Positions 1 through 64,000 of a stretch of 64,000 nt of DNA are shown piece after piece. The notes beneath the pieces were generated by a model. That model did not search any database. It saw nothing but the letters and a program-made list of their open reading frames with translations, and had not been told where the DNA came from. Every line of letters begins with the position of its first letter. Within the stretch, counting starts at the first letter, position 1. This DNA comes from Chloroflexota bacterium (GTDB lineage Bacteria > Chloroflexota > Anaerolineae > Anaerolineales > Anaerolineaceae), in the NCBI GenBank assembly GCA_021779955.1, contig JAJXZS010000001.1, positions 1-64,000 on the forward strand. Reading direction: 5' to 3'. The position numbers were made by a program, and so were the translations under genes.

Positions 1-345
1 TGGGCCTCGACCACCACGCCGTGAGGCATATCGTTCATGGGCCAGGCCAAGCCCTTGATCCAGGCGGTGTAGGCATGATCCGGCAGGGAACTCATCGTGT
101 GTATCGCCGAATCGATGGTCTCGTAGTAGCTCCGCTTATCGGGTATGATTCCCTGCTGCAGGCAAAAATCGAACAGCGCGCTGCCCGGATAGGGGCTTAT
201 GGCGGCAAAAAAGCAGAAGGCGTCCATGCTGTTATTGAGGAAAAAATCGAGGGACTCCGCAATGGTCTCCGGCGTTTCGGCCATGTCCCCGAAGATGAAA
301 TTCCCCCCCATGCCGATGCCGACCTCTGACGACAGGCGCATGGCG
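1..345 (-). other. Radical SAM (B12-binding type) C-terminal segment fused in frame to nagZ
   Basis: About 115 residues read in the nagZ frame carry motifs typical of the end of the radical SAM barrel in B12-binding-domain radical SAM proteins: GIGMGGNFIFGD, ETPETIAESLDFF and ISPYPGSALFDFCLQQGII. No SAM cluster cysteines (CxxxCxxC) are present, since that part would lie upstream and is replaced by GH3 sequence. The join is near positions 335-350 (GKPVIAAAMR to LSSEVGIG). It is either a misassembly, a recombination product or, least likely, a real fusion. Confidence 0.7.
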
Positions 346-1760
346 GCGGCGATCACTGGTTTGCCAAGGGCAATCAGCTGCTTCACCAACTCCGCCTGAC
401 CAGGCTGCGCAGACGCATTGAGCGTGCCTGCAATGATCAGGTCGATACCTGACATCTGCCCCAGCAGCCCATCGATGTCGCCCGGCGACGGTAATGACGG
501 CATCACGAATTCCACAGTGTTAGCGTGGTACATTCGAACGGCGGCGGCCAGCTGCGGACTGGAATAAGAAGAGGTATCTGCGGGGGTCAGGTCCATCGGT
601 TTGGGCACGATCACGGCAATACGCTTCTCCGCTTCGAGTCTGAGCGGTAAGAGGCGCGTGTCGTCCCTCACCAGGGTGATGGAGCGTTCAGCAATGCGCC
701 TCGCAACCTCGCGATGTGCCGGCCCATCGACGATATCAAGAGATGGAATATTCCTGTCCTGAGTCAGCCACTCTTTTAGGAGATGAATGCGATTCAAAGA
801 TGCCGCCAACTGCGCATCTGAAATCATGTGTTCGCCGATGGCGTGCATGATACCTTTGTACAGCCGCCTGTGATCCTGTGGGTCGGACGTGCCAAGCAGC
901 AGATCCACACCCGCCGCGATGGCATTGGCCGAATCTTCCACCAGCAGGTCACCCTGGCGGATGGCAAGCATGTCCATGGCATCCGTGATGATGACGCCAT
1001 CATAGCCCAGTTCAGCGCGCAGGATTCCCTGCAGGATCTGAGGGGTCAGAGTGGCAGGAGTGACCTGCTCCTGCTCGAGCGCAGGAATGCCAAGGTGCGC
1101 GGTCATCACCAGCTTCACGCCGGCTTCGATGGCTGCCTTGAAAGGCGGCAGATCGATGCTGCGCATCTCTTCGAGTGAATGTGAGACCAGCGGCAGCCCC
1201 AGGTGGGAATCAGATGACGTGTCGCCGTGACCTGGAAAGTGTTTTGCCGTTGCCGCAACGCCCTTCGATTGAATGCCGCGCACCAGCGCAGCGGAAAGGC
1301 GTGCCACACTTGTCGGATCTTCGCCGAACGATCGCACGCCGACCACAGGGTTGTTTGGATTGGTATTGACGTCCACGCAGGGGGCATAATCCACGTTCAC
1401 CCCCATCGCCCGGAGTTCACTTCCAAGCACCTGACCCGCTTCGAAAGCCAATTCCTCTGAGCCGGTTGCGCCAAGTGCCATGTTGCCAGGCAGTTGGGTC
1501 GCCGCGCCAATGGCCATCAACTGTCCGCCTTCCTGGTCGAGCGCGATCAGGAGCGGGGGCAGGTCCAACTCCGCAGCTTTTTGCTGCAGCGAAGTGGTCA
1601 ACGATTTCAACTGGCGGGGATTCCGGATATTGAAGGAACGGAAAAGCGTCACGCCCGCGGGTTTTAACTCCTGCAGGGAACGCACGAATTCATCCGAAGG
1701 CCCATCCAGCCCCTTGAATGCCAGCATCAGCATCTCGCCGGGATTTGGCGTTGACGTCAT
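1..1760 (-). CDS. nagZ: GH3 beta-N-acetylhexosaminidase (NagZ-type), chimeric and cut by the left edge
   Basis: A GH3 enzyme that would remove terminal N-acetylglucosamine from chitin or peptidoglycan fragments. It starts at ATG 1760 and stays open to the window edge (about 586 codons). Seen: the GH3 signature KHFPGHGDTSSDSHLG from residue 173 and the nucleophile motif ITDAMDM with Asp260, followed by a second alpha/beta region to about residue 470 (LGKPVIAAAMR). After that the frame continues without a stop but the sequence no longer looks like GH3; it looks like the end of a radical SAM protein (listed separately). It lies 2 nt after the permease gene at 1763, as last gene of the sugar operon. 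The GH3 assignment is firm; exact substrate is inferred. The C-terminal join may be an assembly error. Confidence 0.88.
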   Translation of the reverse strand, partial: MTSTPNPGEMLMLAFKGLDGPSDEFVRSLQELKPAGVTLFRSFNIRNPRQLKSLTTSLQQKAAELDLPPLLIALDQEGGQLMAIGAATQLPGNMALGATGSEELAFEAGQVLGSELRAMGVNVDYAPCVDVNTNPNNPVVGVRSFGEDPTSVARLSAALVRGIQSKGVAATAKHFPGHGDTSSDSHLGLPLVSHSLEEMRSIDLPPFKAAIEAGVKLVMTAHLGIPALEQEQVTPATLTPQILQGILRAELGYDGVIITDAMDMLAIRQGDLLVEDSANAIAAGVDLLLGTSDPQDHRRLYKGIMHAIGEHMISDAQLAASLNRIHLLKEWLTQDRNIPSLDIVDGPAHREVARRIAERSITLVRDDTRLLPLRLEAEKRIAVIVPKPMDLTPADTSSYSSPQLAAAVRMYHANTVEFVMPSLPSPGDIDGLLGQMSGIDLIIAGTLNASAQPGQAELVKQLIALGKPVIAAAMRLSSEVGIGMGGNFIFGDMAETPETIAESLDFFLNNSMDAFCFFAAISPYPGSALFDFCLQQGIIPDKRSYYETIDSAIHTMSSLPDHAYTAWIKGLAWPMNDMPHGVVVEA

Positions 1761-1762
1761 GG

Positions 1763-2608
1763 CTATCCTTTAAGGCCGGAAACGACCACGCTGTCCAGGA
1801 TATAGCGCTGGGCGAAGAAGAAAACCACCATCAGGGGGATCGTCGTCAGCACGGCAGCGGTCATAATGGTCGGCCAGGGTTGCACGGTCTGGTTGACGTT
1901 GTAGAGGGTGGAAATGAACACGGGAAGCGTATAACGGTCGACCGTCTGCAGGTACATCAGTGGGGTCAGCAGGCTGTTCCAAAGGCCGACGAACAGGAAA
2001 GTCGCCACAGTGGCGAGCGAACCCTTGGTCAGGGGTAAAATGATCTCCCACCAGATCTGGAAATGGTTGGCGCCGTCGACGAACGCAGATTCGTCCAGCT
2101 CCCTGGGTATCTGCTGCATGGACTGGCGTAAAAGAAAGACCATCGCAGCGCCGCCGGCAAAGTAACCCGGAATCACCAGGGGGTTGAAAGTGTTTATCCA
2201 GTCAATTTTATTGAAGAAGACGTATTGGGGCACGATCAACGCCTGGGATGGGATCATCATGGTCGAGAGCATCAGGAAGAAGACAATATTCTTCCCCGGC
2301 CAATCGATACGGCTGAAGGCGTATGAGACCGCGGCAATGGAAATGAGCGTGCCGAAAAGCGCCAGGGTGACGTAGAAGACCGAGTTGAAATACGCCCGGG
2401 TAAAATTGGTGTTCTGGAAGATATCCAGGTAGGCTTGAATTGTGGGGTGCGGCGAGACCCAAATCAGGCCGGCAGAGTTTGTCTCTTCCACTGTCTTGAG
2501 AGATGAAGAGATCATCCAAAACAGCGGAAAAGCCATCACCACAGTAGCAAAGGTGAGCATGAGATAAAGGAATGCACTTCTAATGATTTTCCAGGTTTGT
2601 TTCATCAT
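1763..2608 (-). CDS. Carbohydrate ABC transporter permease, MalG type
   Basis: Inner-membrane permease of a sugar importer (281 residues, usual length about 280). Six hydrophobic segments are visible, starting with AFLYLMLTFATVVMAFPLFW near residue 13. The EAA loop that docks to the ATPase is seen as ELDESAFVDGANHFQIWWEI around residues 166-185. It pairs with the MalF-type gene just upstream (6 nt gap). No ATPase gene is present in the window, which is common for this family because a shared MsiK/UgpC-like ATPase can serve several importers. Substrate is inferred from the neighbouring hexosaminidase to be an amino-sugar oligosaccharide. Confidence 0.92.
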   Translation of the reverse strand: MMKQTWKIIRSAFLYLMLTFATVVMAFPLFWMISSSLKTVEETNSAGLIWVSPHPTIQAYLDIFQNTNFTRAYFNSVFYVTLALFGTLISIAAVSYAFSRIDWPGKNIVFFLMLSTMMIPSQALIVPQYVFFNKIDWINTFNPLVIPGYFAGGAAMVFLLRQSMQQIPRELDESAFVDGANHFQIWWEIILPLTKGSLATVATFLFVGLWNSLLTPLMYLQTVDRYTLPVFISTLYNVNQTVQPWPTIMTAAVLTTIPLMVVFFFAQRYILDSVVVSGLKG

Positions 2609-2614
2609 GCCATC

Positions 2615-3766
2615 CTAGTAGAGGTCATAGTTGACCCAACGATTCTGCAAGCGGAACTGGATCACGGTGACGATAAGAATCAAGACCAGGATGATCCAGG
2701 AGATGGCCGCGCCGTAACCAATTTCGAAATGGCTGAAACTCTTTTGCCATAGATAATACACAATCGAGATCGCCGAGGATACCAGGGGTTGGTTGTCGCG
2801 GTAGAGCACGAAGATGGGCTCGAAGATCTGTATCGATGCAATCATGCCAACGATTAAGTTGTAGAAAACATAAGGGGTCAGCAACGGGAAGGAGATTTTC
2901 CAGAACCGCTGCATGGGCGAAGCTCCGTCTACCTCGGCCGCCTCGTGCAGTTCTTTGGGAACATTGTTCAACCCGGCGAGGAAGATGAGCATCATCTGCC
3001 CGCAGCCCCAAACGATCAGCAAGATGACCGACATTTTCGACCACAGGGGGCTCTGCACCCAGCCAGGCACGCGATTGGCTGCCGGGAATCCCGCTTCGAT
3101 GACTTTATTCAGGAGGTTAAATGTGCCGTTATTGATGCCGAGGAAGAAAGCCGCTGTGACTTCCTGCACATAGATACCTGCGCGAAGCAGATAGCTGACC
3201 GGAGCAAAAGTCGAGACTGCCCGCCAGAGCTGGTTGATGATGCCTGTACCCGTGTTGAGCATCAGGCGCCAGGCCAGCAGGACGGCAGTGTTGAATCCCA
3301 AAATCACCGGCAGGTAGAATGCCATGCGAAAGATGCGCTCGCCTTTCGCTTTGCGGTTGAGCAGCGCTGCCAGAAACAGCGCGACTGCCATTTCAAGCGG
3401 TAGACCGATAACGGTTAAGTAGAGAGTGTTGACCAACGCGGCCTTGAAACTCGAATCATGGAATAACAGGTTCGCGTAATTTGCCAGTCCGATCCAATGG
3501 GGCGGCTCGTTGGAAATCACACGGTAATCCGTAAAACTCCAGTAGAGCGAAAACCCCATGGGGATAACGACAAAAATCAAAAAACCAACGATCCAGGGTG
3601 ATGCAAAAAGGTAACCTGCAAAAACTTTTTCCTGCTTGCTTGGTTTTGCTCCACGCAGCCTGGCGATCCAGCGTGCAAGCGCGCCAATGCCGTAGCTACT
3701 GGCCGCGATGAACACGATTGTGAGGAGTACGGTGATGAGTAGCTGGATGTATGGATTTGTGGACAT
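2615..3766 (-). CDS. Carbohydrate ABC transporter permease, MalF type
   Basis: Second permease of the importer (383 residues). The start at ATG 3766 (MSTNPYIQLL) is chosen because it follows TGAGGAAAAAC; a longer in-frame start at 3814 would run through a terminator hairpin. The first membrane segment is at the N-terminus, then a basic stretch (RLRGAKPSKQEK), then the permease core. The EAA motif reads ELHEAAEVDGASPMQRFWKI. It is larger than a minimal 290-residue MalF because of the extra N-terminal helix and an inserted periplasmic region near residues 190-245. It is co-transcribed with the MalG-type gene. Confidence 0.92.
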   Translation of the reverse strand: MSTNPYIQLLITVLLTIVFIAASSYGIGALARWIARLRGAKPSKQEKVFAGYLFASPWIVGFLIFVVIPMGFSLYWSFTDYRVISNEPPHWIGLANYANLLFHDSSFKAALVNTLYLTVIGLPLEMAVALFLAALLNRKAKGERIFRMAFYLPVILGFNTAVLLAWRLMLNTGTGIINQLWRAVSTFAPVSYLLRAGIYVQEVTAAFFLGINNGTFNLLNKVIEAGFPAANRVPGWVQSPLWSKMSVILLIVWGCGQMMLIFLAGLNNVPKELHEAAEVDGASPMQRFWKISFPLLTPYVFYNLIVGMIASIQIFEPIFVLYRDNQPLVSSAISIVYYLWQKSFSHFEIGYGAAISWIILVLILIVTVIQFRLQNRWVNYDLY

Positions 3767-3782
3767 GTTTTTCCTCAAAAAG

Positions 3783-3816
3783 TGGAAAAGTTGGAGGGGT
3801 TGTCGCCCCTCCAACT
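3783..3816 (-). terminator. Intra-operon hairpin with T-run between binding-protein and permease genes
   Basis: On the minus strand an 11-bp perfect stem (AGTTGGAGGGG paired with CCCCTCCAACT, 6-nt loop) is followed by TTTTCC. It lies right after the binding-protein stop. Partial termination here would give more binding protein than permease, a common arrangement in sugar ABC operons. Confidence 0.7.
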
Positions 3817-3834
3817 CATTACGATCACCAGACC

Positions 3835-5211
3835 TTACTTGAGTGCTGCTATGTAATCAGCCTGGATCTTGGCGACAACGTCTGCGGGAGTCATTTCTTC
3901 AGTGATCAATTTTCCGAGTGCATCCTGCATAATCGTCGACAGTTTGGCAGATTCAGTGATACCGGCAAAACCAACACCGTACTGGGAGGCCAATTCTGCT
4001 TCTTTCTTCAGCTGTGGAGATTCGACAACATAACCATATTGTGAATCATTTCGTGCAGGAATCAAGCCCATGGTTTCGTTCCATTTGTTGTTGGCTTCCT
4101 TGGTGAAGGCCATCTTCAGCCAATCGGCAGCGAGCTGTTGATTCTTGCTGTAAGCCGGGACGGCCAGCCAGTCATTGAAAGCGAGGACAACGGGCTTGCT
4201 GTTGGGGAAGGCAGTTGAATCGCCAAAGAAGGGGTCAATGCTGATGTTCGACCAAACGGGGCGATCGAAGGCAGGGGCAGCCCAACCGGAGTGAGCCAGG
4301 CAGACTGCGCCATTGTTTGCGCCGGTGGCGTCATTGACATCGATCACAGAACCCTGACCGGTGGGCAGCGAGCCGACTGCATTGGCTGCGGGACCGTAGG
4401 TGGCCTGGCGCATGTCGAGAAGGAACTGAGTGGTTGCCAGGGCTTCGGGGCTGTCGAAGTTGGGGGTCACGCCATCGGATTTGTAGAGCTTTCCGCCGAT
4501 GGAATAGTACACGAGCAGCCACCACTGCCAGTCGGCCATGGAGCCGGCATCGACCGGCACGAGAGCCTGCTGGGTCAGTGAATTGGTTGCAGGGTCGATC
4601 TTGCTCAATTTTTTAGCGAAATCGATCCATTGAGCGAAATTCTGGGGGGTTCCGGTGGTCCAACCGCCAGCGGTCATCAGGTCCGTGCGGCAGAAGACAT
4701 AGCGCGGGGCGGTGAAGATGGGCAGTCCGCGAAGTTTACCGTCATACTTGGCATTCTCGAGGGCGGGACCAAAATTGGCGATATCAGGCCATGCAGCTGC
4801 GCCAAGGTAAGGGTCCATGTCCGCAAGGGATTGACCGTAGAGGGTGTTCATTTCTGAGCCGAGGTTGATGATGTCGGGGCCATCGCCGGCTGCAAAGAAA
4901 CCGGCAAATGTGGTGTCCCAACCGGTCCATGAGCCCTGGGTGATTTCGACTTTGACGCCGGGGTGAGCCGCTACGAACGCCGGATTGATGTCGTTTTCCA
5001 GCCAGGCGATGGTATCAGCTGTGTAGTCCAACAGATAGATTTTCAAGGTGGTATTAGCGGCGGCGGGAGCTTCAGTGGTTGCCGCTACTGTTGGGGCTTC
5101 GGTGCTGGCCGCAGTTGTTGGCGCCGTGGTGGGTGCTGTAGTCGGCGTTCCGCAGGCTGCCAGGATCATGGTAGCGATGAGGAGTATCGCAATAATCGAG
5201 TACTTTTTCAT
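3835..5211 (-). CDS. Extracellular sugar-binding lipoprotein (ABC solute-binding family 1)
   Basis: Surface lipoprotein that captures the sugar for the two permeases. Start ATG 5211 (MKKYSIIAILL) is preferred because GGAG sits 3 nt upstream; ATG 5220 is an in-frame alternative. Signal peptide with lipobox MILAACG, then a low-complexity Thr/Ala/Pro/Glu linker (TAPTTAPTTAASTEAPT) typical of Chloroflexota lipoproteins, then the mature domain (TLKIYLLDYTADTIAWLEND; GDGPDIINLGSE). Length about 458 residues fits family 1. Ligand is not readable from sequence; the operon suggests an amino-sugar oligosaccharide. Confidence 0.92.
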   Translation of the reverse strand: MKKYSIIAILLIATMILAACGTPTTAPTTAPTTAASTEAPTVAATTEAPAAANTTLKIYLLDYTADTIAWLENDINPAFVAAHPGVKVEITQGSWTGWDTTFAGFFAAGDGPDIINLGSEMNTLYGQSLADMDPYLGAAAWPDIANFGPALENAKYDGKLRGLPIFTAPRYVFCRTDLMTAGGWTTGTPQNFAQWIDFAKKLSKIDPATNSLTQQALVPVDAGSMADWQWWLLVYYSIGGKLYKSDGVTPNFDSPEALATTQFLLDMRQATYGPAANAVGSLPTGQGSVIDVNDATGANNGAVCLAHSGWAAPAFDRPVWSNISIDPFFGDSTAFPNSKPVVLAFNDWLAVPAYSKNQQLAADWLKMAFTKEANNKWNETMGLIPARNDSQYGYVVESPQLKKEAELASQYGVGFAGITESAKLSTIMQDALGKLITEEMTPADVVAKIQADYIAALK

Positions 5212-5295
5212 TTTCTCCATCCTTCTCTTCTGATTATGTAGGCTTTCGAACACGACAGAACTTGCCAGATTGAGTGTTGCCTCCTTCGAATCAAT

Positions 5296-6252
5296 TTAAT
5301 GGATTCTCTTTTGGGAATACCAAACCAGAGATGCCGCCCCCAAGGCACTCGAATCAAGAGTCGATTTTTCGATGCGCAAGTTGCGGTAATTCTCGGGCAT
5401 GCAGCGGCGTTTGATCTCAGTGTCCATGCCTGGCCGCATCTGGCCGAAGGCCGATGCTCCGAGGCCGCCGCCAATGACGATCAGCGAGGGATTGAGGATC
5501 ATGAGCAGGTCGGAGATGACCTCGCCAAGATACCTGCCTGCTTCACTGACTACCTGCTGCGCCTTCGATTCACCTGCCTGCGCGCGGGCAAGAATATCTT
5601 GAGCAGTCAGATCAGTATTGTTTTCAGGCTCTATAGGAAATTCTGCCTGCCATCCGCCGGTGAGGTAAGTCTTGACCATGCCAGGTCCTGAAAGGATGGT
5701 TTCGGCGCAACCGCTCTTACCGCAGCCGCATGGGTGGGTCAAACCTGTGAGGCCAAGGTGACCGATTTCAAGCGCGGCACGGCCGCTCCCCTGCAGCAGG
5801 CGTCCATCGACCAGCGCACCCGCGCCCAGCCCCGATCCAATGCCAAGGTAGACATAATCCGAAACCTGCCTGGCAGCGCCAAAGTAGAACTCGCCGAGCG
5901 TCTGAGCATAGGTGTCCCGTTCGACGTGAATCGGGATGCGCATCGTGAATCTTTTCTGAATTTCCTCTCGCAAAGCGACCCGTTCCCAACCCAGGTTGAC
6001 CGCATTTTCCACGACACCTGTCTCGGGGTTGACCACGCCAGGCACGTCGATGCCGATGCCGCTGACGCTGCGATGGCTTCCGATCACGCTCTGGATGCTT
6101 GCCACAATGCGCTCGAGCGTTCCATCTTCGCCGGAAGCTGCTGCGGTCATGCGGTAATCGCCGGCAAGGATTTTTCCTTCACGGTCGACGAGAATGCTCG
6201 CGATTTTGGTCCCACCAATATCAACGCCTACGGCTAATTCTTGATTGTCCAT
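5296..6252 (-). CDS. ROK-family sugar kinase
   Basis: Cytoplasmic kinase that likely phosphorylates glucose, N-acetylglucosamine or a related sugar entering through the neighbouring transporter. Seen: N-terminal ATP-binding motif GVDIGGTKIAS, sugar site region ERDTYAQTLGEFYFGA, catalytic-loop motif GIDVPGVVNPETG, and the ROK zinc site HPCGCGKSGCAE. Length 318 residues is normal. It sits 5 nt after the ROK regulator gene and upstream of the binding-protein gene. ROK membership is certain; substrate is inferred from the beta-N-acetylhexosaminidase in the operon, so N-acetylglucosamine kinase is a fair guess. Confidence 0.9.
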   Translation of the reverse strand: MDNQELAVGVDIGGTKIASILVDREGKILAGDYRMTAAASGEDGTLERIVASIQSVIGSHRSVSGIGIDVPGVVNPETGVVENAVNLGWERVALREEIQKRFTMRIPIHVERDTYAQTLGEFYFGAARQVSDYVYLGIGSGLGAGALVDGRLLQGSGRAALEIGHLGLTGLTHPCGCGKSGCAETILSGPGMVKTYLTGGWQAEFPIEPENNTDLTAQDILARAQAGESKAQQVVSEAGRYLGEVISDLLMILNPSLIVIGGGLGASAFGQMRPGMDTEIKRRCMPENYRNLRIEKSTLDSSALGAASLVWYSQKRIH

Positions 6253-6257
6253 GAGGT

Positions 6258-7421
6258 TTAGAAGAGTCCCAAAGTGGTTTGTTGTACAAGTGCGGCGGCA
6301 CCAATTTGAACGATGTTGGTACCCAATTTCGAAACAAGGATCTGGGTCTGTCTCGAAAGCGTGTCGAGGGCTTTTTCCTGCATCGAAGCGACGATGGACT
6401 CGGTCAACACGTCGCCCAAAGTCGAGATCGGGCCGGCCAAAACGATCTTGTGGATGTTGAGTAGTCCGACGATATTGGCAACTGCCAACCCGAGGTATTC
6501 TCCGGCTCTGCGCGCAATCTGGATACTTTCAGGATTGCCTTCTTCGAGTTCCCTGACCAGCCTGTCCAGGATCGCGTCGTTGGACATGCCGTTAACTTCG
6601 GAAAAGACCTCGCGGGTCATTTGCGCCAGCGCGCGCAAGCTGGCGACCGTCTCTAGGCAGCCGATGTGACCGCAGCGGCAGGGCTGGCCGTTTGGCTCGA
6701 CGCTGACATGCCCGATCTCGCCTGCGCCCGATCCGTCACCTGCGAAAATCTTTCCTGAGAGGATGAGGCCTGCCGAAATACCCTCACCCACTTTCAGGAG
6801 AACAAGGTTTTCTTCGTTTGGATCGATGCCGTAGATGTATTCGGCAAGCGCGGCGACGTGAGAGTCGTTGGCGATCGCGACGGGAACCGAATACTTTTGC
6901 TGCAAAATGGCTTTGAGGGGGACCTCCTGCCATTGATATTTGACCGCGCGGCGAACCACGCCATCTTCGAGTGAGACCAGGCCAGGGCTGCCGAGGCCGA
7001 TGCCTAGGAAGACTTTTCGATCCACGTGTTCGAGGAGGAGATCGATCAACGCGATCACCTGGTTGACGGCTTCGTCGCCTTTGAGGTTACCCGGAAGGCT
7101 GGCCGAGTAGAGGGTTTCACCGCGCAAATTGATCAGCGACCCGCGCAGTTCACTGTCGCCAAGGTCGATGCCTACGGCAATGCGCGCGTCCGATGGGACT
7201 GAGAGGAGCGTAGGCGGCTTGCCGCCGATCGAAACGCCAAAGCCCACTTCAGCTACCAATCCGTCGGCGATCAGGCCTTCGGTGAGGTCGGAGACGGTGG
7301 TGGGGGTCAACTTGGTGATGCGCGCCACATCCGCGCGGCTGATGGTGCTGTTGCCGTAGATGGTGCGCAGGATCAAGCGCATATTGTGGATCTTGGTTTG
7401 TTCGTGTGTAGTTTTCTTCAT
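6258..7421 (-). CDS. ROK-family transcriptional repressor (NagC/XylR type)
   Basis: Sugar-responsive regulator, probably repressing the operon it heads. N-terminal winged HTH (STISRADVARITKLTPTTV), then a ROK domain with GIDLGDSELRGS and zinc motif CRCGHIGCLE. The GxGE/IGH sugar-binding histidine region (EIGHVSVEPNGQPC) is kept. Start ATG 7421 (MKKTTHEQTKIHN) is chosen because the upstream sequence contains a consensus promoter and a palindromic operator; the longer TTG start at 7490 is the first base of the -35 box. 387 residues, normal for NagC/XylR. Inducer unknown, likely a sugar or its phosphate. Confidence 0.92.
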   Translation of the reverse strand: MKKTTHEQTKIHNMRLILRTIYGNSTISRADVARITKLTPTTVSDLTEGLIADGLVAEVGFGVSIGGKPPTLLSVPSDARIAVGIDLGDSELRGSLINLRGETLYSASLPGNLKGDEAVNQVIALIDLLLEHVDRKVFLGIGLGSPGLVSLEDGVVRRAVKYQWQEVPLKAILQQKYSVPVAIANDSHVAALAEYIYGIDPNEENLVLLKVGEGISAGLILSGKIFAGDGSGAGEIGHVSVEPNGQPCRCGHIGCLETVASLRALAQMTREVFSEVNGMSNDAILDRLVRELEEGNPESIQIARRAGEYLGLAVANIVGLLNIHKIVLAGPISTLGDVLTESIVASMQEKALDTLSRQTQILVSKLGTNIVQIGAAALVQQTTLGLF

Positions 7422-7431
7422 ATCAGGCGGA

Positions 7432-7458
7432 CTTAGTAAGTTTAGTGTTCTTACTAAG
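7432..7458 (-). promoter_or_regulatory. Palindromic operator for the ROK repressor
   Basis: Perfect 9-bp inverted repeat CTTAGTAAG - 9 nt - CTTACTAAG placed between the -10 box and the regulator start. It resembles known ROK (XylR-type) operators with TTAGT/ACTAA half sites. Its position over the predicted transcription start would allow direct repression and autoregulation. Confidence 0.75.
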
Positions 7459-7461
7459 TTT

Positions 7462-7490
7462 ATATTAATGAATTTCCGCCTGTTTGTCAA
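7462..7490 (-). promoter_or_regulatory. Sigma70-type promoter of the sugar operon
   Basis: On the minus strand TTGACA (7490-7485), 17-nt spacer, TAATAT (7467-7462). Transcription would begin inside the palindromic operator. It is the only strong promoter seen ahead of the ROK regulator to nagZ gene run. Confidence 0.75.
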
Positions 7491-7518
7491 CTAAGAGTTT
7501 TTTGGCTGCTAAGATTCG

Positions 7519-8305
7519 CTTGTCATGCTGAACACTCTGGTTTGTCGACTAAGCGCTTTTGTTTGTCATCCTGAACTTTTTGTTTATCATCCTGAACGCT
7601 TTGTTTGTCATCCTGAACTTTTCGGTTTGTCATCCTGAACTTTTTAGTTTGTCATCCTGAACGTTTTAGTTTGTCATCCTGAACGAAGTGAAGGATCTTC
7701 AAGTACCATGCAAAGGCGCTGGACTCTTCGTTAAGGCAACGATGGTCGTAAGTGTTTGTTGAAGATTCTTCGCTCCGCTCAGAATGACAGGCAAAAAGAC
7801 CGAATAACGAGTAAGGTGGTCATCCTGAACGCTTTGGTTTGTCGACTGAACGTTTTAGTTTGTCATCCTGAACGCTTTGGTTTGTCATCCTGAGCGTTTT
7901 TGTTTGTCATCCTGAACGTTTTAGTTTGTCATCCTGAACGAAGTGAAGGATCTTCAAGTACCATGCAAAGGCGCTGGGCTCTTCGTTAAGGCAACGATGG
8001 TCGTAAGTGTTTGTTGAAGATTCTTCGCTCCACTCAGAATGACAGGCAAAAAGACCGAATAACGAGTAAGGTGGTCATCCTGAACGCTTTGGTTTGTCGA
8101 CTGAACGTTTTAGTTTGTCATCCTGAACGTTTTTGTTAGCCCTCTTGAGCGTTTTTGCTTGTCATCCTGAACGTTTTAGTTTGTCATCCTGAACGAAGTG
8201 AAGGATCTTCAAGTACCATGCAAAGGCGCTGGACTCTTCGTTAAGGCAACGATGGTCGTAAGTGTTCGTTGAAGATTCTTCGCTCCGCTCAGAATGACAG
8301 GCAAA
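7519..8305. repeat. Tandem array of three 255-bp units built on GTCATCCTGAAC repeats
   Basis: Noncoding array. The element GTCATCCTGAACGAAGTGAA starts at 7673, 7928 and 8183, exactly 255 bp apart. Each unit has a 118-bp core whose ends are an imperfect 30-bp inverted repeat (about 25 of 30 positions): it opens with GTCATCCTGAACG and closes with GCTCAGAATGAC (ends near 7789, 8044, 8299). Between cores is a run of 18-20-bp minirepeats (TTTGTCATCCTGAACGTTTT and variants). Units differ by a few substitutions only, so they arose by recent tandem duplication. A diverged fourth core lies near 13.4 kb. The structure resembles a REP/MITE-like dispersed element; there is no transposase. Confidence 0.9.
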
Positions 8306-8380
8306 AAGCAGAATGGCGGGCAAAAAAGCCGCTCCGGGATAATCCGGAGCGGCATATGACTCTATTCTGAATTGCGTCGG

Positions 8381-9538
8381 TCAGTCGATCGCTTGTTGCG
8401 CAGAAGGCAACGCGGCCTGCGCGGCAGCCTGCATACCCACGTGCCCCTTCTCACCGTACTCCTGCCACAACTTCCCCCACCCGGTGGTCTTCATCCATTC
8501 ATCGTAGACGAAGCGCTCCTTGAACGGCCAGTGCCCCCAATCGTGATACGCTTCCGAGAACAGGATCGGGATATAGACGATAAACGTATGCGTGATCAGC
8601 TTCTGCAGCACCTTGGTCGGGCCAAACCAGGTCAGCCAACCCATGAACTGGTGCAGGTTGTGTCCCACCTCGAAGCGCCAGTTCTCCTGCGCAGCGTCCA
8701 CATCACCCACGATCTCGATCTCGCGCGGATCGGCGCAGCCGAGCCCCTGGTCGTGCGCCATGCGCATATACTTGATCGACATCGGGTCGAAGCCCATCAT
8801 CTTTGCCGAGACCGCGTCGATCGCCACCTGGTCGTCCGATGCCAGGATCACATTCTTGACCTCGGGCTTGAGCACGCGCGGACCTGTGCCGTTGCCTGCG
8901 GTGGTGCCGTCCATGATGGCAAAGACGCCGGGGTGGATCTCTTTCTGGATCGCGAGCAGGTCGACCAGCGTCTCATGGATGTGACTGTGCGTGTAATGCC
9001 GGTTTTTGTTCAGCAGCCCGCCGAACGCGTTCTTCATCGCGCCTGTGGTGGTGGTGTAGATGTGGCACTTGACCGTCGGCAGGTGGACGATATTCTTGCC
9101 GATGAAATAATCCGGAATGTAAATGCCTCCGGGATAGATCTGGTCGAGCACATTCATCCTGGCCTTGGGTTTGTACTCCACCCAGGCCATGTCTTCCGGC
9201 TCGAAGTTGAACTTCACCGGAATGTCGTATGCCTTGAACACGGGCACGTAGCGGTTGAGGTCCTCGCCCTTGTAGGCGTTCGTCACCACGGTCTGGTTCT
9301 GCACGCAGACCAGATCGTTATAGCCGTTATTGCGCAATGCCAGGATCGTCCCTTCAAGCTGCCAGGGTGTGGAGTTCGCAGAGGGCATGGGGAAGTGCCA
9401 GCTGATATTGTCCTTCAGAATGGTCGTGGCGCCCGGGTCGAGCGCCTGGCGGCCGCCGGCGATCTCGAATAGGCGCTGGTGGTCCTGGAGCACGGTATTT
9501 GGGGTGGTGCGCAATACAGCAACTTTGGATTTGGTCAT
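8381..9538 (-). CDS. DUF362 domain protein
   Basis: 385-residue protein of the DUF362 family, whose members are of unclear biochemical function and are sometimes fused to ferredoxin domains. Family features seen: GKNIVHLPTVKCHIYTTTTG followed by GAMKNAFGG, and later NVILASDDQVAIDAVSAKMMG. No CxxCxxC ferredoxin cluster is present, so this is the stand-alone form. Start ATG 9538 has AGAGGATTCG upstream. It is monocistronic, with its own extended -10 element and the repeat array downstream. Function not assigned. Confidence 0.85.
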   Translation of the reverse strand: MTKSKVAVLRTTPNTVLQDHQRLFEIAGGRQALDPGATTILKDNISWHFPMPSANSTPWQLEGTILALRNNGYNDLVCVQNQTVVTNAYKGEDLNRYVPVFKAYDIPVKFNFEPEDMAWVEYKPKARMNVLDQIYPGGIYIPDYFIGKNIVHLPTVKCHIYTTTTGAMKNAFGGLLNKNRHYTHSHIHETLVDLLAIQKEIHPGVFAIMDGTTAGNGTGPRVLKPEVKNVILASDDQVAIDAVSAKMMGFDPMSIKYMRMAHDQGLGCADPREIEIVGDVDAAQENWRFEVGHNLHQFMGWLTWFGPTKVLQKLITHTFIVYIPILFSEAYHDWGHWPFKERFVYDEWMKTTGWGKLWQEYGEKGHVGMQAAAQAALPSAQQAID

Positions 9539-9575
9539 CGAATCCTCTGTGGAATGGACAGTGTTTAATGATTGT

Positions 9576-9584
9576 ATTATACCA
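9576..9584 (-). promoter_or_regulatory. Extended -10 element for the DUF362 gene
   Basis: TGGTATAAT on the minus strand, a TGnTATAAT extended -10, about 40 nt upstream of ATG 9538. No good -35 is seen, as expected for this class. Confidence 0.5.
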
Positions 9585-9620
9585 ACCCGTGCCCCTCAGA
9601 GCGCGGACAAATCTCTTAAG

Positions 9621-9648
9621 TGGACACCGGTCAGCCCTGTCTTATAAT
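9621..9648 (+). promoter_or_regulatory. Promoter of the M23 lipoprotein gene
   Basis: TGGACA (9621-9626), 16-nt spacer, TATAAT (9643-9648), 35 nt before ATG 9684. Confidence 0.55.
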
Positions 9649-9683
9649 TGCATGCATCGAACGCCTGTCGTCGATAAAACAAA

Positions 9684-11201
9684 ATGAAGCATCCCCTCCT
9701 TCGCGCATTTCTCCCGCTCATTCTGCTGGCTGCGTTCGTCTCCATCGCCTGCAACTTTCCGCTTAAGGTTCTCTGGTACACGCCTAAAACCGTGCCAACA
9801 CTTGACCCTGCTATCTTCGGCAAGCAGGGCACACCATCCCTCGCGCTGCAGACGCCGGGCGCCAACCCGCTCAATCCATCCACCACCCTCGTCCCATACG
9901 ACCCAAACACATCGGTTTCCTATCTTACCCAATCCGGCGACACGCTGCCCGTGGTTGCTGCTCACTTTGGCGTTGACCCCGGTCAAATATCTTCCCCGCA
10001 AAGCCTTCCCGCCCAGGGAATCCTCCCCGTGGGTCAGCAGTTGATCCTCCCCAAACCCGCTGATGGAGCACCCTACCCGGGTATGCTGCTCCCCGACGAC
10101 GCACTGATCAATTCTCCATGCGGGCGCGACCTCGATATCGCAGCGGCCATCCACCAGGCAGGCGGCTTTCTCGACGCCTATGCGCAAGAGGTCGACAATG
10201 AAACCCTGACCGGCGCGGAGGTGGTCGAAAGGGTTGCCTGGAACACCTCCACCAATCCGCGCCTGCTGCTGGCGTTCATCGAGTTCCGCTCGCACTGGTA
10301 CACCCAAACCCCTGCCAGCCCCAACCTCACCTACCCGCTAGCCCTGAACACCCCCCACTACGAAGGCTTATACCTCGAGCTTTCCCTCGCCGCCAAGTTG
10401 CTCAACAGCGGCTACTACGCCTGGCGCCAGGGCCAGATGAGCGAGCTAACCTTCTCGGACGCCATTTCCGTGAAGATCGCGCCTGAACTGAACGCCGGAA
10501 CGGTCGGGCTGCAATATCTCTTTTCACAGCTTTACAGCGAACCCAACTTCGAGACGGCCCTTTACGGCGATAACGGCTTCATGGCCGTCTATCACAGCCT
10601 GTTCGGCGACCCGACGGTCTGTGCAAACCAGGCGGGTCCGCTGCTCACCTCAACGATCCAGTCGCCTGTGTTCGAGCTGCCTTTCACCCCGGGCGAGATA
10701 TGGGCGCTGACCGGCGGCCTGCACGTCGATTGGAACACCGGAACGCCGTTCGGCGCGCTTGACTTTGCTCCTGTCACAGGCGAACCGCCATGCGTGGTAT
10801 CGCGCGCGTGGGTGCTGGCTTCTGCGTCAGGCACAGTCTCCCGCGTAGGCGACGGAATCGTGCAGATCGCCCTCACGGACGGGAACCGCCAGCCTACCGG
10901 CTGGGAAATCCTCTACATGCACGTCGCCGCGAAGGATCGGGTTACGCCGGGCACCCAGGTCAAGACCGACGACCCCATCGGACATCCCTCCTGCGAAGGC
11001 GGCGATGCGACAGGCACCCACGTGCACATTGCGCGGATGTACAAAGGCGAATGGATCGGCGCGGGCAGCCCCTTCCCCCTCGTCTTGAGCGGCTGGACGG
11101 CTGTACCAGGTGAGAAGCAATACCAGAGCGCCCTGATCAAAGGCGACCAGGTGGTCGATTCGAATATCAACGGGATCGCCAATTCTCAAATCGTGCGTTA
11201 A
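9684..11201 (+). CDS. Secreted LysM-like / M23-type peptidase lipoprotein
   Basis: Predicted cell-envelope protein of 505 residues. N-terminal signal with possible lipobox VSIAC (Cys23). A LysM-like stretch follows (SYLTQSGDTLPVVAAHFGVD, with the trailing PVGQQLILPKP) near residues 77-125. The middle 200 residues are unassigned. The C-terminal third resembles M23 zinc metallopeptidases: GLHVDWNTGTPFGALDFAP holds the first His/Asp pair and GTHVHIAR the second HxH motif. Known M23 enzymes cut peptidoglycan cross-links; spacing of the metal ligands is compatible but activity is inferred. Monocistronic with its own promoter. Confidence 0.8.
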   Translation: MKHPLLRAFLPLILLAAFVSIACNFPLKVLWYTPKTVPTLDPAIFGKQGTPSLALQTPGANPLNPSTTLVPYDPNTSVSYLTQSGDTLPVVAAHFGVDPGQISSPQSLPAQGILPVGQQLILPKPADGAPYPGMLLPDDALINSPCGRDLDIAAAIHQAGGFLDAYAQEVDNETLTGAEVVERVAWNTSTNPRLLLAFIEFRSHWYTQTPASPNLTYPLALNTPHYEGLYLELSLAAKLLNSGYYAWRQGQMSELTFSDAISVKIAPELNAGTVGLQYLFSQLYSEPNFETALYGDNGFMAVYHSLFGDPTVCANQAGPLLTSTIQSPVFELPFTPGEIWALTGGLHVDWNTGTPFGALDFAPVTGEPPCVVSRAWVLASASGTVSRVGDGIVQIALTDGNRQPTGWEILYMHVAAKDRVTPGTQVKTDDPIGHPSCEGGDATGTHVHIARMYKGEWIGAGSPFPLVLSGWTAVPGEKQYQSALIKGDQVVDSNINGIANSQIVR

Positions 11202-11274
11202 TCCACTATTTCGCCAATTGCCCTATGTTTCCCCTTATGAAATTGGAGTATCATCGACGCCTGAGGAAACGAAC

Positions 11275-11859
11275 ATGAACATCTCAACTCTCGTCCCCAA
11301 GCGCACCAATTGCTACCTGATCGAAACCGAAGCAGGCAAAATCCTCGTCGATACGGACGAACCGCAGACTTTATACACCCTGCTCCGCCTGTTCAAAGAG
11401 CACAGCGTCGCAGCCAACCAGATTCGCTACCTGGTGGTGACCCATTTTCACCCTGATCATGACGGCTGTGTGCAGGATCTCAAGGAACTGGGTGTCACCC
11501 TGCTGCTTCATGAGGTCCAGGAGCCTTACGTGCAGGCGGGCAACGATTTCTTCCACAAGAGCCGCAATTATGAATTCAGAGATATCCGGCTTGACGACAA
11601 CCTCGTCGTCTCGAGCGCCGAGAGCCGGAGGCTTCTGGCTGAACTGGGCATCCAGGGCGAACTGATCTCCACACCGGGACATAGTCCGGACAGTATCAGC
11701 CTGGTGATGGACGGCTGCTGCGCATTCACAGGCGACCTGCCGGATTTTCCCATCATCGAAGCCTTCGAGGAACCAATCTATCGGGAAAGCTGGGATCGGA
11801 TCCTTGGATTTGACGTCAGGCAGAGTTATCCCGGTCATAATCGAAGCTTCGCGCTTTAG
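11275..11859 (+). CDS. MBL-fold metallo-hydrolase
   Basis: Zinc-dependent hydrolase of the metallo-beta-lactamase fold (194 residues from ATG 11275, chosen for TGAGGAAACGAAC upstream; an upstream in-frame start at 11218 lacks a site). Metal ligands seen: THFHPDHDG (HxHxDH), STPGHSPDS (His), FTGDLPD (Asp) and SYPGHNRSF near the C-terminus. The order fits glyoxalase II-like or general MBL hydrolases. Substrate unknown. It follows the M23 gene by 73 nt and may be read from the same promoter. Confidence 0.88.
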   Translation: MNISTLVPKRTNCYLIETEAGKILVDTDEPQTLYTLLRLFKEHSVAANQIRYLVVTHFHPDHDGCVQDLKELGVTLLLHEVQEPYVQAGNDFFHKSRNYEFRDIRLDDNLVVSSAESRRLLAELGIQGELISTPGHSPDSISLVMDGCCAFTGDLPDFPIIEAFEEPIYRESWDRILGFDVRQSYPGHNRSFAL

Positions 11860-11944
11860 ATACTGCTCTTTATTTTTCCCAAGGCGCCTGGTTTTCAGCT
11901 TAATAGCCCACCAGAGCTAATCAAATGATTTTTACCCGAATTGA

Positions 11945-11975
11945 TTGGATTAAATCCGGAATTTCTCTATATAAT
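11945..11975 (+). promoter_or_regulatory. Possible promoter of the small membrane protein gene
   Basis: TTGGAT (11945-11950), 19-nt spacer, TATAAT (11970-11975), 46 nt before ATG 12022. The spacer is long, so the -35 is uncertain. Confidence 0.45.
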
Positions 11976-12021
11976 GATAGCAAGGACTCAAGGGCAGTCC
12001 ACTTGTAAAAAAGGAGGGTAT

Positions 12022-12198
12022 ATGAAATTGTCTGCACCGACCGTCATCGTTTGGTGGATTTCGCTCATACTTGGAGCATTAGGCTTGCTTCTCTATCTGA
12101 AAGTATTCAGCATTGCCGTGCTCAATCCGTACGCGATCTGGCTCATTGTCGCCGGGTTCGCGCTTTTGCTGCTGGCGACTTTGTTCAGAAGGATGTAA
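12022..12198 (+). CDS. Small two-helix membrane protein
   Basis: 58-residue hydrophobic protein beginning MKLSAPTVIVWWIS. Start ATG 12022 is fixed by AAGGAGGG 5 nt upstream. Two membrane segments, roughly residues 7-28 and 34-54, ending in the basic tail LFRRM. It is followed by a strong terminator, so it is a single-gene unit with promoter, ribosome site and terminator, which supports it being real. Family not recognised; function unknown. Confidence 0.8.
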   Translation: MKLSAPTVIVWWISLILGALGLLLYLKVFSIAVLNPYAIWLIVAGFALLLLATLFRRM

Positions 12199-12227
12199 TC
12201 GCCTGCATTCACCAAAGCAATGACATC

Positions 12228-12257
12228 GCCACCTGTCTCTGACAGGTGGCTTTCTTT
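12228..12257 (+). terminator. Rho-independent terminator
   Basis: Perfect 10-bp stem GCCACCTGTC / GACAGGTGGC with 3-nt loop, followed by TTTCTTT. Ends the small membrane protein transcript. Confidence 0.88.
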
Positions 12258-12325
12258 ATCGCTGGACCAAACACATCGCTCCGATTGGCTACACATTTCG
12301 TGGCGATTCTGCGATAATCGGGCCT

Positions 12326-13267
12326 ATGCAGAATATCAACGACAAGATTCGCGGCATGGTCGTCGGCTCAGTGACCGGAGACGCGCTAGGCATGCCGCTC
12401 GAATTTCATGCTCCACGCGAGCTCAACAACCTGGCCCGTGAAATGGAGATGGGACCGCTGCCGGCCGGAACGTTCACCGATGACACCGAGATGGCGTTGG
12501 CGCTTGCCGAGAGCCTGCTCGAGCATTCTCCGCTCGACGGCGAAGATTTTACTCAACGCCTGCTGGCCTGGGTGCAGAACCGCCCTGCGGACATCGGCAT
12601 CCACACCTCGAAAGTCTTAAGCCTGATCGCGAATGGAATAAGCTGGCGCGAAGCCTCGGAACGCGTTCAAAGCGAGGATCCCCAGAACGCAGGAAACGGT
12701 TCGTTGATGCGCACCTGGCCCGTGGCTGCCATCCATCACAATAATCCGGGCCTGCTGATCGCTGAATCGCGCCTCCAATCGCAAATCACGCATGCTCATG
12801 CGGACTGCGTCAACGCCTGCGTTTTCCTCGATCTTGTCCTCGCCGACCTTATCCACCGCGATTCGCGCAAGACCCCCAACGCCGCGTTGCGCGAAGTGAT
12901 CACCTCATCGCTCACCAGGATTTCGCTTGGCAAGGATTTCGAGTTGCTGATCAAACTGGCAGCGGTGAGACAGCGCGATGCTCTACCCAACAGCGGTTGG
13001 GTAAGGCATACTCTCGAGAGCGCACTCTGGGCTGTGTTGACCACGCAGACGTTCGAAGATGCCCTGATCAGCGCCGTCAACCTGGGGAATGACGCCGATA
13101 CGGCGGGCGCCGTCACTGGCGCAATCGCCGGTGCGCTTTACGGCTACGAAGCCATTCCCGCGCGTTGGAAAGCTGTCATCCACGGCGAGTATCCGCTGCG
13201 GTCTGGAAGAATCTGGTTCCTGCAGGACTTCCTCAACCTGGCAGATGAAATGGCGGAAGAGGGGTAA
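12326..13267 (+). CDS. ADP-ribosylglycohydrolase family protein (first copy)
   Basis: Enzyme of the ARH/DraG family that removes ADP-ribose from proteins or other targets (313 residues). Di-metal motifs seen: GDALGMPLEF near the N-terminus, FTDDTEMALALAESLL, and GNDADTAGAVTGAIAG near the C-terminus. No Shine-Dalgarno site precedes ATG 12326; instead an extended -10 (TGCGATAAT, 12310-12318) ends 7 nt before it, so a leaderless mRNA is likely. A second, shorter family member is at 37753. Target unknown. Confidence 0.9.
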   Translation: MQNINDKIRGMVVGSVTGDALGMPLEFHAPRELNNLAREMEMGPLPAGTFTDDTEMALALAESLLEHSPLDGEDFTQRLLAWVQNRPADIGIHTSKVLSLIANGISWREASERVQSEDPQNAGNGSLMRTWPVAAIHHNNPGLLIAESRLQSQITHAHADCVNACVFLDLVLADLIHRDSRKTPNAALREVITSSLTRISLGKDFELLIKLAAVRQRDALPNSGWVRHTLESALWAVLTTQTFEDALISAVNLGNDADTAGAVTGAIAGALYGYEAIPARWKAVIHGEYPLRSGRIWFLQDFLNLADEMAEEG

Positions 13268-13332
13268 GGATAAAGGGGATGAGGTGCTGAAAGGGGTGGC
13301 GCTCAGAATTGCGGGCCAAACAAATTGACAGT

Positions 13333-13540
13333 GTTCTTGTCATCCTGAACGCTCTTGTTCTCATCCTGAACGCTCTTGTTGTCAACTTGAACGCCCTCGT
13401 TGTCATCCTGAACGCTCTTGTTGTCATCCTGAACGAAGTGAAGGATCTTCAAGTAACAATCAAAAGTGCATCGCACTTTTCCAAGGCCTCGATGTCTTCA
13501 AGCGTAAGTTGAACATCCTTCGCTCTGCTCAGAATGACGA
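13333..13540. repeat. Diverged fourth copy of the GTCATCCTGAACG repeat element
   Basis: Minirepeats (TTGTCATCCTGAACGCTC and variants, about 21 bp) at 13333-13422 lead into a core at 13423-13538 with the same ends as the array at 7.5-8.3 kb (GTCATCCTGAACGAAGTGAA at one end, CTGCTCAGAATGAC at the other). The middle of the core is unrelated in sequence and has its own hairpin AAAAGTGC-ATC-GCACTTTT. The conserved ends and free middle are what a terminal-inverted-repeat element would show. Confidence 0.85.
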
Positions 13541-13604
13541 ATTTGCTGCCAAAATGTCCATACAACTCTGCCGACCTTCGCCCAATACGGTGACATTCCT
13601 CATT

Positions 13605-13633
13605 TTGACGCTCGTCCCCGCATGAGCTATACT
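13605..13633 (+). promoter_or_regulatory. Promoter of the aldehyde dehydrogenase gene
   Basis: TTGACG (13605-13610), 17-nt spacer, TATACT (13628-13633), 60 nt before ATG 13693. The ribosome site TTAGGAGG is just upstream of the start. Confidence 0.7.
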
Positions 13634-13692
13634 TAAGTGGTCGCAGATCTCTCACCACAAGATCGATTCAAACCTTAGGAGGTTCGTTCTGT

Positions 13693-15276
13693 ATGGCAAC
13701 TGAAAGCAGTTTCAAACTCACGTACGCCACTATGTTCAACCCCCCGGAAGATTTACACATTCGCTTCGATGAAGCCCTTGCCAAACTCAAGGGTGAGTTC
13801 GGACGCGAGCACGGCATGATCATCGACGGTAAGGACGTCTTTTCTCCCGAAAAATTCGAGAACCGTTCACCTGCTGACACTGACCTGGTCCTGGGTATTT
13901 TCCAGAAGGGCACGCCCGAGCATGCCAATGCAGCCATTGCTGCAGCAAAGAAAGCCTTCCCCGCATGGAGCCACACTCCATGGCAGGAACGCGTCGCCAT
14001 TGTCCGCAAAGCCGCTGCGCTCATGGATGAGCGAATCTTCAAAATGGGCGCGGTTTGCAGTTTGGAAGTCGGTAAGAACCGCATGGAAGGGCTTGGCGAT
14101 ATCGCTGAAGCCGCTGACCTGTTCCGCTATGCCTGCGACCGCATGGAAGCCAATAACGGGTTCGTCAATGCGATGGGCATCGACCCGCTTGTGGGTTACA
14201 GCAGCACCAATATCTCGGTGCTTCGCCCTTACGGCGTCTGGCTTGTCATCAGCCCCTTCAATTTCCCCTCGGCGCTGACCGGCGGCCCCACCGGATCTGC
14301 GCTGGTTGCAGGCAACACGGTCGTCATCAAGCCTGCCACCGACACCCCATGGACTCCCCGCCTGATCGCCGAATGCCTGCGCGATGCCGGCGCTCCCGAC
14401 GGCGTATGCAACTTCGTCACCGGCCCCGGCTCGACGCTTGGCCAGGCGCTCATCGACAATCCTGATGTCAACGGGATCACCTTTACCGGTTCTTACGACG
14501 TGGGCATGAAGATCTATCGTGATTTCGGCACGGGCCGTTACGTTCGCCCGACGATCCTCGAGCTTGGCGGCAAGAACCCCACCATCGTCACGAAGCATGC
14601 CAATCTCGATACCGCTGTCGCGGGCCTAGTCCGCTCTGCTTTCGGCCTGCAGGGACAAAAGTGTTCAGCAGGATCGCGCATCTACGTTGAAGCCCCTGTC
14701 TATGACGAACTCGTTGCCCGCCTGGTGGACGCCACCGAAAAGCTGGCCATCGGCGATCCAACCGACCGCAAGAACTTCCTGGGCCCCGTCGTCAACAAGA
14801 GCGCCTACCGCGATTATCAGAACTTCTCCGAAGAGCTCAGCCAGTATGGCAAGATTCTCACCGGCGGAAAGATCCTCACCGATGGCGAATATGCCAAGGG
14901 CTATTATTGCAGACCCACCCTGGCTGAACTACCCTTCGACCAGCGCCTGTGGAAGTACGAGATGTTCCTGCCCATTTCAACAATCGGCAAATTCAGCGAC
15001 CTCGAACATGCCATGAAACTTGCCAATGATGTCGCCTACGGTTTGACCGCAGGATTCTACGGCAGCGATGAAGAAGCCGACTGGTTCTTCGACAAGATCG
15101 AAGCCGGCGTCACGTATGCCAACCGGCCGCAGGGCGCCACGACGGGCGCGTGGCCCGGCTTCCAGCCCTTTGGCGGCTGGAAGGGCTCTGGCAGTTCAGG
15201 CAAGAACGCTGGCGGGTTGCATTATCTCCAGCTATACATGCACGAACAGATCCGCACTCACGTTCACAAACTCTAA
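13693..15276 (+). CDS. L-glutamate gamma-semialdehyde (1-pyrroline-5-carboxylate) dehydrogenase-like
   Basis: NAD-dependent aldehyde dehydrogenase of 527 residues, close in length and motifs to RocA/PutA-type P5C dehydrogenases that make glutamate during proline or arginine breakdown. Seen: substrate-side start KGEFGREHGMIIDGK, cofactor region VISPFNFPSALTGG, catalytic Glu in ILELGGKNP, catalytic Cys in GLQGQKCSAGSR and the C-terminal FGGWKGSGSSGK. Strong ribosome site at 13678. A terminator hairpin follows, then the CoA-transferase genes. Aldehyde dehydrogenase is certain; the P5C substrate is inferred and no proline dehydrogenase gene is in the window. Confidence 0.88.
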   Translation: MATESSFKLTYATMFNPPEDLHIRFDEALAKLKGEFGREHGMIIDGKDVFSPEKFENRSPADTDLVLGIFQKGTPEHANAAIAAAKKAFPAWSHTPWQERVAIVRKAAALMDERIFKMGAVCSLEVGKNRMEGLGDIAEAADLFRYACDRMEANNGFVNAMGIDPLVGYSSTNISVLRPYGVWLVISPFNFPSALTGGPTGSALVAGNTVVIKPATDTPWTPRLIAECLRDAGAPDGVCNFVTGPGSTLGQALIDNPDVNGITFTGSYDVGMKIYRDFGTGRYVRPTILELGGKNPTIVTKHANLDTAVAGLVRSAFGLQGQKCSAGSRIYVEAPVYDELVARLVDATEKLAIGDPTDRKNFLGPVVNKSAYRDYQNFSEELSQYGKILTGGKILTDGEYAKGYYCRPTLAELPFDQRLWKYEMFLPISTIGKFSDLEHAMKLANDVAYGLTAGFYGSDEEADWFFDKIEAGVTYANRPQGATTGAWPGFQPFGGWKGSGSSGKNAGGLHYLQLYMHEQIRTHVHKL

Positions 15277-15291
15277 TCCAGGCGATTTCAT

Positions 15292-15324
15292 AGAAACCCG
15301 GTCTCAAGGACCGGGTTTCTATAC
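15292..15324 (+). terminator. Terminator hairpin between aldehyde dehydrogenase and CoA-transferase
   Basis: Perfect 12-bp stem AGAAACCCGGTC / GACCGGGTTTCT with 5-nt loop; the T-rich part is the end of the stem (TTTCTATA). It ends only 10 nt before the next start, so read-through is probable and it may act as a partial terminator. Confidence 0.7.
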
Positions 15325-15333
15325 AGGTGGTTT

Positions 15334-16236
15334 ATGTCCAAGGTTTGCTCACTCAAAGAGGCCGTCTCCGCTTACGTCCACGACGGCAATTTGCTTTACT
15401 GTGCCGGATTCACCCATCTGATCCCCTTTGCCGCAGGCCACGAGATCATCCGCCAGGGACGACGAGATCTGACGCTCGCGCGTGCCACTCCCGACCTCAT
15501 CTACGACCAGTTGGTCGCGGCAGGCTGCGCCAAAAAAGTCATCTTCAGCTACATCGGCAACCCGGGTGTCGGCTCGCTGCGCATCATCCGCAGCGAACTC
15601 GAAGCCGGCCGCCTGGAGTGGGAGGAGTATTCCCATTTCGGCATGATCTCACGCTTGCAGGCTGGAGCTGCCGGTTTACCCTTTATCCCCATGAACCAGA
15701 CTGCCGCGACCGATCTTGAGCACAACAATCCCAACATCCGCAGGGTGACCGACCCCTACACAGGCCGTGAAGTCGTCACGGTGCCGCCCCTGAACCCGGA
15801 CGTGGCCATCATCCATGTCCAGCGCGCGGACGCCAACGGCAACGCGCAGATCTGGGGCATCCTCGGTGAGCAGAAAGAGGTCGCCTTTGCGTCAAAGAAG
15901 GTGATCATTACCACCGAAGAGATCGTGGACGAAGGCGTCATCCGCTCCGACCCGAACCGCACGCTCATCCCTGAGTTGATTGTCGACGCGGTTTGCTGCG
16001 TTCCGCACTGCGCTCATCCTTCCTATACCCAGGGCTATTACGATAGGGATAACGTCTTCTATCTCAACTGGGATAAGATCACCGAAACTCAGGCTGCAAC
16101 CCAAGCCTGGCTGGATGAATGGGTTTACGGCGTAAAAGATGCCGATGAATACTGGCAAAAACTGGGAGCCGAGACGCACGAGCGCCTGAAAGTTTCGCCT
16201 GCCTTTGCCAGCCCCGTCAATTACGGCAAGTACTGA
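15334..16236 (+). CDS. CoA-transferase subunit A (GctA/IpdA-like)
   Basis: Alpha subunit of a heteromeric family I CoA-transferase (300 residues). Seen: AVSAYVHDGNLLYCAGFTHLIPF at the N-terminus (shown in part: DGNLLYCAGF), NPGVGSL, PDVAIIHVQRADANGNAQI and VIITTEEIVDEG. The last two are hallmark segments of the glutaconate CoA-transferase alpha family. Start ATG 15334 is preceded by ACAGGTGGTTT. The beta subunit follows after 29 nt. The acyl substrate cannot be read from sequence; related enzymes act on glutaconate or on ring-cleavage CoA esters in steroid breakdown. Confidence 0.87.
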   Translation: MSKVCSLKEAVSAYVHDGNLLYCAGFTHLIPFAAGHEIIRQGRRDLTLARATPDLIYDQLVAAGCAKKVIFSYIGNPGVGSLRIIRSELEAGRLEWEEYSHFGMISRLQAGAAGLPFIPMNQTAATDLEHNNPNIRRVTDPYTGREVVTVPPLNPDVAIIHVQRADANGNAQIWGILGEQKEVAFASKKVIITTEEIVDEGVIRSDPNRTLIPELIVDAVCCVPHCAHPSYTQGYYDRDNVFYLNWDKITETQAATQAWLDEWVYGVKDADEYWQKLGAETHERLKVSPAFASPVNYGKY

Positions 16237-16265
16237 TCTGACCGCGTACCTTGAAACGGAGTACC

Positions 16266-17042
16266 ATGGAAGCGATGCCTTACACAGCCTCTGAATTGAT
16301 GTGCATCAATGCAGCCCGATTGCTGCAAGACGGTGATGTGGTCTTCGTAGGTGTTGGCCTGCCCAACCTGGCCTGCAACCTTGCCCGCCGCACCCACGCC
16401 CCAAACTTGCAGATGATTTATGAAGCGGGAGTCATCGGCGCCCGTCCCGCGCGAATCCCCCTTTCGATCGGCGACCCCACCCTGGTCAGCGGGGCATCTT
16501 CGGTCTGCAGCATGTACGATATCTTCAGCTTTTATCTCCAGCGCGGCAATGTGGATGTAGGCTTCCTCGGCGGCGCACAAATCGACCGTTTCGGCAACAT
16601 CAATGCAACTGTGATAGGCGACTATGCGAAACCGAAAGTGCGCCTGCCTGGTTCGGGCGGGTCACAAGAGATTGCCGCCTGGGCGAACCGCTGCTACATC
16701 ATCACGCCCCATCAAAAACGCCGCTTCCCCGAAAAGGTGGATTTCTGCACCTCTGCCGGGTTCCTCGGTAGCCGGGCAGAGCGCGACGCTTCGGGCGTGC
16801 GAGGCAAAGGGCCGCTGGTGGTGGTGACCAATCTGGGCTTGCTCGAGCCGGATGAAAACGGCGAACTGATGCTGACAGCGCTGCATGCCGGCTGCAGGGT
16901 CGACCAGGTGCGTGAAAACACCGGTTGGCCGATAAAGATTGCCGGCCAACTGCGCCAGACCGAGCCTTTGACCGAACGCGAATTAAGAATACTGCGTGAA
17001 GATTTGGATCCGCAGGGAATTTATCTCAAGAGTGGTGGATAA
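16266..17042 (+). CDS. CoA-transferase subunit B (GctB/IpdB-like)
   Basis: Beta subunit of the same complex (258 residues). Start ATG 16266 (MEAMPYTASEL) follows ACGGAGTACC. Seen: GDVVFVGVGLPNLACNLA, the YEAGVIG motif in the place where catalytic-glutamate motifs (E-[AS/N]-G) sit in this family, VDVGFLGGAQIDRFGNINAT, and GPLVVVTNLGLLEPD. Because the Glu is kept, transferase activity rather than the hydrolase-type IpdAB chemistry is plausible. It is followed after 18 nt by a hydroxyacid dehydrogenase gene, so a small acid-CoA pathway is likely. Confidence 0.87.
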   Translation: MEAMPYTASELMCINAARLLQDGDVVFVGVGLPNLACNLARRTHAPNLQMIYEAGVIGARPARIPLSIGDPTLVSGASSVCSMYDIFSFYLQRGNVDVGFLGGAQIDRFGNINATVIGDYAKPKVRLPGSGGSQEIAAWANRCYIITPHQKRRFPEKVDFCTSAGFLGSRAERDASGVRGKGPLVVVTNLGLLEPDENGELMLTALHAGCRVDQVRENTGWPIKIAGQLRQTEPLTERELRILREDLDPQGIYLKSGG

Positions 17043-17060
17043 TTTACACAAGAGGATGCC

Positions 17061-18083
17061 ATGGCCGATAAACCGATCGAAGTACTGATCACCCTTCCGA
17101 TGCCCGAAGAATTGATCCATAAGCTCCGCGCTCTCTCACCACGCCTGCGCGTCGCTGTTCATCCGGCGCAAGCCGTGGGCGATATTTCAGACGAGATCTG
17201 GAGCAAAGCAGAAATCATCTATACCGATGTGCTGATCCCGAATCTTGCGGTTGCACAGAACCTGCGCTGGATTCAGTATCATTACGCAGGCATCGACTAC
17301 ATTCTCGGTTCGCCGCTGGCTTCCAGGCAGGATATCCGCATCACCAACATGAGCGGCGCTTCGGCAATCCAGGAAGGCGAGTTCATCATGATGAGCCTGC
17401 TGGCGCTCTCGCACCGCTTGCCCGAGCTGATCGCCAACCAGGCAAAGCGGGATTGGCCGGCCGACCGCTGGGAAAGATTCGCTCCGCGCGAGCTCACAAA
17501 TGCCACGGTCGGGCTTGTAGGTTACGGCAGCATCGCGCGCGAAGTTGCAAGGATGCTGCAACCCTACAATTGCAGTATCCTTGCCTGCAAAAAAGATGCC
17601 ATGCACCCCGAAGATAACGGCTATGTCATCGAAGGCCATGGAGACCCCGGGGGTAATCTCTTTACCCGGCTCTATCCCATCGAAGCCCTGCGCTCGATGC
17701 TTAAGGAGTGCGATTTCGTGGTCGTCACCCTGCCGTTGAACGAACAGACCCGCGACATCATCGGCGAAGAGGAATTCAAGGCCATGAAGCCGGGAGCCTG
17801 CCTGGTGCACATCAGCCGTGGCGGCGTGGTGAACGAAGATGCAATGGTCGATGCGCTGACGGAGAAACGCCTGGCCGGTGCCGTGGTCGATGTGTTCAAT
17901 CAGGAACCGCTTCCCTCCACAAGCCCCATCTGGAAGGCACCGAATCTGATCATCACGCCCCATGTTTCAGGCTTCAGCCCCGTTTACAAAGAACGCGCAG
18001 GCGAAATGTTCGTCGTCAACATGCAGCGCTACCTGCGTGACGAAACCCTGTACAATCTTTTCGACCCGACCCTCAAATATTAA
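17061..18083 (+). CDS. D-2-hydroxyacid dehydrogenase family protein
   Basis: NAD(P)-dependent dehydrogenase that interconverts 2-keto acids and D-2-hydroxy acids (340 residues). Seen: dinucleotide-binding motif VGLVGYGSIAREVARML near residue 151, active-site Arg in HISRGGVVNEDAMVDAL and active-site His in LIITPHVSGFSP. An insertion near residues 185-205 (EDNGYVIEGHGDPGGNLFTR) is longer than in minimal members and is seen in related multi-substrate paralogues. Third gene in the CoA-transferase operon; could supply or use a 2-hydroxy acid such as 2-hydroxyglutarate, which is an inference. Confidence 0.88.
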   Translation: MADKPIEVLITLPMPEELIHKLRALSPRLRVAVHPAQAVGDISDEIWSKAEIIYTDVLIPNLAVAQNLRWIQYHYAGIDYILGSPLASRQDIRITNMSGASAIQEGEFIMMSLLALSHRLPELIANQAKRDWPADRWERFAPRELTNATVGLVGYGSIAREVARMLQPYNCSILACKKDAMHPEDNGYVIEGHGDPGGNLFTRLYPIEALRSMLKECDFVVVTLPLNEQTRDIIGEEEFKAMKPGACLVHISRGGVVNEDAMVDALTEKRLAGAVVDVFNQEPLPSTSPIWKAPNLIITPHVSGFSPVYKERAGEMFVVNMQRYLRDETLYNLFDPTLKY

Positions 18084-18116
18084 GCAAAACTGGCGTAAAA
18101 TGGAGATGTTGGTGTA

Positions 18117-18147
18117 CCCGGGCGCAACAACTTGCGCCCGGGATTTG
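18117..18147 (+). terminator. GC-rich hairpin after the hydroxyacid dehydrogenase gene
   Basis: Perfect 11-bp stem CCCGGGCGCAA / TTGCGCCCGGG, 4-nt loop, followed by ATTTGTAA. The T-tract is poor, so termination may be partial. It stands immediately before the ribosome site of the HAD gene. Confidence 0.6.
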
Positions 18148-18167
18148 TAAGGAAAGCATGGTATCGC

Positions 18168-18923
18168 ATGAGCAGCAAGCCGAAAATCAACACTGCCTTC
18201 TTTGACCTGGGTTACACCCTGGTGTACTTCGACGGCGACTTCGCCCGGAAGACGATCGAATCGTACACGGTGCTGGCCAATGCGCTCGTCCGCGAAGGCT
18301 GTAACCTGGACGTGATCAAGTACTCAGAGCGCTTTCAGGATTTGATCACGCAGTATTACCACGATCGCGAGAAGGACCTGCGCGAAAGGCCCATAGACGG
18401 CTTCGTCCACCAGGTGCTGCGTGAAATGAGACAGGACACCCTCTCCGATTCTGCCATCCGGCGCGCCCTGAACGAAATGTACGTGGTCACCGAAGACTGC
18501 TGGCGCCTCGAAGACGACACCCACCCGACTCTGAAGTCACTGCACAACCTGGGTTTTCACCTCGGCATCATCACGAACGCTGCCGATGCCAGGGACGTTG
18601 CACGCATCATCGACGGTCGTAACCTGCGCGATTATTTCGAGACGATCGTCATCTCGGCAGACCTGGGCGTCCGCAAACCCGACCCGCGCATTTTCGAAGT
18701 AGCCCTGCAGCGCACAGGTTCGTCACCCGAAACGTCTGTGATGGTTGGCGACACGCTTGGCGCTGACATCCTGGGTGCGCACCGCGTGGGTATGCGCGGC
18801 ATCTGGATCACCCGCCGCAGCGAAAACCCGCACAACGCCTCGCTGCGCAGCTCGATCACTCCAGACGGCGAGATCAAAGCCCTCGCTGAGATCCCCGATC
18901 TTCTGGCGCTCTGGAATTCCTGA
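18168..18923 (+). CDS. HAD-family hydrolase
   Basis: Haloacid dehalogenase-like hydrolase of 251 residues, start ATG 18168 (MSSKPKINTAFFD). The four HAD motifs are seen: FFDLGYTLVYF (motif I), TNAADARD (motif II), RKPDPRIFEVAL (Lys, motif III) and VMVGDTLGADILGAHRVGM (motif IV), with a helical cap between I and II. Motif I has Gly where phosphatases have the second Asp (DxD), which in the family often goes with dehalogenases or altered phosphotransfer; see findings. The ribosome site AAGGA is 14 nt upstream, longer than usual, so the start is not certain. Substrate unknown. Confidence 0.87.
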   Translation: MSSKPKINTAFFDLGYTLVYFDGDFARKTIESYTVLANALVREGCNLDVIKYSERFQDLITQYYHDREKDLRERPIDGFVHQVLREMRQDTLSDSAIRRALNEMYVVTEDCWRLEDDTHPTLKSLHNLGFHLGIITNAADARDVARIIDGRNLRDYFETIVISADLGVRKPDPRIFEVALQRTGSSPETSVMVGDTLGADILGAHRVGMRGIWITRRSENPHNASLRSSITPDGEIKALAEIPDLLALWNS

Positions 18924-18989
18924 TTTGCGTATCCCTTAAGTCAGACAAATGATAGAATTCAATATCCCATTTTTGACGATCAGGTCATC

Positions 18990-19895
18990 ATGATTTCAAA
19001 GCGAACACTGCCGTACATCGCCTTATTGATCGGGGTCAGCGCGCTGAGCATGACCGGCATCTTCGTGCGTTGGGCCCAGGCTCCAGGCACCGTCACTGCG
19101 GCTTACCGCATGTCGATCTCTTCGTTGGCCCTTTTGCCCTTCTTCCTCAAGAAAGAATCCGGGCGCAAACCAGCGGGTTGGGGTTGGCTTCTGCTCGTCG
19201 TGGCGGGCGGCCTCTTCATCGCAGGCGACCACGGGTTCCTCAACACGGCCATCGGTTACACGCGCATCGCCAACACCACCCTCTTGAACAATATGGCGCC
19301 GCTGTGGGTGGCACTCTTTGCCCTCCTGGTATGGAAAGAGCAGCTCAACCGCACCTTCTGGCTGGGATTGCTGGCAGCGATCGTCGGAGCGGTGGTGATC
19401 CTGGGCACCGATCTGATCATCCACCCGCAGTTCGGGCTTGGAGACGCACTCGCGCTGGTTTCCAGTTTCTTCTATGCCGCATACTTCCTCATCACTCAAC
19501 GTAGCCGCGAGAAAATTTCCGCGCTGCGTTATCTCTTCTTCGCCAATATCGCCAGCGCGGTCGTGCTGATCGCTTTCAATCTTGCGATTGGCGCGCCGCT
19601 GACCGGTTATCCCATGCGCACTTACCTTGTTTTTATCGCCATTGGACTTTTCTCTCACACCATCGGTTATTTCAGCGTCACATACGCGCTGGGGCACCTG
19701 CCCGCATCGATCGTTGCGCCCACGATGATCGCCCAACTGATGTTCACTTCGTTGCTCGCCATCCCGCTGGCAGGCGAGCCTCTGGCAGCCCCGCAGATTC
19801 TCGGCGGCCTGGCCGTGCTGACCGGCATCTTCCTGGTCAACCGCTCCAATCGACGGCAGGCCCAGCTCGAGGGAGTTCCTGCTACGGAGCAATGA
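18990..19895 (+). CDS. EamA/DMT-superfamily transporter
   Basis: Inner-membrane exporter or permease of 301 residues with ten predicted helices in two EamA halves. Seen: ALSMTGIFVRWAQAPG and YRMSISSLALLPFF in the first half, FLNTAIGYTRIANTTLLNNM at the end of it, and ALGHLPASIVAPTMIAQLMF with AAPQILGGLAVLTGIFLVNR in the second half. The soluble tail is basic. DMT members carry metabolites or amino acids; substrate cannot be told. Upstream TGATAGAAT (18950-18958) may be an extended -10. Confidence 0.88.
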   Translation: MISKRTLPYIALLIGVSALSMTGIFVRWAQAPGTVTAAYRMSISSLALLPFFLKKESGRKPAGWGWLLLVVAGGLFIAGDHGFLNTAIGYTRIANTTLLNNMAPLWVALFALLVWKEQLNRTFWLGLLAAIVGAVVILGTDLIIHPQFGLGDALALVSSFFYAAYFLITQRSREKISALRYLFFANIASAVVLIAFNLAIGAPLTGYPMRTYLVFIAIGLFSHTIGYFSVTYALGHLPASIVAPTMIAQLMFTSLLAIPLAGEPLAAPQILGGLAVLTGIFLVNRSNRRQAQLEGVPATEQ

Positions 19896-19915
19896 TTTTC
19901 ATGTATAGTTAACCC

Positions 19916-20494
19916 ATGGATGATGAATTGCGTCCGGCATTGAACCCGGATATCCTTGCCTATATCTGCGTTGACGTGGAAACTGCCGGCTCTATCCCGA
20001 GCGAATATCCGCTGCTTTCGATTGGCGCTTGCAGCATTCCCGAGCCCCGCCGAACCTTTTATGTCGAACTGAAACCCGATAAACCGGCCTTCACGGAGGA
20101 AGCCCTGAACGTGAGCAAACTCTCGCTCGAGGAGCTTGCCCAAAACGGGCTGCCGCCTGCCGAAGCCATGCTGCGTTTCGAGCAATGGATCGGCGAGACC
20201 GTGCCAGCAGGCGTCAAGCCGATCTTTGTCGCCTTCAACGCCCCATTCGACTGGATGTTTATCAACGATTATTTCGAACGCTATCTCGGCCGCAACCCGT
20301 TCGGTCACAGCGCGCTCGATATCAAAGCCTTCTACATGGGTCTTGCCGGAGTATCCTGGCAGGAAACGTCCATGCGCGAGGTGATCCACCACTTTAGCGG
20401 ACAATCCCCTCTCACCCACCATGCCCTGCAGGATGCCCTCGACCAGGCAGATCTCTTTCTAAAAATGCTGCATTATTCGAATAACGCGAATTAG
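19916..20494 (+). CDS. DEDDh 3'-5' exonuclease (DnaQ-like)
   Basis: Stand-alone exonuclease-fold protein of 192 residues. Motif ExoI is CVDVETAG, ExoII is FNAPFDWMF, and ExoIII is HHALQDALDQA, which gives the four acidic residues plus His of the DEDDh group. Such proteins proofread or trim DNA or RNA. ATG 19916 has no Shine-Dalgarno site and a TATAGT box ends 6 nt before it (19904-19909), so the mRNA is probably leaderless. It could be the epsilon-like proofreader or an oligoribonuclease-type enzyme; the sequence alone does not decide. Confidence 0.88.
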   Translation: MDDELRPALNPDILAYICVDVETAGSIPSEYPLLSIGACSIPEPRRTFYVELKPDKPAFTEEALNVSKLSLEELAQNGLPPAEAMLRFEQWIGETVPAGVKPIFVAFNAPFDWMFINDYFERYLGRNPFGHSALDIKAFYMGLAGVSWQETSMREVIHHFSGQSPLTHHALQDALDQADLFLKMLHYSNNAN

Positions 20495-20545
20495 TCTGGT
20501 CCCTTTCATTGTTCTGAGTCTCTTTGACACCCAATAGGAGGAAAG

Positions 20546-21868
20546 ATGACGGACAGCAAAGAATCAAATCAGCAACTTTTGCAGCGTATCGTAGATTCGG
20601 CGAAGCGGTTGGGTGTGGGGGTGGACGAAGCCGATGCACTCCAGTGGCTGGCCGCCATGCGCAGCAGCGAAGCTGGCGACCTCACTGTGGATGCTGCAAG
20701 CGGAACCTTTGGCCACCGCATCAGCATGCTGGATTTCAACCCCCAGGAACTGGCTCACTTCAGGCGTATCGGCGCGCTGGTCGAATTTGCGGACGTGCCG
20801 GGCGAAGTGGAGACGGCCCTGGCCATTTCCGGATCGGCGGCTCAATCCAAAATCCAGACCTTCCCGGGCGACGCCGACTATTTCGAGCGGGTTAACATCT
20901 ATGCGCCCACCAAAGCTGAAGCCTGCCGCAAACTGGGCAGCGTCATGCTCGAGAAAGCCAGGTCTGCGCTCAAGGGCGATGGATACCAGTTGATCGAGGT
21001 AAAGATGGGCTCAGCCCCTGAGGAGATCGTCAGGGATGGCAGGACGCTTTCCGCAGGTTCGCCGCTTGCCTGGAATGCCGCCGAGATCATCGCTGGCAAG
21101 ATCGACGCCTTCCTGCCGGACGGCCGTGCGATCGTCATCTGGTGGGAAGATGCGGCCAGGGATCCCGGCTGGTGCAAACTGGATTGGGTCGTGGCAGACC
21201 CCGTGCACCATCACCTGGTCAACGCAAGCAATATGCTCGATGTCACCTGGGAAGCTCCTGACGGCAGCATCGTGCCGCTGGACGGTTACATGGACCCTTA
21301 TTTCCAGGAAGTCTATCTCGAAGCCGAATCCATCCCCGTCTTCAGCAAGCTGGTCAAACACGTTTCGGACGATGCGCTCGACGAGTACGTTGCCGCCCTC
21401 GAACACGAAATCAAAAAGTATCTCACCAGGGACATTAACTACGGCAAAGTAGCCAAACGCATGTACAACGTTTTTCGCCTGACCGGACGTTACGGCGAGG
21501 CTGCCTTTCTGCGCGAATTGTTCGATGAACCGGCCACAATCCTCTACCAGGTCTGGTCGCTCATCCGCACCACAGACGACTGCTTTACCCCAGGCTCACC
21601 CATCACTGTGGATGAATTGCTCGAGCACGTCGATTCGCTCATCGAACAGGTGGTTGAAACGCTCGAGGGTGAAAAAGAGCTCGAGATCGTGCGCCTGCTG
21701 CTGCGCCTGCGGGATGCGCTTACGCTCGAGCGCAGCGGCCACCCGCTTTCGCCAAGCGCAGAGGCCGCGCGGGCCGAGGTGATTAACATCGTCAACAACT
21801 TCTTCTACGACAAGTTAACCGCTGTCCCCGAGATCAAAGCTTACATGGACGAAGTGTCGGCAAGTTGA
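20546..21868 (+). CDS. Unknown protein with nucleotidyltransferase-like motif
   Basis: 440-residue soluble protein, start ATG 20546 with AGGAGGAAAG upstream. I do not recognise the family. Around residues 93-113 it reads ISGSAAQSKIQTFPGDADYF, which fits the pattern hG[GS]x(9-13)Dh[DE]h of the nucleotidyltransferase fold; a later acidic strand (AIVIWWED, about residue 193) could give the third metal ligand. The N-terminal 50 residues resemble a small helical domain and the C-terminal 170 residues are charged and helical (DELLEHVDSLIEQVVETLEG). Monocistronic with a terminator. Nucleotidyltransferase is a hypothesis only. Confidence 0.75.
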   Translation: MTDSKESNQQLLQRIVDSAKRLGVGVDEADALQWLAAMRSSEAGDLTVDAASGTFGHRISMLDFNPQELAHFRRIGALVEFADVPGEVETALAISGSAAQSKIQTFPGDADYFERVNIYAPTKAEACRKLGSVMLEKARSALKGDGYQLIEVKMGSAPEEIVRDGRTLSAGSPLAWNAAEIIAGKIDAFLPDGRAIVIWWEDAARDPGWCKLDWVVADPVHHHLVNASNMLDVTWEAPDGSIVPLDGYMDPYFQEVYLEAESIPVFSKLVKHVSDDALDEYVAALEHEIKKYLTRDINYGKVAKRMYNVFRLTGRYGEAAFLRELFDEPATILYQVWSLIRTTDDCFTPGSPITVDELLEHVDSLIEQVVETLEGEKELEIVRLLLRLRDALTLERSGHPLSPSAEAARAEVINIVNNFFYDKLTAVPEIKAYMDEVSAS

Positions 21869-21893
21869 AAATGTCTTTCCCAGCATGAACAAT

Positions 21894-21924
21894 AAGGGCT
21901 TCTCATTCGAGAAGCCCTTCGTTT
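21894..21924 (+). terminator. Rho-independent terminator
   Basis: Perfect 11-bp stem AAGGGCTTCTC / GAGAAGCCCTT, loop ATTC, followed by CGTTT. Ends the unknown 440-residue protein transcript. Confidence 0.85.
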
Positions 21925-22076
21925 CGCACTATCCTCCCTTTCCGGTAAATGGTGCTCTGGCAGCAAGGCACGTCATATCGGCATCATTTATTCGCGGATT
22001 CTCTTGCGGCGTCCTCGAAAAATCGGGCAAAACGCCATAGTTCTTTATGTTAGAATGAATTGATTGGAGACACTGC

Positions 22077-23837
22077 ATGGAAAGAATTGTTCCCCGCTCG
22101 GCTTCTGACGAGATCGACCTCTATATTCGTACCATCTATTCATTGCTGAAATCCACCACTGAAGTCAAGCTTCGCTCGCTTGAAGAGGTCCACGCAGGGA
22201 TGAACAGCTCTTTGCACCTGGATGCGCGCCAGACCACCCTCGATGCGTCCGCCTTCATCTACTCCATCTTGCGCCTCCCCAGTTGCATCACGGAAGTCCA
22301 TTCAATCATTCTCGGACAAAGTGCATCGGTCTTTGCGGCACACGGCTACACCGACGTTGAAACTTGGGAATCCGTGTCAGCCCGCGCCCGCCGCCGCCGC
22401 TGCTATTACGACGGCAAGGGTACCCTGGCATGTTACATCGCCAGCCGCTCAGACATCGAAGACGTTATCCCGGTGCTTGTGGCGTACCAGATCGAGTGGA
22501 ACAAACTGCACAATTTGCTTCAGAATTGCCCACCCGATCTGCTCAAGAATATCCATTCGCGCGACGATGAGCGCATGGAGGAGCTGGCCGAGCTCATCGA
22601 ACTGCCGCTCGACGATCTCGACCGCCTGGTTGCCGTGCTCGATGATGACCTTGCCGCGATTTTGCAGGAAATCGCCTCGCGGGAATGCGAGATAGGCGTC
22701 CGCCTGCTCAGTGGGTCGTTGAGCGACTACCTGCGCGCCACGCGCATCTGGTGGGAAAACATTGCCCATACGGCGCCGGTGCTGGACGACCGCCCGGTCT
22801 ACTTCATCTCGAGCAATACCCACAGCGTGATCAACCTTCTCTCCGGCTTTGCTCTTAAACACAGAGATGAATTGATCGAATTCCTCAAGACAGACGTGAA
22901 CGCCTTCCTGCAATCCGAATGGGAAGACATCGTCGAGCAAAAAGCCCAATCCAACGAAGCGAACTTCTTCTACTACCTGCTCAAGCGCTACCAGCAGACG
23001 CCGGCAGGCAAACATCTGCTGAACGAACAGGCCAGATACGAAAAATCCAGGGGCATTATCCGGATTCCCAGCCTGCACTCCTTCGACATCGAAGCCCAGG
23101 TGATCGACCTGTCACAAATTCAGCGGGAAGATATCGACAGGCGAGTACTGCAGGGCATCGATCTGGCCGGCTTCGACACCCAATGCGACTTTTTGAGCTG
23201 CAGCGATGCGATCATCCTCAATATCGACTATCCGCTGGGCGTCGGCGCGTACAACATACTGTCCAAGCTCGGCGAGCACATCAGCCATATCCTCGGCGTT
23301 TACATCGAGGGCAAGGCGGCAACCCTTAACGGCGTCCGCGGTGATGTGATGATCCCTTCCGTCGTCCAGGACGAGCAGTCGCTCAACACCTACCTCTTCC
23401 AGAACGTCTTCAACGCGCAGGATGTTGAGCGTGACCTGGTCTACGGCACGGTGCTCGACAACCAGAAGGCGCTGACGGCGCTCGGAACCTTCCTGCAGAA
23501 TTCACGCTTGATGGACGTGATGTACCGTGAAGGCTACACCGACATCGAAATGGAAGCCGGGCCTTACCTCTCAGCCATTTACGAGATCACCCGGCCGAAA
23601 CGTTTCCCAACCAATGAGATCGTCAACCTTTACGGCGTGCCCTTCGATATTGGCATCCTGCACTACGCGTCCGACAAGCCAATGAGCAAAGGCAAGAACC
23701 TTGGAGCCGGAGCCTTATCCTACGAAGGCATGGATTCCACGTATGCCTCCTCCGTGGCCATTCTCAGGCGCATTCTCCGCCAGGAATTCAAGCGCCTCTC
23801 AGGCAACGGAAAGTACCCCCTCAAACCGGAAAATTAA
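22077..23837 (+). CDS. Unknown protein, large, possibly DUF6909-like
   Basis: 586-residue soluble protein, start ATG 22077 with TTGGAG 9 nt upstream and TGTTAGAAT (extended -10 like) at 22048-22056. N-terminal half is helical and acidic. The C-terminal 180 residues hold conserved-looking segments: GVYIEGKAATLNGVRGDVMI, VVQDEQSLNTYLFQN, YTDIEMEAGPYLSAIYE and GALSYEGMDSTYASSVAILR. The IEMEAGPYL stretch resembles the phosphorylase/nucleosidase motif (EMExAA), so a nucleoside-phosphorylase-like fold is possible. Assignment to DUF6909 is from memory and unsure. Function unknown. Confidence 0.8.
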   Translation: MERIVPRSASDEIDLYIRTIYSLLKSTTEVKLRSLEEVHAGMNSSLHLDARQTTLDASAFIYSILRLPSCITEVHSIILGQSASVFAAHGYTDVETWESVSARARRRRCYYDGKGTLACYIASRSDIEDVIPVLVAYQIEWNKLHNLLQNCPPDLLKNIHSRDDERMEELAELIELPLDDLDRLVAVLDDDLAAILQEIASRECEIGVRLLSGSLSDYLRATRIWWENIAHTAPVLDDRPVYFISSNTHSVINLLSGFALKHRDELIEFLKTDVNAFLQSEWEDIVEQKAQSNEANFFYYLLKRYQQTPAGKHLLNEQARYEKSRGIIRIPSLHSFDIEAQVIDLSQIQREDIDRRVLQGIDLAGFDTQCDFLSCSDAIILNIDYPLGVGAYNILSKLGEHISHILGVYIEGKAATLNGVRGDVMIPSVVQDEQSLNTYLFQNVFNAQDVERDLVYGTVLDNQKALTALGTFLQNSRLMDVMYREGYTDIEMEAGPYLSAIYEITRPKRFPTNEIVNLYGVPFDIGILHYASDKPMSKGKNLGAGALSYEGMDSTYASSVAILRRILRQEFKRLSGNGKYPLKPEN

Positions 23838-23908
23838 CCCCTTTTTTATTCGAACTCGGCGTCAAATACCGTACCATAGGGATAACTTCGCATTGAGAAG
23901 AGTATCTA

Positions 23909-25780
23909 ATGCTGTCATATGACGCTGTCGAATCGAAGAAGTCATTCAACCAAATAGAAAAAGTAGTCCTGCGCACAAAAAAAGAGTGGGAAGCCACTTT
24001 CGATGCATTACCGGATATGCTCATCCTGGCCAATTCTGCAGGCCGGATTTCACGTTGTAACCAGGCGACCATCCGCACTTTTCACTCCAAATATGGCGAC
24101 CTGGTCGGCCACCTGTTCACCGAGTTGTTCCCCGAGGCTCGAGGCGCAAACGCCGCAGGCATCGACATCCAGCTTTTCGAAGACAGGCACTGGTACAGGG
24201 TCTATTCCATTCCTGTCAATATTGGCAGTGATGCCAGAAATCACGTTTATCTTTTCCACGATATTTCCAAGCGCAAATCGTACGAGCTTGAAATCCTCAA
24301 AGAGGAGCAGTATTACGAAGCCCTCTTTCACACCAATCCTGATTGCGTGGTCGTCCTAGATCGCGATCGCAGGATTCGTCAGGCTAACCCTGTCTTCGAA
24401 CTGCTCTTCGGCTACACCGAGGAAGACGTCAAGGGGCTGTATCTCGAAGCTGTCATCACGCCCACCGAAACCCGCAGGTCCGGCGACATCCTCAACGAAG
24501 ATCCAGCCGAAAACCTGCCAAGCCGCATCTGCAATTGCCGTAAGAAAGACGGCTCCCGCGCGGAGTATGCGATCATCGAGCTGCCTGTGGCGCTCAACGG
24601 CATCGACTACGGCTGGATGGTCTCCTTCCGTACCGTGCAAGCTCAACCTGCTGTGGAATTGCTCTCCATCCCCCGCGACGAACTGATCGAGAAATTGAAC
24701 ACCAAATTGCGGCCTCCGCTCAACAACATGCTCGAGCTGATCAACATTCTCGATGATGTGCAGCTTTCGCCGGAGCAAGCCGACCGTGTTGCAGCCGCCA
24801 AGCAGAGCGCCTGTTCGCTCCTGCAGATGCTCATCGAGTTGCGCAACATGGATACCCAGCCACAGATGCCGCCCCATCCCTCCGAAATCCTTGCCCCCGA
24901 AGTCAACCAGCCTGTGGCGGGAGTCTTCGCGCCTGGCATCGAATTCAAACCTGCTGAAAAGAAGAGCAGGACAAAATTACGCATTCTACTGGTGGAAGAC
25001 AACCCGATCAACCAAAAACTGGCGATGCGCCTGCTTCAAAGACCCGGGCATTTCGTCCGCATTGCAGATAACGGACACTCTGCTTTGCGTATCCTATCCC
25101 AGCAGCCCTTCGACCTCGTCCTGATGGACGTTCAGATGCCCGAAATGGACGGGCTCGAAGCCACCCGCCAGATTCGCGCCCGCGAACGCGAAGGCCAGCA
25201 CCAGATCATCGTCGCCATGACCGCCGAAGGCCCGGGTGGCGATCCGGAAAAGTGCCGCCAGGCCGGCATGGATGACTTCATCGCCAAACCCCTGGATGTT
25301 GACCGCCTTTTCGATCTGCTCGACAGGTTCCAGGCTCAGAAAGATAAGAACGAGGTTGCAACGGGGTCGCCGCTCGGCGGTCAGGCACCTGACGATGACC
25401 TGCTTGACATCGAGATCGCCCTCCCGCGTTTTGGCGGCGAGATCACGGTTTACTTCGATTTCCTGCTGCGCTTCATCAAGCAGCTCAAGCAAACGGATCA
25501 AAAGCTGCGCGCGGCTTACAAGAAAGGCGATGTGGAACAGCTTCACGCCCTCAGCCACGGGCTCAAGGGCACCGCTGCCAATTTCGAGGCCACTGCGATT
25601 CGAAATTCGGCTTCGGCCCTCGAAGAATTGACCGCAAACAACACCCTGGTGGGCGCCTACACACTGATCAACGACATTGCCAGGCAAATCCCCCTCATCG
25701 AGGCTTTTTATCACAATCACGTGCTGATGCAAAAAAGAGAGAAGACCCCGCTTTCGTTTGTGGCTGGTTCGCTCTTATGA
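23909..25780 (+). CDS. PAS-PAS-receiver-Hpt signalling protein lacking a kinase domain
   Basis: 623-residue phosphorelay protein. Two PAS domains (about residues 20-130 and 135-255), then a helical region like a histidine kinase dimerisation domain but with no phospho-accepting His: IEKLNTKLRPPLNNMLELI where family members have HExRTPLN. No HATPase domain (no N, G1 or G2 box) follows; instead a receiver domain begins at LRILLVEDNP with phospho-Asp407 in LMDVQMPEMDG and Lys in FIAKPLD, and then an Hpt domain with His550 in LSHGLKGTAANF. It may pass phosphate between a separate kinase and a regulator. Likely cytoplasmic: no membrane helix seen. Confidence 0.87.
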   Translation: MLSYDAVESKKSFNQIEKVVLRTKKEWEATFDALPDMLILANSAGRISRCNQATIRTFHSKYGDLVGHLFTELFPEARGANAAGIDIQLFEDRHWYRVYSIPVNIGSDARNHVYLFHDISKRKSYELEILKEEQYYEALFHTNPDCVVVLDRDRRIRQANPVFELLFGYTEEDVKGLYLEAVITPTETRRSGDILNEDPAENLPSRICNCRKKDGSRAEYAIIELPVALNGIDYGWMVSFRTVQAQPAVELLSIPRDELIEKLNTKLRPPLNNMLELINILDDVQLSPEQADRVAAAKQSACSLLQMLIELRNMDTQPQMPPHPSEILAPEVNQPVAGVFAPGIEFKPAEKKSRTKLRILLVEDNPINQKLAMRLLQRPGHFVRIADNGHSALRILSQQPFDLVLMDVQMPEMDGLEATRQIRAREREGQHQIIVAMTAEGPGGDPEKCRQAGMDDFIAKPLDVDRLFDLLDRFQAQKDKNEVATGSPLGGQAPDDDLLDIEIALPRFGGEITVYFDFLLRFIKQLKQTDQKLRAAYKKGDVEQLHALSHGLKGTAANFEATAIRNSASALEELTANNTLVGAYTLINDIARQIPLIEAFYHNHVLMQKREKTPLSFVAGSLL

Positions 25781-25787
25781 CCTATTT

Positions 25788-26414
25788 TCACTTGATGATG
25801 TAAGGCAGCGCAAAACCGATCGCAAGCACAGCCAGGAGAACCAGCGAAATCAAGAGCGCGCCGGTTCTCTTGATTTGCCCTCCCGACTCGATGGCCAGAG
25901 CGCTGAAATAACCCGGCCAGCCGAATATCAACCCAACCGCGGCGATCAGTGTATGCACCAGTTGCCAGGTTGCCACGCTGCCCTTTACCCCCAGGATCAG
26001 GCAGGCCAGCGTGATCAAAACTGAGGTCAGTGTCGCAAGCGCGAGCGGCAGTGCAGCGGCGCCCATCAGAACGACGATGCGCGTGAAATCGGGGAAGCGC
26101 TTCACTGCCCGCCCTGCATAATACGCGATCGAAGATAGCCCTCCCCAGCCCAGCAGCACGGCAAGAAAGAGGGGCTGCAGCACATCCAGGAATGTGACGG
26201 GCGCCCGCGTCTGCGCGGCAAACAGCAGCTTCTGAGCCGCTGTCAACAGCATCAGCCCTGCCACAATCATCCCTGCATCCAGCGCCCTGATCTCCGTCCC
26301 ACCAAACATGCCGCGCGCGTGCAGAAGAATGCCCTTCTGCCGTCTGAATGAAGCGCCAAGCACTTCACCGAACCTCGATCGTCCATCCATCTGATGTCGT
26401 ACCGGACCGTTCAT
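25788..26414 (-). CDS. Membrane protein, Yip1-like
   Basis: 208-residue membrane protein, start ATG 26414 (MNGPVRHQMDGRS) behind GAGAGGCGCAGA. A short soluble N-terminus (FGEVLGASFRRQKGILLHAR) precedes five hydrophobic segments, a layout seen in Yip1-domain proteins. The last helix ends at the C-terminus (IGFALPYIIK). It converges with the PAS-receiver gene, leaving only 7 nt between stops. Family assignment is weak. Confidence 0.72.
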   Translation of the reverse strand: MNGPVRHQMDGRSRFGEVLGASFRRQKGILLHARGMFGGTEIRALDAGMIVAGLMLLTAAQKLLFAAQTRAPVTFLDVLQPLFLAVLLGWGGLSSIAYYAGRAVKRFPDFTRIVVLMGAAALPLALATLTSVLITLACLILGVKGSVATWQLVHTLIAAVGLIFGWPGYFSALAIESGGQIKRTGALLISLVLLAVLAIGFALPYIIK

Positions 26415-26612
26415 TCTGCGCCTCTCAAATCGGCCTTCAATATGACCCGCTCCCGCGCGGCGGCAACTTGAACATCCAGCCGGCCATTTCATTACTAAAA
26501 TTAAGTTTTACCACTTGATACTCCCAGAATGGAGTTCCACATCATCCTTTGAGCGTAGATGGTCTGCCTACAGCAGATCATCATACATTCCCGCCCCGCG
26601 AATGTCAATCGG

Positions 26613-26637
26613 CGCGGTATCCTCGCCCCCGGCTTGC
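26613..26637. repeat. Left 25-bp direct repeat flanking the IS element
   Basis: CGCGGTATCCTCGCCCCCGG plus CTTGC, identical to 27704-27728. It abuts the left inverted repeat and so looks like a target-site duplication, though 25 bp is longer than usual for this family. Confidence 0.85.
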
Positions 26638-26663
26638 TGTAGGTTTACACTACATATTGGACA
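26638..26663. repeat. Left terminal inverted repeat of the IS element
   Basis: 26 bp beginning TGTAGG and ending ACATATTGGACA; 20 of 26 positions match the right end. Confidence 0.88.
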
Positions 26664-26751
26664 AAGGGAAAGAAAAGGATAGCAGGAAAAGGAAGAATCC
26701 GTTATTGTTATAGCGCTGAAACCAAACAAAACGGAGGTTCCAATTCCTGCC

Positions 26752-27693
26752 ATGAATACCATAACACAAGAAATGAAATATAGGCAATCCATTGTGAGGT
26801 ATGCCCAGGACAAAGGGGTATCGAGAGCATCGCGGAAATATAACAAAGGTCGATCCTATATCTACTTTTGGCTGGGGAGATATGATGGCACATTGGAGTC
26901 ACTCAGAAACAGATCCAGAAGACCCCACAGCCATCCCAACCAGCAGAACCCGGAAGAGATCAAACTGGTCAGGGATATGCGGCGCAGGAATCCAAAGCTG
27001 GGGTTGATGGAATTCTGGTTCAAACTAAAGGCTCGTGGATATCAAAGACATTATGTCAGTCTGTTCAGATTGATGGTCCGCATGGGATGGTTTATCCGGA
27101 AGGAGAACGCAAAAAAAGACTACCAGGCCAAGCCGTATGAACCCATGAGCCATCCGGGAGAACGAATTCAGATGGATGTGAAGTGGGTACCCAGAGAGTG
27201 CATTGTGGGCGGGAAAGCCCGTCAATTTTGTCAGTACACAGCGATCGATGAATACAGCCGATTGCGTTATTTGCAGGCATTCGATGAGGCCAACACATTT
27301 ACTTCCATGCAATTCCTGAAAGAAGCGATCACCTGGTTTGGTAGGCGCGGCATCCAGATCGAATGTGTGCAAACGGATAATGGATTTGAATTTACGAAAA
27401 GATTGTCCAGGACTCGCAATGAAGAAAACCTGACTTCTTTTGAGCTGCTGTTACGCATCCTCAAGATTCGGCATAAATTTATCAAACCCTATACACCCCG
27501 CCATAATGGCAAGGTAGAGAGGAGTCACCGCGAAGATCAGAAACGACTGTACAACTCAGCTCGATTTTATTCTTTTGAAGATTTCTCTGCTCAACTATAA
27601 CGACACAATCAGCGCTCTAACAATATTCCCATGCGTCCCCTTGGCTTTCTCTCTCCCAGGCAGTTCTTACTTAACACTGTCCAATATGTTTGA
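26752..27693 (+). pseudogene. IS481-like DDE transposase with an in-frame stop
   Basis: N-terminal HTH (GVSRASRKYNKGRSYIYFW) followed by an integrase core with Asp in QMDVKWV, Asp in QTDNGFEF and Glu in HNGKVERSHRED. Reading stops at TAA 27598-27600 after residue 282, but the same frame continues with RHNQRSNNIPMRPLGFLSPR and on to TGA 27691-27693, exactly the expected IS481 C-terminal tail. One change (for example AAA to TAA) explains it. The DDE triad lies before the stop, so partial activity cannot be excluded. Confidence 0.85.
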
Positions 27694-27703
27694 CAATCCT
27701 ACA
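27678..27703. repeat. Right terminal inverted repeat of the IS element
   Basis: Reverse complement reads TGTAGGATTGTC then AAACATATTGGACA, matching the left end. It overlaps the stop of the transposase reading frame. Confidence 0.88.
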
Positions 27704-27728
27704 CGCGGTATCCTCGCCCCCGGCTTGC
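27704..27728. repeat. Right 25-bp direct repeat flanking the IS element
   Basis: Perfect copy of 26613-26637, immediately outside the right inverted repeat. Confidence 0.85.
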
Positions 27729-27750
27729 CCTTCGTTCAATCTCTTTAAGG

Positions 27751-27756
27751 TATAAT
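27751..27756 (+). promoter_or_regulatory. -10 box ahead of the UlaG-like hydrolase gene
   Basis: TATAAT 21 nt before ATG 27777; no convincing -35 at 16-18 nt. The IS insertion lies about 47 bp upstream and may have removed or replaced upstream control. Confidence 0.4.
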
Positions 27757-27776
27757 TTACTCATATTGGAGGCTTC

Positions 27777-28442
27777 ATGGAAATCACCTGGTACGGACAT
27801 TCTTGCTTCAGACTGACTGAGAGGGGACTCGCGACCGTCGTTACCGACCCCTACGATTACCGCCAGGTTGGATATGAAGCCTTGAAACTCAAAGCAGATA
27901 TCGTTACCATCAGCCACGATACACCCGGGCACAATTACCTCGCCGCAGTCAAAGGCGACGTGCACGTGATCAACGGACCTGGCGAATACGAGATCGGCAG
28001 CGTGTTCATCACGGGCATCCACACCAACGGTCACACCGCCAAATCGGCCGATGAGCCGCGCAATACCATGTTCCTCTTCGATTTCAACGGCGTCAACGTC
28101 CTGCATCTGGGCGACATCAACCGCGTGCCTGCCCAATCTGAGGTCGAAGCTCTCGGACCGGTGCATGTTGCCCTCGTGCCTGTCGGCGGTGGAGGAGGCC
28201 TCTCTGCCAACAATGCCACAGAAGTCATCAGCCTGCTCGAGCCCAACATTGTGATCCCCATGCATTATGCTACGCCAAATACAGGCGACACCGCTCAAAA
28301 GATGGACACACTCGACAAATTCCTCAAAGAGATGGGCCTGGGCAAAGTCGAACCTGAAGCCTCGCTCAAGATACCCAACCTATCCTCATTACCCGAAGAA
28401 ACCAAAGTCGTCGTCCTCGATTATCAACGTAATAACAATTGA
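27777..28442 (+). CDS. MBL-fold hydrolase, UlaG-like
   Basis: 221-residue metallo-beta-lactamase-fold protein of the group related to UlaG and UPF0173. Seen: MEITWYGHSCFRLTERG at the N-terminus (His-Ser motif), the altered metal motif ISHDTPGHN in place of HxHxDH, GPGEYEIGSVFITGI, LHLGDINR and VVIPMHYATPN in the normal metal-ligand positions. ATTGGAGGCTTC precedes ATG 27777. UlaG hydrolyses L-ascorbate 6-phosphate lactone, but this group is broad and substrate is unknown. Likely co-transcribed with the small protein, mutY and pcm genes downstream. Confidence 0.88.
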   Translation: MEITWYGHSCFRLTERGLATVVTDPYDYRQVGYEALKLKADIVTISHDTPGHNYLAAVKGDVHVINGPGEYEIGSVFITGIHTNGHTAKSADEPRNTMFLFDFNGVNVLHLGDINRVPAQSEVEALGPVHVALVPVGGGGGLSANNATEVISLLEPNIVIPMHYATPNTGDTAQKMDTLDKFLKEMGLGKVEPEASLKIPNLSSLPEETKVVVLDYQRNNN

Positions 28443-28459
28443 GCGCACCGGAGCACACC

Positions 28460-28762
28460 TTGCCAGTCAAATTGATCTTGACCTGGGATATCAACCCCGA
28501 ACACGAACAGGAATACTTTGAATTTCTGATTCGCGAGTTCATCCCAGGTGTTCAACGATTGGGCGGTGAGCTTTCGGAAGCCTGGGCCACGGTCTACGGC
28601 GAGGAACCCCAGATCATGGTTGGCACGGTGCTCCCCAGCCTTCCCAAGGCGCGCCAGTTCCTCAGCAGTCCCGAATGGGCCAAGCTGCGCGAATCACTTC
28701 TGGACTACGTACAGAATTACAGCCAGAAGATCGTGGAAGCGCGCAGCGGATTTCAATTGTAA
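28460..28762 (+). CDS. Small protein, dimeric alpha/beta-barrel-like
   Basis: 100-residue protein. Start TTG 28460 (MPVKLILTWDINPEH) is favoured by GGAG 8 nt upstream; TTG 28439, overlapping the previous stop, is the alternative. The pattern beta (KLILTWDI), helix (EYFEFLIREFIPGVQRLG), beta (ATVYGEEPQIMVGTVL), helix (FLSSPEWAKLRESLLDYV) resembles ABM/DUF dimeric ferredoxin-like folds. Function unknown. Between the hydrolase gene and mutY, with 5 nt to mutY. Confidence 0.72.
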   Translation: MPVKLILTWDINPEHEQEYFEFLIREFIPGVQRLGGELSEAWATVYGEEPQIMVGTVLPSLPKARQFLSSPEWAKLRESLLDYVQNYSQKIVEARSGFQL

Positions 28763-28767
28763 GGTCA

Positions 28768-29847
28768 ATGGACGCCAAGCAGCAGTTCGCTCAAAAAATC
28801 CTCCCCTGGTACCACACTCACGCACGCGCCCTCCCCTGGCGGGGGACCTCCGATCCGTACGTTGTATGGATTTCGGAAATCATGGCGCAGCAAACTCGCA
28901 TTCATACCGTGATCCCCTATTTCGAGCGCTGGATGCAGCGCTTCCCCACCCTCGAGTCTCTGGCAAATGCCGGCCTTCAGGATGTGCTGTCTGCCTGGGA
29001 AGGGCTGGGCTACTATTCCCGCGCCCGCAACCTCTGGACGGCTGCCGTCAGTGTCGTGCACGACCTTGACGGCGTTCTGCCCCATTCCCGCGCCGAACTC
29101 GAGCGCATTCAAGGCATAGGGCGTTACACCGCGGCCGCCATCGCTTCGATCGCCTTCGGTGAGCGCGAGCCGGTGCTCGACGGCAACGTCAAGCGCGTGC
29201 TCGCCCGTGTTTTCGACATCGCCACGCCCATCGGCACGCCCCAGGGCGAACGCGAACTCTGGTCACTCGCCGAAACCCTGATCCCCACAGGTCAGCCTGG
29301 CGATTACAACCAGGCGGTCATGGAACTCGGCGCCATGGTGTGCACTCCCCGCAGCCCCGATTGTCCAAACTGTCCGCTGCAGACGATCTGCCTTGCCTGC
29401 GAACTCGGCATCCAAGCGCAACGCCCGGTCAAGAATCCCAGGCCAAAGGTGCCGACCTATACGGTGACGGCAGCCATATTCGAACGCAAGGGCAAGGTGC
29501 TCATCGCCCGCCGGCCCAACCGTGGACTTCTCGGCGGCATGTGGGAGTTTCCGGGCGGCAAGGTGGAAGAAGGCGAATCGCTCCAGCAAGGTCTTGTACG
29601 CGAGATCATGGAAGAACTGAACGCCGGTATCCACGTTTGCGATCTGTTCGGCGAGTACAGGCACGCCTACACTCATTTCAAAGTGCATCTGTACGCCTTT
29701 TTCGCCAACCTGAATTCCAGCGAACCTGTCCCGCTGGAAGCCAGTGAAATTCGCTGGGTTTCTCGTGCCGAGCTCAAAGACTATCCCATGGGGAAGATCG
29801 ACCGCAGTATTTCGAACGACCTGGTGAGCCAAAATGGACTTTCTTGA
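28768..29847 (+). CDS. mutY: A/G-specific adenine glycosylase MutY
   Basis: DNA repair enzyme that removes adenine mispaired with 8-oxoguanine (359 residues, start ATG 28768 behind TAAGGTCA). Seen: WRGTSDPYVVWISEIMAQQT with the catalytic Glu of the MutY group, helix-hairpin-helix GIGRYTAAAIASIAFG followed by catalytic Asp in VLDGNVKRVLARV, and the Fe-S cysteines in CTPRSPDCPNCPLQTIC (C-x6-C-x2-C-x5-C). The C-terminal domain is a MutT-like fold with GGMWEFPGGKVEEGES and REIMEEL, used for 8-oxoguanine recognition. pcm overlaps its end by 14 nt. Confidence 0.95.
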   Translation: MDAKQQFAQKILPWYHTHARALPWRGTSDPYVVWISEIMAQQTRIHTVIPYFERWMQRFPTLESLANAGLQDVLSAWEGLGYYSRARNLWTAAVSVVHDLDGVLPHSRAELERIQGIGRYTAAAIASIAFGEREPVLDGNVKRVLARVFDIATPIGTPQGERELWSLAETLIPTGQPGDYNQAVMELGAMVCTPRSPDCPNCPLQTICLACELGIQAQRPVKNPRPKVPTYTVTAAIFERKGKVLIARRPNRGLLGGMWEFPGGKVEEGESLQQGLVREIMEELNAGIHVCDLFGEYRHAYTHFKVHLYAFFANLNSSEPVPLEASEIRWVSRAELKDYPMGKIDRSISNDLVSQNGLS

Positions 29848-30508
29848 CGAGGGAGAATACGTCACCCGGCGTGAAGCCATGGTCACCACGCAGATCATGC
29901 AGCGCGGCATCCTCGAAAAGCGCCTGCTCGACGCCATGCGTACTGTCCCGCGCCACCTCTTCGTCCCCAAAGGCTACCGCCGGTATGCCTATTCCGACCA
30001 TCCCCTGCCCATCGGCGAGGGCCAGACCATATCGCAGCCTTACATGGTTGCCCTGATGACGAATCTGCTCGAGCTCAAAGGCGGCGAGAACGTTCTCGAA
30101 ATCGGCACAGGCTCCGGTTATCAGGCAGCCGTCCTTGCCCACCTCGTCAGGGAAGTGCATACCGTCGAAATCATCCCCGAGGTTGCCGAGAATGCCCGCA
30201 AAATCCTCAAGAACCTGGGCTACGCCAACGTCTTTCTGCACATCGGCGATGGCTCCTTCGGCTGGCCCGAGTGCGCCCCCTATGACGGCATCATCGTCAC
30301 CGCCGCCGCCCGGGAAACCCCAAAAGGTCTCCTCGAGCAGCTCAAGCCCACAGGCTGCCTGGTCATTCCCACGGGCGGGCCCAGCCTGCAGCATATCGAA
30401 AAATGGACCCGGGAGCGCGGCGAATGGGTCTCGGAATCCATCCTTGCCGTCTCGTTCGTGCCCCTGCGCGGCGCTGAAGGATGGACGCGCGACGAGTGGC
30501 CAATATGA
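29834..30508 (+). CDS. pcm: Protein-L-isoaspartate O-methyltransferase
   Basis: 224-residue SAM-dependent enzyme that methylates isoaspartyl residues in aged proteins and starts their repair. Seen: RHLFVPKGYRRYAYSDHPLP, the conserved GEGQTISQPYMVALM motif that shapes the substrate site, SAM motif I NVLEIGTGSGYQAAVLAHLV and YDGIIVTAA. It overlaps mutY by 14 nt, so translation is probably coupled. A terminator follows at once. Confidence 0.94.
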   Translation: MDFLDEGEYVTRREAMVTTQIMQRGILEKRLLDAMRTVPRHLFVPKGYRRYAYSDHPLPIGEGQTISQPYMVALMTNLLELKGGENVLEIGTGSGYQAAVLAHLVREVHTVEIIPEVAENARKILKNLGYANVFLHIGDGSFGWPECAPYDGIIVTAAARETPKGLLEQLKPTGCLVIPTGGPSLQHIEKWTRERGEWVSESILAVSFVPLRGAEGWTRDEWPI

Positions 30509-30509
30509 A

Positions 30510-30539
30510 AACCGCCGGGTTCACCGGCGGTTATGTTTT
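30510..30539 (+). terminator. Rho-independent terminator of the mutY-pcm operon
   Basis: Stem AACCGCCGG / CCGGCGGTT with 5-nt loop, followed by ATGTTTTC. Starts 1 nt after the pcm stop. Confidence 0.83.
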
Positions 30540-30549
30540 CAGCTTCTAT

Positions 30550-32190
30550 CTAGGATTTGGATACATTGACGATCACCACCGGCCTGCGGCGGATTTCGCT
30601 GTACATGTAATTCCCCACCATCTTCTCGATGTCGGTCTTCAGGCTGCCATTGGCGTGGGCAGCGGTCGCGGCGATCTTCTCGCGCAACTCGCGCACCATA
30701 TCATTCGCTTCAGACATCACGATGAATCCCTTGCTGGTGATCTCAGGCGCGCTGGAGACCCTGCCGGTGAGCTTGTCCATCGCCAGGTTGACGATCAACA
30801 CGCCGTCCTGCGAAAGCTCTTCGCGTTCGCGCATCACATCCGGGTTCACCAGTCCAACTCCGTTGCCGTCCACGAAAATGTAAGAAGTCGGAATTTTCGC
30901 TCCGAGTTTCATCTTCCCGTTCGTGAACTCGACAGATTGTCCATTCATCAACACGGAAATGTTTTCCTCCGGAATGCCCACCTGTTTTGCCAGTTGAGCA
31001 TGCTGTTTTAGCTGGCGCAGCTCGCCGTGGATGGGGATGAAGTATTTTGGACGCGTGAGGTGCATCATCAACTTCATCTCTTCCTGGCTGGCGTGGCCGG
31101 ATACGTGCACTGGCGCCAGGCTCTCATAGATGACATTCGCGCCGCGCGCAAAGAGCGAGTTGATCGTGCGGTAAACGTTTTCTTCGTTGCCGGGAATCGG
31201 GTGAGAAGAAAGCACGATCGTATCACCCTCCACAACGTCGAACTGGCGGTGTGACCCGCTCGAGAGACGCCCAAGAATGGATGTTGGCTCGCCTTGCGAT
31301 CCGGTGACCATGATGGCTACCTTGTCGTCTTTCATTTTGAGCGCTTCGTCGAGGTCCACGATCTGGTTGTCCGGTATTTCGAGATAGCCAAGCTTGCGGG
31401 CGATCTTGGCGTTGTCCACCATGCTCGTGCCTGCAAATGCGATCTTGCGGTTGTGGCGGGCAGCTGTGTTCGCAGCCTGCTGCATTCTCGATACCAGCGA
31501 TGCAAAGCTTGCGATGATAATCCGCCCCCTGGCTTCACGAAAGACGCGGTCGAAGGCCTCGTCGATCACGCGCTCTGAAGGCGTCCAACCCGGGCGCTCC
31601 GCATTGGTCGAGTCTGCCAGCAGCGCCAGCACACCGCGGCTCTGCAATTCAGCCAGCTTGGCGTAGTCTGTAGGCCAGTTATCCACCGGCGTATGGTCGA
31701 ACTTGTAATCGCCCGTGTGGACGATCAGTCCGGCGGGCGTGTCGATCCCCAGCCCTACGGCGTCAGGAATCGAATGGCAAACGTGGAAGAAATCCACATT
31801 GAACGGCCCGATCTTGCGCGTATCGTCTGCGTGGATCACTTCCAGCTTGGCGCGCTGCATCATGCCGCTTTTCGCTAGTTTGACTTCCATCAGCCCGGCC
31901 GTCAACGGCGTGGCGTAAATGGGTGCATAAATATCTTCGAGGACATGCTTGATCGCCCCGGTATGGTCTTCGTGCCCGTGGGTGATAACGATGCCCTTCA
32001 CTTTGTTGCGATTCTCTTTGAGATATGTGAAATCGGGAATGATGTAATCGATTCCCAACATATCGTTATCGGGGAACATGAGCCCGGTATCGACCACCAG
32101 GATCTGGTTGTCGTACTCGTAAGCCATCATGTTGGCCCCGACTTCCCCGAGTCCCCCCAGGGGAATAATTCTTAATGTATGATTCTGCAT
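30550..32190 (-). CDS. rnj: Ribonuclease J
   Basis: 546-residue MBL/beta-CASP ribonuclease with endonuclease and 5'-3' exonuclease activity in RNA turnover. Seen: VITHGHEDHTGAIKHVL metal motif near residue 69, TGDYKFDHTPV, LADSTNAERPG, the beta-CASP motifs (ASFASLVSRMQQAANTA; VTGSQGEPTSILGRLSSGSH in part) and HVSGHASQEEM. C-terminal domain ends ...RPVVIVNVSKS. The stop lies 10 nt from the pcm terminator of the opposite strand. The 5' leader has a stable hairpin and an upstream terminator (listed). Confidence 0.94.
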   Translation of the reverse strand: MQNHTLRIIPLGGLGEVGANMMAYEYDNQILVVDTGLMFPDNDMLGIDYIIPDFTYLKENRNKVKGIVITHGHEDHTGAIKHVLEDIYAPIYATPLTAGLMEVKLAKSGMMQRAKLEVIHADDTRKIGPFNVDFFHVCHSIPDAVGLGIDTPAGLIVHTGDYKFDHTPVDNWPTDYAKLAELQSRGVLALLADSTNAERPGWTPSERVIDEAFDRVFREARGRIIIASFASLVSRMQQAANTAARHNRKIAFAGTSMVDNAKIARKLGYLEIPDNQIVDLDEALKMKDDKVAIMVTGSQGEPTSILGRLSSGSHRQFDVVEGDTIVLSSHPIPGNEENVYRTINSLFARGANVIYESLAPVHVSGHASQEEMKLMMHLTRPKYFIPIHGELRQLKQHAQLAKQVGIPEENISVLMNGQSVEFTNGKMKLGAKIPTSYIFVDGNGVGLVNPDVMREREELSQDGVLIVNLAMDKLTGRVSSAPEITSKGFIVMSEANDMVRELREKIAATAAHANGSLKTDIEKMVGNYMYSEIRRRPVVIVNVSKS

Positions 32191-32239
32191 TAACGTAAAA
32201 CCTTTTCTTCTCCCTTAAAAAGAGAGCAAAATCTAATAA

Positions 32240-32265
32240 CCGCGTAAAGAGTTCACTCTTCGCGG
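32240..32265 (-). promoter_or_regulatory. Leader hairpin upstream of ribonuclease J
   Basis: CCGCG-AAGAGT-GA-ACTCTT-TA-CGCGG on the minus strand: an 11-bp interrupted stem with a 2-nt bulge, no T-run, 50-75 nt before the ATG. It could be an RNA stability element at the mRNA 5' end; ribonuclease J may target its own leader, but that is inference. Confidence 0.45.
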
Positions 32266-32283
32266 ATGATTGCATTCGATTGT

Positions 32284-32322
32284 AAAAAAACAATCCCTTG
32301 CTGAAAACCTTGCAGGGGATTG
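32284..32322 (-). terminator. Terminator between dnaA and ribonuclease J
   Basis: On the minus strand CAATCCCCTGC / GCAAGGGATTG with 10-nt loop, followed by seven T. It separates dnaA transcription from the ribonuclease J gene. Confidence 0.85.
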
Positions 32323-32548
32323 CTAAAGTTTAAGACCACTTGTCACAACTTCACTACCCATTTCTGCGCGGGTAGACCCTACATTTCTTTGATGCTTCTT
32401 AATCACATGAACTCTCAATAAGTCCACGAACGAATAAAAGAACAATTACGGTTATTATACTCGATATTTGTTAATATTGTGTATGGGTTTTTTTAATGAA
32501 GCAAGCTCCCGCAGGTTGCTGTGGGAGCCGTGAAGAGTGCCGTTCGCT

Positions 32549-33907
32549 TCAGTTGACCAGGCGTGATGGAGCGCCGTTGAACAGCACATCTCGAATCTGG
32601 CTGAGTTGCTTGCGCAAGTGATCGTCGCGCTCTATCAACTCTTCGACCTTTTCACAGGCGTAGATGACCGTCGTATGGTCGCGCCCGCCCAGCACCTCGC
32701 CGATCTGCGGCAGCGAAACGTTGCCTTCCTTGCGCAGCAAGTACATCACCACCTGGCGCGGAAGGGCAACTTCGTGGGTGCGGCTTCTTCCGAGCAGCTT
32801 TTCGGGAGTGATGCCAAACGCGGTCGCCACAACGTCCACCACATGCCTGGGTTCGAGATTGTTGCGCTGCGGGATCAAGTCTGCCAGGGCTACATTTGCC
32901 AGTTCCACTGTGAGCGGCCTGCCGCGCAGGTCGGAGTACGCCAGCACGCGCGTGAGCGCGCCTTCGAGTTCGCGAATATTGGATTGAACCTGCCTGGCAA
33001 TAAGCTCGAGGATTTCGGGCGGAACCTCACGCCTGGCCCGCTCGGCCTTCGAACGCAGAATGGCGATGCGCGTCTCCACGTCAGGCGCCTGGATGTCGGC
33101 AGTCAGCCCCCACTCGAAACGGGAACGCAAGCGCTCCTCGAGGGTGACCATGGCTTTTGGCGGCCGGTCGGAGGTCATCACGATTTGCTTATCCTGCCCA
33201 TGCAGTGTATTGAAGGTATGGAAGAACTCTTCCTGCGTCGACTCCTTGCCGGCAATGAACTGAATGTCGTCGATCAGCAGCACGTCCACCTGGCGGTAGC
33301 GGTCACGGAAGGCGGGTGTATTGTGGGTGCGTATCGAATTGATCAGATCGTTGGTGAACTCCTCCGATGTCACGTAGAGTACCTGGAGTCCCTTTTGCTG
33401 GATGTAATTTCCGATGGCGTGCAATAGATGTGTTTTTCCCAATCCAACCCCGCCGTACAAAAACAATGGGTTGTACGCCTGTGCCGGGGATTCGGCAACT
33501 GCCATGCAGGCGGCATGTGCCAGGCGGTTGGAGGCCCCTACGACGAAGTTGTCGAAGTTGTAACGGCTGTTAATGGCGATCCCGCCTGTGATCAACGATT
33601 CATTGCGAACCGGCTGCGTTTCCATCACCGGTTCTGAAAATGCTCTTTGTTCTTCGTAATCCTTGTGATAGATGACGAACTCCACATCCTGTGGTCCGCC
33701 CATCAACCCGGTCAGAATCCGCTTGATGGTGCTGCTGAGACGCGACTGAAGCCAATCCAGCGCATATGCATTCTGCACGCCGACCTTGAAGCAACCACCC
33801 TTGTATTCCAGCAACTCTGCGCTGCGCACCCACGTGTCAAATGCCGCCTTAGACATCTCCATTTCGAGTTGTCCAATCAATTGTTGCCAGGCTTGTTCTG
33901 CAATCAT
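32549..33907 (-). CDS. dnaA: Chromosomal replication initiator DnaA
   Basis: 452-residue initiator. Domain I ends near residue 85; domain II linker is short. AAA+ domain: Walker A GGVGLGKTHLLHAIGN, Walker B DVLLIDDIQFIAGK, and sensor region MTSDRPPKAM. Domain IV DnaA signature GGRDHTTVIYACEKV gives the box-binding helix. Start ATG 33907 has AGAGGAAGCATCGC upstream. The usual partner dnaN is absent; neighbours are ribonuclease J and an FAD enzyme. The 180-nt tail up to the terminator has another weak hairpin near 32505-32530. Confidence 0.95.
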   Translation of the reverse strand: MIAEQAWQQLIGQLEMEMSKAAFDTWVRSAELLEYKGGCFKVGVQNAYALDWLQSRLSSTIKRILTGLMGGPQDVEFVIYHKDYEEQRAFSEPVMETQPVRNESLITGGIAINSRYNFDNFVVGASNRLAHAACMAVAESPAQAYNPLFLYGGVGLGKTHLLHAIGNYIQQKGLQVLYVTSEEFTNDLINSIRTHNTPAFRDRYRQVDVLLIDDIQFIAGKESTQEEFFHTFNTLHGQDKQIVMTSDRPPKAMVTLEERLRSRFEWGLTADIQAPDVETRIAILRSKAERARREVPPEILELIARQVQSNIRELEGALTRVLAYSDLRGRPLTVELANVALADLIPQRNNLEPRHVVDVVATAFGITPEKLLGRSRTHEVALPRQVVMYLLRKEGNVSLPQIGEVLGGRDHTTVIYACEKVEELIERDDHLRKQLSQIRDVLFNGAPSRLVN

Positions 33908-34432
33908 GCGATGCTTCCTCTTGGCAATGAGAATTCTTGACGCTAAATCGAAGTGACGATAAGCTAAGCCACACCCACAGTTAATCTATGGGCGAATCCC
34001 CCTTATGATGTTTTGGAGTAAGCCGATGGCTTTTTTTTGGGGCGGTGCCTACCGATGAGCCCCGTCTGAACGGATGAAAACATTTTAGCAGAAAGAGAGG
34101 GGCAGAACAAGGTGAATACCCTACGTTCGCTTAAAAGAATGTCAATCTTTAAGATGAGAAAACTTAAAAGCTATCCGGACGCAGTTTTACTCACCCTACC
34201 ACTTCCGATTATATTTTTCCATAGGGCTGGGGGTTAATCTATTTCATGACCCCCATATGTGCCGGCTTTAAGGGAATTGTCTGGCAAACTTCTGCCTGTG
34301 GTTAAGAAGTTCAAAAGATTCATCCTTCCGCGAATATATTTTCTACGTAGTTTTTCCTGCCAATTTGGGAAGGGAGTTTTTTTAAGTTTCATTACAACAG
34401 TAAAACCGCGGTTAAAGTTGGCAATTCACCAT
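33908..34432. other. Intergenic region upstream of dnaA, possible oriC part
   Basis: 525 bp without a gene. A+T-rich stretches lie at 34120-34250 and 34310-34430. One near-consensus DnaA box is visible: TTAACCACA on the minus strand (34297-34305, one mismatch to TTATCCACA). A 6-bp inverted repeat GGGGGT...ACCCCC spans about 34228-34253. A dense cluster of DnaA boxes was not found, so an origin here is possible but not shown. The dnaA ribosome site is at its start; no clear dnaA promoter was recognised. Confidence 0.35.
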
Positions 34433-34465
34433 AAAAAAAGCTCAAAGACGGTCCCGTCTTCGAGC
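34433..34465 (-). terminator. Terminator of the FAD oxidoreductase / UPF0104 operon
   Basis: On the minus strand GCTCGAAGACGG / CCGTCTTTGAGC, 2-nt loop (so the inner pairs open), followed by TTTTTTTAT. Confidence 0.85.
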
Positions 34466-34501
34466 CTATATCACATAATCCGGAGGTTTCTCCCTGCGAT
34501 G

Positions 34502-35797
34502 TCAGTCCGCTTCGAGCATCAATCCGGCTGCCCGCCGGCCGATCTCGACCGCGAAGTTTGTGCCGCGATCCCACGGGTATACCTGCGACATGCTGGCAAA
34601 GTAAACGCCCTTCAGCGGTGTTTCGATCGAGGGGATATTCTTCGAATGATTCACCAGCGGCACCGGCTGGGCGTAGTTGGTGCGGAACAGCCAGGTCTGA
34701 TTGATCCAGGAGGGATCGAATTCGGGATTGAACTTCTTCAATCCTTCGGCGAAGCGTGCCTGTAATTCTTCCTGGCTCAATTTGAAGTACTCGTGATCGG
34801 TCTCCAGGTAATCGCCGGCGTAGACGATATGCTCGCCGCCGAAGTTCTCCCTGGAGACGAAATTCGTGTGTTCCACAAGCGCCAGGAAGGGAAAGCCCGC
34901 TGATTTGGGCAGGTTATACCAGTAATAGCCTTCCTTGGAGAGTTGATGCTTGAGGGAGAATACCATCACCACTGCGCCAAGGCTCTTGAGCTCGAGCAGC
35001 CCCTTGAGATAGCTTTCGGGCAGGTCCGGCGCCATTTTGGCCAGCAGCGCGGGGGATGAGGTGAACAGAACCTGGTCGTAATGCTCCTCGCCTGAGGATG
35101 TGATGAGCGTAACGCCGGCTTCAGCCGGCTTGATCTGCTGCACAGGAGCGTTGTAGCGGATCTCGACCCCCATTTCCTTAAGTTTGGCCGCAAAGTCATC
35201 GGCAAACTGCTGGAACCCGCCCTCATAGGTGGCGAGTTGGGTGGTGCGGGCATGGAAACGTGCCCACATCCAGGCCATGTTCACCTGGCTGGCATAACGC
35301 TCGCCGAACTTGCCAACGACCATGGGTCTCCACATTTCGTCGTATACCTTGTCGCCGGCCCACTTGCGCATCCAGGCATCCACCGTGGTGCTTTCCATTG
35401 GCTTCCAATTGGAGGTCAGGCGCAGGTAAAGTCCCACCAGGCCGAAACGGATCTTGTTGATCCCCCAACCCAGGCCGGGGTAAAGTAGCGCAGCTAAAAT
35501 CGAATCGAAGGGATAGAACTTGCCTTTATAGTACATCACCGTCACGGGGCGCTTGATCACCACCTTCGATGCCAGGCCCAGTTCGGTCATCAAGCCGAAC
35601 ATGCAGTGATCCGAGGTGAACCAGTGGTGGTAGAACCGCTCTACCGACCACTTCCAGCCCTCTCTGCGAAAGCCCGCTGCCAGGCCGCCGGGTGCGCCGG
35701 ATGCCTCGAAAATGACCACTTTATTGCCGGCTTTGGCAAAATCATAGGCAACAGCCATGCCGCCGACACCTGCACCGATGATCGCGATTTGTTTCAC
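34502..35797 (-). CDS. FAD-dependent NAD(P)/amine-oxidase-fold oxidoreductase
   Basis: 431-residue flavoprotein of the protoporphyrinogen oxidase / UDP-galactopyranose mutase-like fold. N-terminal FAD-binding motif IAIIGAGVGGMAVAYDFAKA with VVIFEASGAPGGLAAG; C-terminal FAD segment KGVYFASMSQVYPWDRGTNF and AVEIGRRAAGLML. The middle has SVERFYHHWFTSDHCMFGLM. Such proteins often sit beside glycosyltransferases or carotenoid/lipid genes. It forms an operon with the UPF0104 membrane protein (34 nt apart), so a lipid or glycan surface role is plausible but not proven. Confidence 0.85.
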   Translation of the reverse strand: MKQIAIIGAGVGGMAVAYDFAKAGNKVVIFEASGAPGGLAAGFRREGWKWSVERFYHHWFTSDHCMFGLMTELGLASKVVIKRPVTVMYYKGKFYPFDSILAALLYPGLGWGINKIRFGLVGLYLRLTSNWKPMESTTVDAWMRKWAGDKVYDEMWRPMVVGKFGERYASQVNMAWMWARFHARTTQLATYEGGFQQFADDFAAKLKEMGVEIRYNAPVQQIKPAEAGVTLITSSGEEHYDQVLFTSSPALLAKMAPDLPESYLKGLLELKSLGAVVMVFSLKHQLSKEGYYWYNLPKSAGFPFLALVEHTNFVSRENFGGEHIVYAGDYLETDHEYFKLSQEELQARFAEGLKKFNPEFDPSWINQTWLFRTNYAQPVPLVNHSKNIPSIETPLKGVYFASMSQVYPWDRGTNFAVEIGRRAAGLMLEAD

Positions 35798-35831
35798 GTG
35801 GCTTTTCCTTTCAGTTCAATTTCAGAAACAG

Positions 35832-36887
35832 CTAGGTGGTTCCCGAAGGCACCGGCTCAGTTTTGGCTTCCTGCAATGCCTTGTCCCACTTGATCCCCTC
35901 GCGAGCGAAGTAGATGGCGCCCAGAACGGTGATCGGCAGCCATAAGGCAGCGTGCAGCACCAGGGTATAGCCTGTGGCGATCCCGGGTTCAACACCGTAA
36001 GCCGTCAATACCGCGATGCCGGGCGCGTCGAATGTGCCGATATACCCGGGCGCCGATGGGATTGTCGTCGCCAGGTTGACGATGCCGTTCATCAGCATCA
36101 GGGCGAAGAAGCTCACCTGGAAATCGAAGGCGTGCATCACCAGCCAGTACTTGCCCGTCTCGAGCAGCCAGATCACCACCGAGGTGAGGAAAACCATCAG
36201 CGCGTCTTTGGGTGAACGCAGCGATTCGAGACCGGAGAGGAACTTGTGCACGAGCGGGAAGGTCTTCTCGCGCCATTTGAGCGGCAGGATTTTGTTACCA
36301 ACCGCGTAGATAATATTTTCAGCTTTCTCGGGGAACATGGCTGCCAGGATGAACACGAGCAATACCCCGAAGAAGATTACGGCGCCCCAGATTGCCAGCG
36401 ATTCGATACTTCCGAGGAAACCCGAGGTTCCGTTCAACTTGGCCACCTCGGGCAGGTTGAGGAACACAAACCCGAGCATCACGACGCCGTCGAAGATGCG
36501 CTCGATGATCACCGTCGCCAGGGACGCTGAAACGGGAACGCCCTCGCGTCGTTTGAGCACGACCGCCCTCACCACCTCGCCGGCGCGCGCGGGTAGCACG
36601 TTGTTGCCGAAATAACCGATGCAAACCACCGGGAACATTGCCAGGGTCGGCACATTTTTCACGGGCCGCAGCAAGTAATGCCACCGCCACGAGCGCGCCC
36701 ATACCGCCACAAAATACACGGCGATACCCGGGATCACCCAGAGGTAATGGGCTGTTTTGAGAGCTTGCCAGATGTCAACCAGGGGTTGATTGTGCAGGGC
36801 CCAGGCGAGTAACGCGATGCTGATGACCACGCCGAGCCAAAATTGCCATCTTTTCATGGCGTCAATTTTACCATTAAGATTTCTCAT
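35832..36887 (-). CDS. UPF0104 / lysylphosphatidylglycerol synthase-like membrane protein
   Basis: 351-residue integral membrane protein. Start ATG 36887 (MRNLNGKIDAMKRW) follows AGAGGGGTGCAAC; ATG 36857 is an alternative without a good site. The family pattern is clear: eight or so helices, with NVLPARAGEVVRAVVLKRRE in the first third, GYIGTFDAPGIAVLTAYGV near the end and ATGYTLVLHAALWLPITVLG last. This is the flippase-like domain without the catalytic synthetase domain. Family members without that domain are thought to handle lipid or glycolipid movement; exact role unknown. Confidence 0.85.
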   Translation of the reverse strand: MRNLNGKIDAMKRWQFWLGVVISIALLAWALHNQPLVDIWQALKTAHYLWVIPGIAVYFVAVWARSWRWHYLLRPVKNVPTLAMFPVVCIGYFGNNVLPARAGEVVRAVVLKRREGVPVSASLATVIIERIFDGVVMLGFVFLNLPEVAKLNGTSGFLGSIESLAIWGAVIFFGVLLVFILAAMFPEKAENIIYAVGNKILPLKWREKTFPLVHKFLSGLESLRSPKDALMVFLTSVVIWLLETGKYWLVMHAFDFQVSFFALMLMNGIVNLATTIPSAPGYIGTFDAPGIAVLTAYGVEPGIATGYTLVLHAALWLPITVLGAIYFAREGIKWDKALQEAKTEPVPSGTT

Positions 36888-37053
36888 GTTGCACCCCTCT
36901 CTTGCATCCCACAGGGCAAAGCATCGGAGAAACATCGCACCGAAAACAATCCGGCCAATCCTGTAGGGGCAAAGCATCGGAGAGCCATCGCGGTGTCGTA
37001 ACCACCCAACCTATTCCGTAGCTTTGCCCGCTACCAACGTTGTCTTGCCTGGC

Positions 37054-37121
37054 AGGGGTGAAGCGGCTTGAAACCTATGCACATGCCGGCGATCTATCCA
37101 CTTCCAGGCCGCTTCACCCCT
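37054..37121. repeat. 14-bp inverted repeat in a gene-free stretch
   Basis: AGGGGTGAAGCGGC (37054-37067) and GCCGCTTCACCCCT (37108-37121) form a perfect 14-bp stem around 40 nt. Two related direct copies of GCAAAGCATCGGAGA lie just before it (near 36916 and 36968). GCTTCACCCCTAC recurs near 63300. The 36888-37170 region holds no gene; it looks like dispersed repeat debris. Confidence 0.65.
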
Positions 37122-37173
37122 ACTTCTTCCGTCCGTGCCGCCTTACAATTACCTTAAAATTTCCCCAAACCCC

Positions 37174-37202
37174 TTGACAAATTAGAATATGTGTTCTATA
37201 AT
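37174..37202 (+). promoter_or_regulatory. Consensus promoter overlapping a LexA-like palindrome
   Basis: TTGACA (37174-37179), 17-nt spacer, TATAAT (37197-37202): both boxes are perfect sigma70 consensus. Inside the spacer, AGAATATGTGTTCT (37184-37197) is an imperfect palindrome with core GAAT-ATGT-GTTC, one base from the GAAC-N4-GTTC core of Gram-positive LexA boxes. A strong promoter with an operator in its spacer suggests tight repression. Repressor identity is inferred. Confidence 0.7.
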
Positions 37203-37248
37203 AATGATCTGAACTATTCAGCCTTACGCAAAATAGGAGGGGATCACC

Positions 37249-37344
37249 TTGAACTCTATCAATTCAACCGCCCGGTTTTTGACCGCTCTCCACGATCCAC
37301 TCCCTCCCGATTCGTTCCGATTCGACCCCATTTTTTTAAATTGA
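37249..37344 (+). CDS. Possible short ORF (31 residues), TTG start
   Basis: Begins 7 nt after AGGAGGGG with TTG, coding MNSINSTARFLTALHDPLPP and 11 more residues, then TGA. It follows the consensus promoter at 37174 and precedes the ATL gene. The strong ribosome site has no other user nearby, so a leader peptide or truncated gene is possible. Nothing in the peptide is recognised. Confidence 0.35.
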   Translation: MNSINSTARFLTALHDPLPPDSFRFDPIFLN

Positions 37345-37396
37345 CAAATCGAATCGCCCATCCCAATCTTCCCTACTATAATGGAGGTGTATCCAA

Positions 37397-37756
37397 ATGG
37401 AAAAAGAACCCAAGCTTTTCGGCCTGATCTATCAGACCATCCGCCAGATCCCGCCTGGCAAGATCGCCAGCTACGGGCAGATCTCCAGGATCGTCGGTCA
37501 CTGCTCGGCGCAGATGATAGGGTTTGCGCTCGCGGCATTGCGCGACAACTCCACCGAGCCAGAGGTTCCGTGGCAGCGCGTGGTCAATTCGCAAGGACGC
37601 GTTGCGCTGCCTGGCGAATACGGCAAGAACATGCAGCGTCAGCTCCTCGAAGACGAAGGCGTCGAATTCACCGAAGACGGGGTGATCGATTTCAACCGCT
37701 TCGGTTGGCTGGGCGCTCCACCCTCTTTCAAGCTGAAAGGCAAAGCCTCACAATGA
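37397..37756 (+). CDS. Alkyltransferase-like protein (MGMT family, ATL)
   Basis: 119-residue DNA-binding domain of the O6-alkylguanine-DNA alkyltransferase family. The active-site PCHRV of true alkyltransferases is replaced by PWQRVV, so there is no acceptor Cys and it cannot remove the alkyl group. ATL proteins of this type bind O6-alkylguanine and hand it to nucleotide excision repair. HTH region IPPGKIASYGQISRIVG and the arginine-finger region are kept; a C-terminal tail rich in Lys follows. GGAGG at 37384 serves the ATG at 37397. The next gene overlaps by ATGA, so translation is coupled. Confidence 0.9.
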   Translation: MEKEPKLFGLIYQTIRQIPPGKIASYGQISRIVGHCSAQMIGFALAALRDNSTEPEVPWQRVVNSQGRVALPGEYGKNMQRQLLEDEGVEFTEDGVIDFNRFGWLGAPPSFKLKGKASQ

Positions 37757-38517
37757 TCGGTGCGATCGCAGGCGACATCATCGGTTCCATCTACGAGTGG
37801 CACAATATCAAGACCACGCAGTTCCCGCTCTTTGGCGAGCGCTGCCGGTTCACAGACGACAGCGTGCTCACCATCGCCCTTGCTGATGCCATCCTCAGCG
37901 GCGCGGAGTACACCACCCTGCTCAAGCGCTATTACCGCGCCTACCCGGATTCCGGCTTTGGCGGTCATTTCGCGGCCTGGGCGATCAGTGAAGACAGTTC
38001 GCCCTACGGCTCGTGGGGTAACGGCGCCGCCATGCGCATCAGCCCTGCCGGTTTTGCCTACCCAACGCTCGATGAGACCCTGCGCAAAGCCTATGAATTC
38101 ACCGCGGTCACACACGATCATCCGGAGGGCATCAAGGGCGGGCAAGCCACTGCGTCAGCCATTTTCCTTGCCCGCACAGGCAATTCGAAGGCCGATATCC
38201 GCAGCTACATCACCTCCACTTTCGGCTATGATCTCACGCGCACCCTGGACGAGATTCGCCCCGCCTACCGCTACGACATCTCCTCGCAGGGCACCGTCCC
38301 CCAGGCGATCACCGCCTTTCTCGAGTCCGATGATTTCGAGGACGCCATCCGCAAAGCCGTCTCGCTCGGCGGCGATTGCGATACGCTTACCTGCATCACA
38401 GGCGGCATCGCCCAGGCGTTTTACGGTGTGCCTGACGAAATCGCCAGCCAGGTCTATACTTATCTTGACGAACCTCTCAGCGAAGTTGTCCGCCGCTTCA
38501 CTGCAGCCTATTGTTAG
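37753..38517 (+). CDS. ADP-ribosylglycohydrolase family protein (second copy)
   Basis: 254-residue ARH/DraG-family enzyme whose ATG overlaps the ATL stop by 4 nt. Metal motifs: GAIAGDIIGSIYEW, CRFTDDSVLTIALADAIL and GGDCDTLTCITGGIAQAFYG. It is shorter and differs strongly from the family member at 12326, so it is not a recent duplicate. Coupling to an alkylation-damage sensor suggests reversal of ADP-ribosylation on DNA or repair proteins, by analogy with DarG-like glycohydrolases; this is inference. Confidence 0.9.
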   Translation: MIGAIAGDIIGSIYEWHNIKTTQFPLFGERCRFTDDSVLTIALADAILSGAEYTTLLKRYYRAYPDSGFGGHFAAWAISEDSSPYGSWGNGAAMRISPAGFAYPTLDETLRKAYEFTAVTHDHPEGIKGGQATASAIFLARTGNSKADIRSYITSTFGYDLTRTLDEIRPAYRYDISSQGTVPQAITAFLESDDFEDAIRKAVSLGGDCDTLTCITGGIAQAFYGVPDEIASQVYTYLDEPLSEVVRRFTAAYC

Positions 38518-38526
38518 GAGAATGCT

Positions 38527-39009
38527 TTGGCTACCGCTGTACCCCCAGTAATGACACCGGAAATTGCTTACCGCAAACGCCGCTCGTGGTTGTTGTGGAT
38601 GACCTTTGTCTTGATGATCGCTGCGACTGCGCTCAATTTTATGGTCGCCACCATCAACCCCATGCAGCGCGAGCTCGAGCAATGCAATCTCAATTACGAA
38701 TTGCGCCGGACGCCAGGCAATAACCTGCCTGAATATTCCATGAATGAATTCAACCGCTGCGCGGACGCAGGCGCCTCAGCATCGACCTATTTCTTCCTCA
38801 CAGCATTGATGATGCTCTTCAATTTTGCCGCCCTCGATGGACTGATGGCAGGCAGGGTGCGTGCGCTGATCGCCTACGGCATCGGCGTAGCCTGGGTGCT
38901 CGGGGTCAGCCTGGTGATGGGGGCGGGCATCCCGCTGACATTCGTCACCGTCAATATCCCCATCCTCGCCCTGCTCTACCTGCTCTTCCGCCGCAAAGAA
39001 CTCGTCTGA
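38527..39009 (+). CDS. Four-helix membrane protein of unknown function
   Basis: 160-residue membrane protein starting at TTG 38527 with AGGAG 6 nt upstream (ATG 38522 is in another frame). Helices at about residues 21-42, 85-105, 110-130 and 132-152, ending in the basic tail LLFRRKELV. The loop between helices 1 and 2 (MQRELEQCNLNYELRRTPG) holds two Cys, perhaps extracytoplasmic. It is 9 nt after the ADP-ribosylglycohydrolase gene, so it belongs to that operon. Confidence 0.75.
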   Translation: MATAVPPVMTPEIAYRKRRSWLLWMTFVLMIAATALNFMVATINPMQRELEQCNLNYELRRTPGNNLPEYSMNEFNRCADAGASASTYFFLTALMMLFNFAALDGLMAGRVRALIAYGIGVAWVLGVSLVMGAGIPLTFVTVNIPILALLYLLFRRKELV

Positions 39010-39044
39010 TCCTGAATCCGACTCATGTCACCGGAAACAGGTAC

Positions 39045-39074
39045 AAAAAAAGGTGCGCCATCCGGCGCACCTTC
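39045..39074 (-). terminator. Terminator of the DUF4173 gene, possibly bidirectional
   Basis: Stem AGGTGCGCC / GGCGCACCT, loop ATCC, with seven A on the plus side that become seven T after the stem on the minus strand. Confidence 0.85.
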
Positions 39075-39088
39075 ACAGTTCGACTTCC

Positions 39089-40741
39089 CTAGTCCAAATT
39101 CGGGAGGGCATTGCAGTAGATCATCTGGTCTTCCCAGGTGAAGTAGGTGAGATTGCTCCCTCCCAGCAAATGGATCTGGTTGAGCGAAGGCGCGTTCGCT
39201 TCGAGCAACTTGACCGCGTTCGCTTGCCCGAAGTGATATGACTGCCATGGTCGGGTAGCCTGACCTTGTGATTCCTGCAAGCGACAGGCAAGGAGGAGCC
39301 CAAGCGCTTCGTGCACCTTCGCGGGTACTGTGGTGTCGTTGTAGTATTTGACCATTGCGGGAACGGCATCAGATGAAAGGGTGCTGAGATAATTCACGTC
39401 AAGCGATTCCCCGATCATCGCCCGCCCCACATTCTTGCGTACGATGAAGCCTTCCACATTCATCACGGCTAATGTCGCGCTGAAGCCGACGACCGCGATC
39501 AGAAGCGCCAGGCCGAAACGCCCGCGTTTCTGCAGCAGTTCGAGCACCGCTGCTGCGACCACCAGCCCTCCAAGCCAGAAGATGAAGATATGCGGAAGTG
39601 TGCGCATCACGGTAAAGCCGTATGTGGATTCGTAGAGCATCAACCGGGTGAGCGAAGAAGCCAGGATCACCAGCACATTGGCCATCAGCAGCACGATCAG
39701 CGCCGTGAACGCAATTCGGGTTCCCTTCGATTCGAGCCGCGTGATCGTAGACAGGACAAGGAAGAGCAGCAGGCTGAGCGTTGCCACCCACACCAGTTCA
39801 TTGAAGCCGCGAACGGCATATTGAGAATAGGTGAAGCCGGTTTCGCTGATGTTCGCGGATCCGCCAAACAGGTAGCGTATTTGCAGGGTGACGAAGATGA
39901 TGAACAGGACGTCGAGCGCGCCAAGCAAAATCCCGGTCTCAGTAAAGCCCAGGAAGGGTTTCAGCCAGGCTTTGGACGTGTCCGGTCGCTCCACTTTTGC
40001 CGCAGGCAGGATGGCATGCAGGTAAACGCCCACGAGCGCGAAACCGAGGATGATGATCAAGATCAGGCGCAGGAGGTATTCAGGCAGCTTTTCGATGTTC
40101 AGGATCTGCGTCACGCCGGCGTTGAAGACGGGGTCGGCTGAGGCGAAAAGCGCGATGAAAACGGCAAGCACGGGAATGGCAATAATCACCCCACGGATGA
40201 CCGGCGCGGCGCGCCTTCGCGATGCGATAGCTGACCGTTTGGCTCCGGCAGCAGCCAATTCAACTGAAGCCGGATTTTCCGGGGATGGGATCGCTGACGG
40301 AGACTGCGGGGCTGCTTCACCTGCCGCGGGCAGCGCCTGGGGCGTGCTCAGGCTGATGAACGGGCGCGATACGGCTCCCCACATCACGCCCAGGCCGTTG
40401 GTGACGTAGTCTACGATGCGATAGCTCAACCAGTGGCCGTTGAGGAAAGTGGCAGCAAGCAGCACAATCCCGCCGCCGGCCATCAGGATGCTGTACATCA
40501 CCGTCGGTCCATTGGACCGGAAGGCAACTACTGTGGAGAACAGCACGATGAGAACTGCCAGCAGCACCGACCAGGCGGAAGGCCGTTGCCCTTCACGCCA
40601 GCTCAACAGGAATCCGATGAGCAGCGCAACTGTAATCCAGATTGGAAAGGAGATACCAGGGGCTTTACCCCAGAACAGGAAGTCCGCAAACCAGGCTGTT
40701 AGAAGCGCAGCCGGCCAGAACCATTTTGATTTAGTGACCAT
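39089..40741 (-). CDS. DUF4173-containing membrane protein
   Basis: 550-residue polytopic membrane protein with about 12 hydrophobic segments. Family-type features: FVTLQIRYLFGGSANI followed by SQYAVRGFNELVWVATLSLL, a pattern typical of DUF4173/DUF4153. The C-terminus is soluble and contains NVEGFIVRKNVGRAM and Asn-Tyr repeats (DVNYLSTLSSDAVPAMVKYY). Start ATG 40741 follows AGAGGAGTT. Function unknown; members are often next to sensor or regulator genes, but none is here. Confidence 0.82.
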   Translation of the reverse strand: MVTKSKWFWPAALLTAWFADFLFWGKAPGISFPIWITVALLIGFLLSWREGQRPSAWSVLLAVLIVLFSTVVAFRSNGPTVMYSILMAGGGIVLLAATFLNGHWLSYRIVDYVTNGLGVMWGAVSRPFISLSTPQALPAAGEAAPQSPSAIPSPENPASVELAAAGAKRSAIASRRRAAPVIRGVIIAIPVLAVFIALFASADPVFNAGVTQILNIEKLPEYLLRLILIIILGFALVGVYLHAILPAAKVERPDTSKAWLKPFLGFTETGILLGALDVLFIIFVTLQIRYLFGGSANISETGFTYSQYAVRGFNELVWVATLSLLLFLVLSTITRLESKGTRIAFTALIVLLMANVLVILASSLTRLMLYESTYGFTVMRTLPHIFIFWLGGLVVAAAVLELLQKRGRFGLALLIAVVGFSATLAVMNVEGFIVRKNVGRAMIGESLDVNYLSTLSSDAVPAMVKYYNDTTVPAKVHEALGLLLACRLQESQGQATRPWQSYHFGQANAVKLLEANAPSLNQIHLLGGSNLTYFTWEDQMIYCNALPNLD

Positions 40742-40752
40742 AACTCCTCTTA

Positions 40753-40905
40753 TCAGTAATTCGCCGCCAGCGCGATCACCATAGCAAGGATCAAGGTGAT
40801 CCCAATGACAGCCATGATCACCTGCTGCCTGCGAATCTTGCGTTCATTTGCTGAGATCCGCGGTTTTTGAGCAAGCGCTCTGTTTTTGTTTTGCTTCTTT
40901 TGCAT
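40753..40905 (-). CDS. 50-residue single-helix membrane protein
   Basis: Short ORF MQKKQNKNRALAQKPRISAN... with a very basic N-terminus and one helix (residues 29-48), ending AANY. Start ATG 40905 has GTGAGGATGT upstream. It ends 11 nt before the DUF4173 start, so the two are co-transcribed. The layout (basic cytosolic tail, one C-terminal helix) suggests a tail-anchored small protein. Family not recognised. Confidence 0.7.
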   Translation of the reverse strand: MQKKQNKNRALAQKPRISANERKIRRQQVIMAVIGITLILAMVIALAANY

Positions 40906-40989
40906 ACATCCTCACGTGATGAAATGGAGTTTAGGTTATGGTCACTATCAAAAACTATCATCGACTTGTTAATACCTATCACAAAAAAG

Positions 40990-42333
40990 TCAGGAAATCA
41001 TCCAGACGCTGGAAGGATGAACCGGAAAGAGTGCGCCGATGAGTAGTTTGGCCTTATCGTTGAAATTGATATCGACGAACCATCGTTCAAGCTCGTCAAG
41101 GCTGCGATAGCCAAACAAAAGCTGCAGAAAGGTCAGCCCGGGGAAGGTGGCATCGAACTCGCTCCAGGTCTGCTTAGAAGACGAGGTTATCGCCGAAATC
41201 ACGCCGTCCTTGAATTCGATCTCATAGCCGGTGTGCTCGAGCATGAACATCAGCTTGCCGTTGAAACCGCCGCAGACCGAGCCTGCAAGTCTCCTGTCGA
41301 GCTCAGGGCGAATCAGTTCGAGGAAGACTTTCACATCAGGCACACGCAGGTACCAGGCATACGGATCGCGCGGGCGCTGCAGACTGCTGCCTAGAAGCTC
41401 GTACGCCGGATGCGAACGCCCGAGCATGAACTGGAGGGCAGCCAGCGGTTTGCCGGTGGATTGTGCCTCAGTTTTCATCAATCGCCACAGGTGATGCGCG
41501 ATGCAGCGCGCCGCCAGGTAATTGTCGGCACCCTGCTGCATGTCCACCGAGCGGATGACGAGGGCAGTTTTGCTCTCGTTGGGCAGCGTGGCCACCGTTC
41601 CTGCGGGCACGCCAGCTTGATTCAGCAGGATGTAGTAATCCACCCTGTCGACGTTTTTCGGATCACGGCCGTCCAGCTCGAAGCGCCACATGGCCGCATC
41701 CCGCTCGCATTTGACCAGGGACTGCGACTGATTCTCATCATAAAGCCTGGCAATCAATTCCAGATCCGCCAGGTCTGCTTTGCGGAGAGTGTATTGCGCG
41801 GCTTCCTCGTCGGTCAGCTTTGGTAGCAGAGGTTCGTAAAGCATGCGCGACCCGCCCAGATCCATGGCCATTTCATATCCAAAGCGGCGGTAGTAGACCG
41901 GAATGCCCGTGATCCCTTGAACCATCTCTCCGCGTTCCCTGCTCCACTCGTGGATGATCTCGAATTGCCTGCGGATCAAACCACGGTTGCGAAACCCCGG
42001 TTCGGTTGCCACCAGTTCAGGACGCCCTACTTTGAAAAGGATGCCGGCGTACGACCATGTCTGAGAAATCAGGCACATGCACGAAATAATCCGGCCGGTG
42101 GCTTCTTCCTCGACGATTGTAAAATCGCCTGGCGCCATCTGCGGGTGATTGCCGCTGAGCATGTCGTGCGCCAGCGCGCCTACCAACTCGTCCGGCTTAT
42201 CCGGCCCGTCATCCGAATGGATGCGGGCGTTGAAAAAGGTCAGCGCATCACAATCGGCGGAAGTTGCCCGCCTTAACAACAAACCGCCGCCCAAGGCAGC
42301 GGGTAGTTGCACCGGTTTCGTCCTGGATTCCAT
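40990..42333 (-). CDS. GNAT N-acetyltransferase, Eis-like
   Basis: 447-residue acetyltransferase with an N-terminal GNAT domain: DFTIVEEEATGRIISCMCLI and the acetyl-CoA loop LVATEPGFRNRGLIRRQFEI (Q/RxxGxG/A-like). A second GNAT-like half and a sterol-carrier-like C-terminal part (GSVCGGFNGKLMFMLEHTGY in part) match the Eis architecture. Eis proteins acetylate aminoglycosides or proteins; here only the fold is supported. Monocistronic; no promoter was recognised. Confidence 0.82.
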   Translation of the reverse strand: MESRTKPVQLPAALGGGLLLRRATSADCDALTFFNARIHSDDGPDKPDELVGALAHDMLSGNHPQMAPGDFTIVEEEATGRIISCMCLISQTWSYAGILFKVGRPELVATEPGFRNRGLIRRQFEIIHEWSRERGEMVQGITGIPVYYRRFGYEMAMDLGGSRMLYEPLLPKLTDEEAAQYTLRKADLADLELIARLYDENQSQSLVKCERDAAMWRFELDGRDPKNVDRVDYYILLNQAGVPAGTVATLPNESKTALVIRSVDMQQGADNYLAARCIAHHLWRLMKTEAQSTGKPLAALQFMLGRSHPAYELLGSSLQRPRDPYAWYLRVPDVKVFLELIRPELDRRLAGSVCGGFNGKLMFMLEHTGYEIEFKDGVISAITSSSKQTWSEFDATFPGLTFLQLLFGYRSLDELERWFVDINFNDKAKLLIGALFPVHPSSVWMIS

Positions 42334-42384
42334 ATCCTCTCCGAATCGATCTTTTGGGCTGATCAGATTGTAGATGAAGCGATA

Positions 42385-42693
42385 TCAATCGCGAGATGGT
42401 TCTTTCTTTTCCGTTTTCGCAGGTGCCGCTGTGTTTTCAGCGGGCTTTTCGTTCTTCGTTTCTACGGTTTTTTCGTCAGTGTGGTTGGCTGGGGTGTGAA
42501 TGCCGCCAGAAGGAGAGCGGTGATCGGTTGCATAGAAGCCCGAACCCTTGAATACAATACCCACCGGCGTGTAGACCTTGTGAAGCACCTTCTTACCGCA
42601 CTCGGGACATTTGGTCAACGGCTCGTCGGTAAATTTCTGGCTTTTGTCAAACTGAAAGCCGCAGTTTTCGCACCGATAAGTGTAAATCGGCAT
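42385..42693 (-). CDS. FmdB-family zinc-ribbon protein
   Basis: 102-residue protein beginning MPIYTYRCENCGFQFDKSQKF, with a second pair CPECGKKV, so a four-Cys zinc ribbon. The C-terminal 45 residues are a charged, disordered tail (KTVETKNEKPAENTAAPAKT). FmdB-type proteins are putative regulators; the function is not established. It has a strong consensus promoter just upstream. Confidence 0.88.
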   Translation of the reverse strand: MPIYTYRCENCGFQFDKSQKFTDEPLTKCPECGKKVLHKVYTPVGIVFKGSGFYATDHRSPSGGIHTPANHTDEKTVETKNEKPAENTAAPAKTEKKEPSRD

Positions 42694-42733
42694 GCTAACT
42701 TCCTCTTTCTGCTAATTGTTACTTAACTTGCGT

Positions 42734-42762
42734 ATTATAGTCCGATTAAATAGTCAGGTCAA
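42734..42762 (-). promoter_or_regulatory. Promoter of the FmdB gene
   Basis: On the minus strand TTGACC (42762-42757), 17-nt spacer, TATAAT (42739-42734), 41 nt before ATG 42693. Confidence 0.75.
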
Positions 42763-42822
42763 GAAACGATGATCTCAAGAGCCAAAACTCTTATCCAATT
42801 CTGACATTCACGTCCGGCTGCC

Positions 42823-42851
42823 TTGCCCTTTCGGGGGTGATTGGCTATAAT
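42823..42851 (+). promoter_or_regulatory. Promoter of the nurA-herA operon
   Basis: TTGCCC (42823-42828), 17-nt spacer, TATAAT (42846-42851), about 30 nt before ATG 42882. Confidence 0.65.
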
Positions 42852-42881
42852 CAAACATATGTTCCATCGAAGGGGAGGGTT

Positions 42882-44030
42882 ATGCCCGTCAATTACATTG
42901 CACTAGGTCAACAGATCACATCCCTTGGCGATTCAGCCATTCAGCGTAACGGCGAGATCCAGGAGAAGCTGGCAAGGTGCCGGCAACTCCTGGCGCAGTA
43001 CGCCAACGAAATCATCCCGCTTCAGCAAAAAGTGGAGGAGGCCGTATCGCGCGAAAGTGGCCTTCGCTGCGCCAAACCCTATCACGAAGCGCTGACCTTG
43101 CACGCGTCTTCGCCGGTCACTCCCGGGGAATGCGTGCTTCTCGCCGCGGACGGATCGCAGATCACGCCAAATCCGCACGAACCTGTGCTCTTTGGCCTGG
43201 TGAATATCGGCGTCTTCCGTATGCCCCTGAACCTGGGCGGCGCACCCTCAGAAAGCATCGAATCGGTATTGCTCTACGATGATGCGTTGTTCACTTCGGC
43301 CGGCATGATCTCAGACGATCTCGTAGGGCTTCTGAGAGACGTGCGCGAACGCGAGGTCATGGTGCAGCTTGTCAGGACAGAAAAGATCATCGACCCCAGC
43401 ATGCCTGTCATCACGCTCACCGACGGCCCGCTAGAGTTTTTCCACGAGCCCAGAACGGACAAGCAATTTGCTCCGCAATTCAACAAATACCTGGCAGCCC
43501 TCGACGAGTTGAGCCTTCAAGGGGCAATCACGGCAGGTTACGTGGATCGACCAAGGGCCGACCTGGTCGTCCGCCTGATGGAGCTGGTCGAATCGTCAGG
43601 TGTCGAACGCCCGTTCACCGGCCTGACCGATCTGCTTCTGTTCTCCGACTTGCTCCAACCCGGAGAGCGCACCGCGGTGTTCGAACTGCAGTCAACTTCA
43701 TCCAAGACCTACGTTGGGAATAAGGCTTTGCACTTTTTCTATCTCAACGTCTCCAGATCGAACAAGCCGGCGATTGCGCGTGTCGAGATCCCTGCCTGGG
43801 TAGCCAGGGATAAGGATGTTCTCAATCTTCTACAGAGCGTCCTGGTCGACCAGGCGAACACGTCGGGCAACCAGCCGTATCCATATGCTCTCCTCCGCGC
43901 GCACGAGATTGCCGTGGTCAAAAGAGAAGATAACACCCAGCTTACCTGGTTGATCGAACAGGAGCTTATTCGCCAGGGGTTCGATCCATCCGAAAAATCC
44001 AACAAACAGTCAGGCAAAGATGCCGTATAG
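42882..44030 (+). CDS. nurA: NurA-family nuclease
   Basis: 382-residue nuclease that works with HerA in DNA end resection. Start ATG 42882 follows GGGGAGGGTT. Seen: the NurA metal motif VLLAADGSQITPNPHEPV (DGSQ), a second acidic site LTDGPLEFFHEP, and the C-terminal segment ARVEIPAWVARDKDVLNLLQ with Asp/Arg-rich tail. N-terminal helices are coiled-coil-like (NGEIQEKLARCRQLLAQYA). In archaea NurA has 5'-3' exonuclease activity; bacterial members are also seen in anti-phage loci. First gene of a three-gene operon. Confidence 0.88.
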   Translation: MPVNYIALGQQITSLGDSAIQRNGEIQEKLARCRQLLAQYANEIIPLQQKVEEAVSRESGLRCAKPYHEALTLHASSPVTPGECVLLAADGSQITPNPHEPVLFGLVNIGVFRMPLNLGGAPSESIESVLLYDDALFTSAGMISDDLVGLLRDVREREVMVQLVRTEKIIDPSMPVITLTDGPLEFFHEPRTDKQFAPQFNKYLAALDELSLQGAITAGYVDRPRADLVVRLMELVESSGVERPFTGLTDLLLFSDLLQPGERTAVFELQSTSSKTYVGNKALHFFYLNVSRSNKPAIARVEIPAWVARDKDVLNLLQSVLVDQANTSGNQPYPYALLRAHEIAVVKREDNTQLTWLIEQELIRQGFDPSEKSNKQSGKDAV

Positions 44031-44042
44031 GGAACGAGGTCA

Positions 44043-44633
44043 ATGATGAAATCGATCGCATTTGGCAGACTGCTTCGCTCGAATACCACCGGCTGCACTG
44101 TGGGGTGCAGCGTCTCGCAGCACGATGCACCGGCCTTTGGCCAGATGGTGCGTATTCCACTCGATGACGGCGTGACCGTCTTCGGCCTGGTTTTCGACGT
44201 CCACATCGACGACGACGGCCTTGTGCGCCAGATCGCTGCAGCGCAGAGTATCCGGCCCGAGGTCATCGAAGATAACCGGCGCAATCGGAACATGCCTGTG
44301 GAGATGTCGGTCCTCTTCATCGGCCATGAGTTTGAAGGGAAGATCTTTCACACTCTACCTCCCCATCCCCCTCTCTCGTTGGATGCCATCTATCCCTGCA
44401 CGGACGACGACATACAGCGGTTCACCTCGCAAGGCGATTTCGGTTACTTGCGCCATCTCTTTCGCGACCCGCAGCTGCCCGCGGGTGAAATCCTGACAAC
44501 CCACTTGAGCCAGGTCAAAAAAGCCAGCTCGAACAGCCTGGACGAATCTGCTCTCAGTGAAGTGATCGCACTGCTCAAAGATGATTACGGCCGGCTGATC
44601 ACGGTGCTCAAAGCTGTATCCGATGTGATGTAG
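44043..44633 (+). CDS. HAS-barrel-like protein between nurA and herA
   Basis: 196-residue protein with a beta-rich N-terminal half: FGRLLRSNTTGCTVGCSVSQ, FGQMVRIPLDDGVTVFGLVF, which resembles the HAS barrel found at the N-terminus of HerA. The C-terminal half is acidic and helical (SLDESALSEVIALLKDDYG). Start ATG 44043 or ATG 44046. Gaps of 12 and 13 nt place it firmly in the operon. It is likely an accessory or specificity subunit of the NurA-HerA complex; no enzyme motif is seen. Confidence 0.78.
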   Translation: MMKSIAFGRLLRSNTTGCTVGCSVSQHDAPAFGQMVRIPLDDGVTVFGLVFDVHIDDDGLVRQIAAAQSIRPEVIEDNRRNRNMPVEMSVLFIGHEFEGKIFHTLPPHPPLSLDAIYPCTDDDIQRFTSQGDFGYLRHLFRDPQLPAGEILTTHLSQVKKASSNSLDESALSEVIALLKDDYGRLITVLKAVSDVM

Positions 44634-44646
44634 AGAAGGGATAAAC

Positions 44647-46368
44647 ATGGACAACAACCAGGCAGAGATCAATAAGGGAAATACATCCATCGGGTTTGTC
44701 GTTGGGGGCGGGCTCAAAGATAACCTGTTCGTACGTCTAACCGTACCTGCGGAAGAAGTGCAGGAGGGCGGCTTTGTGGTCATCAAGAGCAGCGATTGGA
44801 AGTTCTACGGCATCGTGGTTGACCTGCAACTCGGCGCAACGGATCCCCGGTATGCCGAAAACCGCGGCGATTCCCGTTTTTCGCCTGCGGTCAGCCGCCT
44901 GTTAGCCCAGCAGACGCTTTACACCAATCTCGTTGTGCTGCCTTCCTTGATGATCGAGTCATTTCCAGAGTTCAGCGATCCGGATTATCCGGAGTGGCGC
45001 GAGGCGCATCCCGAGGATCCGGGCCCCATGCCCATCAAAACCGTACCTGCGCATCACAGCGATGCGTGGCTTGCATCTGCAAACGATGTGGCGGCGATCT
45101 TTGGCGAGCCGGGTGTGGGCGGTAATTTTGTCATCGGGCGCACTCGCGAGCAGGATCACCCTGTGTGTATCGATCTGGATTCATTTGTGAAACGCAGCGC
45201 CGGGATCTTTGGAGCCACGGGATCGGGTAAGTCTTTCCTCACCCGCATGGTCCTGGCAGGGCTCATCCAGCGCAACAAGGTTGCTGTTTTGGTGTATGAC
45301 ATGCATAACGAGTACGGCTTCGACGATACATCGTCGGACACCGGCAAGCCGGTCGCGGGTCTCAAGGGCAAGTTCCAGAGCAAGGTGCGCGTCGTGGCGC
45401 TTGGCAGGAATTCCACGATCCGCGATCATACACCCGATTTCCACCTCGAACTTCATGAATCCGATATCCAACCCGAAGATATCGAGATGCTCACCCGCGA
45501 GCTGAATCTGCGCGAGACAACTCCGACCACCCTCGATGCGCTGGTGCATAGCTTTGGTCATGAGAATTGGTTCCACGAATTCAAGGCGCTGAAGGTTGGC
45601 CTGGTCATTGAAAATGAAGATGGCAAGAAAGTCCCGGCGCCCGGAAGTGTGGCTTATTGGGCAAACGCTGAGGGCGTAAATATCGCCGCCGCGGAAGGGC
45701 TGCACCAAAAGCTGAACCGTGTCTTCAACCTGCCGTACGTAATCCCGGACGCCAATGCCGTACCGGGGACAAACCTGAGCGAGGTGATCAAAGCGCTGCA
45801 AAACGGACAGCATATCATCCTCTCGTTTGGCGAATACGAGCGCGACCTGGATTACCTGCTCGTTTCCAACCTGCTCACGCGCAAGATCCGTGAAGCCTGG
45901 GAAAAGACCACAAACGATTTCCGCAGCCACGGAGGCAAAGAACCGCGCCCGCTGGTGATCGCCGTGGAGGAGGCTCACAAACTGCTCAACCGCGAAATGG
46001 CAGCCCAGACGAGCTTCAGCACCATTGCCCGCGAAATGCGGAAGTACTATGTGACCCTGCTGATCATCGACCAGCGCCCCTCGCAAATCTACGACGAGGT
46101 GATGTCGCAATTGGGCACCCGCATCTCCGGCTCATTGGGCGATGAGAACGATATCGCCGCAGTGCTTTCGGGGCTGGCAGGCCGCGATGCACTGCGGACA
46201 ATGCTGGCTCGTCTGCAGCCAAAAGAGGAAATCCTGCTCCTGGGTTGGGGCGTTCCCATGCCGATCCTGGTGCGCTCGAGAAGGTATGATCAGGCGTTCT
46301 GGGATGAGCTACTTCCGCGCAAGGCAAACCTCAGCGCCGAGCAGAGCTTGAAGGATTTGGGATATTGA
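44647..46368 (+). CDS. herA: HerA-type hexameric DNA translocase
   Basis: 573-residue ATPase of the HerA/FtsK superfamily (DUF87). N-terminal HAS barrel (SIGFVVGGGLKDNLFVRLTV), Walker A GIFGATGSGKSFLTRMVL near residue 190, Walker B PLVIAVEEAHKLLNR, and the conserved late segments STIAREMRKYYVTLLIIDQR and SQLGTRISGSLGDENDI. HerA pumps DNA through NurA for resection or defence. Last gene of the operon; no clear terminator but a converging gene starts 45 nt later. Confidence 0.92.
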   Translation: MDNNQAEINKGNTSIGFVVGGGLKDNLFVRLTVPAEEVQEGGFVVIKSSDWKFYGIVVDLQLGATDPRYAENRGDSRFSPAVSRLLAQQTLYTNLVVLPSLMIESFPEFSDPDYPEWREAHPEDPGPMPIKTVPAHHSDAWLASANDVAAIFGEPGVGGNFVIGRTREQDHPVCIDLDSFVKRSAGIFGATGSGKSFLTRMVLAGLIQRNKVAVLVYDMHNEYGFDDTSSDTGKPVAGLKGKFQSKVRVVALGRNSTIRDHTPDFHLELHESDIQPEDIEMLTRELNLRETTPTTLDALVHSFGHENWFHEFKALKVGLVIENEDGKKVPAPGSVAYWANAEGVNIAAAEGLHQKLNRVFNLPYVIPDANAVPGTNLSEVIKALQNGQHIILSFGEYERDLDYLLVSNLLTRKIREAWEKTTNDFRSHGGKEPRPLVIAVEEAHKLLNREMAAQTSFSTIAREMRKYYVTLLIIDQRPSQIYDEVMSQLGTRISGSLGDENDIAAVLSGLAGRDALRTMLARLQPKEEILLLGWGVPMPILVRSRRYDQAFWDELLPRKANLSAEQSLKDLGY

Positions 46369-46413
46369 ACCGGATCAAAGGAATTTTCGCAGCGGCTTTG
46401 CGCTGCCAGTAAA

Positions 46414-48036
46414 TCAGCCGGGATTTTTGAGATCGCACTGATTCAAGAATAAAATGTACCCATCTTCGCCGTCGTAGAAGAGGTAGTGCTGACTCTTAAG
46501 GCTGTCTGCCGATTCCTGGGTGATCGGGTCGGCATAGCTCTCATATGCGTCTGCCCGCCCCGCCGGGAAGACGATTGCTGCAGCACACTGATTTTCCAGC
46601 GTCGAAGTCAGGTCACCCAGGCTGCTTACAGGGTAACACCCCCCATCCTCTTTGCTCTCTGCGAGGCAATAGGGGTAACGGTTGGTATAGAAAAGCACAG
46701 CATCGGGCGCATTCGAAACAAGGATCGCATCAGTAGGCAGCAGGTCGATCTGGCCAAAGATCGAGGCGTTCCTCCATGCGCGAGAAGCATACCCTCCCGA
46801 ATAGTTGCCAGTCGAGACAAGGTACTCCTTTAGCGGAATGGTGTTGAAAACGACGAAAAACAAGCTCACGAAGAGCGCCAGGCCGCTTGAGAGTAGAACC
46901 CTGTTGGAGAGTGAACCAATGGAGATGGCTGCTCCGATCAGCATGCCTACCACCGCAGGAATAAGCGGAGCCAGCATCCTGGCATTGATGTCGATGATCA
47001 CAGTCGAGAAGGCATAGGACGCAACCAACACCACAAAGTAGCAGGCTATATAAAGCATGAACGATACCGTGACGATGAATCCTGCTTCCGGTTTCTCTTT
47101 CCTGCGGATGCGCCTGATCGTCACCGCAAATGCCGCTGCGATCAGCAGCAGGAACAAAACAGCGAGAACCGGTGTGAAGAAATCTGCCCGGATGCCCGGG
47201 ATCATACCTGTGCGGTATGGAAACCAGTACTTCAGCGTACTATAAGCTGTGCGGATGGCCTCAACGATCTTCGCCGGGGTAGAGCTGTTGAAAATGGCTG
47301 AACGACCGCCGGTAGTCGTGCGCTCAAGGCTCTGAATCCCTGCCCAGAGCAGCATCGGCAGCCCACTTAAGAATGTATAGATCAGCGCCCACAACCCCCG
47401 CTTCTTGAAGGCCGCGTCCGAAAAGATGAGGATGGTCAGAAAACCTGCTGCAGAAAGGGCTGCGAATGCGAAGCGGGTTATGAACGCCAATCCGCCGAGC
47501 ACGCCGCCAACGATAATCCACTTGAGCGAGCCCCTTTTCACCCCGAGGATCAAAAATAGAATCCCCGGGATTCCCAGGAGCATCGCCAGCGGCTCAGACA
47601 TGATGCTCGTGAATAAGCTGGCAAGCGGAGCAGAAATTGCACTGGCAAGCGCGAATAAAATCGCTGCTACCCATTGGCCGGTGATTTTGAAAAACAACCA
47701 GCCGGAAAGGAATACAAACAAGCTGGCGAAAAAGATATCCAGGAATCTGGATGCATTGATCAGGTCGATATTCAGTTTGGCGAAAACACTCAGGAGCATC
47801 GGAAAGAGCGGCGCATGCAGCGTCAATGGCGAGTAACTCAAATCGGGCATCGAAACGCTGACTCCATGGATGGATGCCAGGTTGCGGGCTGCAGAGAAAA
47901 ACGCTGCAGAATCACTATACCCCCAGGGGGCAAACTGCGTGCAACTCGCAATATAGACACCCACTCCAATGGACAGCGCGATGAGGAGAAGCATGAAAGC
48001 AAGCATCGACTTCGACAAGCGCAGGGGTCTTTTCAC
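46414..48036 (-). CDS. PMT/ArnT-like glycosyltransferase-family membrane protein
   Basis: 540-residue polytopic membrane protein, GTG start at 48036 with CCGGAGAATAT upstream. About 11 helices; the first extracytoplasmic loop carries YSDSAAFFSAARNLA and SYSPLTLHAPLFPMLLSVFA, the pattern of GT-C/PMT-2-type proteins that use lipid-linked sugars. The last 100 residues are soluble with LPTDAILVSNAPDAVLFYTN and four Cys. Substrate unknown. GT-C fold is likely, the acceptor is not readable. Confidence 0.78.
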   Translation of the reverse strand: MKRPLRLSKSMLAFMLLLIALSIGVGVYIASCTQFAPWGYSDSAAFFSAARNLASIHGVSVSMPDLSYSPLTLHAPLFPMLLSVFAKLNIDLINASRFLDIFFASLFVFLSGWLFFKITGQWVAAILFALASAISAPLASLFTSIMSEPLAMLLGIPGILFLILGVKRGSLKWIIVGGVLGGLAFITRFAFAALSAAGFLTILIFSDAAFKKRGLWALIYTFLSGLPMLLWAGIQSLERTTTGGRSAIFNSSTPAKIVEAIRTAYSTLKYWFPYRTGMIPGIRADFFTPVLAVLFLLLIAAAFAVTIRRIRRKEKPEAGFIVTVSFMLYIACYFVVLVASYAFSTVIIDINARMLAPLIPAVVGMLIGAAISIGSLSNRVLLSSGLALFVSLFFVVFNTIPLKEYLVSTGNYSGGYASRAWRNASIFGQIDLLPTDAILVSNAPDAVLFYTNRYPYCLAESKEDGGCYPVSSLGDLTSTLENQCAAAIVFPAGRADAYESYADPITQESADSLKSQHYLFYDGEDGYILFLNQCDLKNPG

Positions 48037-48159
48037 ATATTCTCCGGTGCAGGATGATAAAGCACGAAATACCGCCAGAGGGATATTATAAAGGATAGTT
48101 CGCGGTATGGATAACCCCGCATCAAATCATGACCATCAAGTTTCAGAAGGCCAATCCGG

Positions 48160-48606
48160 CTATTTCGGCAGGACGAGATATAAGAGCAACGCACAGGCCA
48201 GGCCAGTCAGAACACCGCCTGCCACCTCAACCGGTGTATGCCCCAACATGACCTTGAGGTCGCTTTCCTGTAGAGGACGCCCTGCAAAGATCTCCTGGAT
48301 GATCATATTGATGCGTTCGGCGTGAATTCCTGCCTGGCGGCGAACACCCGCAGCATCATAAACAACAATCATCGTTACCGCCACGGCCAGTGCGAAAGTC
48401 GGCTGGTCGAAACCATGAAAAAGGCCGATCGCCAGAGTTGTAGATGTGATTAAAGCAGCGTGTGAACTTGGCATCCCCCCTGTGCCAAAAACCAACGCCC
48501 AGTTCCACTTGCGATTGAGCAAATAGTAAATGGGCAGCTTGAGCAGTGAAGCAGCAATGAAAGCTGCGAAAAGAGCTGTCAGTTCAGGGTAACGGGCAAA
48601 GATCAT
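48160..48606 (-). CDS. DUF212 / divergent PAP2-family membrane protein
   Basis: 148-residue membrane protein of the acid phosphatase/vanadium-haloperoxidase-related group (DUF212). The motif FGTGGMPSSHAALITSTTLA and YDAAGVRRQAGIHAERINMI match the divergent PAP2 signature (PSSH...). Its ATG overlaps the xseB stop (ATGA), so the genes are coupled. Ends with GLACALLLYLVLPK. Phosphatase activity is not proven for this group. Confidence 0.86.
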   Translation of the reverse strand: MIFARYPELTALFAAFIAASLLKLPIYYLLNRKWNWALVFGTGGMPSSHAALITSTTLAIGLFHGFDQPTFALAVAVTMIVVYDAAGVRRQAGIHAERINMIIQEIFAGRPLQESDLKVMLGHTPVEVAGGVLTGLACALLLYLVLPK

Positions 48607-48836
48607 TCTTGTTCCTCGACAGCAGATTTACCGGACGGGTTGAGCTGTTTAATCTTTAGTTCTGCATTATCGAGAAGGTCCGCGCAAAATTGCGAAAGTA
48701 ATTGACCGCGCTCATACAGCTTGAGAGCCTGTTCGAGCGGCAACTGGCCATTCTCGAGCGTTTCAATGATCGTCTCGAGTTCGGCAAAGGCCTGTTCATA
48801 GGTTAATCCACTGATTTCGGTCTTCTTTTCGTTCAT
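48603..48836 (-). CDS. xseB: Exodeoxyribonuclease VII small subunit
   Basis: 77-residue helical subunit that binds XseA. Seen: LTYEQAFAELETIIETLENG and PLEQALKLYERGQLLSQFC, the typical pair of helices with ExL..IV..LE..L pattern. It follows xseA by 4 nt, the standard order. Confidence 0.93.
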   Translation of the reverse strand: MNEKKTEISGLTYEQAFAELETIIETLENGQLPLEQALKLYERGQLLSQFCADLLDNAELKIKQLNPSGKSAVEEQE

Positions 48837-48840
48837 GGGG

Positions 48841-50079
48841 TTAATCTCCTCGTATATCTCGAACAGGTTCGCCGCTCACCCGGGCAGGGATAATCCCATC
48901 GGATACGCGGACGTCCAGCTTGTCGTCCTGAAAGGTCTGGTTGATGGTATGTACAATTTCTCCACCGGTACGGGTGACGATCGCATATCCGCGCTGAAGC
49001 ACCGCATATGGGCTCAAAGAGCCCAGTTTTTGTTCGATGCCGCGTGTCCGTGCTTTAGACATCTGGATGAAGTGCAGAACAGCGGTCAGGCTGCGCCCAT
49101 TGAGTTCATCAAGACGTTGCCGGTCGCTGCGCACCCGCATCAGAGGGCTGACCTGGACCAGATTGTGGATTGCTTCTGAAAGCTCCATCCTATACCCACG
49201 GGTGATCGCTGCCAGGGCATCGCCAAGATGCTTTGTGGTGACAGTCAATCTGTCTTTCACGTCCGCCTGGTCGGGCACAGCGAGCTCGGCAGCCGCTGTC
49301 GGCGTGGGGGCGCGGAGATCAGCCGCGAAATCGGTCAGCGTAAAATCGGTCTCGTGACCCACGCCGCTGATCGTCGGAATGCGCGAATCAGCCACCGCCC
49401 TGACCACGCGTTCATCATTGAAAGCCCAAAGGTCTTCCAGCGAGCCGCCACCGCGCGCGATAAGGATCACCTCAACCCCCGGTTCCCGGTTCAGGCGCTC
49501 GATCGCACTAATCAGCTCTGCTGGAGCCTGGTCGCCCTGCACCGCAGCAGGCGCAATCACCACCTCTACCAGCGGATAACGCCTGCGCAAAGTGTTGAGC
49601 ATGTCCTGCAAGGCTGCGCCGGTAGGAGACGTGACGATGCCTATTTTCGCCGGTACTTCCGGCAGGGGCCGTTTTCTGGCGGGGTCGAATAACCCTTCTG
49701 CTTCGAGTTTCGCCTTGAGACGTAGAAATTCCAGGTACAGCGATCCTTCTCCTGCCATGCGCACCGTGTCTACGTAAAGCTGGTAGGAGCCGTCCCGGTC
49801 ATAGATCGATATGTACCCGTGGGCCTCGATTGCCGCGCCAATCTGCAGGTTGGCCGAATTTCTGCCGGCTGACGTACGCCAGATCACGCATTTGAGCGCG
49901 GAATTCTGATCTTTGAGGGTGAAATAGATGTGCCCTGAAGCGGGCCGCGATAAGTTTGATACCTCTCCCTGGACCCAAATATCGCGCAAGAGTTCGTCGC
50001 TTTCCATCCACTCGCGCAGATAGCGGGTCAGGTCACTGACAGTAATCGAAGTAACGGGTAAAAGTGAAGGCTGTAACAT
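48841..50079 (-). CDS. xseA: Exodeoxyribonuclease VII large subunit
   Basis: 412-residue nuclease subunit. N-terminal OB fold: VSDLTRYLREWMESDELLRD and VQGEVSNLSRPASGHIYFTL with ALKCVIWR. Catalytic domain: IGIVTSPTGAALQDMLNTLR, RREPGVEVILIARGGGSLED in part (GGGSLEDLWAFNDE), and AVADSRIPTISGVGHETDFT. It degrades single-strand DNA to oligonucleotides in repair. Genes xseA, xseB and the DUF212 gene form one operon. Confidence 0.94.
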   Translation of the reverse strand: MLQPSLLPVTSITVSDLTRYLREWMESDELLRDIWVQGEVSNLSRPASGHIYFTLKDQNSALKCVIWRTSAGRNSANLQIGAAIEAHGYISIYDRDGSYQLYVDTVRMAGEGSLYLEFLRLKAKLEAEGLFDPARKRPLPEVPAKIGIVTSPTGAALQDMLNTLRRRYPLVEVVIAPAAVQGDQAPAELISAIERLNREPGVEVILIARGGGSLEDLWAFNDERVVRAVADSRIPTISGVGHETDFTLTDFAADLRAPTPTAAAELAVPDQADVKDRLTVTTKHLGDALAAITRGYRMELSEAIHNLVQVSPLMRVRSDRQRLDELNGRSLTAVLHFIQMSKARTRGIEQKLGSLSPYAVLQRGYAIVTRTGGEIVHTINQTFQDDKLDVRVSDGIIPARVSGEPVRDIRGD

Positions 50080-50241
50080 ATATTTAGGATACTATGAAAT
50101 GCACCTCTGTCAATCGCACTGGAACATTCCTAATTGCCTGCCTTTGAAACGAACCCGCGCGGTCCCCGGAATTCCACAGCCTCTCCACAATCCCATGTTC
50201 CGCCGGGTGTACAATAGCTGAAAGCGAGTGAAAGGTGGATT

Positions 50242-50721
50242 ATGGATCATCTCTGGTCTCCGTGGCGGATGAAATACGTTACCAATAATGAATCTCCCGG
50301 CAAGTGCGTCTTTTGCGCTGCGCCTTCAGAAATCAACGAACCTGATAATCTCATCGTGCACCTTGGAAAGCTGGCCTATGTGATCCTCAACCGTTATCCA
50401 TATACCAGCGGACATCTGATGATCGTCCCTTACGTCCACCAGGCGACGATCGAGCATCTTCACGCCGATACACGGGCCGAGATGGTGGAACTGGCAAATG
50501 ATGCTCTCGGAATCCTGCGCAGCGTATATCATCCTGAAGGCTTCAATATCGGGATCAACCTCGGTTCAGCAGCAGGGGCAGGTATTGCCGAACATGTGCA
50601 CATGCACGTAGTTCCCCGTTGGGACGGAGACACCAACTTCATGTCGACTGTCGCCGGTACCCGCGTCATCCCCGAAGATCTGCTCACCGCGCGCGACAAG
50701 ATCAAGGCAGCCTGGAAGTAA
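50242..50721 (+). CDS. HIT-family nucleotide hydrolase/phosphorylase
   Basis: 159-residue histidine-triad protein. N-terminal zinc-type segment WSPWRMKYVTN with CVFC, core LIVHLGKLAYVILNRYPYTS and GHLMIVPYVHQ, and the triad GIAEHVHMHVVPRWDGDTNF (His-x-His-x-His-x-x). This matches the AP4A-phosphorylase-like (ATP adenylyltransferase) subgroup. It acts on dinucleoside polyphosphates or similar. Single gene; start ATG 50242 with AAAGGTGG upstream. Confidence 0.9.
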   Translation: MDHLWSPWRMKYVTNNESPGKCVFCAAPSEINEPDNLIVHLGKLAYVILNRYPYTSGHLMIVPYVHQATIEHLHADTRAEMVELANDALGILRSVYHPEGFNIGINLGSAAGAGIAEHVHMHVVPRWDGDTNFMSTVAGTRVIPEDLLTARDKIKAAWK

Positions 50722-50764
50722 AAAGGGCCGACGCACTTTTTGAGCGCAACATCTCATTAATCCT

Positions 50765-50797
50765 AAAAAGCTCCCTGATCGACTTGATCAGGGAGCT
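50765..50797 (-). terminator. Terminator of the NBR1-Ig lipoprotein gene
   Basis: On the minus strand AAGCTCCCTGATC / GATCAGGGAGCTT, 5-nt loop, then TTTTTAGG. Also ends the converging HIT gene, more weakly. Confidence 0.82.
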
Positions 50798-50818
50798 TGA
50801 CGTCGGATGGGTGGCTGT

Positions 50819-51493
50819 CTACGGATTGACCGCCTCGATATTGACGGTCAACTTGCACATCACTGTGCCTTCCATCGTGAGAATCCAGTTGGCACTGTAC
50901 TTGCCGGCAGTCGCCGGCGCCTTCATGTCCACGATCACATTGAGAGTGCTTCCTTTTGCAACTGCGGTCGTAATATCGAAGAGATCAGCCTTGGTCTGCA
51001 TCTTGGTGCCGTCGACATAGCGCAAATCCACATAGCCGACTTCCCAGTTCTTGATGCCCGTATTCTTCACAACCCAGGCTGCGTCAAAATCGGTGTTTAC
51101 AGTGATCTTGGTCCCCGCTGTGGGAGAGGTGCTTGTCACTTCGCAGCTGTAATTTGCCTGAGTGGCAGTGGCAGTTGGTTTGGCAATGGTCGGCTTGGGT
51201 GTGTTCGTAAAGGTTGGAGCGATGGGTGTCCAGGTTGCCAGCGGAGTGAAAGTGGCAGTGGGAGCAATCGTTTCAGTGATGGTTGGCGTGGAACTGGGAA
51301 ATGCCAGTGCAGTGCTGGTCTGGCCGAAAGCGACCGCCTGCATCGTTTGGGTAACTGCCGCGCCAATCGTTGCCTGCTGCGCAGCAGGATCAAGAGTAGG
51401 CACCTGGCCACCAATGCCCAGCGCACTACAGGCTGAAAGCAGCACGCCCAAAATCAATACAACGGACAATGCAGCAAATTTGGCTGATCTCAT
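50819..51493 (-). CDS. Lipoprotein with NBR1-type Ig-like domain
   Basis: 224-residue secreted lipoprotein. Signal peptide with lipobox VLLSACSALG, then a Thr/Pro-rich linker (PTITETIAPTATFTPLATWT), then a beta-sandwich with DAAWVVKNTGIKNWEVGYVD and DMKAPATAGKYSANWILTME, the pattern of NBR1-like Ig domains (W-x-V-x-N-x-G-x-x-x-W). Such domains occur on many Chloroflexota surface proteins; ligand unknown. AAGGAG precedes ATG 51493. Confidence 0.85.
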   Translation of the reverse strand: MRSAKFAALSVVLILGVLLSACSALGIGGQVPTLDPAAQQATIGAAVTQTMQAVAFGQTSTALAFPSSTPTITETIAPTATFTPLATWTPIAPTFTNTPKPTIAKPTATATQANYSCEVTSTSPTAGTKITVNTDFDAAWVVKNTGIKNWEVGYVDLRYVDGTKMQTKADLFDITTAVAKGSTLNVIVDMKAPATAGKYSANWILTMEGTVMCKLTVNIEAVNP

Positions 51494-51686
51494 GACAAGT
51501 ATTCTCCTTTACTTAATTGCATAAATAGAAACAACTATCGTTTATGACGGAAAAACGCGGGCAAAAGTTCCCATACCATTATCCACCCTAGACATCACAC
51601 TAACCATAACAAATGCCCGATATTTGCAGTGCTGCTGCAATGCTGGCTGTCCGATAGTGCCGGCCGGTTCTGGTGGTAACCGGATG

Positions 51687-53141
51687 CTACTTCAGCAGTT
51701 CTTCAAGAATGGAGCGTGCCATGGCGGCGTCTGCCTTACCGCGCATCTTCTTCATCACCTGGCCCACGAACCAGCCGATCAATGTCACTTTGCCGGCTTT
51801 ATAGGATGCCACTTCATTCGGCGATTCAGTCAGCACTTCCTCGCAAACGGTACGAATAGCGCTGTCATCGCTGACTTTACCCAGGCCCTCTTCGCTGACG
51901 ATCGCCTCCGGGGTCCTGCCCGTATCCTGCACTTTTTGCAGCAGCGACTTTCCCGTACTGATGTTTATCGTACCGCCGTCAACCAGTTTGAGCAGCGACG
52001 CGAGCGCTTGAGGCGTCAGTTTCATCTCGGATGGATTGAGCCCCTGTTCGTTGATCATGCGAAGAACGTCATTCATCAACCAGTTGGATACCTTTTTGGG
52101 ATCCCCACCATAGTCTTTGACCGCCTCTTCATAATAATCCGAGAGCCTGCGCTCGCCGGTGAGGATATCAGCATCGTATTCGGGTAAGCCGTATTGTTCC
52201 ACGAAACGCGCTCGCCTTTGAAGCGGCAGTTCTGGAAAACCGGCAAGGATCTTTGCTTTCCACTCTTCAGTCATGCGGATGGGCAGCAGATCGGGTTCTC
52301 TGAAGTAGCGGTAATCTGCCTCGGTCTCCTTGGAGCGCATCTTCTTGAGCGATCCCGTATCTTCGTCCCACTCGAGCGTCCATGCTTCGATGCGGTGGCC
52401 TGCTTCGACTTCGCGCACCTGGCGGTCGATCTCGGTGGCGATGGCGTCGCGCACCGCTTCGATCGAATTCACGTTCTTGATCTCTGTCTTCGGGTTGAGA
52501 ACAGTCTCGCCTTTGACGCGAATGGAAACGTTCGCATCACAGCGCAGGTGAGCCTTCTCCATATCCGCCTCTGAAATGCCCAACCAGCGCAGAAGCTGGC
52601 GCAATCGGATCAGATATTGGGCGGCTTCATCGGCAGTCCGCAGGTCAGGCCCAGTCACCATTTCAACCAGCGGCACGCCGCAGCGGTTGAAATCGATAAA
52701 ACGGCGGTTACCCGCGTTCTTGGTTTTGCCTGCATCCTCTTCGATATGGAGTTTCCAAATGCTCACCCGCCGGATATAGGCTTTTTTATCGAATGAGTTC
52801 GCAGCAGGAATCGGAAGGTCGAGGTATCCGCCCTTGCCGAGGGATTGATCGAACTGGGAAATCTGATAGCCCTTGGGCAGATCAGGATAAAAATAATTTT
52901 TGCGGTCGAAATAGGAGAGCGGTTGTATCTCGGAATGCATCGCATTGGCAAGCACGACAGCTTTTTCGACGACGGCCTTATTCAGCACAGGCAGCACACC
53001 GGGCAGCCCGCAGCAGACCGGGCAGATATTGGTGTTCGGTTCATCCGCCCACGAATCCGCCTTGCAAGAGCAGAAAATCTTGGTTTTGGTGTTTAGCTGA
53101 ATATGCGTTTCAAGCCCGATAACCGCTTCGTATTCTGTCAT
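51687..53141 (-). CDS. gatB: Glutamyl-/aspartyl-tRNA amidotransferase subunit B
   Basis: 484-residue tRNA-binding kinase subunit of the amidotransferase that makes Gln-tRNA and Asn-tRNA. Seen: MTEYEAVIGLETHIQLNTKT start, Zn ligands in FCSCKADSW and NICPVCCGLPG, YPDLPKGYQISQFDQSLGKG and DFNRCGVPLVEMVTGPD. The YqeY-like tail is seen near the end (LIGWFVGQVMKKMRGKADAA). gatC and gatA lie directly upstream. Confidence 0.95.
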   Translation of the reverse strand: MTEYEAVIGLETHIQLNTKTKIFCSCKADSWADEPNTNICPVCCGLPGVLPVLNKAVVEKAVVLANAMHSEIQPLSYFDRKNYFYPDLPKGYQISQFDQSLGKGGYLDLPIPAANSFDKKAYIRRVSIWKLHIEEDAGKTKNAGNRRFIDFNRCGVPLVEMVTGPDLRTADEAAQYLIRLRQLLRWLGISEADMEKAHLRCDANVSIRVKGETVLNPKTEIKNVNSIEAVRDAIATEIDRQVREVEAGHRIEAWTLEWDEDTGSLKKMRSKETEADYRYFREPDLLPIRMTEEWKAKILAGFPELPLQRRARFVEQYGLPEYDADILTGERRLSDYYEEAVKDYGGDPKKVSNWLMNDVLRMINEQGLNPSEMKLTPQALASLLKLVDGGTINISTGKSLLQKVQDTGRTPEAIVSEEGLGKVSDDSAIRTVCEEVLTESPNEVASYKAGKVTLIGWFVGQVMKKMRGKADAAMARSILEELLK

Positions 53142-53260
53142 AAATCCTCACGCCTTCCCATCTGCGGAAGAGCAAATTAGTCCTATCAATCCTCGAAAGC
53201 ATCTTGAATCATGCCAATTATCGAAATATCAGCAGATTCCTGTAACGATGCCAACTCCTG

Positions 53261-54844
53261 CTATCGCAGCACTTTCGGTTTGACCTTGCGCCAATCTTCC
53301 GACTCTGTAGCCATTTCATAGGCGCGCGCCACGCGGAAGAGCTTATCTTCGCTGTAATCGGCGCCGAGGAGCTGAATGCCAATCGGCAACTGAGCAGAAT
53401 CCAATCCGCCGGGAAGCGAAATACCCGGAACGCCGGCGTGATTGGCAGGCACGGTCAGCTGGTCGGCATACTGCATCAACACCGAATCGCCGTAGACCGC
53501 ATCCATCTCGAAAGCGGTTGTTGGCGTCGTGGGGGTGAGCAAGGCGTCCAGGCGGTAATTGCCTGCCGGGTCGAAGGCTGCTTCGAAGTCTCGGCGGATC
53601 AGCGTGCGCACCCGCAGAGCGCGCTTGTAGTATTGCTCGCTGTACTGGGCAGCGCTGACGTACATGCCCATGAGAATCCGCAGCTTGGGCTGCAAGCCAA
53701 ATCCCTCGTTTCGGGTCAGCTTGTACATCGATTTGAGATCGGTGTAGTTTTGAGTGGTGCGCAGCCCGTACTTGACCCCATCGTAGCGATGCAGGTTCGA
53801 AGCGGCTTCCACGCGGCTGATAACGAAATAGGCCGGAATTCCGTAGCGGGTGTTCGGCATGGGCACATCTTCGACAATCTCGGCACCCATGCTGGCAAGC
53901 ACGTCGGCGGCATGCCGCACAGCTTTCTCGATTTCTGCCGGAAGCTCCTGTTCTTTGAAACCGCCTTGCCCGTCCGGGAAGGTAATCCGGAAATAGTCAG
54001 GCGATAGCCCGATGCGCATGCCCCTGACTCCCATCTCGAGGTTCGAAAGATAATCGGATACGGGGGTGGTTGCAGCAGTGGCATCGTGCGAATCCGGGCC
54101 TGCAATCACCTGCAGCATCGACGCCGCATCGGTGACGGTGCGTGAGACAGGCCCCGGGCAGTCCAGCGAAGAGGCAAAAGCGATCAGGCCGTAACGAGAG
54201 ACGCGCCCATAGGTGGGCTTGACGCCGACCACGCCGCAGAAGGCGGCGGGCTGGCGGATGGAGCCTGCAGTATCAGTGCCCAATGAAAGCGGCACTTCAT
54301 ATGCTGCGACACTGGCCGTGCTGCCACCCGAAGACCCGCCCGGAACCCTGCTTGTATCCCAGGGGTTGCGCGTGCTGGGTTGAAATGCCGAAGACTCCGT
54401 CGATGAGCCATAGGTAAACTCATCGAGGTTGACCTTGCCGATCATCAAGGCGCCAGCGGCTACCATGCGTTCGACAGGGGTTGCTGTATATGGAGCGACA
54501 AAGTTGGCCAAAATGCGCGACCCGGCCGTCGAAGGGGTGTCTTTGACGCAAAAGATATCTTTCACGGTGAAGGGTACGCCTGCCAGCGGGCCGACCTTTT
54601 CGCCGGCAGCCAGCTTCCGGTCGACTTCGCGCGCCTGTTCGAGCGCCAGGTCTTCGGTCAGCGTAATCATGGCATGCACGCGGCTGCGGTCGTTAGGGGT
54701 GATTTCGCCGGCGTTCAGGCTGCCGGGTCTGCCATCCACTTCACCAATTCGGCGCAGCGAGCTTTCAAGGATTTCCACTGCCGATGTTTTCTTTTCGCCC
54801 AGGAGGCGGGATAGTTCAAGAGCGGATAAGTCGCAAAGGTCCAT
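53261..54844 (-). CDS. gatA: Glutamyl-/aspartyl-tRNA amidotransferase subunit A
   Basis: 527-residue amidase subunit that releases ammonia from glutamine. Ser-cisSer-Lys triad: Lys in VPFTVKDIFCVKD, Ser in PGGSSGGSTASVA and Ser in GTDTAGSIRQPAAFCG. It is about 35 residues longer than usual, with an insertion in the first 60 residues (VDGRPGSLNAGEITPNDRSR). gatC is 6 nt upstream; gatB follows after 119 nt. Confidence 0.95.
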   Translation of the reverse strand: MDLCDLSALELSRLLGEKKTSAVEILESSLRRIGEVDGRPGSLNAGEITPNDRSRVHAMITLTEDLALEQAREVDRKLAAGEKVGPLAGVPFTVKDIFCVKDTPSTAGSRILANFVAPYTATPVERMVAAGALMIGKVNLDEFTYGSSTESSAFQPSTRNPWDTSRVPGGSSGGSTASVAAYEVPLSLGTDTAGSIRQPAAFCGVVGVKPTYGRVSRYGLIAFASSLDCPGPVSRTVTDAASMLQVIAGPDSHDATAATTPVSDYLSNLEMGVRGMRIGLSPDYFRITFPDGQGGFKEQELPAEIEKAVRHAADVLASMGAEIVEDVPMPNTRYGIPAYFVISRVEAASNLHRYDGVKYGLRTTQNYTDLKSMYKLTRNEGFGLQPKLRILMGMYVSAAQYSEQYYKRALRVRTLIRRDFEAAFDPAGNYRLDALLTPTTPTTAFEMDAVYGDSVLMQYADQLTVPANHAGVPGISLPGGLDSAQLPIGIQLLGADYSEDKLFRVARAYEMATESEDWRKVKPKVLR

Positions 54845-54850
54845 ATTTGG

Positions 54851-55171
54851 CTACTTCAACGTGGTATGGGGAATATCTGGGACGACGATGTATTGATCCT
54901 CAACTTGGGGCGCCTGCGCAAGAATGGCTTTCGAATCCAGGCATGGGATCCACTCGTCCTCACGCGGCGCGGATGAATTCTCGACTTCGTAAGGAACACC
55001 GTGCAAGCTAATGGGGATGTCTTCATCAAGAGGAACCGCCTCGAGTTCACGCACCGACGCCAACTGATTGTTCAACTGCCGGCGCAGGTAGTCCGCCTGC
55101 TTGGCATTCAGTTCAAGCGCGGCTAAATCTACCAGATGATCAAAAATCTCAACTGAAATCTGTTCACTCAT
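54851..55171 (-). CDS. gatC: Glutamyl-/aspartyl-tRNA amidotransferase subunit C
   Basis: 106-residue linker subunit that wraps GatA and GatB. Start ATG 55171 (MSEQISVEIFDHLVDLAALE) is preferred over TTG 55192, as it matches the family start. Helical core LNAKQADYLRRQLNNQLASV and the DLPISLHG-like segment EDIPISLHGVPYEVENSSAP are kept. First gene of gatC-gatA-gatB. Confidence 0.9.
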   Translation of the reverse strand: MSEQISVEIFDHLVDLAALELNAKQADYLRRQLNNQLASVRELEAVPLDEDIPISLHGVPYEVENSSAPREDEWIPCLDSKAILAQAPQVEDQYIVVPDIPHTTLK

Positions 55172-55248
55172 CAGGAAACGACCTTTATGCAAAGGATTAA
55201 ATACACCTGTTGTTCTGTCCTACAATTGTAATCAATAGCGGCAGAAAA

Positions 55249-55506
55249 TCAATCCAATGTAAAGGGCGTAGATGTGGGATATGGCGTGCTTGTGGGGCGT
55301 TTGGTCACTTCTGGCGTGGGAGAGGGTGTCCATGTGGGCGGCAGGACATTCAAAGTCGCGGTCGGGATTTCAGTACGCGAACCTGCAGGCGGATAAGGGT
55401 TTACAGGGGCACCGGGATCCATAAATATTGCGATCACACCAATGAAGACGATACCGGCTATCGCCAGGACGACGATGGACATGGTATCCCAGATGTTAAG
55501 CTTCAT
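55249..55506 (-). CDS. Small membrane-anchored Pro/Thr-rich protein
   Basis: 85-residue protein with one N-terminal helix (MSIVVLAIAGIVFIGVIAIF) and an extracytoplasmic tail of Pro/Thr repeats (PTWTPSPTPEVTKRPTSTP). Start ATG 55506 with AAGGTGACGTG upstream. Ends with a stop 78 nt before gatC. It may expose a linker on the cell surface; no family known. Confidence 0.65.
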   Translation of the reverse strand: MKLNIWDTMSIVVLAIAGIVFIGVIAIFMDPGAPVNPYPPAGSRTEIPTATLNVLPPTWTPSPTPEVTKRPTSTPYPTSTPFTLD

Positions 55507-55710
55507 CACGTCACCTTCATGTCACTGATTTTCCCTCAAACTATTTTGTCAGTATAACCATGTTTGAATCACTGTCAAGTTTTCCATGATGGGTCTAGCA
55601 TATTTGAAAGGCCGGCCAGGGAGCGCCATCAAGAACTTACACTCCGAATACATAACATCTCTTCACTGAATGAGATTACAATCATACAGGAAATGAGGTA
55701 AGCGAATTCG

Positions 55711-56166
55711 ATGATGGATAAAAGACCTCTCCTGCTTTATTTGATGCTGCTGGCACTGGCAGTGCTGGCTCTCTCGAATGTTCTTCTGGTGATCCAAACG
55801 ATCCGCAGTTGGAACTGGCTGCTCGTATTTGGTTACATTCCATCACCGATTTACAAAGTATTCGAGGGAACCTTCTTCACCCTGCTCTTCATTGCAGGCG
55901 GAATCAGCCTGTGGGCGAGATCACCAATCGCTCCCATGTTGAACGGCGTCAGCCTTGCAGTATATTTAATCTGGTCATGGGTGGACCGGTTATTGATTAC
56001 GGTGAATCCTGCGCCGCTTTCGAGTCACCTGCTGGCAGCCGGAATATCGCTTTTTCTATTCCTGCTTGCCGAGTTTTCGCTTTTCCTGCTAACGCCGTAC
56101 ATGCACCGCCCCACCCATGAAGCGGATAAGGAAGATGAAGATGGACGATCAGAATCTGGAAGTTGA
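55711..56166 (+). CDS. Four-helix membrane protein
   Basis: 151-residue membrane protein (MMDKRPLLLYLMLLALAVLA) with helices near residues 5-27, 50-68, 76-92 and 105-126. The C-terminus is acidic (HEADKEDEDGRSESGS) and overlaps the CYTH gene by 26 nt, so they are coupled. Function unknown. Confidence 0.75.
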   Translation: MMDKRPLLLYLMLLALAVLALSNVLLVIQTIRSWNWLLVFGYIPSPIYKVFEGTFFTLLFIAGGISLWARSPIAPMLNGVSLAVYLIWSWVDRLLITVNPAPLSSHLLAAGISLFLFLLAEFSLFLLTPYMHRPTHEADKEDEDGRSESGS

Positions 56167-56767
56167 AGTCAAATTCTATCTCAACGATCCCGCGGGTTTC
56201 GAAAAACGGCTGCGAAGCATCGGCGCCAACCTGGTGCAACCGCGCACCCACGAGTCGAACTACCGTTTCGATACGCCCGATCTGAGCCTTACGCGCACCC
56301 GGCAGGTGCTGCGGATCCGCCAGGATCAGAACGTGATCATCACGTACAAAGGTCCCGCCCTGGCGGATCAACCCGTCAGTATGCGCAAAGAGATCGAGCT
56401 CGAAGTCAAGGATTTCGAAGCTGCACGCGAATTGCTCGAATCGCTGGGATTTCAGATTTCGGTGTTGTACGAGAAGTACCGCACCGTCTATACCCTGAAC
56501 CAGCTCGAAATCACCATCGATGAAATGCCTTTCGGCGTGTTTACCGAGATCGAAGGCGGAGACGCTCAAACGATCGAAAGGACCGCCGCTTCGCTTTCGC
56601 TTTTATGGTCGCAGCGAATCCTGGAGAGCTACCTGATGCTCTTCGACCGAGTTAAGCAAAGCCGCGGACTGCAGCTTCAAAACCTAACCTTTGCCGAATT
56701 CAAGGGTGTTACGGTATCTGCCAAAGACCTTGGCGTCAAGGCGGCAGACGTGACCACCTATCTCTAA
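56141..56767 (+). CDS. CYTH-domain protein, CyaB-type (class IV adenylate cyclase-like)
   Basis: 208-residue protein starting at ATG 56141 (MDDQNLEVEVKFYLND) behind AAGGA. The ExExK motif (LEVEVKF) is at the N-terminus and the tunnel fold is visible (YRFDTPDLSLTRTRQVLRIR, KEIELEVKDFEAARELLESL, IDEMPFGVFTEIEGGDAQTI). CYTH proteins bind triphosphates; class IV cyclase or thiamine triphosphatase activity is possible. Three ATG codons (56117, 56135, 56141) are possible starts; 56141 is preferred. Confidence 0.85.
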   Translation: MDDQNLEVEVKFYLNDPAGFEKRLRSIGANLVQPRTHESNYRFDTPDLSLTRTRQVLRIRQDQNVIITYKGPALADQPVSMRKEIELEVKDFEAARELLESLGFQISVLYEKYRTVYTLNQLEITIDEMPFGVFTEIEGGDAQTIERTAASLSLLWSQRILESYLMLFDRVKQSRGLQLQNLTFAEFKGVTVSAKDLGVKAADVTTYL

Positions 56768-56803
56768 CCAATCGTGATCAATCAACAGCCAACGGAGAAT
56801 ACT

Positions 56804-57628
56804 ATGAAGATTTTGATCGCTTGCGACATGGAAGGCATCAGCGGTGTGGTGGATTGGAACCAGGTAACCCCCAGCCACCCTGAATACCAGCGCTTCCGCC
56901 ATATCATGACGGCCGATGTCAATGCCGCGATTGCAGGTGCAGCTGAAGGCGGCGCAAATCAGATCCTGGTCAGCGACGGTCACTGGAACGGAACCAACAT
57001 TCTCATCGAAGAACTTGACTCGCGAGCTCAGTTGAACAGCGGATCTCCTTCACGATTTTCAATGGTGCAGGGCGCAGATAGCGGCGTCGACGCAGCCCTG
57101 TTCATCGGGTACCACGCAATGGTCGGAACGCTGCACGCCGTGCTCGATCATACATGGTCGAACCAGCGGGTGGCCAATTTGTGGCTCAACGGCCGCTTGA
57201 CCGGAGAATTCGGGTTAAACGGCGCTTTATGCGGATCTTTCGGCGTACCCGTGCTCATGGTAAGCGGCGACCAGAGCGTCTGCGCCGAAGCGCGTGAATT
57301 TGCTAAAGGAGTCCTCACCGCGCAGGTGAAGGAAGCTGCGGGCAGATCGGCGGCATGCTGCCTGCCGCTTGCAGAGAGCCAGTCGCTAATCAAGAATACT
57401 GCTGCACAGGCCGTGAGCCAGTTCAAGCAGGGTAAAGGTACCAGGCCCATTCAGATCGCGCCACCGGTCAATATCACCATAGCGTTTATCAATACCAGCA
57501 TGGCCGACCAGGCTTCCATTTTCCCGGGCTCGCAGCGGCTCGACGGTACGCGCGTCTCCGCCGCTGCTGCCAATATGCCGGACGCCTACGAGACGTTCAG
57601 AACCCTGGTCAACATGGTGTCCATCTGA
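56804..57628 (+). CDS. M55 family D-aminopeptidase (DppA-like)
   Basis: 274-residue zinc aminopeptidase from ATG 56804, preceded by ACGGAGAATACT. Seen: MKILIACDMEGISGVVDW with the Asp-x-Glu metal pair, VSDGHWNGTNI, HAMVGTLHAVLDHTWSNQRV and LMVSGDQSVCAEA. M55 enzymes remove D-amino acids from D-dipeptides and can recycle peptidoglycan peptides. A terminator follows. Confidence 0.9.
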   Translation: MKILIACDMEGISGVVDWNQVTPSHPEYQRFRHIMTADVNAAIAGAAEGGANQILVSDGHWNGTNILIEELDSRAQLNSGSPSRFSMVQGADSGVDAALFIGYHAMVGTLHAVLDHTWSNQRVANLWLNGRLTGEFGLNGALCGSFGVPVLMVSGDQSVCAEAREFAKGVLTAQVKEAAGRSAACCLPLAESQSLIKNTAAQAVSQFKQGKGTRPIQIAPPVNITIAFINTSMADQASIFPGSQRLDGTRVSAAAANMPDAYETFRTLVNMVSI

Positions 57629-57650
57629 CCATCCCAACTTGCCATTTTCG

Positions 57651-57684
57651 GATGCCCGTTTTGACCAACCGGGCATCTTTTTTT
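57651..57684 (+). terminator. Rho-independent terminator
   Basis: Stem GATGCCCG / CGGGCATC, 11-nt loop, then TTTTTTT. Ends the M55 gene transcript. Confidence 0.87.
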
Positions 57685-57854
57685 AAGATAGATGTCGGGC
57701 GGCTATTCTTAAGTCGCTTTGGGTAGTTGGCTTCTAATCGTCAGCCGGGAAAACAATAAATTCGTACTCAAAGAGCTTTGCTTATAAGGGGTTTCTGATA
57801 AGACCAAAATAATCCCATGCGTTCGTGGTTTTAAGGCTTTCAAAAATTAGTAAA

Positions 57855-57863
57855 TGCTATAAT
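57855..57863 (+). promoter_or_regulatory. Extended -10 promoter of dnaE
   Basis: TGCTATAAT fits TGnTATAAT; about 38 nt before ATG 57901, no good -35 needed. The 57685-57854 stretch upstream has no other element. Confidence 0.6.
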
Positions 57864-57900
57864 GATTTATCGCTCCTAAGCGAACATCGGAAAACTCCAG

Positions 57901-60900
57901 ATGCCAACCTTTAGCCACCTGCACGTCCATACTGAATACTCATTACTCGACGGGTTCAGCAAGATCAAGGACCTGGTTAAAAAGGTTAAAGACTTGGGGA
58001 TGGATTCGGTGGCAATCACCGATCACGGCACGATGTTTGGCGTGATCGAGTTTTACAATGCAGCCAAGGCCGCAGGCGTCAAACCGATCATTGGCCTGGA
58101 AACATATGTCTGCGCCAGGCGCATGGCGGACCGCGATCCCCAAAAGGACAAGCACAGTTATCACCTCCTTCTTCTCGCAGAGAACGAGAAGGGCTATAAG
58201 AACCTGCTCAAAATCGCCAGCTCGGCCCAACTCGAAGGTTTCTATTACTATCCACGCGTCGATCACGAGTTCCTGGCCGCGCATACCGAAGGGGTGATCG
58301 CGTCTACTGCCTGCATGTCGGGCGAAGTGCCGCGAACCATCCTTGAAAAAGGCATCGAAGCCGGACGTCAGAAGTTGGATTGGTACTTCGAAACTTTCGG
58401 GGCCGACCATTTCTTTATCGAACTGCAAAATCATAATATTCCCGAGTTGCCGGCACTCAACAAAACCCTGATCGACCTGGGCAAGCGCTACAACGCGAGG
58501 TACATCGCCACGAACGATTCGCACTACATCAATCAGAGCGATGCCCGGCTGCAAGATATCATGCTTTCCATCCAGACCGGGGCGCTGCTGAGCGATCCAA
58601 ACCGGATGCGCATGACGGGCAACACGTTCTACATCCGCTCGCCTGAAGAGATGGCTGCCCTCTTCCCTGAAAACCCGGACGCGCTCAGCACCACGCTTGA
58701 GATTGCCGAACGCTGTAACGTCAACCTGGATAAAAAGGGGTATCACCTGCCCAAATTCGAGGTTCCGGAAGGATTCACAACCGAAACCTACCTGCGCACA
58801 CTGTGCGAGGAAGGCCTGCAGAGGCGCTACGGCAGCCGTGCGGATACTCCCGAAATACGTGACCGGCTGGAGCATGAGCTTCAGATCATCCACCAGATGG
58901 GATTCGATGCCTATTTTCTCATCGTGTGGGACCTGTGCAAACATGCACGCGAGCTGGGTATCTGGTACAACGTTCGCGGTTCGGGCGAAGGCTCGATCGT
59001 TGCATACAGCCTGGATATTTCGCTGGTTGAGCCGTTGAGCCACGGCTTGATCTTTGAACGGTTCCTCAACCCCCAAAGAATTTCGATGCCCGATATTGAC
59101 CTGGATTTCCAGGATGACCGCCGCGCGACCATGATGGCTTATTGCGCCGAGAAATACGGCGCCGATAAGGTAGCCCAAATCATCACCTTCGGCACGCTTG
59201 GCGCACGCGGCGCCATCCGCGATGTCGGCAGGGTGATGGACATTCCGCTTTCCGAAGTGGACCGGGCGACCAAGGCCATCCCCACGATCCCGGGAGTGCT
59301 CAACGTTACCATCAAACAGGCGCTCGAGGTCAGCCCTGAATTCAAGGCCATCCATGATGAAGCGCCTTACATGCGCGACCTGATCGACACGGCGAGCCAG
59401 ATGGAAGGCGTCGTGCGCAATGCAGGTACGCACGCCGCAGGAGTGGTGATCACCGATGTGCCTATCATCGAATACGCACCGCTGCACCGCCCCACCAGCG
59501 GATCGGAAGATTCGCCGATCAAGACGGTAACCCAGTTCGAGATGTCGATCATCGAGAAGCTGGGCTTGCTCAAGGTAGACTTCCTCGGCCTGGCGACTCT
59601 GACGATCATGCAGCGCGCCTGCGATCTGATCCGCGAGCGACACGGCAAGGATTTCACACTAGACAACATTCCTACAGACGATCTCGAGACTTACCAGTTT
59701 CTGGGGCAGGGTCATACTGCGGGCGTTTTCCAATTCGAAGGCAACGGCATGACCCGGTACCTGGTGCAAATGCGCCCCCAAAATCTGGATAATATCATTG
59801 CCATGGTGGCGCTTTTCAGGCCTGGCCCAATGCAGTTCATCCCCGAGTACATCAGCCGTATGCATGGGCAAACGCCTGTCACCTACCGCCATCCAATGCT
59901 TGAAAAGACGTTTAAAGAGACATACGGCATCCCAATCTACCAGGAACAGATCATGAACGCGGCAATGGACCTGGCAGGATACTCCGCTGCCGACGCAGAC
60001 GACCTGCGCAAGGCCATTTCCAAGAAGATCGCAGAATCGATCAAGAAGCACCAGGCGAAGTTCATCGCAGGCGCAAAACAGAACGGCATAGATGATGCCA
60101 CCGCTGAAAGCATCTTTGAGGATTGGGAAGGTTTCGCTCACTATGGCTTCAACAAGAGTCACGCCGCCGATTACGGTGTGATCGCTGCTGAAACCGCCTT
60201 CCTCAAGGCGCACTACACCGTGGAGTACATGACTGCGCTGCTTTCGGCATCTAAAAACGATACAGACAAGGTAGCCGCTTACGTCGCAGATTGCCGCAGC
60301 ATGGGCATCGAAATCCTGCCTCCGGATGTGCGGTCGTCTCTATGGGATTTCTCAATCGAAGACCGCGAGGGACAATCACCGGCGATCCGGTTCGGCATGG
60401 GTGCGGTCAAGAATGTCGGCTCCGCTCCGGTGGAGTTGATCATCGAAGGGCGCAAGAGCGGCTCGTTCAAGGATCTCAACGATTTCTTACGCCGGGTTGA
60501 TTTGCACCAATTGGGCAAACGCAGCCTCGAATGCCTGATCAAGGTTGGTGCGCTGGATGGTTTTGGTCCGCGCAAGTCGCTGCTCGATGCGATGGATTCG
60601 ATGATCGCCATCAGCGGCAGTCATTTCCGCGCGCTGAATTCCGGGCAGATGAGTTTCTTTGGTTCGATCAGCGGAGTTGAAGAGGAGATCCACCTGCCTA
60701 TCACTTCCTCGTTGGATCCCCGCGAACAACTCGAATGGGAAAAGGAACTGATCGGGCTTTATGTTTCGGACCATCCGCTCAACCCTTATCTCGCTGCGCT
60801 GAAGGGCAGGGTGACGCACACCAGCAGCGATCTCTCGGAAGCAGGGAACAAAGAAAATGTAACCGTCGCCGGCCTGGTAACCCGGATGCGCAGCCTGACA

Positions 60901-61770
60901 ACCAAGAGCGGCAAGCCGATGGCTTTTGCCACAATCGAAGATATGCAGGGAGCGATCGAACTGGTGATCTTTCCCAAGACCTGGGAACGATTCGGGCATT
61001 TTGTGCATCAGGATGCAGTTATCCTCGCCCAGGGTAAGGTGGACGCTGAAAGCGGCGACCCCAAGGTGCTGGTCGACCTCATCCAGCCTCTGACTGCCAG
61101 CGACTTGAATTCCACGCCGCCACCCACACATTCGGCGCCTTCAGGCGGCTCAACGAACCGGCCAAATGTAAGCGAACCAAAACCCAATCCTTCATATACG
61201 CCCAGGCCGTCCAACGACGATGCTTCCGATCTGCCGATCGTCCCTGAGGAACCTCCAGACTGGCACTTGCAAGACCCGCAAGCCTTCAGTTCCCCTTTGA
61301 ACCGGCCTGTTGCGGAGCCCATAGTGGACCCTGCGCCAACTGTTCCTGCGACCGAACCACCCAGGATGATCGTGGCACCGCCGGTGGAGAAGCCGAAATC
61401 GTTGAACCTGGCGGTGGAATCATCCCGAACGGAACCTTTTGTTACCAAGGTGATCCCTCCGTTAATCCTGCCCATCGAGCACCGGGAACCGATGCCTGCG
61501 GTCGAGAAAGGGTCCACGCGCATGCTGACGGTGATAATGCGTGCAAGCGATGACAAGGATCGCGACATCCGCAGGTTAAAACGCATCTGCGGAATTGCAC
61601 GCAGTTCTCCGGGCAGCGACCGCTTCTGCTTCCTGATCTTCGAGCACAGCCACAGGCATCTGCTGGACTTCCCCAATGACACAATCGGGATCAATACCGA
61701 TTTGCTCAGACAACTGGTAGAATTGGTCGGCGAACAGAACGTACAGGTCGAAATCATCAAACTTCAGTAA
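57901..61770 (+). CDS. dnaE: DNA polymerase III alpha subunit DnaE
   Basis: 1289-residue replicative polymerase. Order: PHP domain (FSHLHVHTEYSLLDGFSKIK; AITDHGTMFGV), palm with catalytic acids in MPDIDLDFQDDRR (Asp398, Asp400), fingers, helix-hairpin-helix, then OB fold (VTVAGLVTRMRSLTTKSGKP). A roughly 100-residue Pro/Ser-rich spacer (about residues 1078-1180) lies before the conserved C-terminal tail (FLIFEHSHRHLLDFPND). The N-terminal PHP His/Asp set looks intact, so the domain may be active in proofreading. GGAAAA at 57890 precedes the start; the gene is followed by pfkA. Confidence 0.95.
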   Translation: MPTFSHLHVHTEYSLLDGFSKIKDLVKKVKDLGMDSVAITDHGTMFGVIEFYNAAKAAGVKPIIGLETYVCARRMADRDPQKDKHSYHLLLLAENEKGYKNLLKIASSAQLEGFYYYPRVDHEFLAAHTEGVIASTACMSGEVPRTILEKGIEAGRQKLDWYFETFGADHFFIELQNHNIPELPALNKTLIDLGKRYNARYIATNDSHYINQSDARLQDIMLSIQTGALLSDPNRMRMTGNTFYIRSPEEMAALFPENPDALSTTLEIAERCNVNLDKKGYHLPKFEVPEGFTTETYLRTLCEEGLQRRYGSRADTPEIRDRLEHELQIIHQMGFDAYFLIVWDLCKHARELGIWYNVRGSGEGSIVAYSLDISLVEPLSHGLIFERFLNPQRISMPDIDLDFQDDRRATMMAYCAEKYGADKVAQIITFGTLGARGAIRDVGRVMDIPLSEVDRATKAIPTIPGVLNVTIKQALEVSPEFKAIHDEAPYMRDLIDTASQMEGVVRNAGTHAAGVVITDVPIIEYAPLHRPTSGSEDSPIKTVTQFEMSIIEKLGLLKVDFLGLATLTIMQRACDLIRERHGKDFTLDNIPTDDLETYQFLGQGHTAGVFQFEGNGMTRYLVQMRPQNLDNIIAMVALFRPGPMQFIPEYISRMHGQTPVTYRHPMLEKTFKETYGIPIYQEQIMNAAMDLAGYSAADADDLRKAISKKIAESIKKHQAKFIAGAKQNGIDDATAESIFEDWEGFAHYGFNKSHAADYGVIAAETAFLKAHYTVEYMTALLSASKNDTDKVAAYVADCRSMGIEILPPDVRSSLWDFSIEDREGQSPAIRFGMGAVKNVGSAPVELIIEGRKSGSFKDLNDFLRRVDLHQLGKRSLECLIKVGALDGFGPRKSLLDAMDSMIAISGSHFRALNSGQMSFFGSISGVEEEIHLPITSSLDPREQLEWEKELIGLYVSDHPLNPYLAALKGRVTHTSSDLSEAGNKENVTVAGLVTRMRSLTTKSGKPMAFATIEDMQGAIELVIFPKTWERFGHFVHQDAVILAQGKVDAESGDPKVLVDLIQPLTASDLNSTPPPTHSAPSGGSTNRPNVSEPKPNPSYTPRPSNDDASDLPIVPEEPPDWHLQDPQAFSSPLNRPVAEPIVDPAPTVPATEPPRMIVAPPVEKPKSLNLAVESSRTEPFVTKVIPPLILPIEHREPMPAVEKGSTRMLTVIMRASDDKDRDIRRLKRICGIARSSPGSDRFCFLIFEHSHRHLLDFPNDTIGINTDLLRQLVELVGEQNVQVEIIKLQ

Positions 61771-61783
61771 GCAGGGACAAGTT

Positions 61784-62770
61784 ATGGTCGAACCAATCAA
61801 GAAATTTCAACGCATCGGAGTGATGACTTCCGGAGGCGACGCCCCGGGTATGAATCCATTCATCCGGGCGGTTGTGCGCACTGCAGCAGGAGAAGGGATC
61901 CAGGTTTTCGGTATTGAAGCCGCATTCGAAGGTTTGATGCACGGCAAGTTCCGCGAGATGGGTATTCGCGAGGTGGGCGGCATTCTACAGCGCGGCGGCA
62001 CCATCCTGATGACCGCACGCAGCAAGGAATTCCGCGAACCGGCAGGTCAGCTCGAAGCGATTCGCCAAATCAACAATGCCGGCTTGGATGCGATTATCAT
62101 TGCCGGCGGCGACGGCTCTTTGAACGGCGCACAGGTGCTCGCGAAACACGGCATACCGGTAATCGGCGTGCCGGCCAGCATCGACAATGACATCTACGGC
62201 ACGGACATGTGCATCGGAGTGGATACTGCGCTCAACACAATCGTCGATGCCATCGACAAGATCCGCGATACGGCATCTTCACACACCCGCGCGTTTATCA
62301 TCGAGACTATGGGACGCGAATCTGGTTACCTGGCCATCCAGGCGGGTATCGTCACCGGAGCAGAACTTGTTCTGATCCCCGAAAGCGACCTCAAACCCGA
62401 AGACGTTGCAAGAACGATCGCAGATGCCTACAAGCGGGGGAAAACGCACGCGATCGTGGTGGTTGCCGAAGGGTACCATCCGGGTGCTCTGGAGCTTGGC
62501 GCCATGATCGATGCCATGGACATCGGATTTACCATGCGCGTGTCGATTCTGGGTCACATTCAGCGCGGCGGCAAGCCAAGCGCGTACGACAGGCTGCTTG
62601 CCTCACGGCTTGGGGTTAAGGCCGTCGAATTTCTGATAGCCGGATACACCAACGTGATGACCGGGTTGAACGGCCGCGATATTGTGCCTGTGCCGATCGA
62701 GGAAGTGGTGAGCAACACGCGCAGGATCAACCCGGATTACATTCACATCGCCCAGATCCTGTCGAGATAA
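61784..62770 (+). CDS. pfkA: 6-phosphofructokinase
   Basis: 328-residue glycolytic enzyme that phosphorylates fructose 6-phosphate. Seen: GVMTSGGDAPGMNPFIRAVV, the GGDGS motif (Gly after GGD points to ATP use rather than pyrophosphate), PASIDNDIYGTDMCIG with the catalytic Asp and ETMGRESGYLA. A typical allosteric/dimer region follows (SILGHIQRGGKPSAYDRLLA). Starts 13 nt after dnaE and likely shares its mRNA. Confidence 0.94.
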   Translation: MVEPIKKFQRIGVMTSGGDAPGMNPFIRAVVRTAAGEGIQVFGIEAAFEGLMHGKFREMGIREVGGILQRGGTILMTARSKEFREPAGQLEAIRQINNAGLDAIIIAGGDGSLNGAQVLAKHGIPVIGVPASIDNDIYGTDMCIGVDTALNTIVDAIDKIRDTASSHTRAFIIETMGRESGYLAIQAGIVTGAELVLIPESDLKPEDVARTIADAYKRGKTHAIVVVAEGYHPGALELGAMIDAMDIGFTMRVSILGHIQRGGKPSAYDRLLASRLGVKAVEFLIAGYTNVMTGLNGRDIVPVPIEEVVSNTRRINPDYIHIAQILSR

Positions 62771-62789
62771 AAACACGGGAATCGAGATT

Positions 62790-62821
62790 CGAGAACCGTT
62801 GAGTTAACCGGTTCTCGTTTT
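62790..62821 (+). terminator. Rho-independent terminator of dnaE-pfkA
   Basis: Stem CGAGAACCG / CGGTTCTCG, 10-nt loop, then TTTT. A partly overlapping hairpin (AATCGAGATT) lies just before. Confidence 0.8.
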
Positions 62822-63128
62822 CGATTTCAGCCTGCCCGCCCGCGTTTTTGAATTTGCACCCCTAGCTACAGCCCTGGCACGTTCTTAGTGTCATGGGTGA
62901 AGTGCCCTCCCTGTGGCCCGATAGTGCACCCATCCCGCCCCAGAGTGGTGCGGAGTGTAAGTTTGCAGTGTGTTCGAGTCACGACCCGTTCTGCCTGAGT
63001 GCACTAAATATGAGCGAACAGGTATGGTTTCGATAACTGCGGGAATGAATCGAAACGAATCTGACTCAGCCGTGTTGATGGCGTGACATGCCTATAGGGG
63101 ATGTTAAGGTGCAATCGCTCATGTTTTT
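62822..63128 (-). other. Gene-free region with inverted repeats, candidate noncoding RNA
   Basis: No supportable ORF. It lies downstream, on the minus strand, of a consensus promoter (63129-63156). Inverted repeats: ATGAGCGA (63010-63017) with TCGCTCAT (63115-63122); GTTTCGAT (63027-63034) with ATCGAAAC (63049-63056); AGTGCAC (62923-62929) with GTGCACT (62999-63005); TTGCACC (62854-62860) with GGTGCAA (63108-63114). The first and last cross, as in a pseudoknot. A few 7-8-bp repeats are expected by chance in 300 nt, so structure is only suggested. Known RNase P, tmRNA and SRP RNA core motifs were not found. Confidence 0.3.
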
Positions 63129-63156
63129 ATTATAGCACATTTGTTCTATTTGTCAA
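63129..63156 (-). promoter_or_regulatory. Second consensus promoter with LexA-like palindrome
   Basis: On the minus strand TTGACA (63156-63151), 16-nt spacer, TATAAT (63134-63129). The spacer holds AGAACAAATGTGCT (63147-63134), core GAAC-AAAT-GTGC, one base from GAAC-N4-GTTC. It is nearly the same as the promoter at 37174-37202 over its length. The driven gene is not identified; the region downstream has no ORF. Confidence 0.6.
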
Positions 63157-63406
63157 GTGGTTTAGAGGTTTTTTAAGCTGGGATTTGGAATTTTTAAGAT
63201 TGGGAAAAGACGATAGGCTCTTTGGGGAAGGGTCATCATGGGGGGGGTGAACTTACTTGAATGTGTGGGGTCTTCCTGCGTGCGAGTGGTCCCCACGCTG
63301 CTTCACCCCTACCGCTGGCGGTCACGATGCTACATATTTATGGTGTGTGTCATACCAGTAAGATAGTTCACACCTACGGTTGGGGTATATTCGTTTGGAG
63401 CGAATA

Positions 63407-63462
63407 TCCATACGCCCGTACGGGTAAGGGTGAGGTTGGGACGCATGTCCATACGCCCGTAC
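63407..63462. repeat. 15-bp direct repeat pair TCCATACGCCCGTAC
   Basis: Copies at 63407-63421 and 63448-63462. The last bases of the window (GAGTAGGGGCGTA, 63988-64000) are related in reverse orientation. The 63160-63469 stretch also has GTGGGG...CCCCAC (about 63267-63298) and GCTTCACCCCTAC near 63300, shared with the inverted repeat at 37054. It reads as dispersed repeat debris, no gene. Confidence 0.6.
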
Positions 63463-63469
63463 AGCGATA

Positions 63470-63919
63470 TCAGGGACACGTATTGGGAATCTCGAGGCGC
63501 AATCTGCGGATCAGATCTGCGTCACGAGCAGGGTCAAATGGCCGGCTTGACACGATCTCATCCGGATAAGCCCATGGATGATTGTGCAGCATGGCTTCAG
63601 GCTCGTCCAAGAAACGCGGGGTGATGTGCGCATGGAGAAAGGGGTCGGTATTGCCCATGATGCCGTAGTTCACGCGGTATGCACCGGTCACCTTTTTGAT
63701 CGCGTCACCAATGGTGCACATGTCGAGCAAAAAATCTGACCTGCGCCGGGCGTCCAACTCGTTTAGAGATCCGGCAATGGGATCAGCCAATAATAAACAA
63801 TAGCCTCGCAGATACTGCATGCCTGCCAGGACCGCCCATCCGGATTTCATGCGACATATTAGGGATGGTAACTGTCCGCGCCTTGCGAGATCAACCTCTT
63901 GTTCGACAGAATTTGCCAT
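63470..63919 (-). CDS. HIT-like family protein
   Basis: 149-residue protein of the histidine-triad fold, degenerate. Seen: MKSGWAVLAGMQYLRGYCLL as the core strands, YRVNYGIMGNTDPFLHAHIT where HIT proteins have H-x-H-x-H (here H-A-H-I-T-P, third His replaced) and NHPWAYPDEIV. Start ATG 63919 with GAGGGATT upstream at 10 nt. Diadenosine-polyphosphate hydrolase activity is doubtful without the third His. Single gene at the window edge. Confidence 0.75.
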   Translation of the reverse strand: MANSVEQEVDLARRGQLPSLICRMKSGWAVLAGMQYLRGYCLLLADPIAGSLNELDARRRSDFLLDMCTIGDAIKKVTGAYRVNYGIMGNTDPFLHAHITPRFLDEPEAMLHNHPWAYPDEIVSSRPFDPARDADLIRRLRLEIPNTCP

Positions 63920-64000
63920 GGCAGAAAATCCCTCATATTAAACCAAATGTGGTGTTGAAAAACACGAGACGGGTGATTTGGAGGTACGAGTAGGGGCGTA

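Follow-up and report, generated by a model that had tools for sequence, protein, structure and literature searches.

An alkyltransferase-like gene and an ADP-ribosylglycohydrolase gene behind a predicted LexA-controlled promoter of a dispersed element in an Anaerolineaceae genome

The DNA analyzed here (the window; 64,000 nucleotides) belongs to a genome of 2.83 Mb. Three genes lie on its forward strand between a divergent flippase-like gene and a convergent DUF4153 gene, and they encode an alkyltransferase-like (ATL-type) protein, an ADP-ribosylglycohydrolase (ARH), and a small membrane protein. The features of the locus, together with a second copy of the promoter element discussed below, are as follows.

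35832-36857, reverse strand: flippase-like/LPG-synthase-TM gene, divergent neighbor of the ATL gene, with its start taken at the Met of MKRWQFW
~36880-37350: segment of ~450 bp absent from the 12 relatives compared; both ends are estimates
36914-36938 and 36967-36991: direct repeat in this extra segment
37054-37073 and 37102-37121: inverted repeat in this extra segment
37148-37218, forward strand: element copy, matched by model R1 with 52.9 bits; the E-value is 5.7e-14 when the genome is searched and 1.3e-15 for a search of the window
37174-37202, forward strand: promoter P1, TTGACA-17-TATAAT
37184-37197, forward strand: LexA-type box AGAATATGTGTTCT, inside the P1 spacer and extending to the -10 hexamer
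37309-37337, forward strand: 29-nt stretch identical, by eye, to the sequence after the terminase-small-subunit-like (TerS-like) gene of element copy L136
37377-37382, forward strand: TATAAT, a -10-like sequence without a good -35 (by eye) and a candidate ancestral ATL promoter, P2
37397-37756, forward strand: ATL-type protein, 119 amino acids, PF01035
37511-37513, forward strand: Gln39, which takes the place of the arginine finger (Arg in the aligned 2kif and 3gva)
37571-37573, forward strand: Trp59 in PWQRV, replacing the catalytic Cys
37753-38517, forward strand: ADP-ribosylglycohydrolase (ARH family), 254 amino acids, PF03747, overlapping the ATL gene by ATGA
38527-39009, forward strand: small hydrophobic (membrane) protein, 160 amino acids, TTG start
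39089-40741, reverse strand: DUF4153 gene, convergent neighbor
63097-63210, reverse strand: second element copy in the window, 83.8 bits, one of the training copies of model R1

The preliminary description of this DNA had read the first gene as an ATL whose catalytic Cys is replaced by Trp, and our searches agree with that identification (PF01035 with an E-value of 6.9e-18; residue 59 is the Trp). A PDB sequence search at an E-value of 0.001 matched the protein to 2kif and to S. pombe Atl1 (3gva) only, and Foldseek placed 2kif, 3gva, and 3gx4 at the top of the matches to its AlphaFold model (mean pLDDT of 80). Like the known ATLs from E. coli, S. pombe (Atl1, 3gva), and V. parahaemolyticus (2kif), it has a lone PF01035 domain, a Trp in place of the Cys, and the same fold; unlike them, it carries Gln at the arginine-finger position, shares an operon with an ARH gene, and stands behind an SOS-type promoter. 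Trp occupies the catalytic position in 80/80 of the best 80 of at least 373 named relatives, a set skewed toward Trp because the search patterns included VPWQRV. A normal PCHRV alkyltransferase is encoded elsewhere in the same genome.

What does the missing arginine finger mean for this protein? The arginine finger flips the base in alkyltransferases and is described as conserved in ATLs, and E. coli ATL binds UvrA and UvrC, handing lesions to excision repair (cited passages of PMC10779285). Because this conserved residue is Gln here, O6-alkylguanine sensing is uncertain, and we call the protein an ATL-type variant and not a proven damage sensor. It may have lost the recognition of O6-alkylguanine altogether and play another role, such as DNA binding without flipping or the recruitment of UvrA, which we regard as a serious possibility that falls short of an even chance. 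The distribution of the residue favors such a loss, with Gln in 16 and Arg in 64 of the same best 80 of at least 373 relatives; the records of these 16 all bear the name Anaerolineaceae, Anaerolineales, Longilinea, or Chloroflexi bacterium, and Gln is also found in all 12 genus loci read. However, the base-flipping Tyr26 and Trp59 are invariant in 14/14 aligned proteins, the modeled fold is the same, and Gln may yet be able to occupy the helix gap.

The ARH gene, described earlier as coupled to the ATL gene, is read directly in the sequence with its ATGA overlap, and its product matches PF03747 with an E-value of 4.4e-35. The best structural model (pLDDT of 87.2) was built from 4 sequences, with three of the five models below 57, and its fold matches those of ARH3, MJ1187, and DraG. 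The protein contains TDD at residues 34 to 36 and GGDxDT at 206 to 211, which we take to be the metal-binding Asp motifs of the ARH family; their Asp residues are invariant in the ARH proteins of the four loci at which the two genes are paired. It resembles ARH3, DraG, MJ1187, and the T. thermophilus protein 2cwc in its domain, fold, and motifs. It shares ~20 to 23% identity with the solved members, and its NCBIfam scores for DraG (53.2 of 337.05 bits) and Tri1 (43.3 of 490 bits) fall well short of the cut-offs. The ATL and ARH genes both fall into known families, as members or as variants. In vitro, ARH-like enzymes can free the phosphate ends of nucleic acids from ADP-ribose (as given in the cited part of PMC11833690), and the ARH at this locus probably acts on its own substrate, separate from the ATL-type protein. 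The third gene, for a membrane protein, is present as previously noted (38527-39009); at the thresholds applied, its hydrophobic product matched no family in Pfam, NCBIfam, or PHROG, and in the genus genome G060 a homologue follows the ATL gene without an ARH gene there.

P1 agrees with the consensus at 12/12 positions, and the palindrome GAATATGTGTTC occupies positions 37185-37196 of its spacer, just as the preliminary description had it. The left half-site departs from GAAC at position 4, with T for C (GAAT). Perfect TTGACA-N15-20-TATAAT promoters occur 32 times in the whole genome, versus once for the reversed control pattern, and 16/32 contain a GAAYN4GTNC box. The bare pattern GAAYN4GTTC was rejected as stand-alone evidence: the 9 matches in the window, versus a mean of 4.04 expected, were reached by 6/100 shuffles and are not significant. 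Genome-wide, this pattern matches 127 times on each strand and its reversed control 87 and 90 times. A stricter form, GAAYRTRYGTTC, has 5 matches per strand in the genome versus 2 for its control, and, besides those at lexA and ATL, none precedes an evident SOS gene as judged by eye. Between the -10 of P1 and the ATL start codon lies a leader of 194 nt. This leader contains, by eye, a short TTG open reading frame preceded by a good ribosome-binding site, which could lower ATL translation. A TATAAT or similar -10-like sequence directly upstream of ATL, such as that of P2, is also seen by eye in relatives.

P1 and its box lie within DNA that the 12 relatives compared do not have at this place. 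The intergenic region between the ATL and flippase-like genes is 539 nt long here versus 47 to 107 nt in these 12. Twelve of the boxed perfect promoters in this genome align over ~60 nt and share the blocks CTTAAAA, AAACCCC, TTGACA, TAGAACANNTGTGC, and TATAAT. A model (R1) built from those 12 copies, with the ATL copy excluded, matched this genome at 26 sites. Of these, 24 reach at least 31.9 bits, among them the ATL site and the 12 training copies. At the same score, the genus genomes G060 and G071 contain four copies (37.2 to 54.0 bits) and one copy (40.1 bits), respectively, and none was found in the other 13 of 16 genus genomes (best, 30.2 bits). All of these are lower bounds, since 150 first-look candidates were scored per genome, and the ends of the element are only roughly placed. 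One copy is the recA promoter of this genome. The element is present at the ATL site in 1/13 genomes and at the site of a pfkA-like gene (61784-62770), which the copy at 63097-63210 faces convergently with no sense gene called before it, in 2/13, as judged from a pattern match in the sequence downstream. At the latter site it carries a TerS-like gene in G060 and lacks it here; two further matches to the pfkA pattern (L313 and L314) have no element flanks.

A hairpin-like 3' block follows the box by 85 to 293 nt in 11/23 non-ATL copies of this genome and in 0/4 copies of G060. TerS-like genes are found in L135 and L136 of this genome and in L219 and L221 of G060; all four are similar to the L219 gene by tblastn, and among the three scanned against PHROG, L136 and L219 gave matches and L135 gave none. 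In L137, only the first and last codons of such a gene appear to be left, by eye. An internally deleted element copy at the ATL gene would be expected to show an exact match to the 3' part of L136, as the 29-nt stretch does, and we take this stretch as a putative remnant of the element's 3' part.

Could P1 then serve the element itself, by driving the TerS-like gene or a short transcript, so that with the gene lost here any effect on ATL and ARH is incidental read-through? We consider this rather unlikely, although the TerS-like gene follows the promoter in the four copies just named, L137 retains apparent gene remnants only, and, because the gene ahead is convergent for 6/24 copies and 1 is followed by no called gene, the element need not serve host genes. 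Against it, the next called gene is in the sense direction for 17/24 copies (14 of them within 750 nt), and one copy is the promoter of recA; the counts from the open reading frame caller are rough, and what is listed as the next gene of the ATL copy is a spurious, overlapping frame. Mobile promoters and MITE-like elements are already known (PMC8049555, in the part cited), and the present element resembles them as a short, dispersed, promoter-bearing sequence with many copies that is present or absent at orthologous sites. It differs from them in its SOS-type operator and in the TerS-like gene of some copies. Among the matches listed, we found no bacterial study whose title or abstract makes such a link between LexA and mobile promoters or MITEs.

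Is the palindrome a LexA operator? The genome has one clear lexA gene, with Peptidase_S24 and LexA_DNA_bind domains, and a second, weaker match that falls under the family cut-off. The native lexA promoter contains GAACGTATGTTC between TTGACA and TATAAT, and a box is kept at this place in 16/16 genus genomes searched, with GAAC in 10 and GGAC in 6. The recA gene of the 16th genus genome begins at the edge of its contig, leaving 15 recA promoters to read. In 14 of these a box directly precedes the -10, as GAAC-N4-GTNC in 13 and as GAAC-N4-GGTC in 1; only that of L162 (G101) has no box. A symmetric matrix was built from 28 boxes of the relatives' lexA and recA promoters, without any site of this genome. 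With this matrix, the ATL box scores 10.2 and ranks 3 of 63,987 window positions, behind the other element copy (at 63134) and a site preceding a NurA gene. A one-strand matrix puts it 4th on one strand and 7th on the other, with the higher-scoring sites located within other genes or close to them. One further perfect promoter is of the GAAT kind, C49 (AGAATTGGTGTTCT), and it scores only -0.6. The palindrome's agreement with the native LexA box, as deduced from the genus lexA and recA promoters, is supported, and predicted LexA control of the ATL operon, the regulatory idea of the preliminary description, is well supported at the level of sequence.

A position in a strong promoter does not by itself single out LexA, and the operator might belong to another repressor, for example one encoded by the element family. 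The right half-box of the element would fit such a repressor, being GTGC in 11/12 aligned copies, GTAC in 1, and GTTC in none. However, closely related boxes are found in the same promoter part in recA (14/15) and lexA (16/16) of the genus, and the lexA/recA matrix gives 16.5 or 12.3 for a box typical of the element; we think an operator of a different repressor improbable. LexA/SOS boxes of the GAAC-N4-GTTC type are known from Bacillus and Mycobacterium (cited part of PMC3323433), and the predicted regulon resembles theirs in box type, in lexA autoregulation, and in recA as a likely member. Unlike in those bacteria, the boxes here either fall within the -35/-10 spacer or directly adjoin the -10; GTGC and GTAC are frequent as right halves, and many boxes of this genome belong to a dispersed element.

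On the sequences compared, the LexA-type box is new at the ATL gene in this genome. A good box was found in the ATL intergenic region of 0/12 relatives, with a best score of 1.9 versus 10.2 here. The three relatives that also have the ATL-ARH pair give best scores of -0.5, -0.6, and -0.5. The intergenic region of G113, one of the three, contains a bare match to GAATTCCAGTTC that scores below -0.6 and lies, by eye, outside any promoter spacer.

The preliminary description also treated the ATL and ARH genes as a paired system, and this part is not supported by the comparison with relatives. In 121 genomes of the family, the ATL query had a match in 87 and the ARH query in 82 (E-value of 0.001; both tallies also count weak hits from related families). 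The two genes are neighbors in only three, the genome studied here (G000), G113, and G117, a count from which fragmented assemblies could conceal further pairs. Among the best 80 of at least 373 named ATL loci, several of them cut by contig ends, 3 have ARH next to ATL (G113, G117, and JAKAFP010000003.1). Including the window there are four distinct ATL-ARH loci, and the ARH proteins of the three others are 67 to 71% identical. At the other genus loci read, ATL stands beside the flippase-like gene, mostly with DUF4153 on the other side, and without ARH. In other genera ARH has unrelated neighbors; one likely sugar dehydrogenase, named by eye, is common to 10/30 loci, and no ADP-ribose-related gene was seen by eye among the neighbors in these 30 loci. 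We found no paper combining "alkyltransferase-like protein" with "ADP-ribosylglycohydrolase." We reject ATL-ARH as a conserved two-gene system on these frequencies and unrelated neighbors, and we consider it highly improbable that the two form a dedicated damage system in which the ATL senses O6-alkylguanine and the ARH undoes the ADP-ribosylation of DNA or of repair proteins, since the ATGA coupling, the common SOS-type promoter, the TDD and GGDxDT motifs kept at all four loci, and the precedent of PARG in a damage-induced Deinococcus operon (in the cited part of PMC11833690) are set against the rarity of the pair, three pair-bearing relatives without a good LexA-type box there, the other neighbors of ARH elsewhere, the missing arginine finger, and a locus with no ADP-ribosyltransferase beside ARH.

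The reading that we favor, with moderate confidence, is that an ordinary ATL-type gene and a free-standing ARH gene were recruited to SOS control by the insertion of an element resembling a mobile promoter. The ATL-type gene would have been resident at the locus, as in the genus members read, and the ARH and membrane protein genes would have joined it in this genome. The insertion of ~450 bp between ATL and its divergent neighbor would then have brought in P1 as a new promoter from the dispersed element. LexA bound between the -35 and the -10 would block P1; upon DNA damage, RecA-driven cleavage of LexA would open it, transcription would read through the leader into ATL, and all three genes would go up. 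The older promoter just before ATL may provide basal expression, perhaps weaker and constitutive. The ATL-type protein may flag bulky or alkylated guanines as targets of UvrA-type excision repair, and the ARH may cleave ADP-ribose from its own substrates, independently of the ATL-type protein.

The part that appears unexpected is a dispersed SOS-type promoter element that places the ATL operon and recA behind similar promoters. We hypothesize, more tentatively and on the doubtful side of even, that a mobile element with its own LexA-type operator has spread to 24 or more sites of this genome, often loses its TerS-like gene, and leaves a bare SOS promoter that recruits host genes (recA, the ATL-ARH operon, a nucleoside kinase, and others), the recruited ATL being a natural ATL without the arginine finger. 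Natural ATLs of this kind would be a ready test of how far ATL function needs base flipping. The SOS response of the Anaerolineae seems little described; a full-text search combining SOS response and LexA gave a single paper for this group, a review whose subject is plastic waste and resistance genes. If our hypothesis is right, membership in the SOS response would have spread in these bacteria by promoter-bearing insertions and not by point changes.

Further features lie in the window and elsewhere in the same genome:

63097-63210, minus strand: second copy in the window of the dispersed element with an SOS-type promoter, facing the end of a pfkA-like gene that runs convergently to it
36914-37121: short repeats, both direct and inverted (GGGCAAAGCATCGGAGA; inverted repeat of the AGGGGTGAAGCGGCTT type)
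12362-13147, plus strand: second gene of the ADP-ribosylglycohydrolase family, a distant relative of the first (PF03747, E 6e-66)
42882-44030, plus strand: NurA-domain nuclease gene (PF09376, E 5.7e-18)
G000:C4:26305-26334 (locus L130): perfect promoter containing AGAACTTATGTTCT, matrix score 16.5

At the equivalent pfkA-like site, the genus relative G060 carries an element copy with a gene resembling terminase small subunits, and the downstream DNA available for this site gave no element-like match in 11 other genus genomes. Small proteins of this terminase-like kind lie immediately downstream of SOS-type promoters at L135, L136, L219 and L221 (in G000, the genome containing the window, and G060); their motif is RGAxxGNxNAxxHGxY.

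By eye, sequences resembling the repeats upstream of the alkyltransferase-like gene were also seen near element copies L133, L134 and L138. In the alkyltransferase-like protein itself, Gln replaces the arginine finger (37511-37513), as in 16 of 80 relatives; the replacement is common to all genus loci read and to some other Anaerolineales.

The L130 promoter precedes the gene for an 82-residue protein with no match in Pfam or PHROG, which is a candidate small SOS protein. Ahead of the NurA-domain gene, immediately 3' of a TATAAT, lies the LexA-like CAAACATATGTTCC (42852-42865), the second-best score in the window with the symmetric matrix. This nuclease gene is possibly a further SOS gene.
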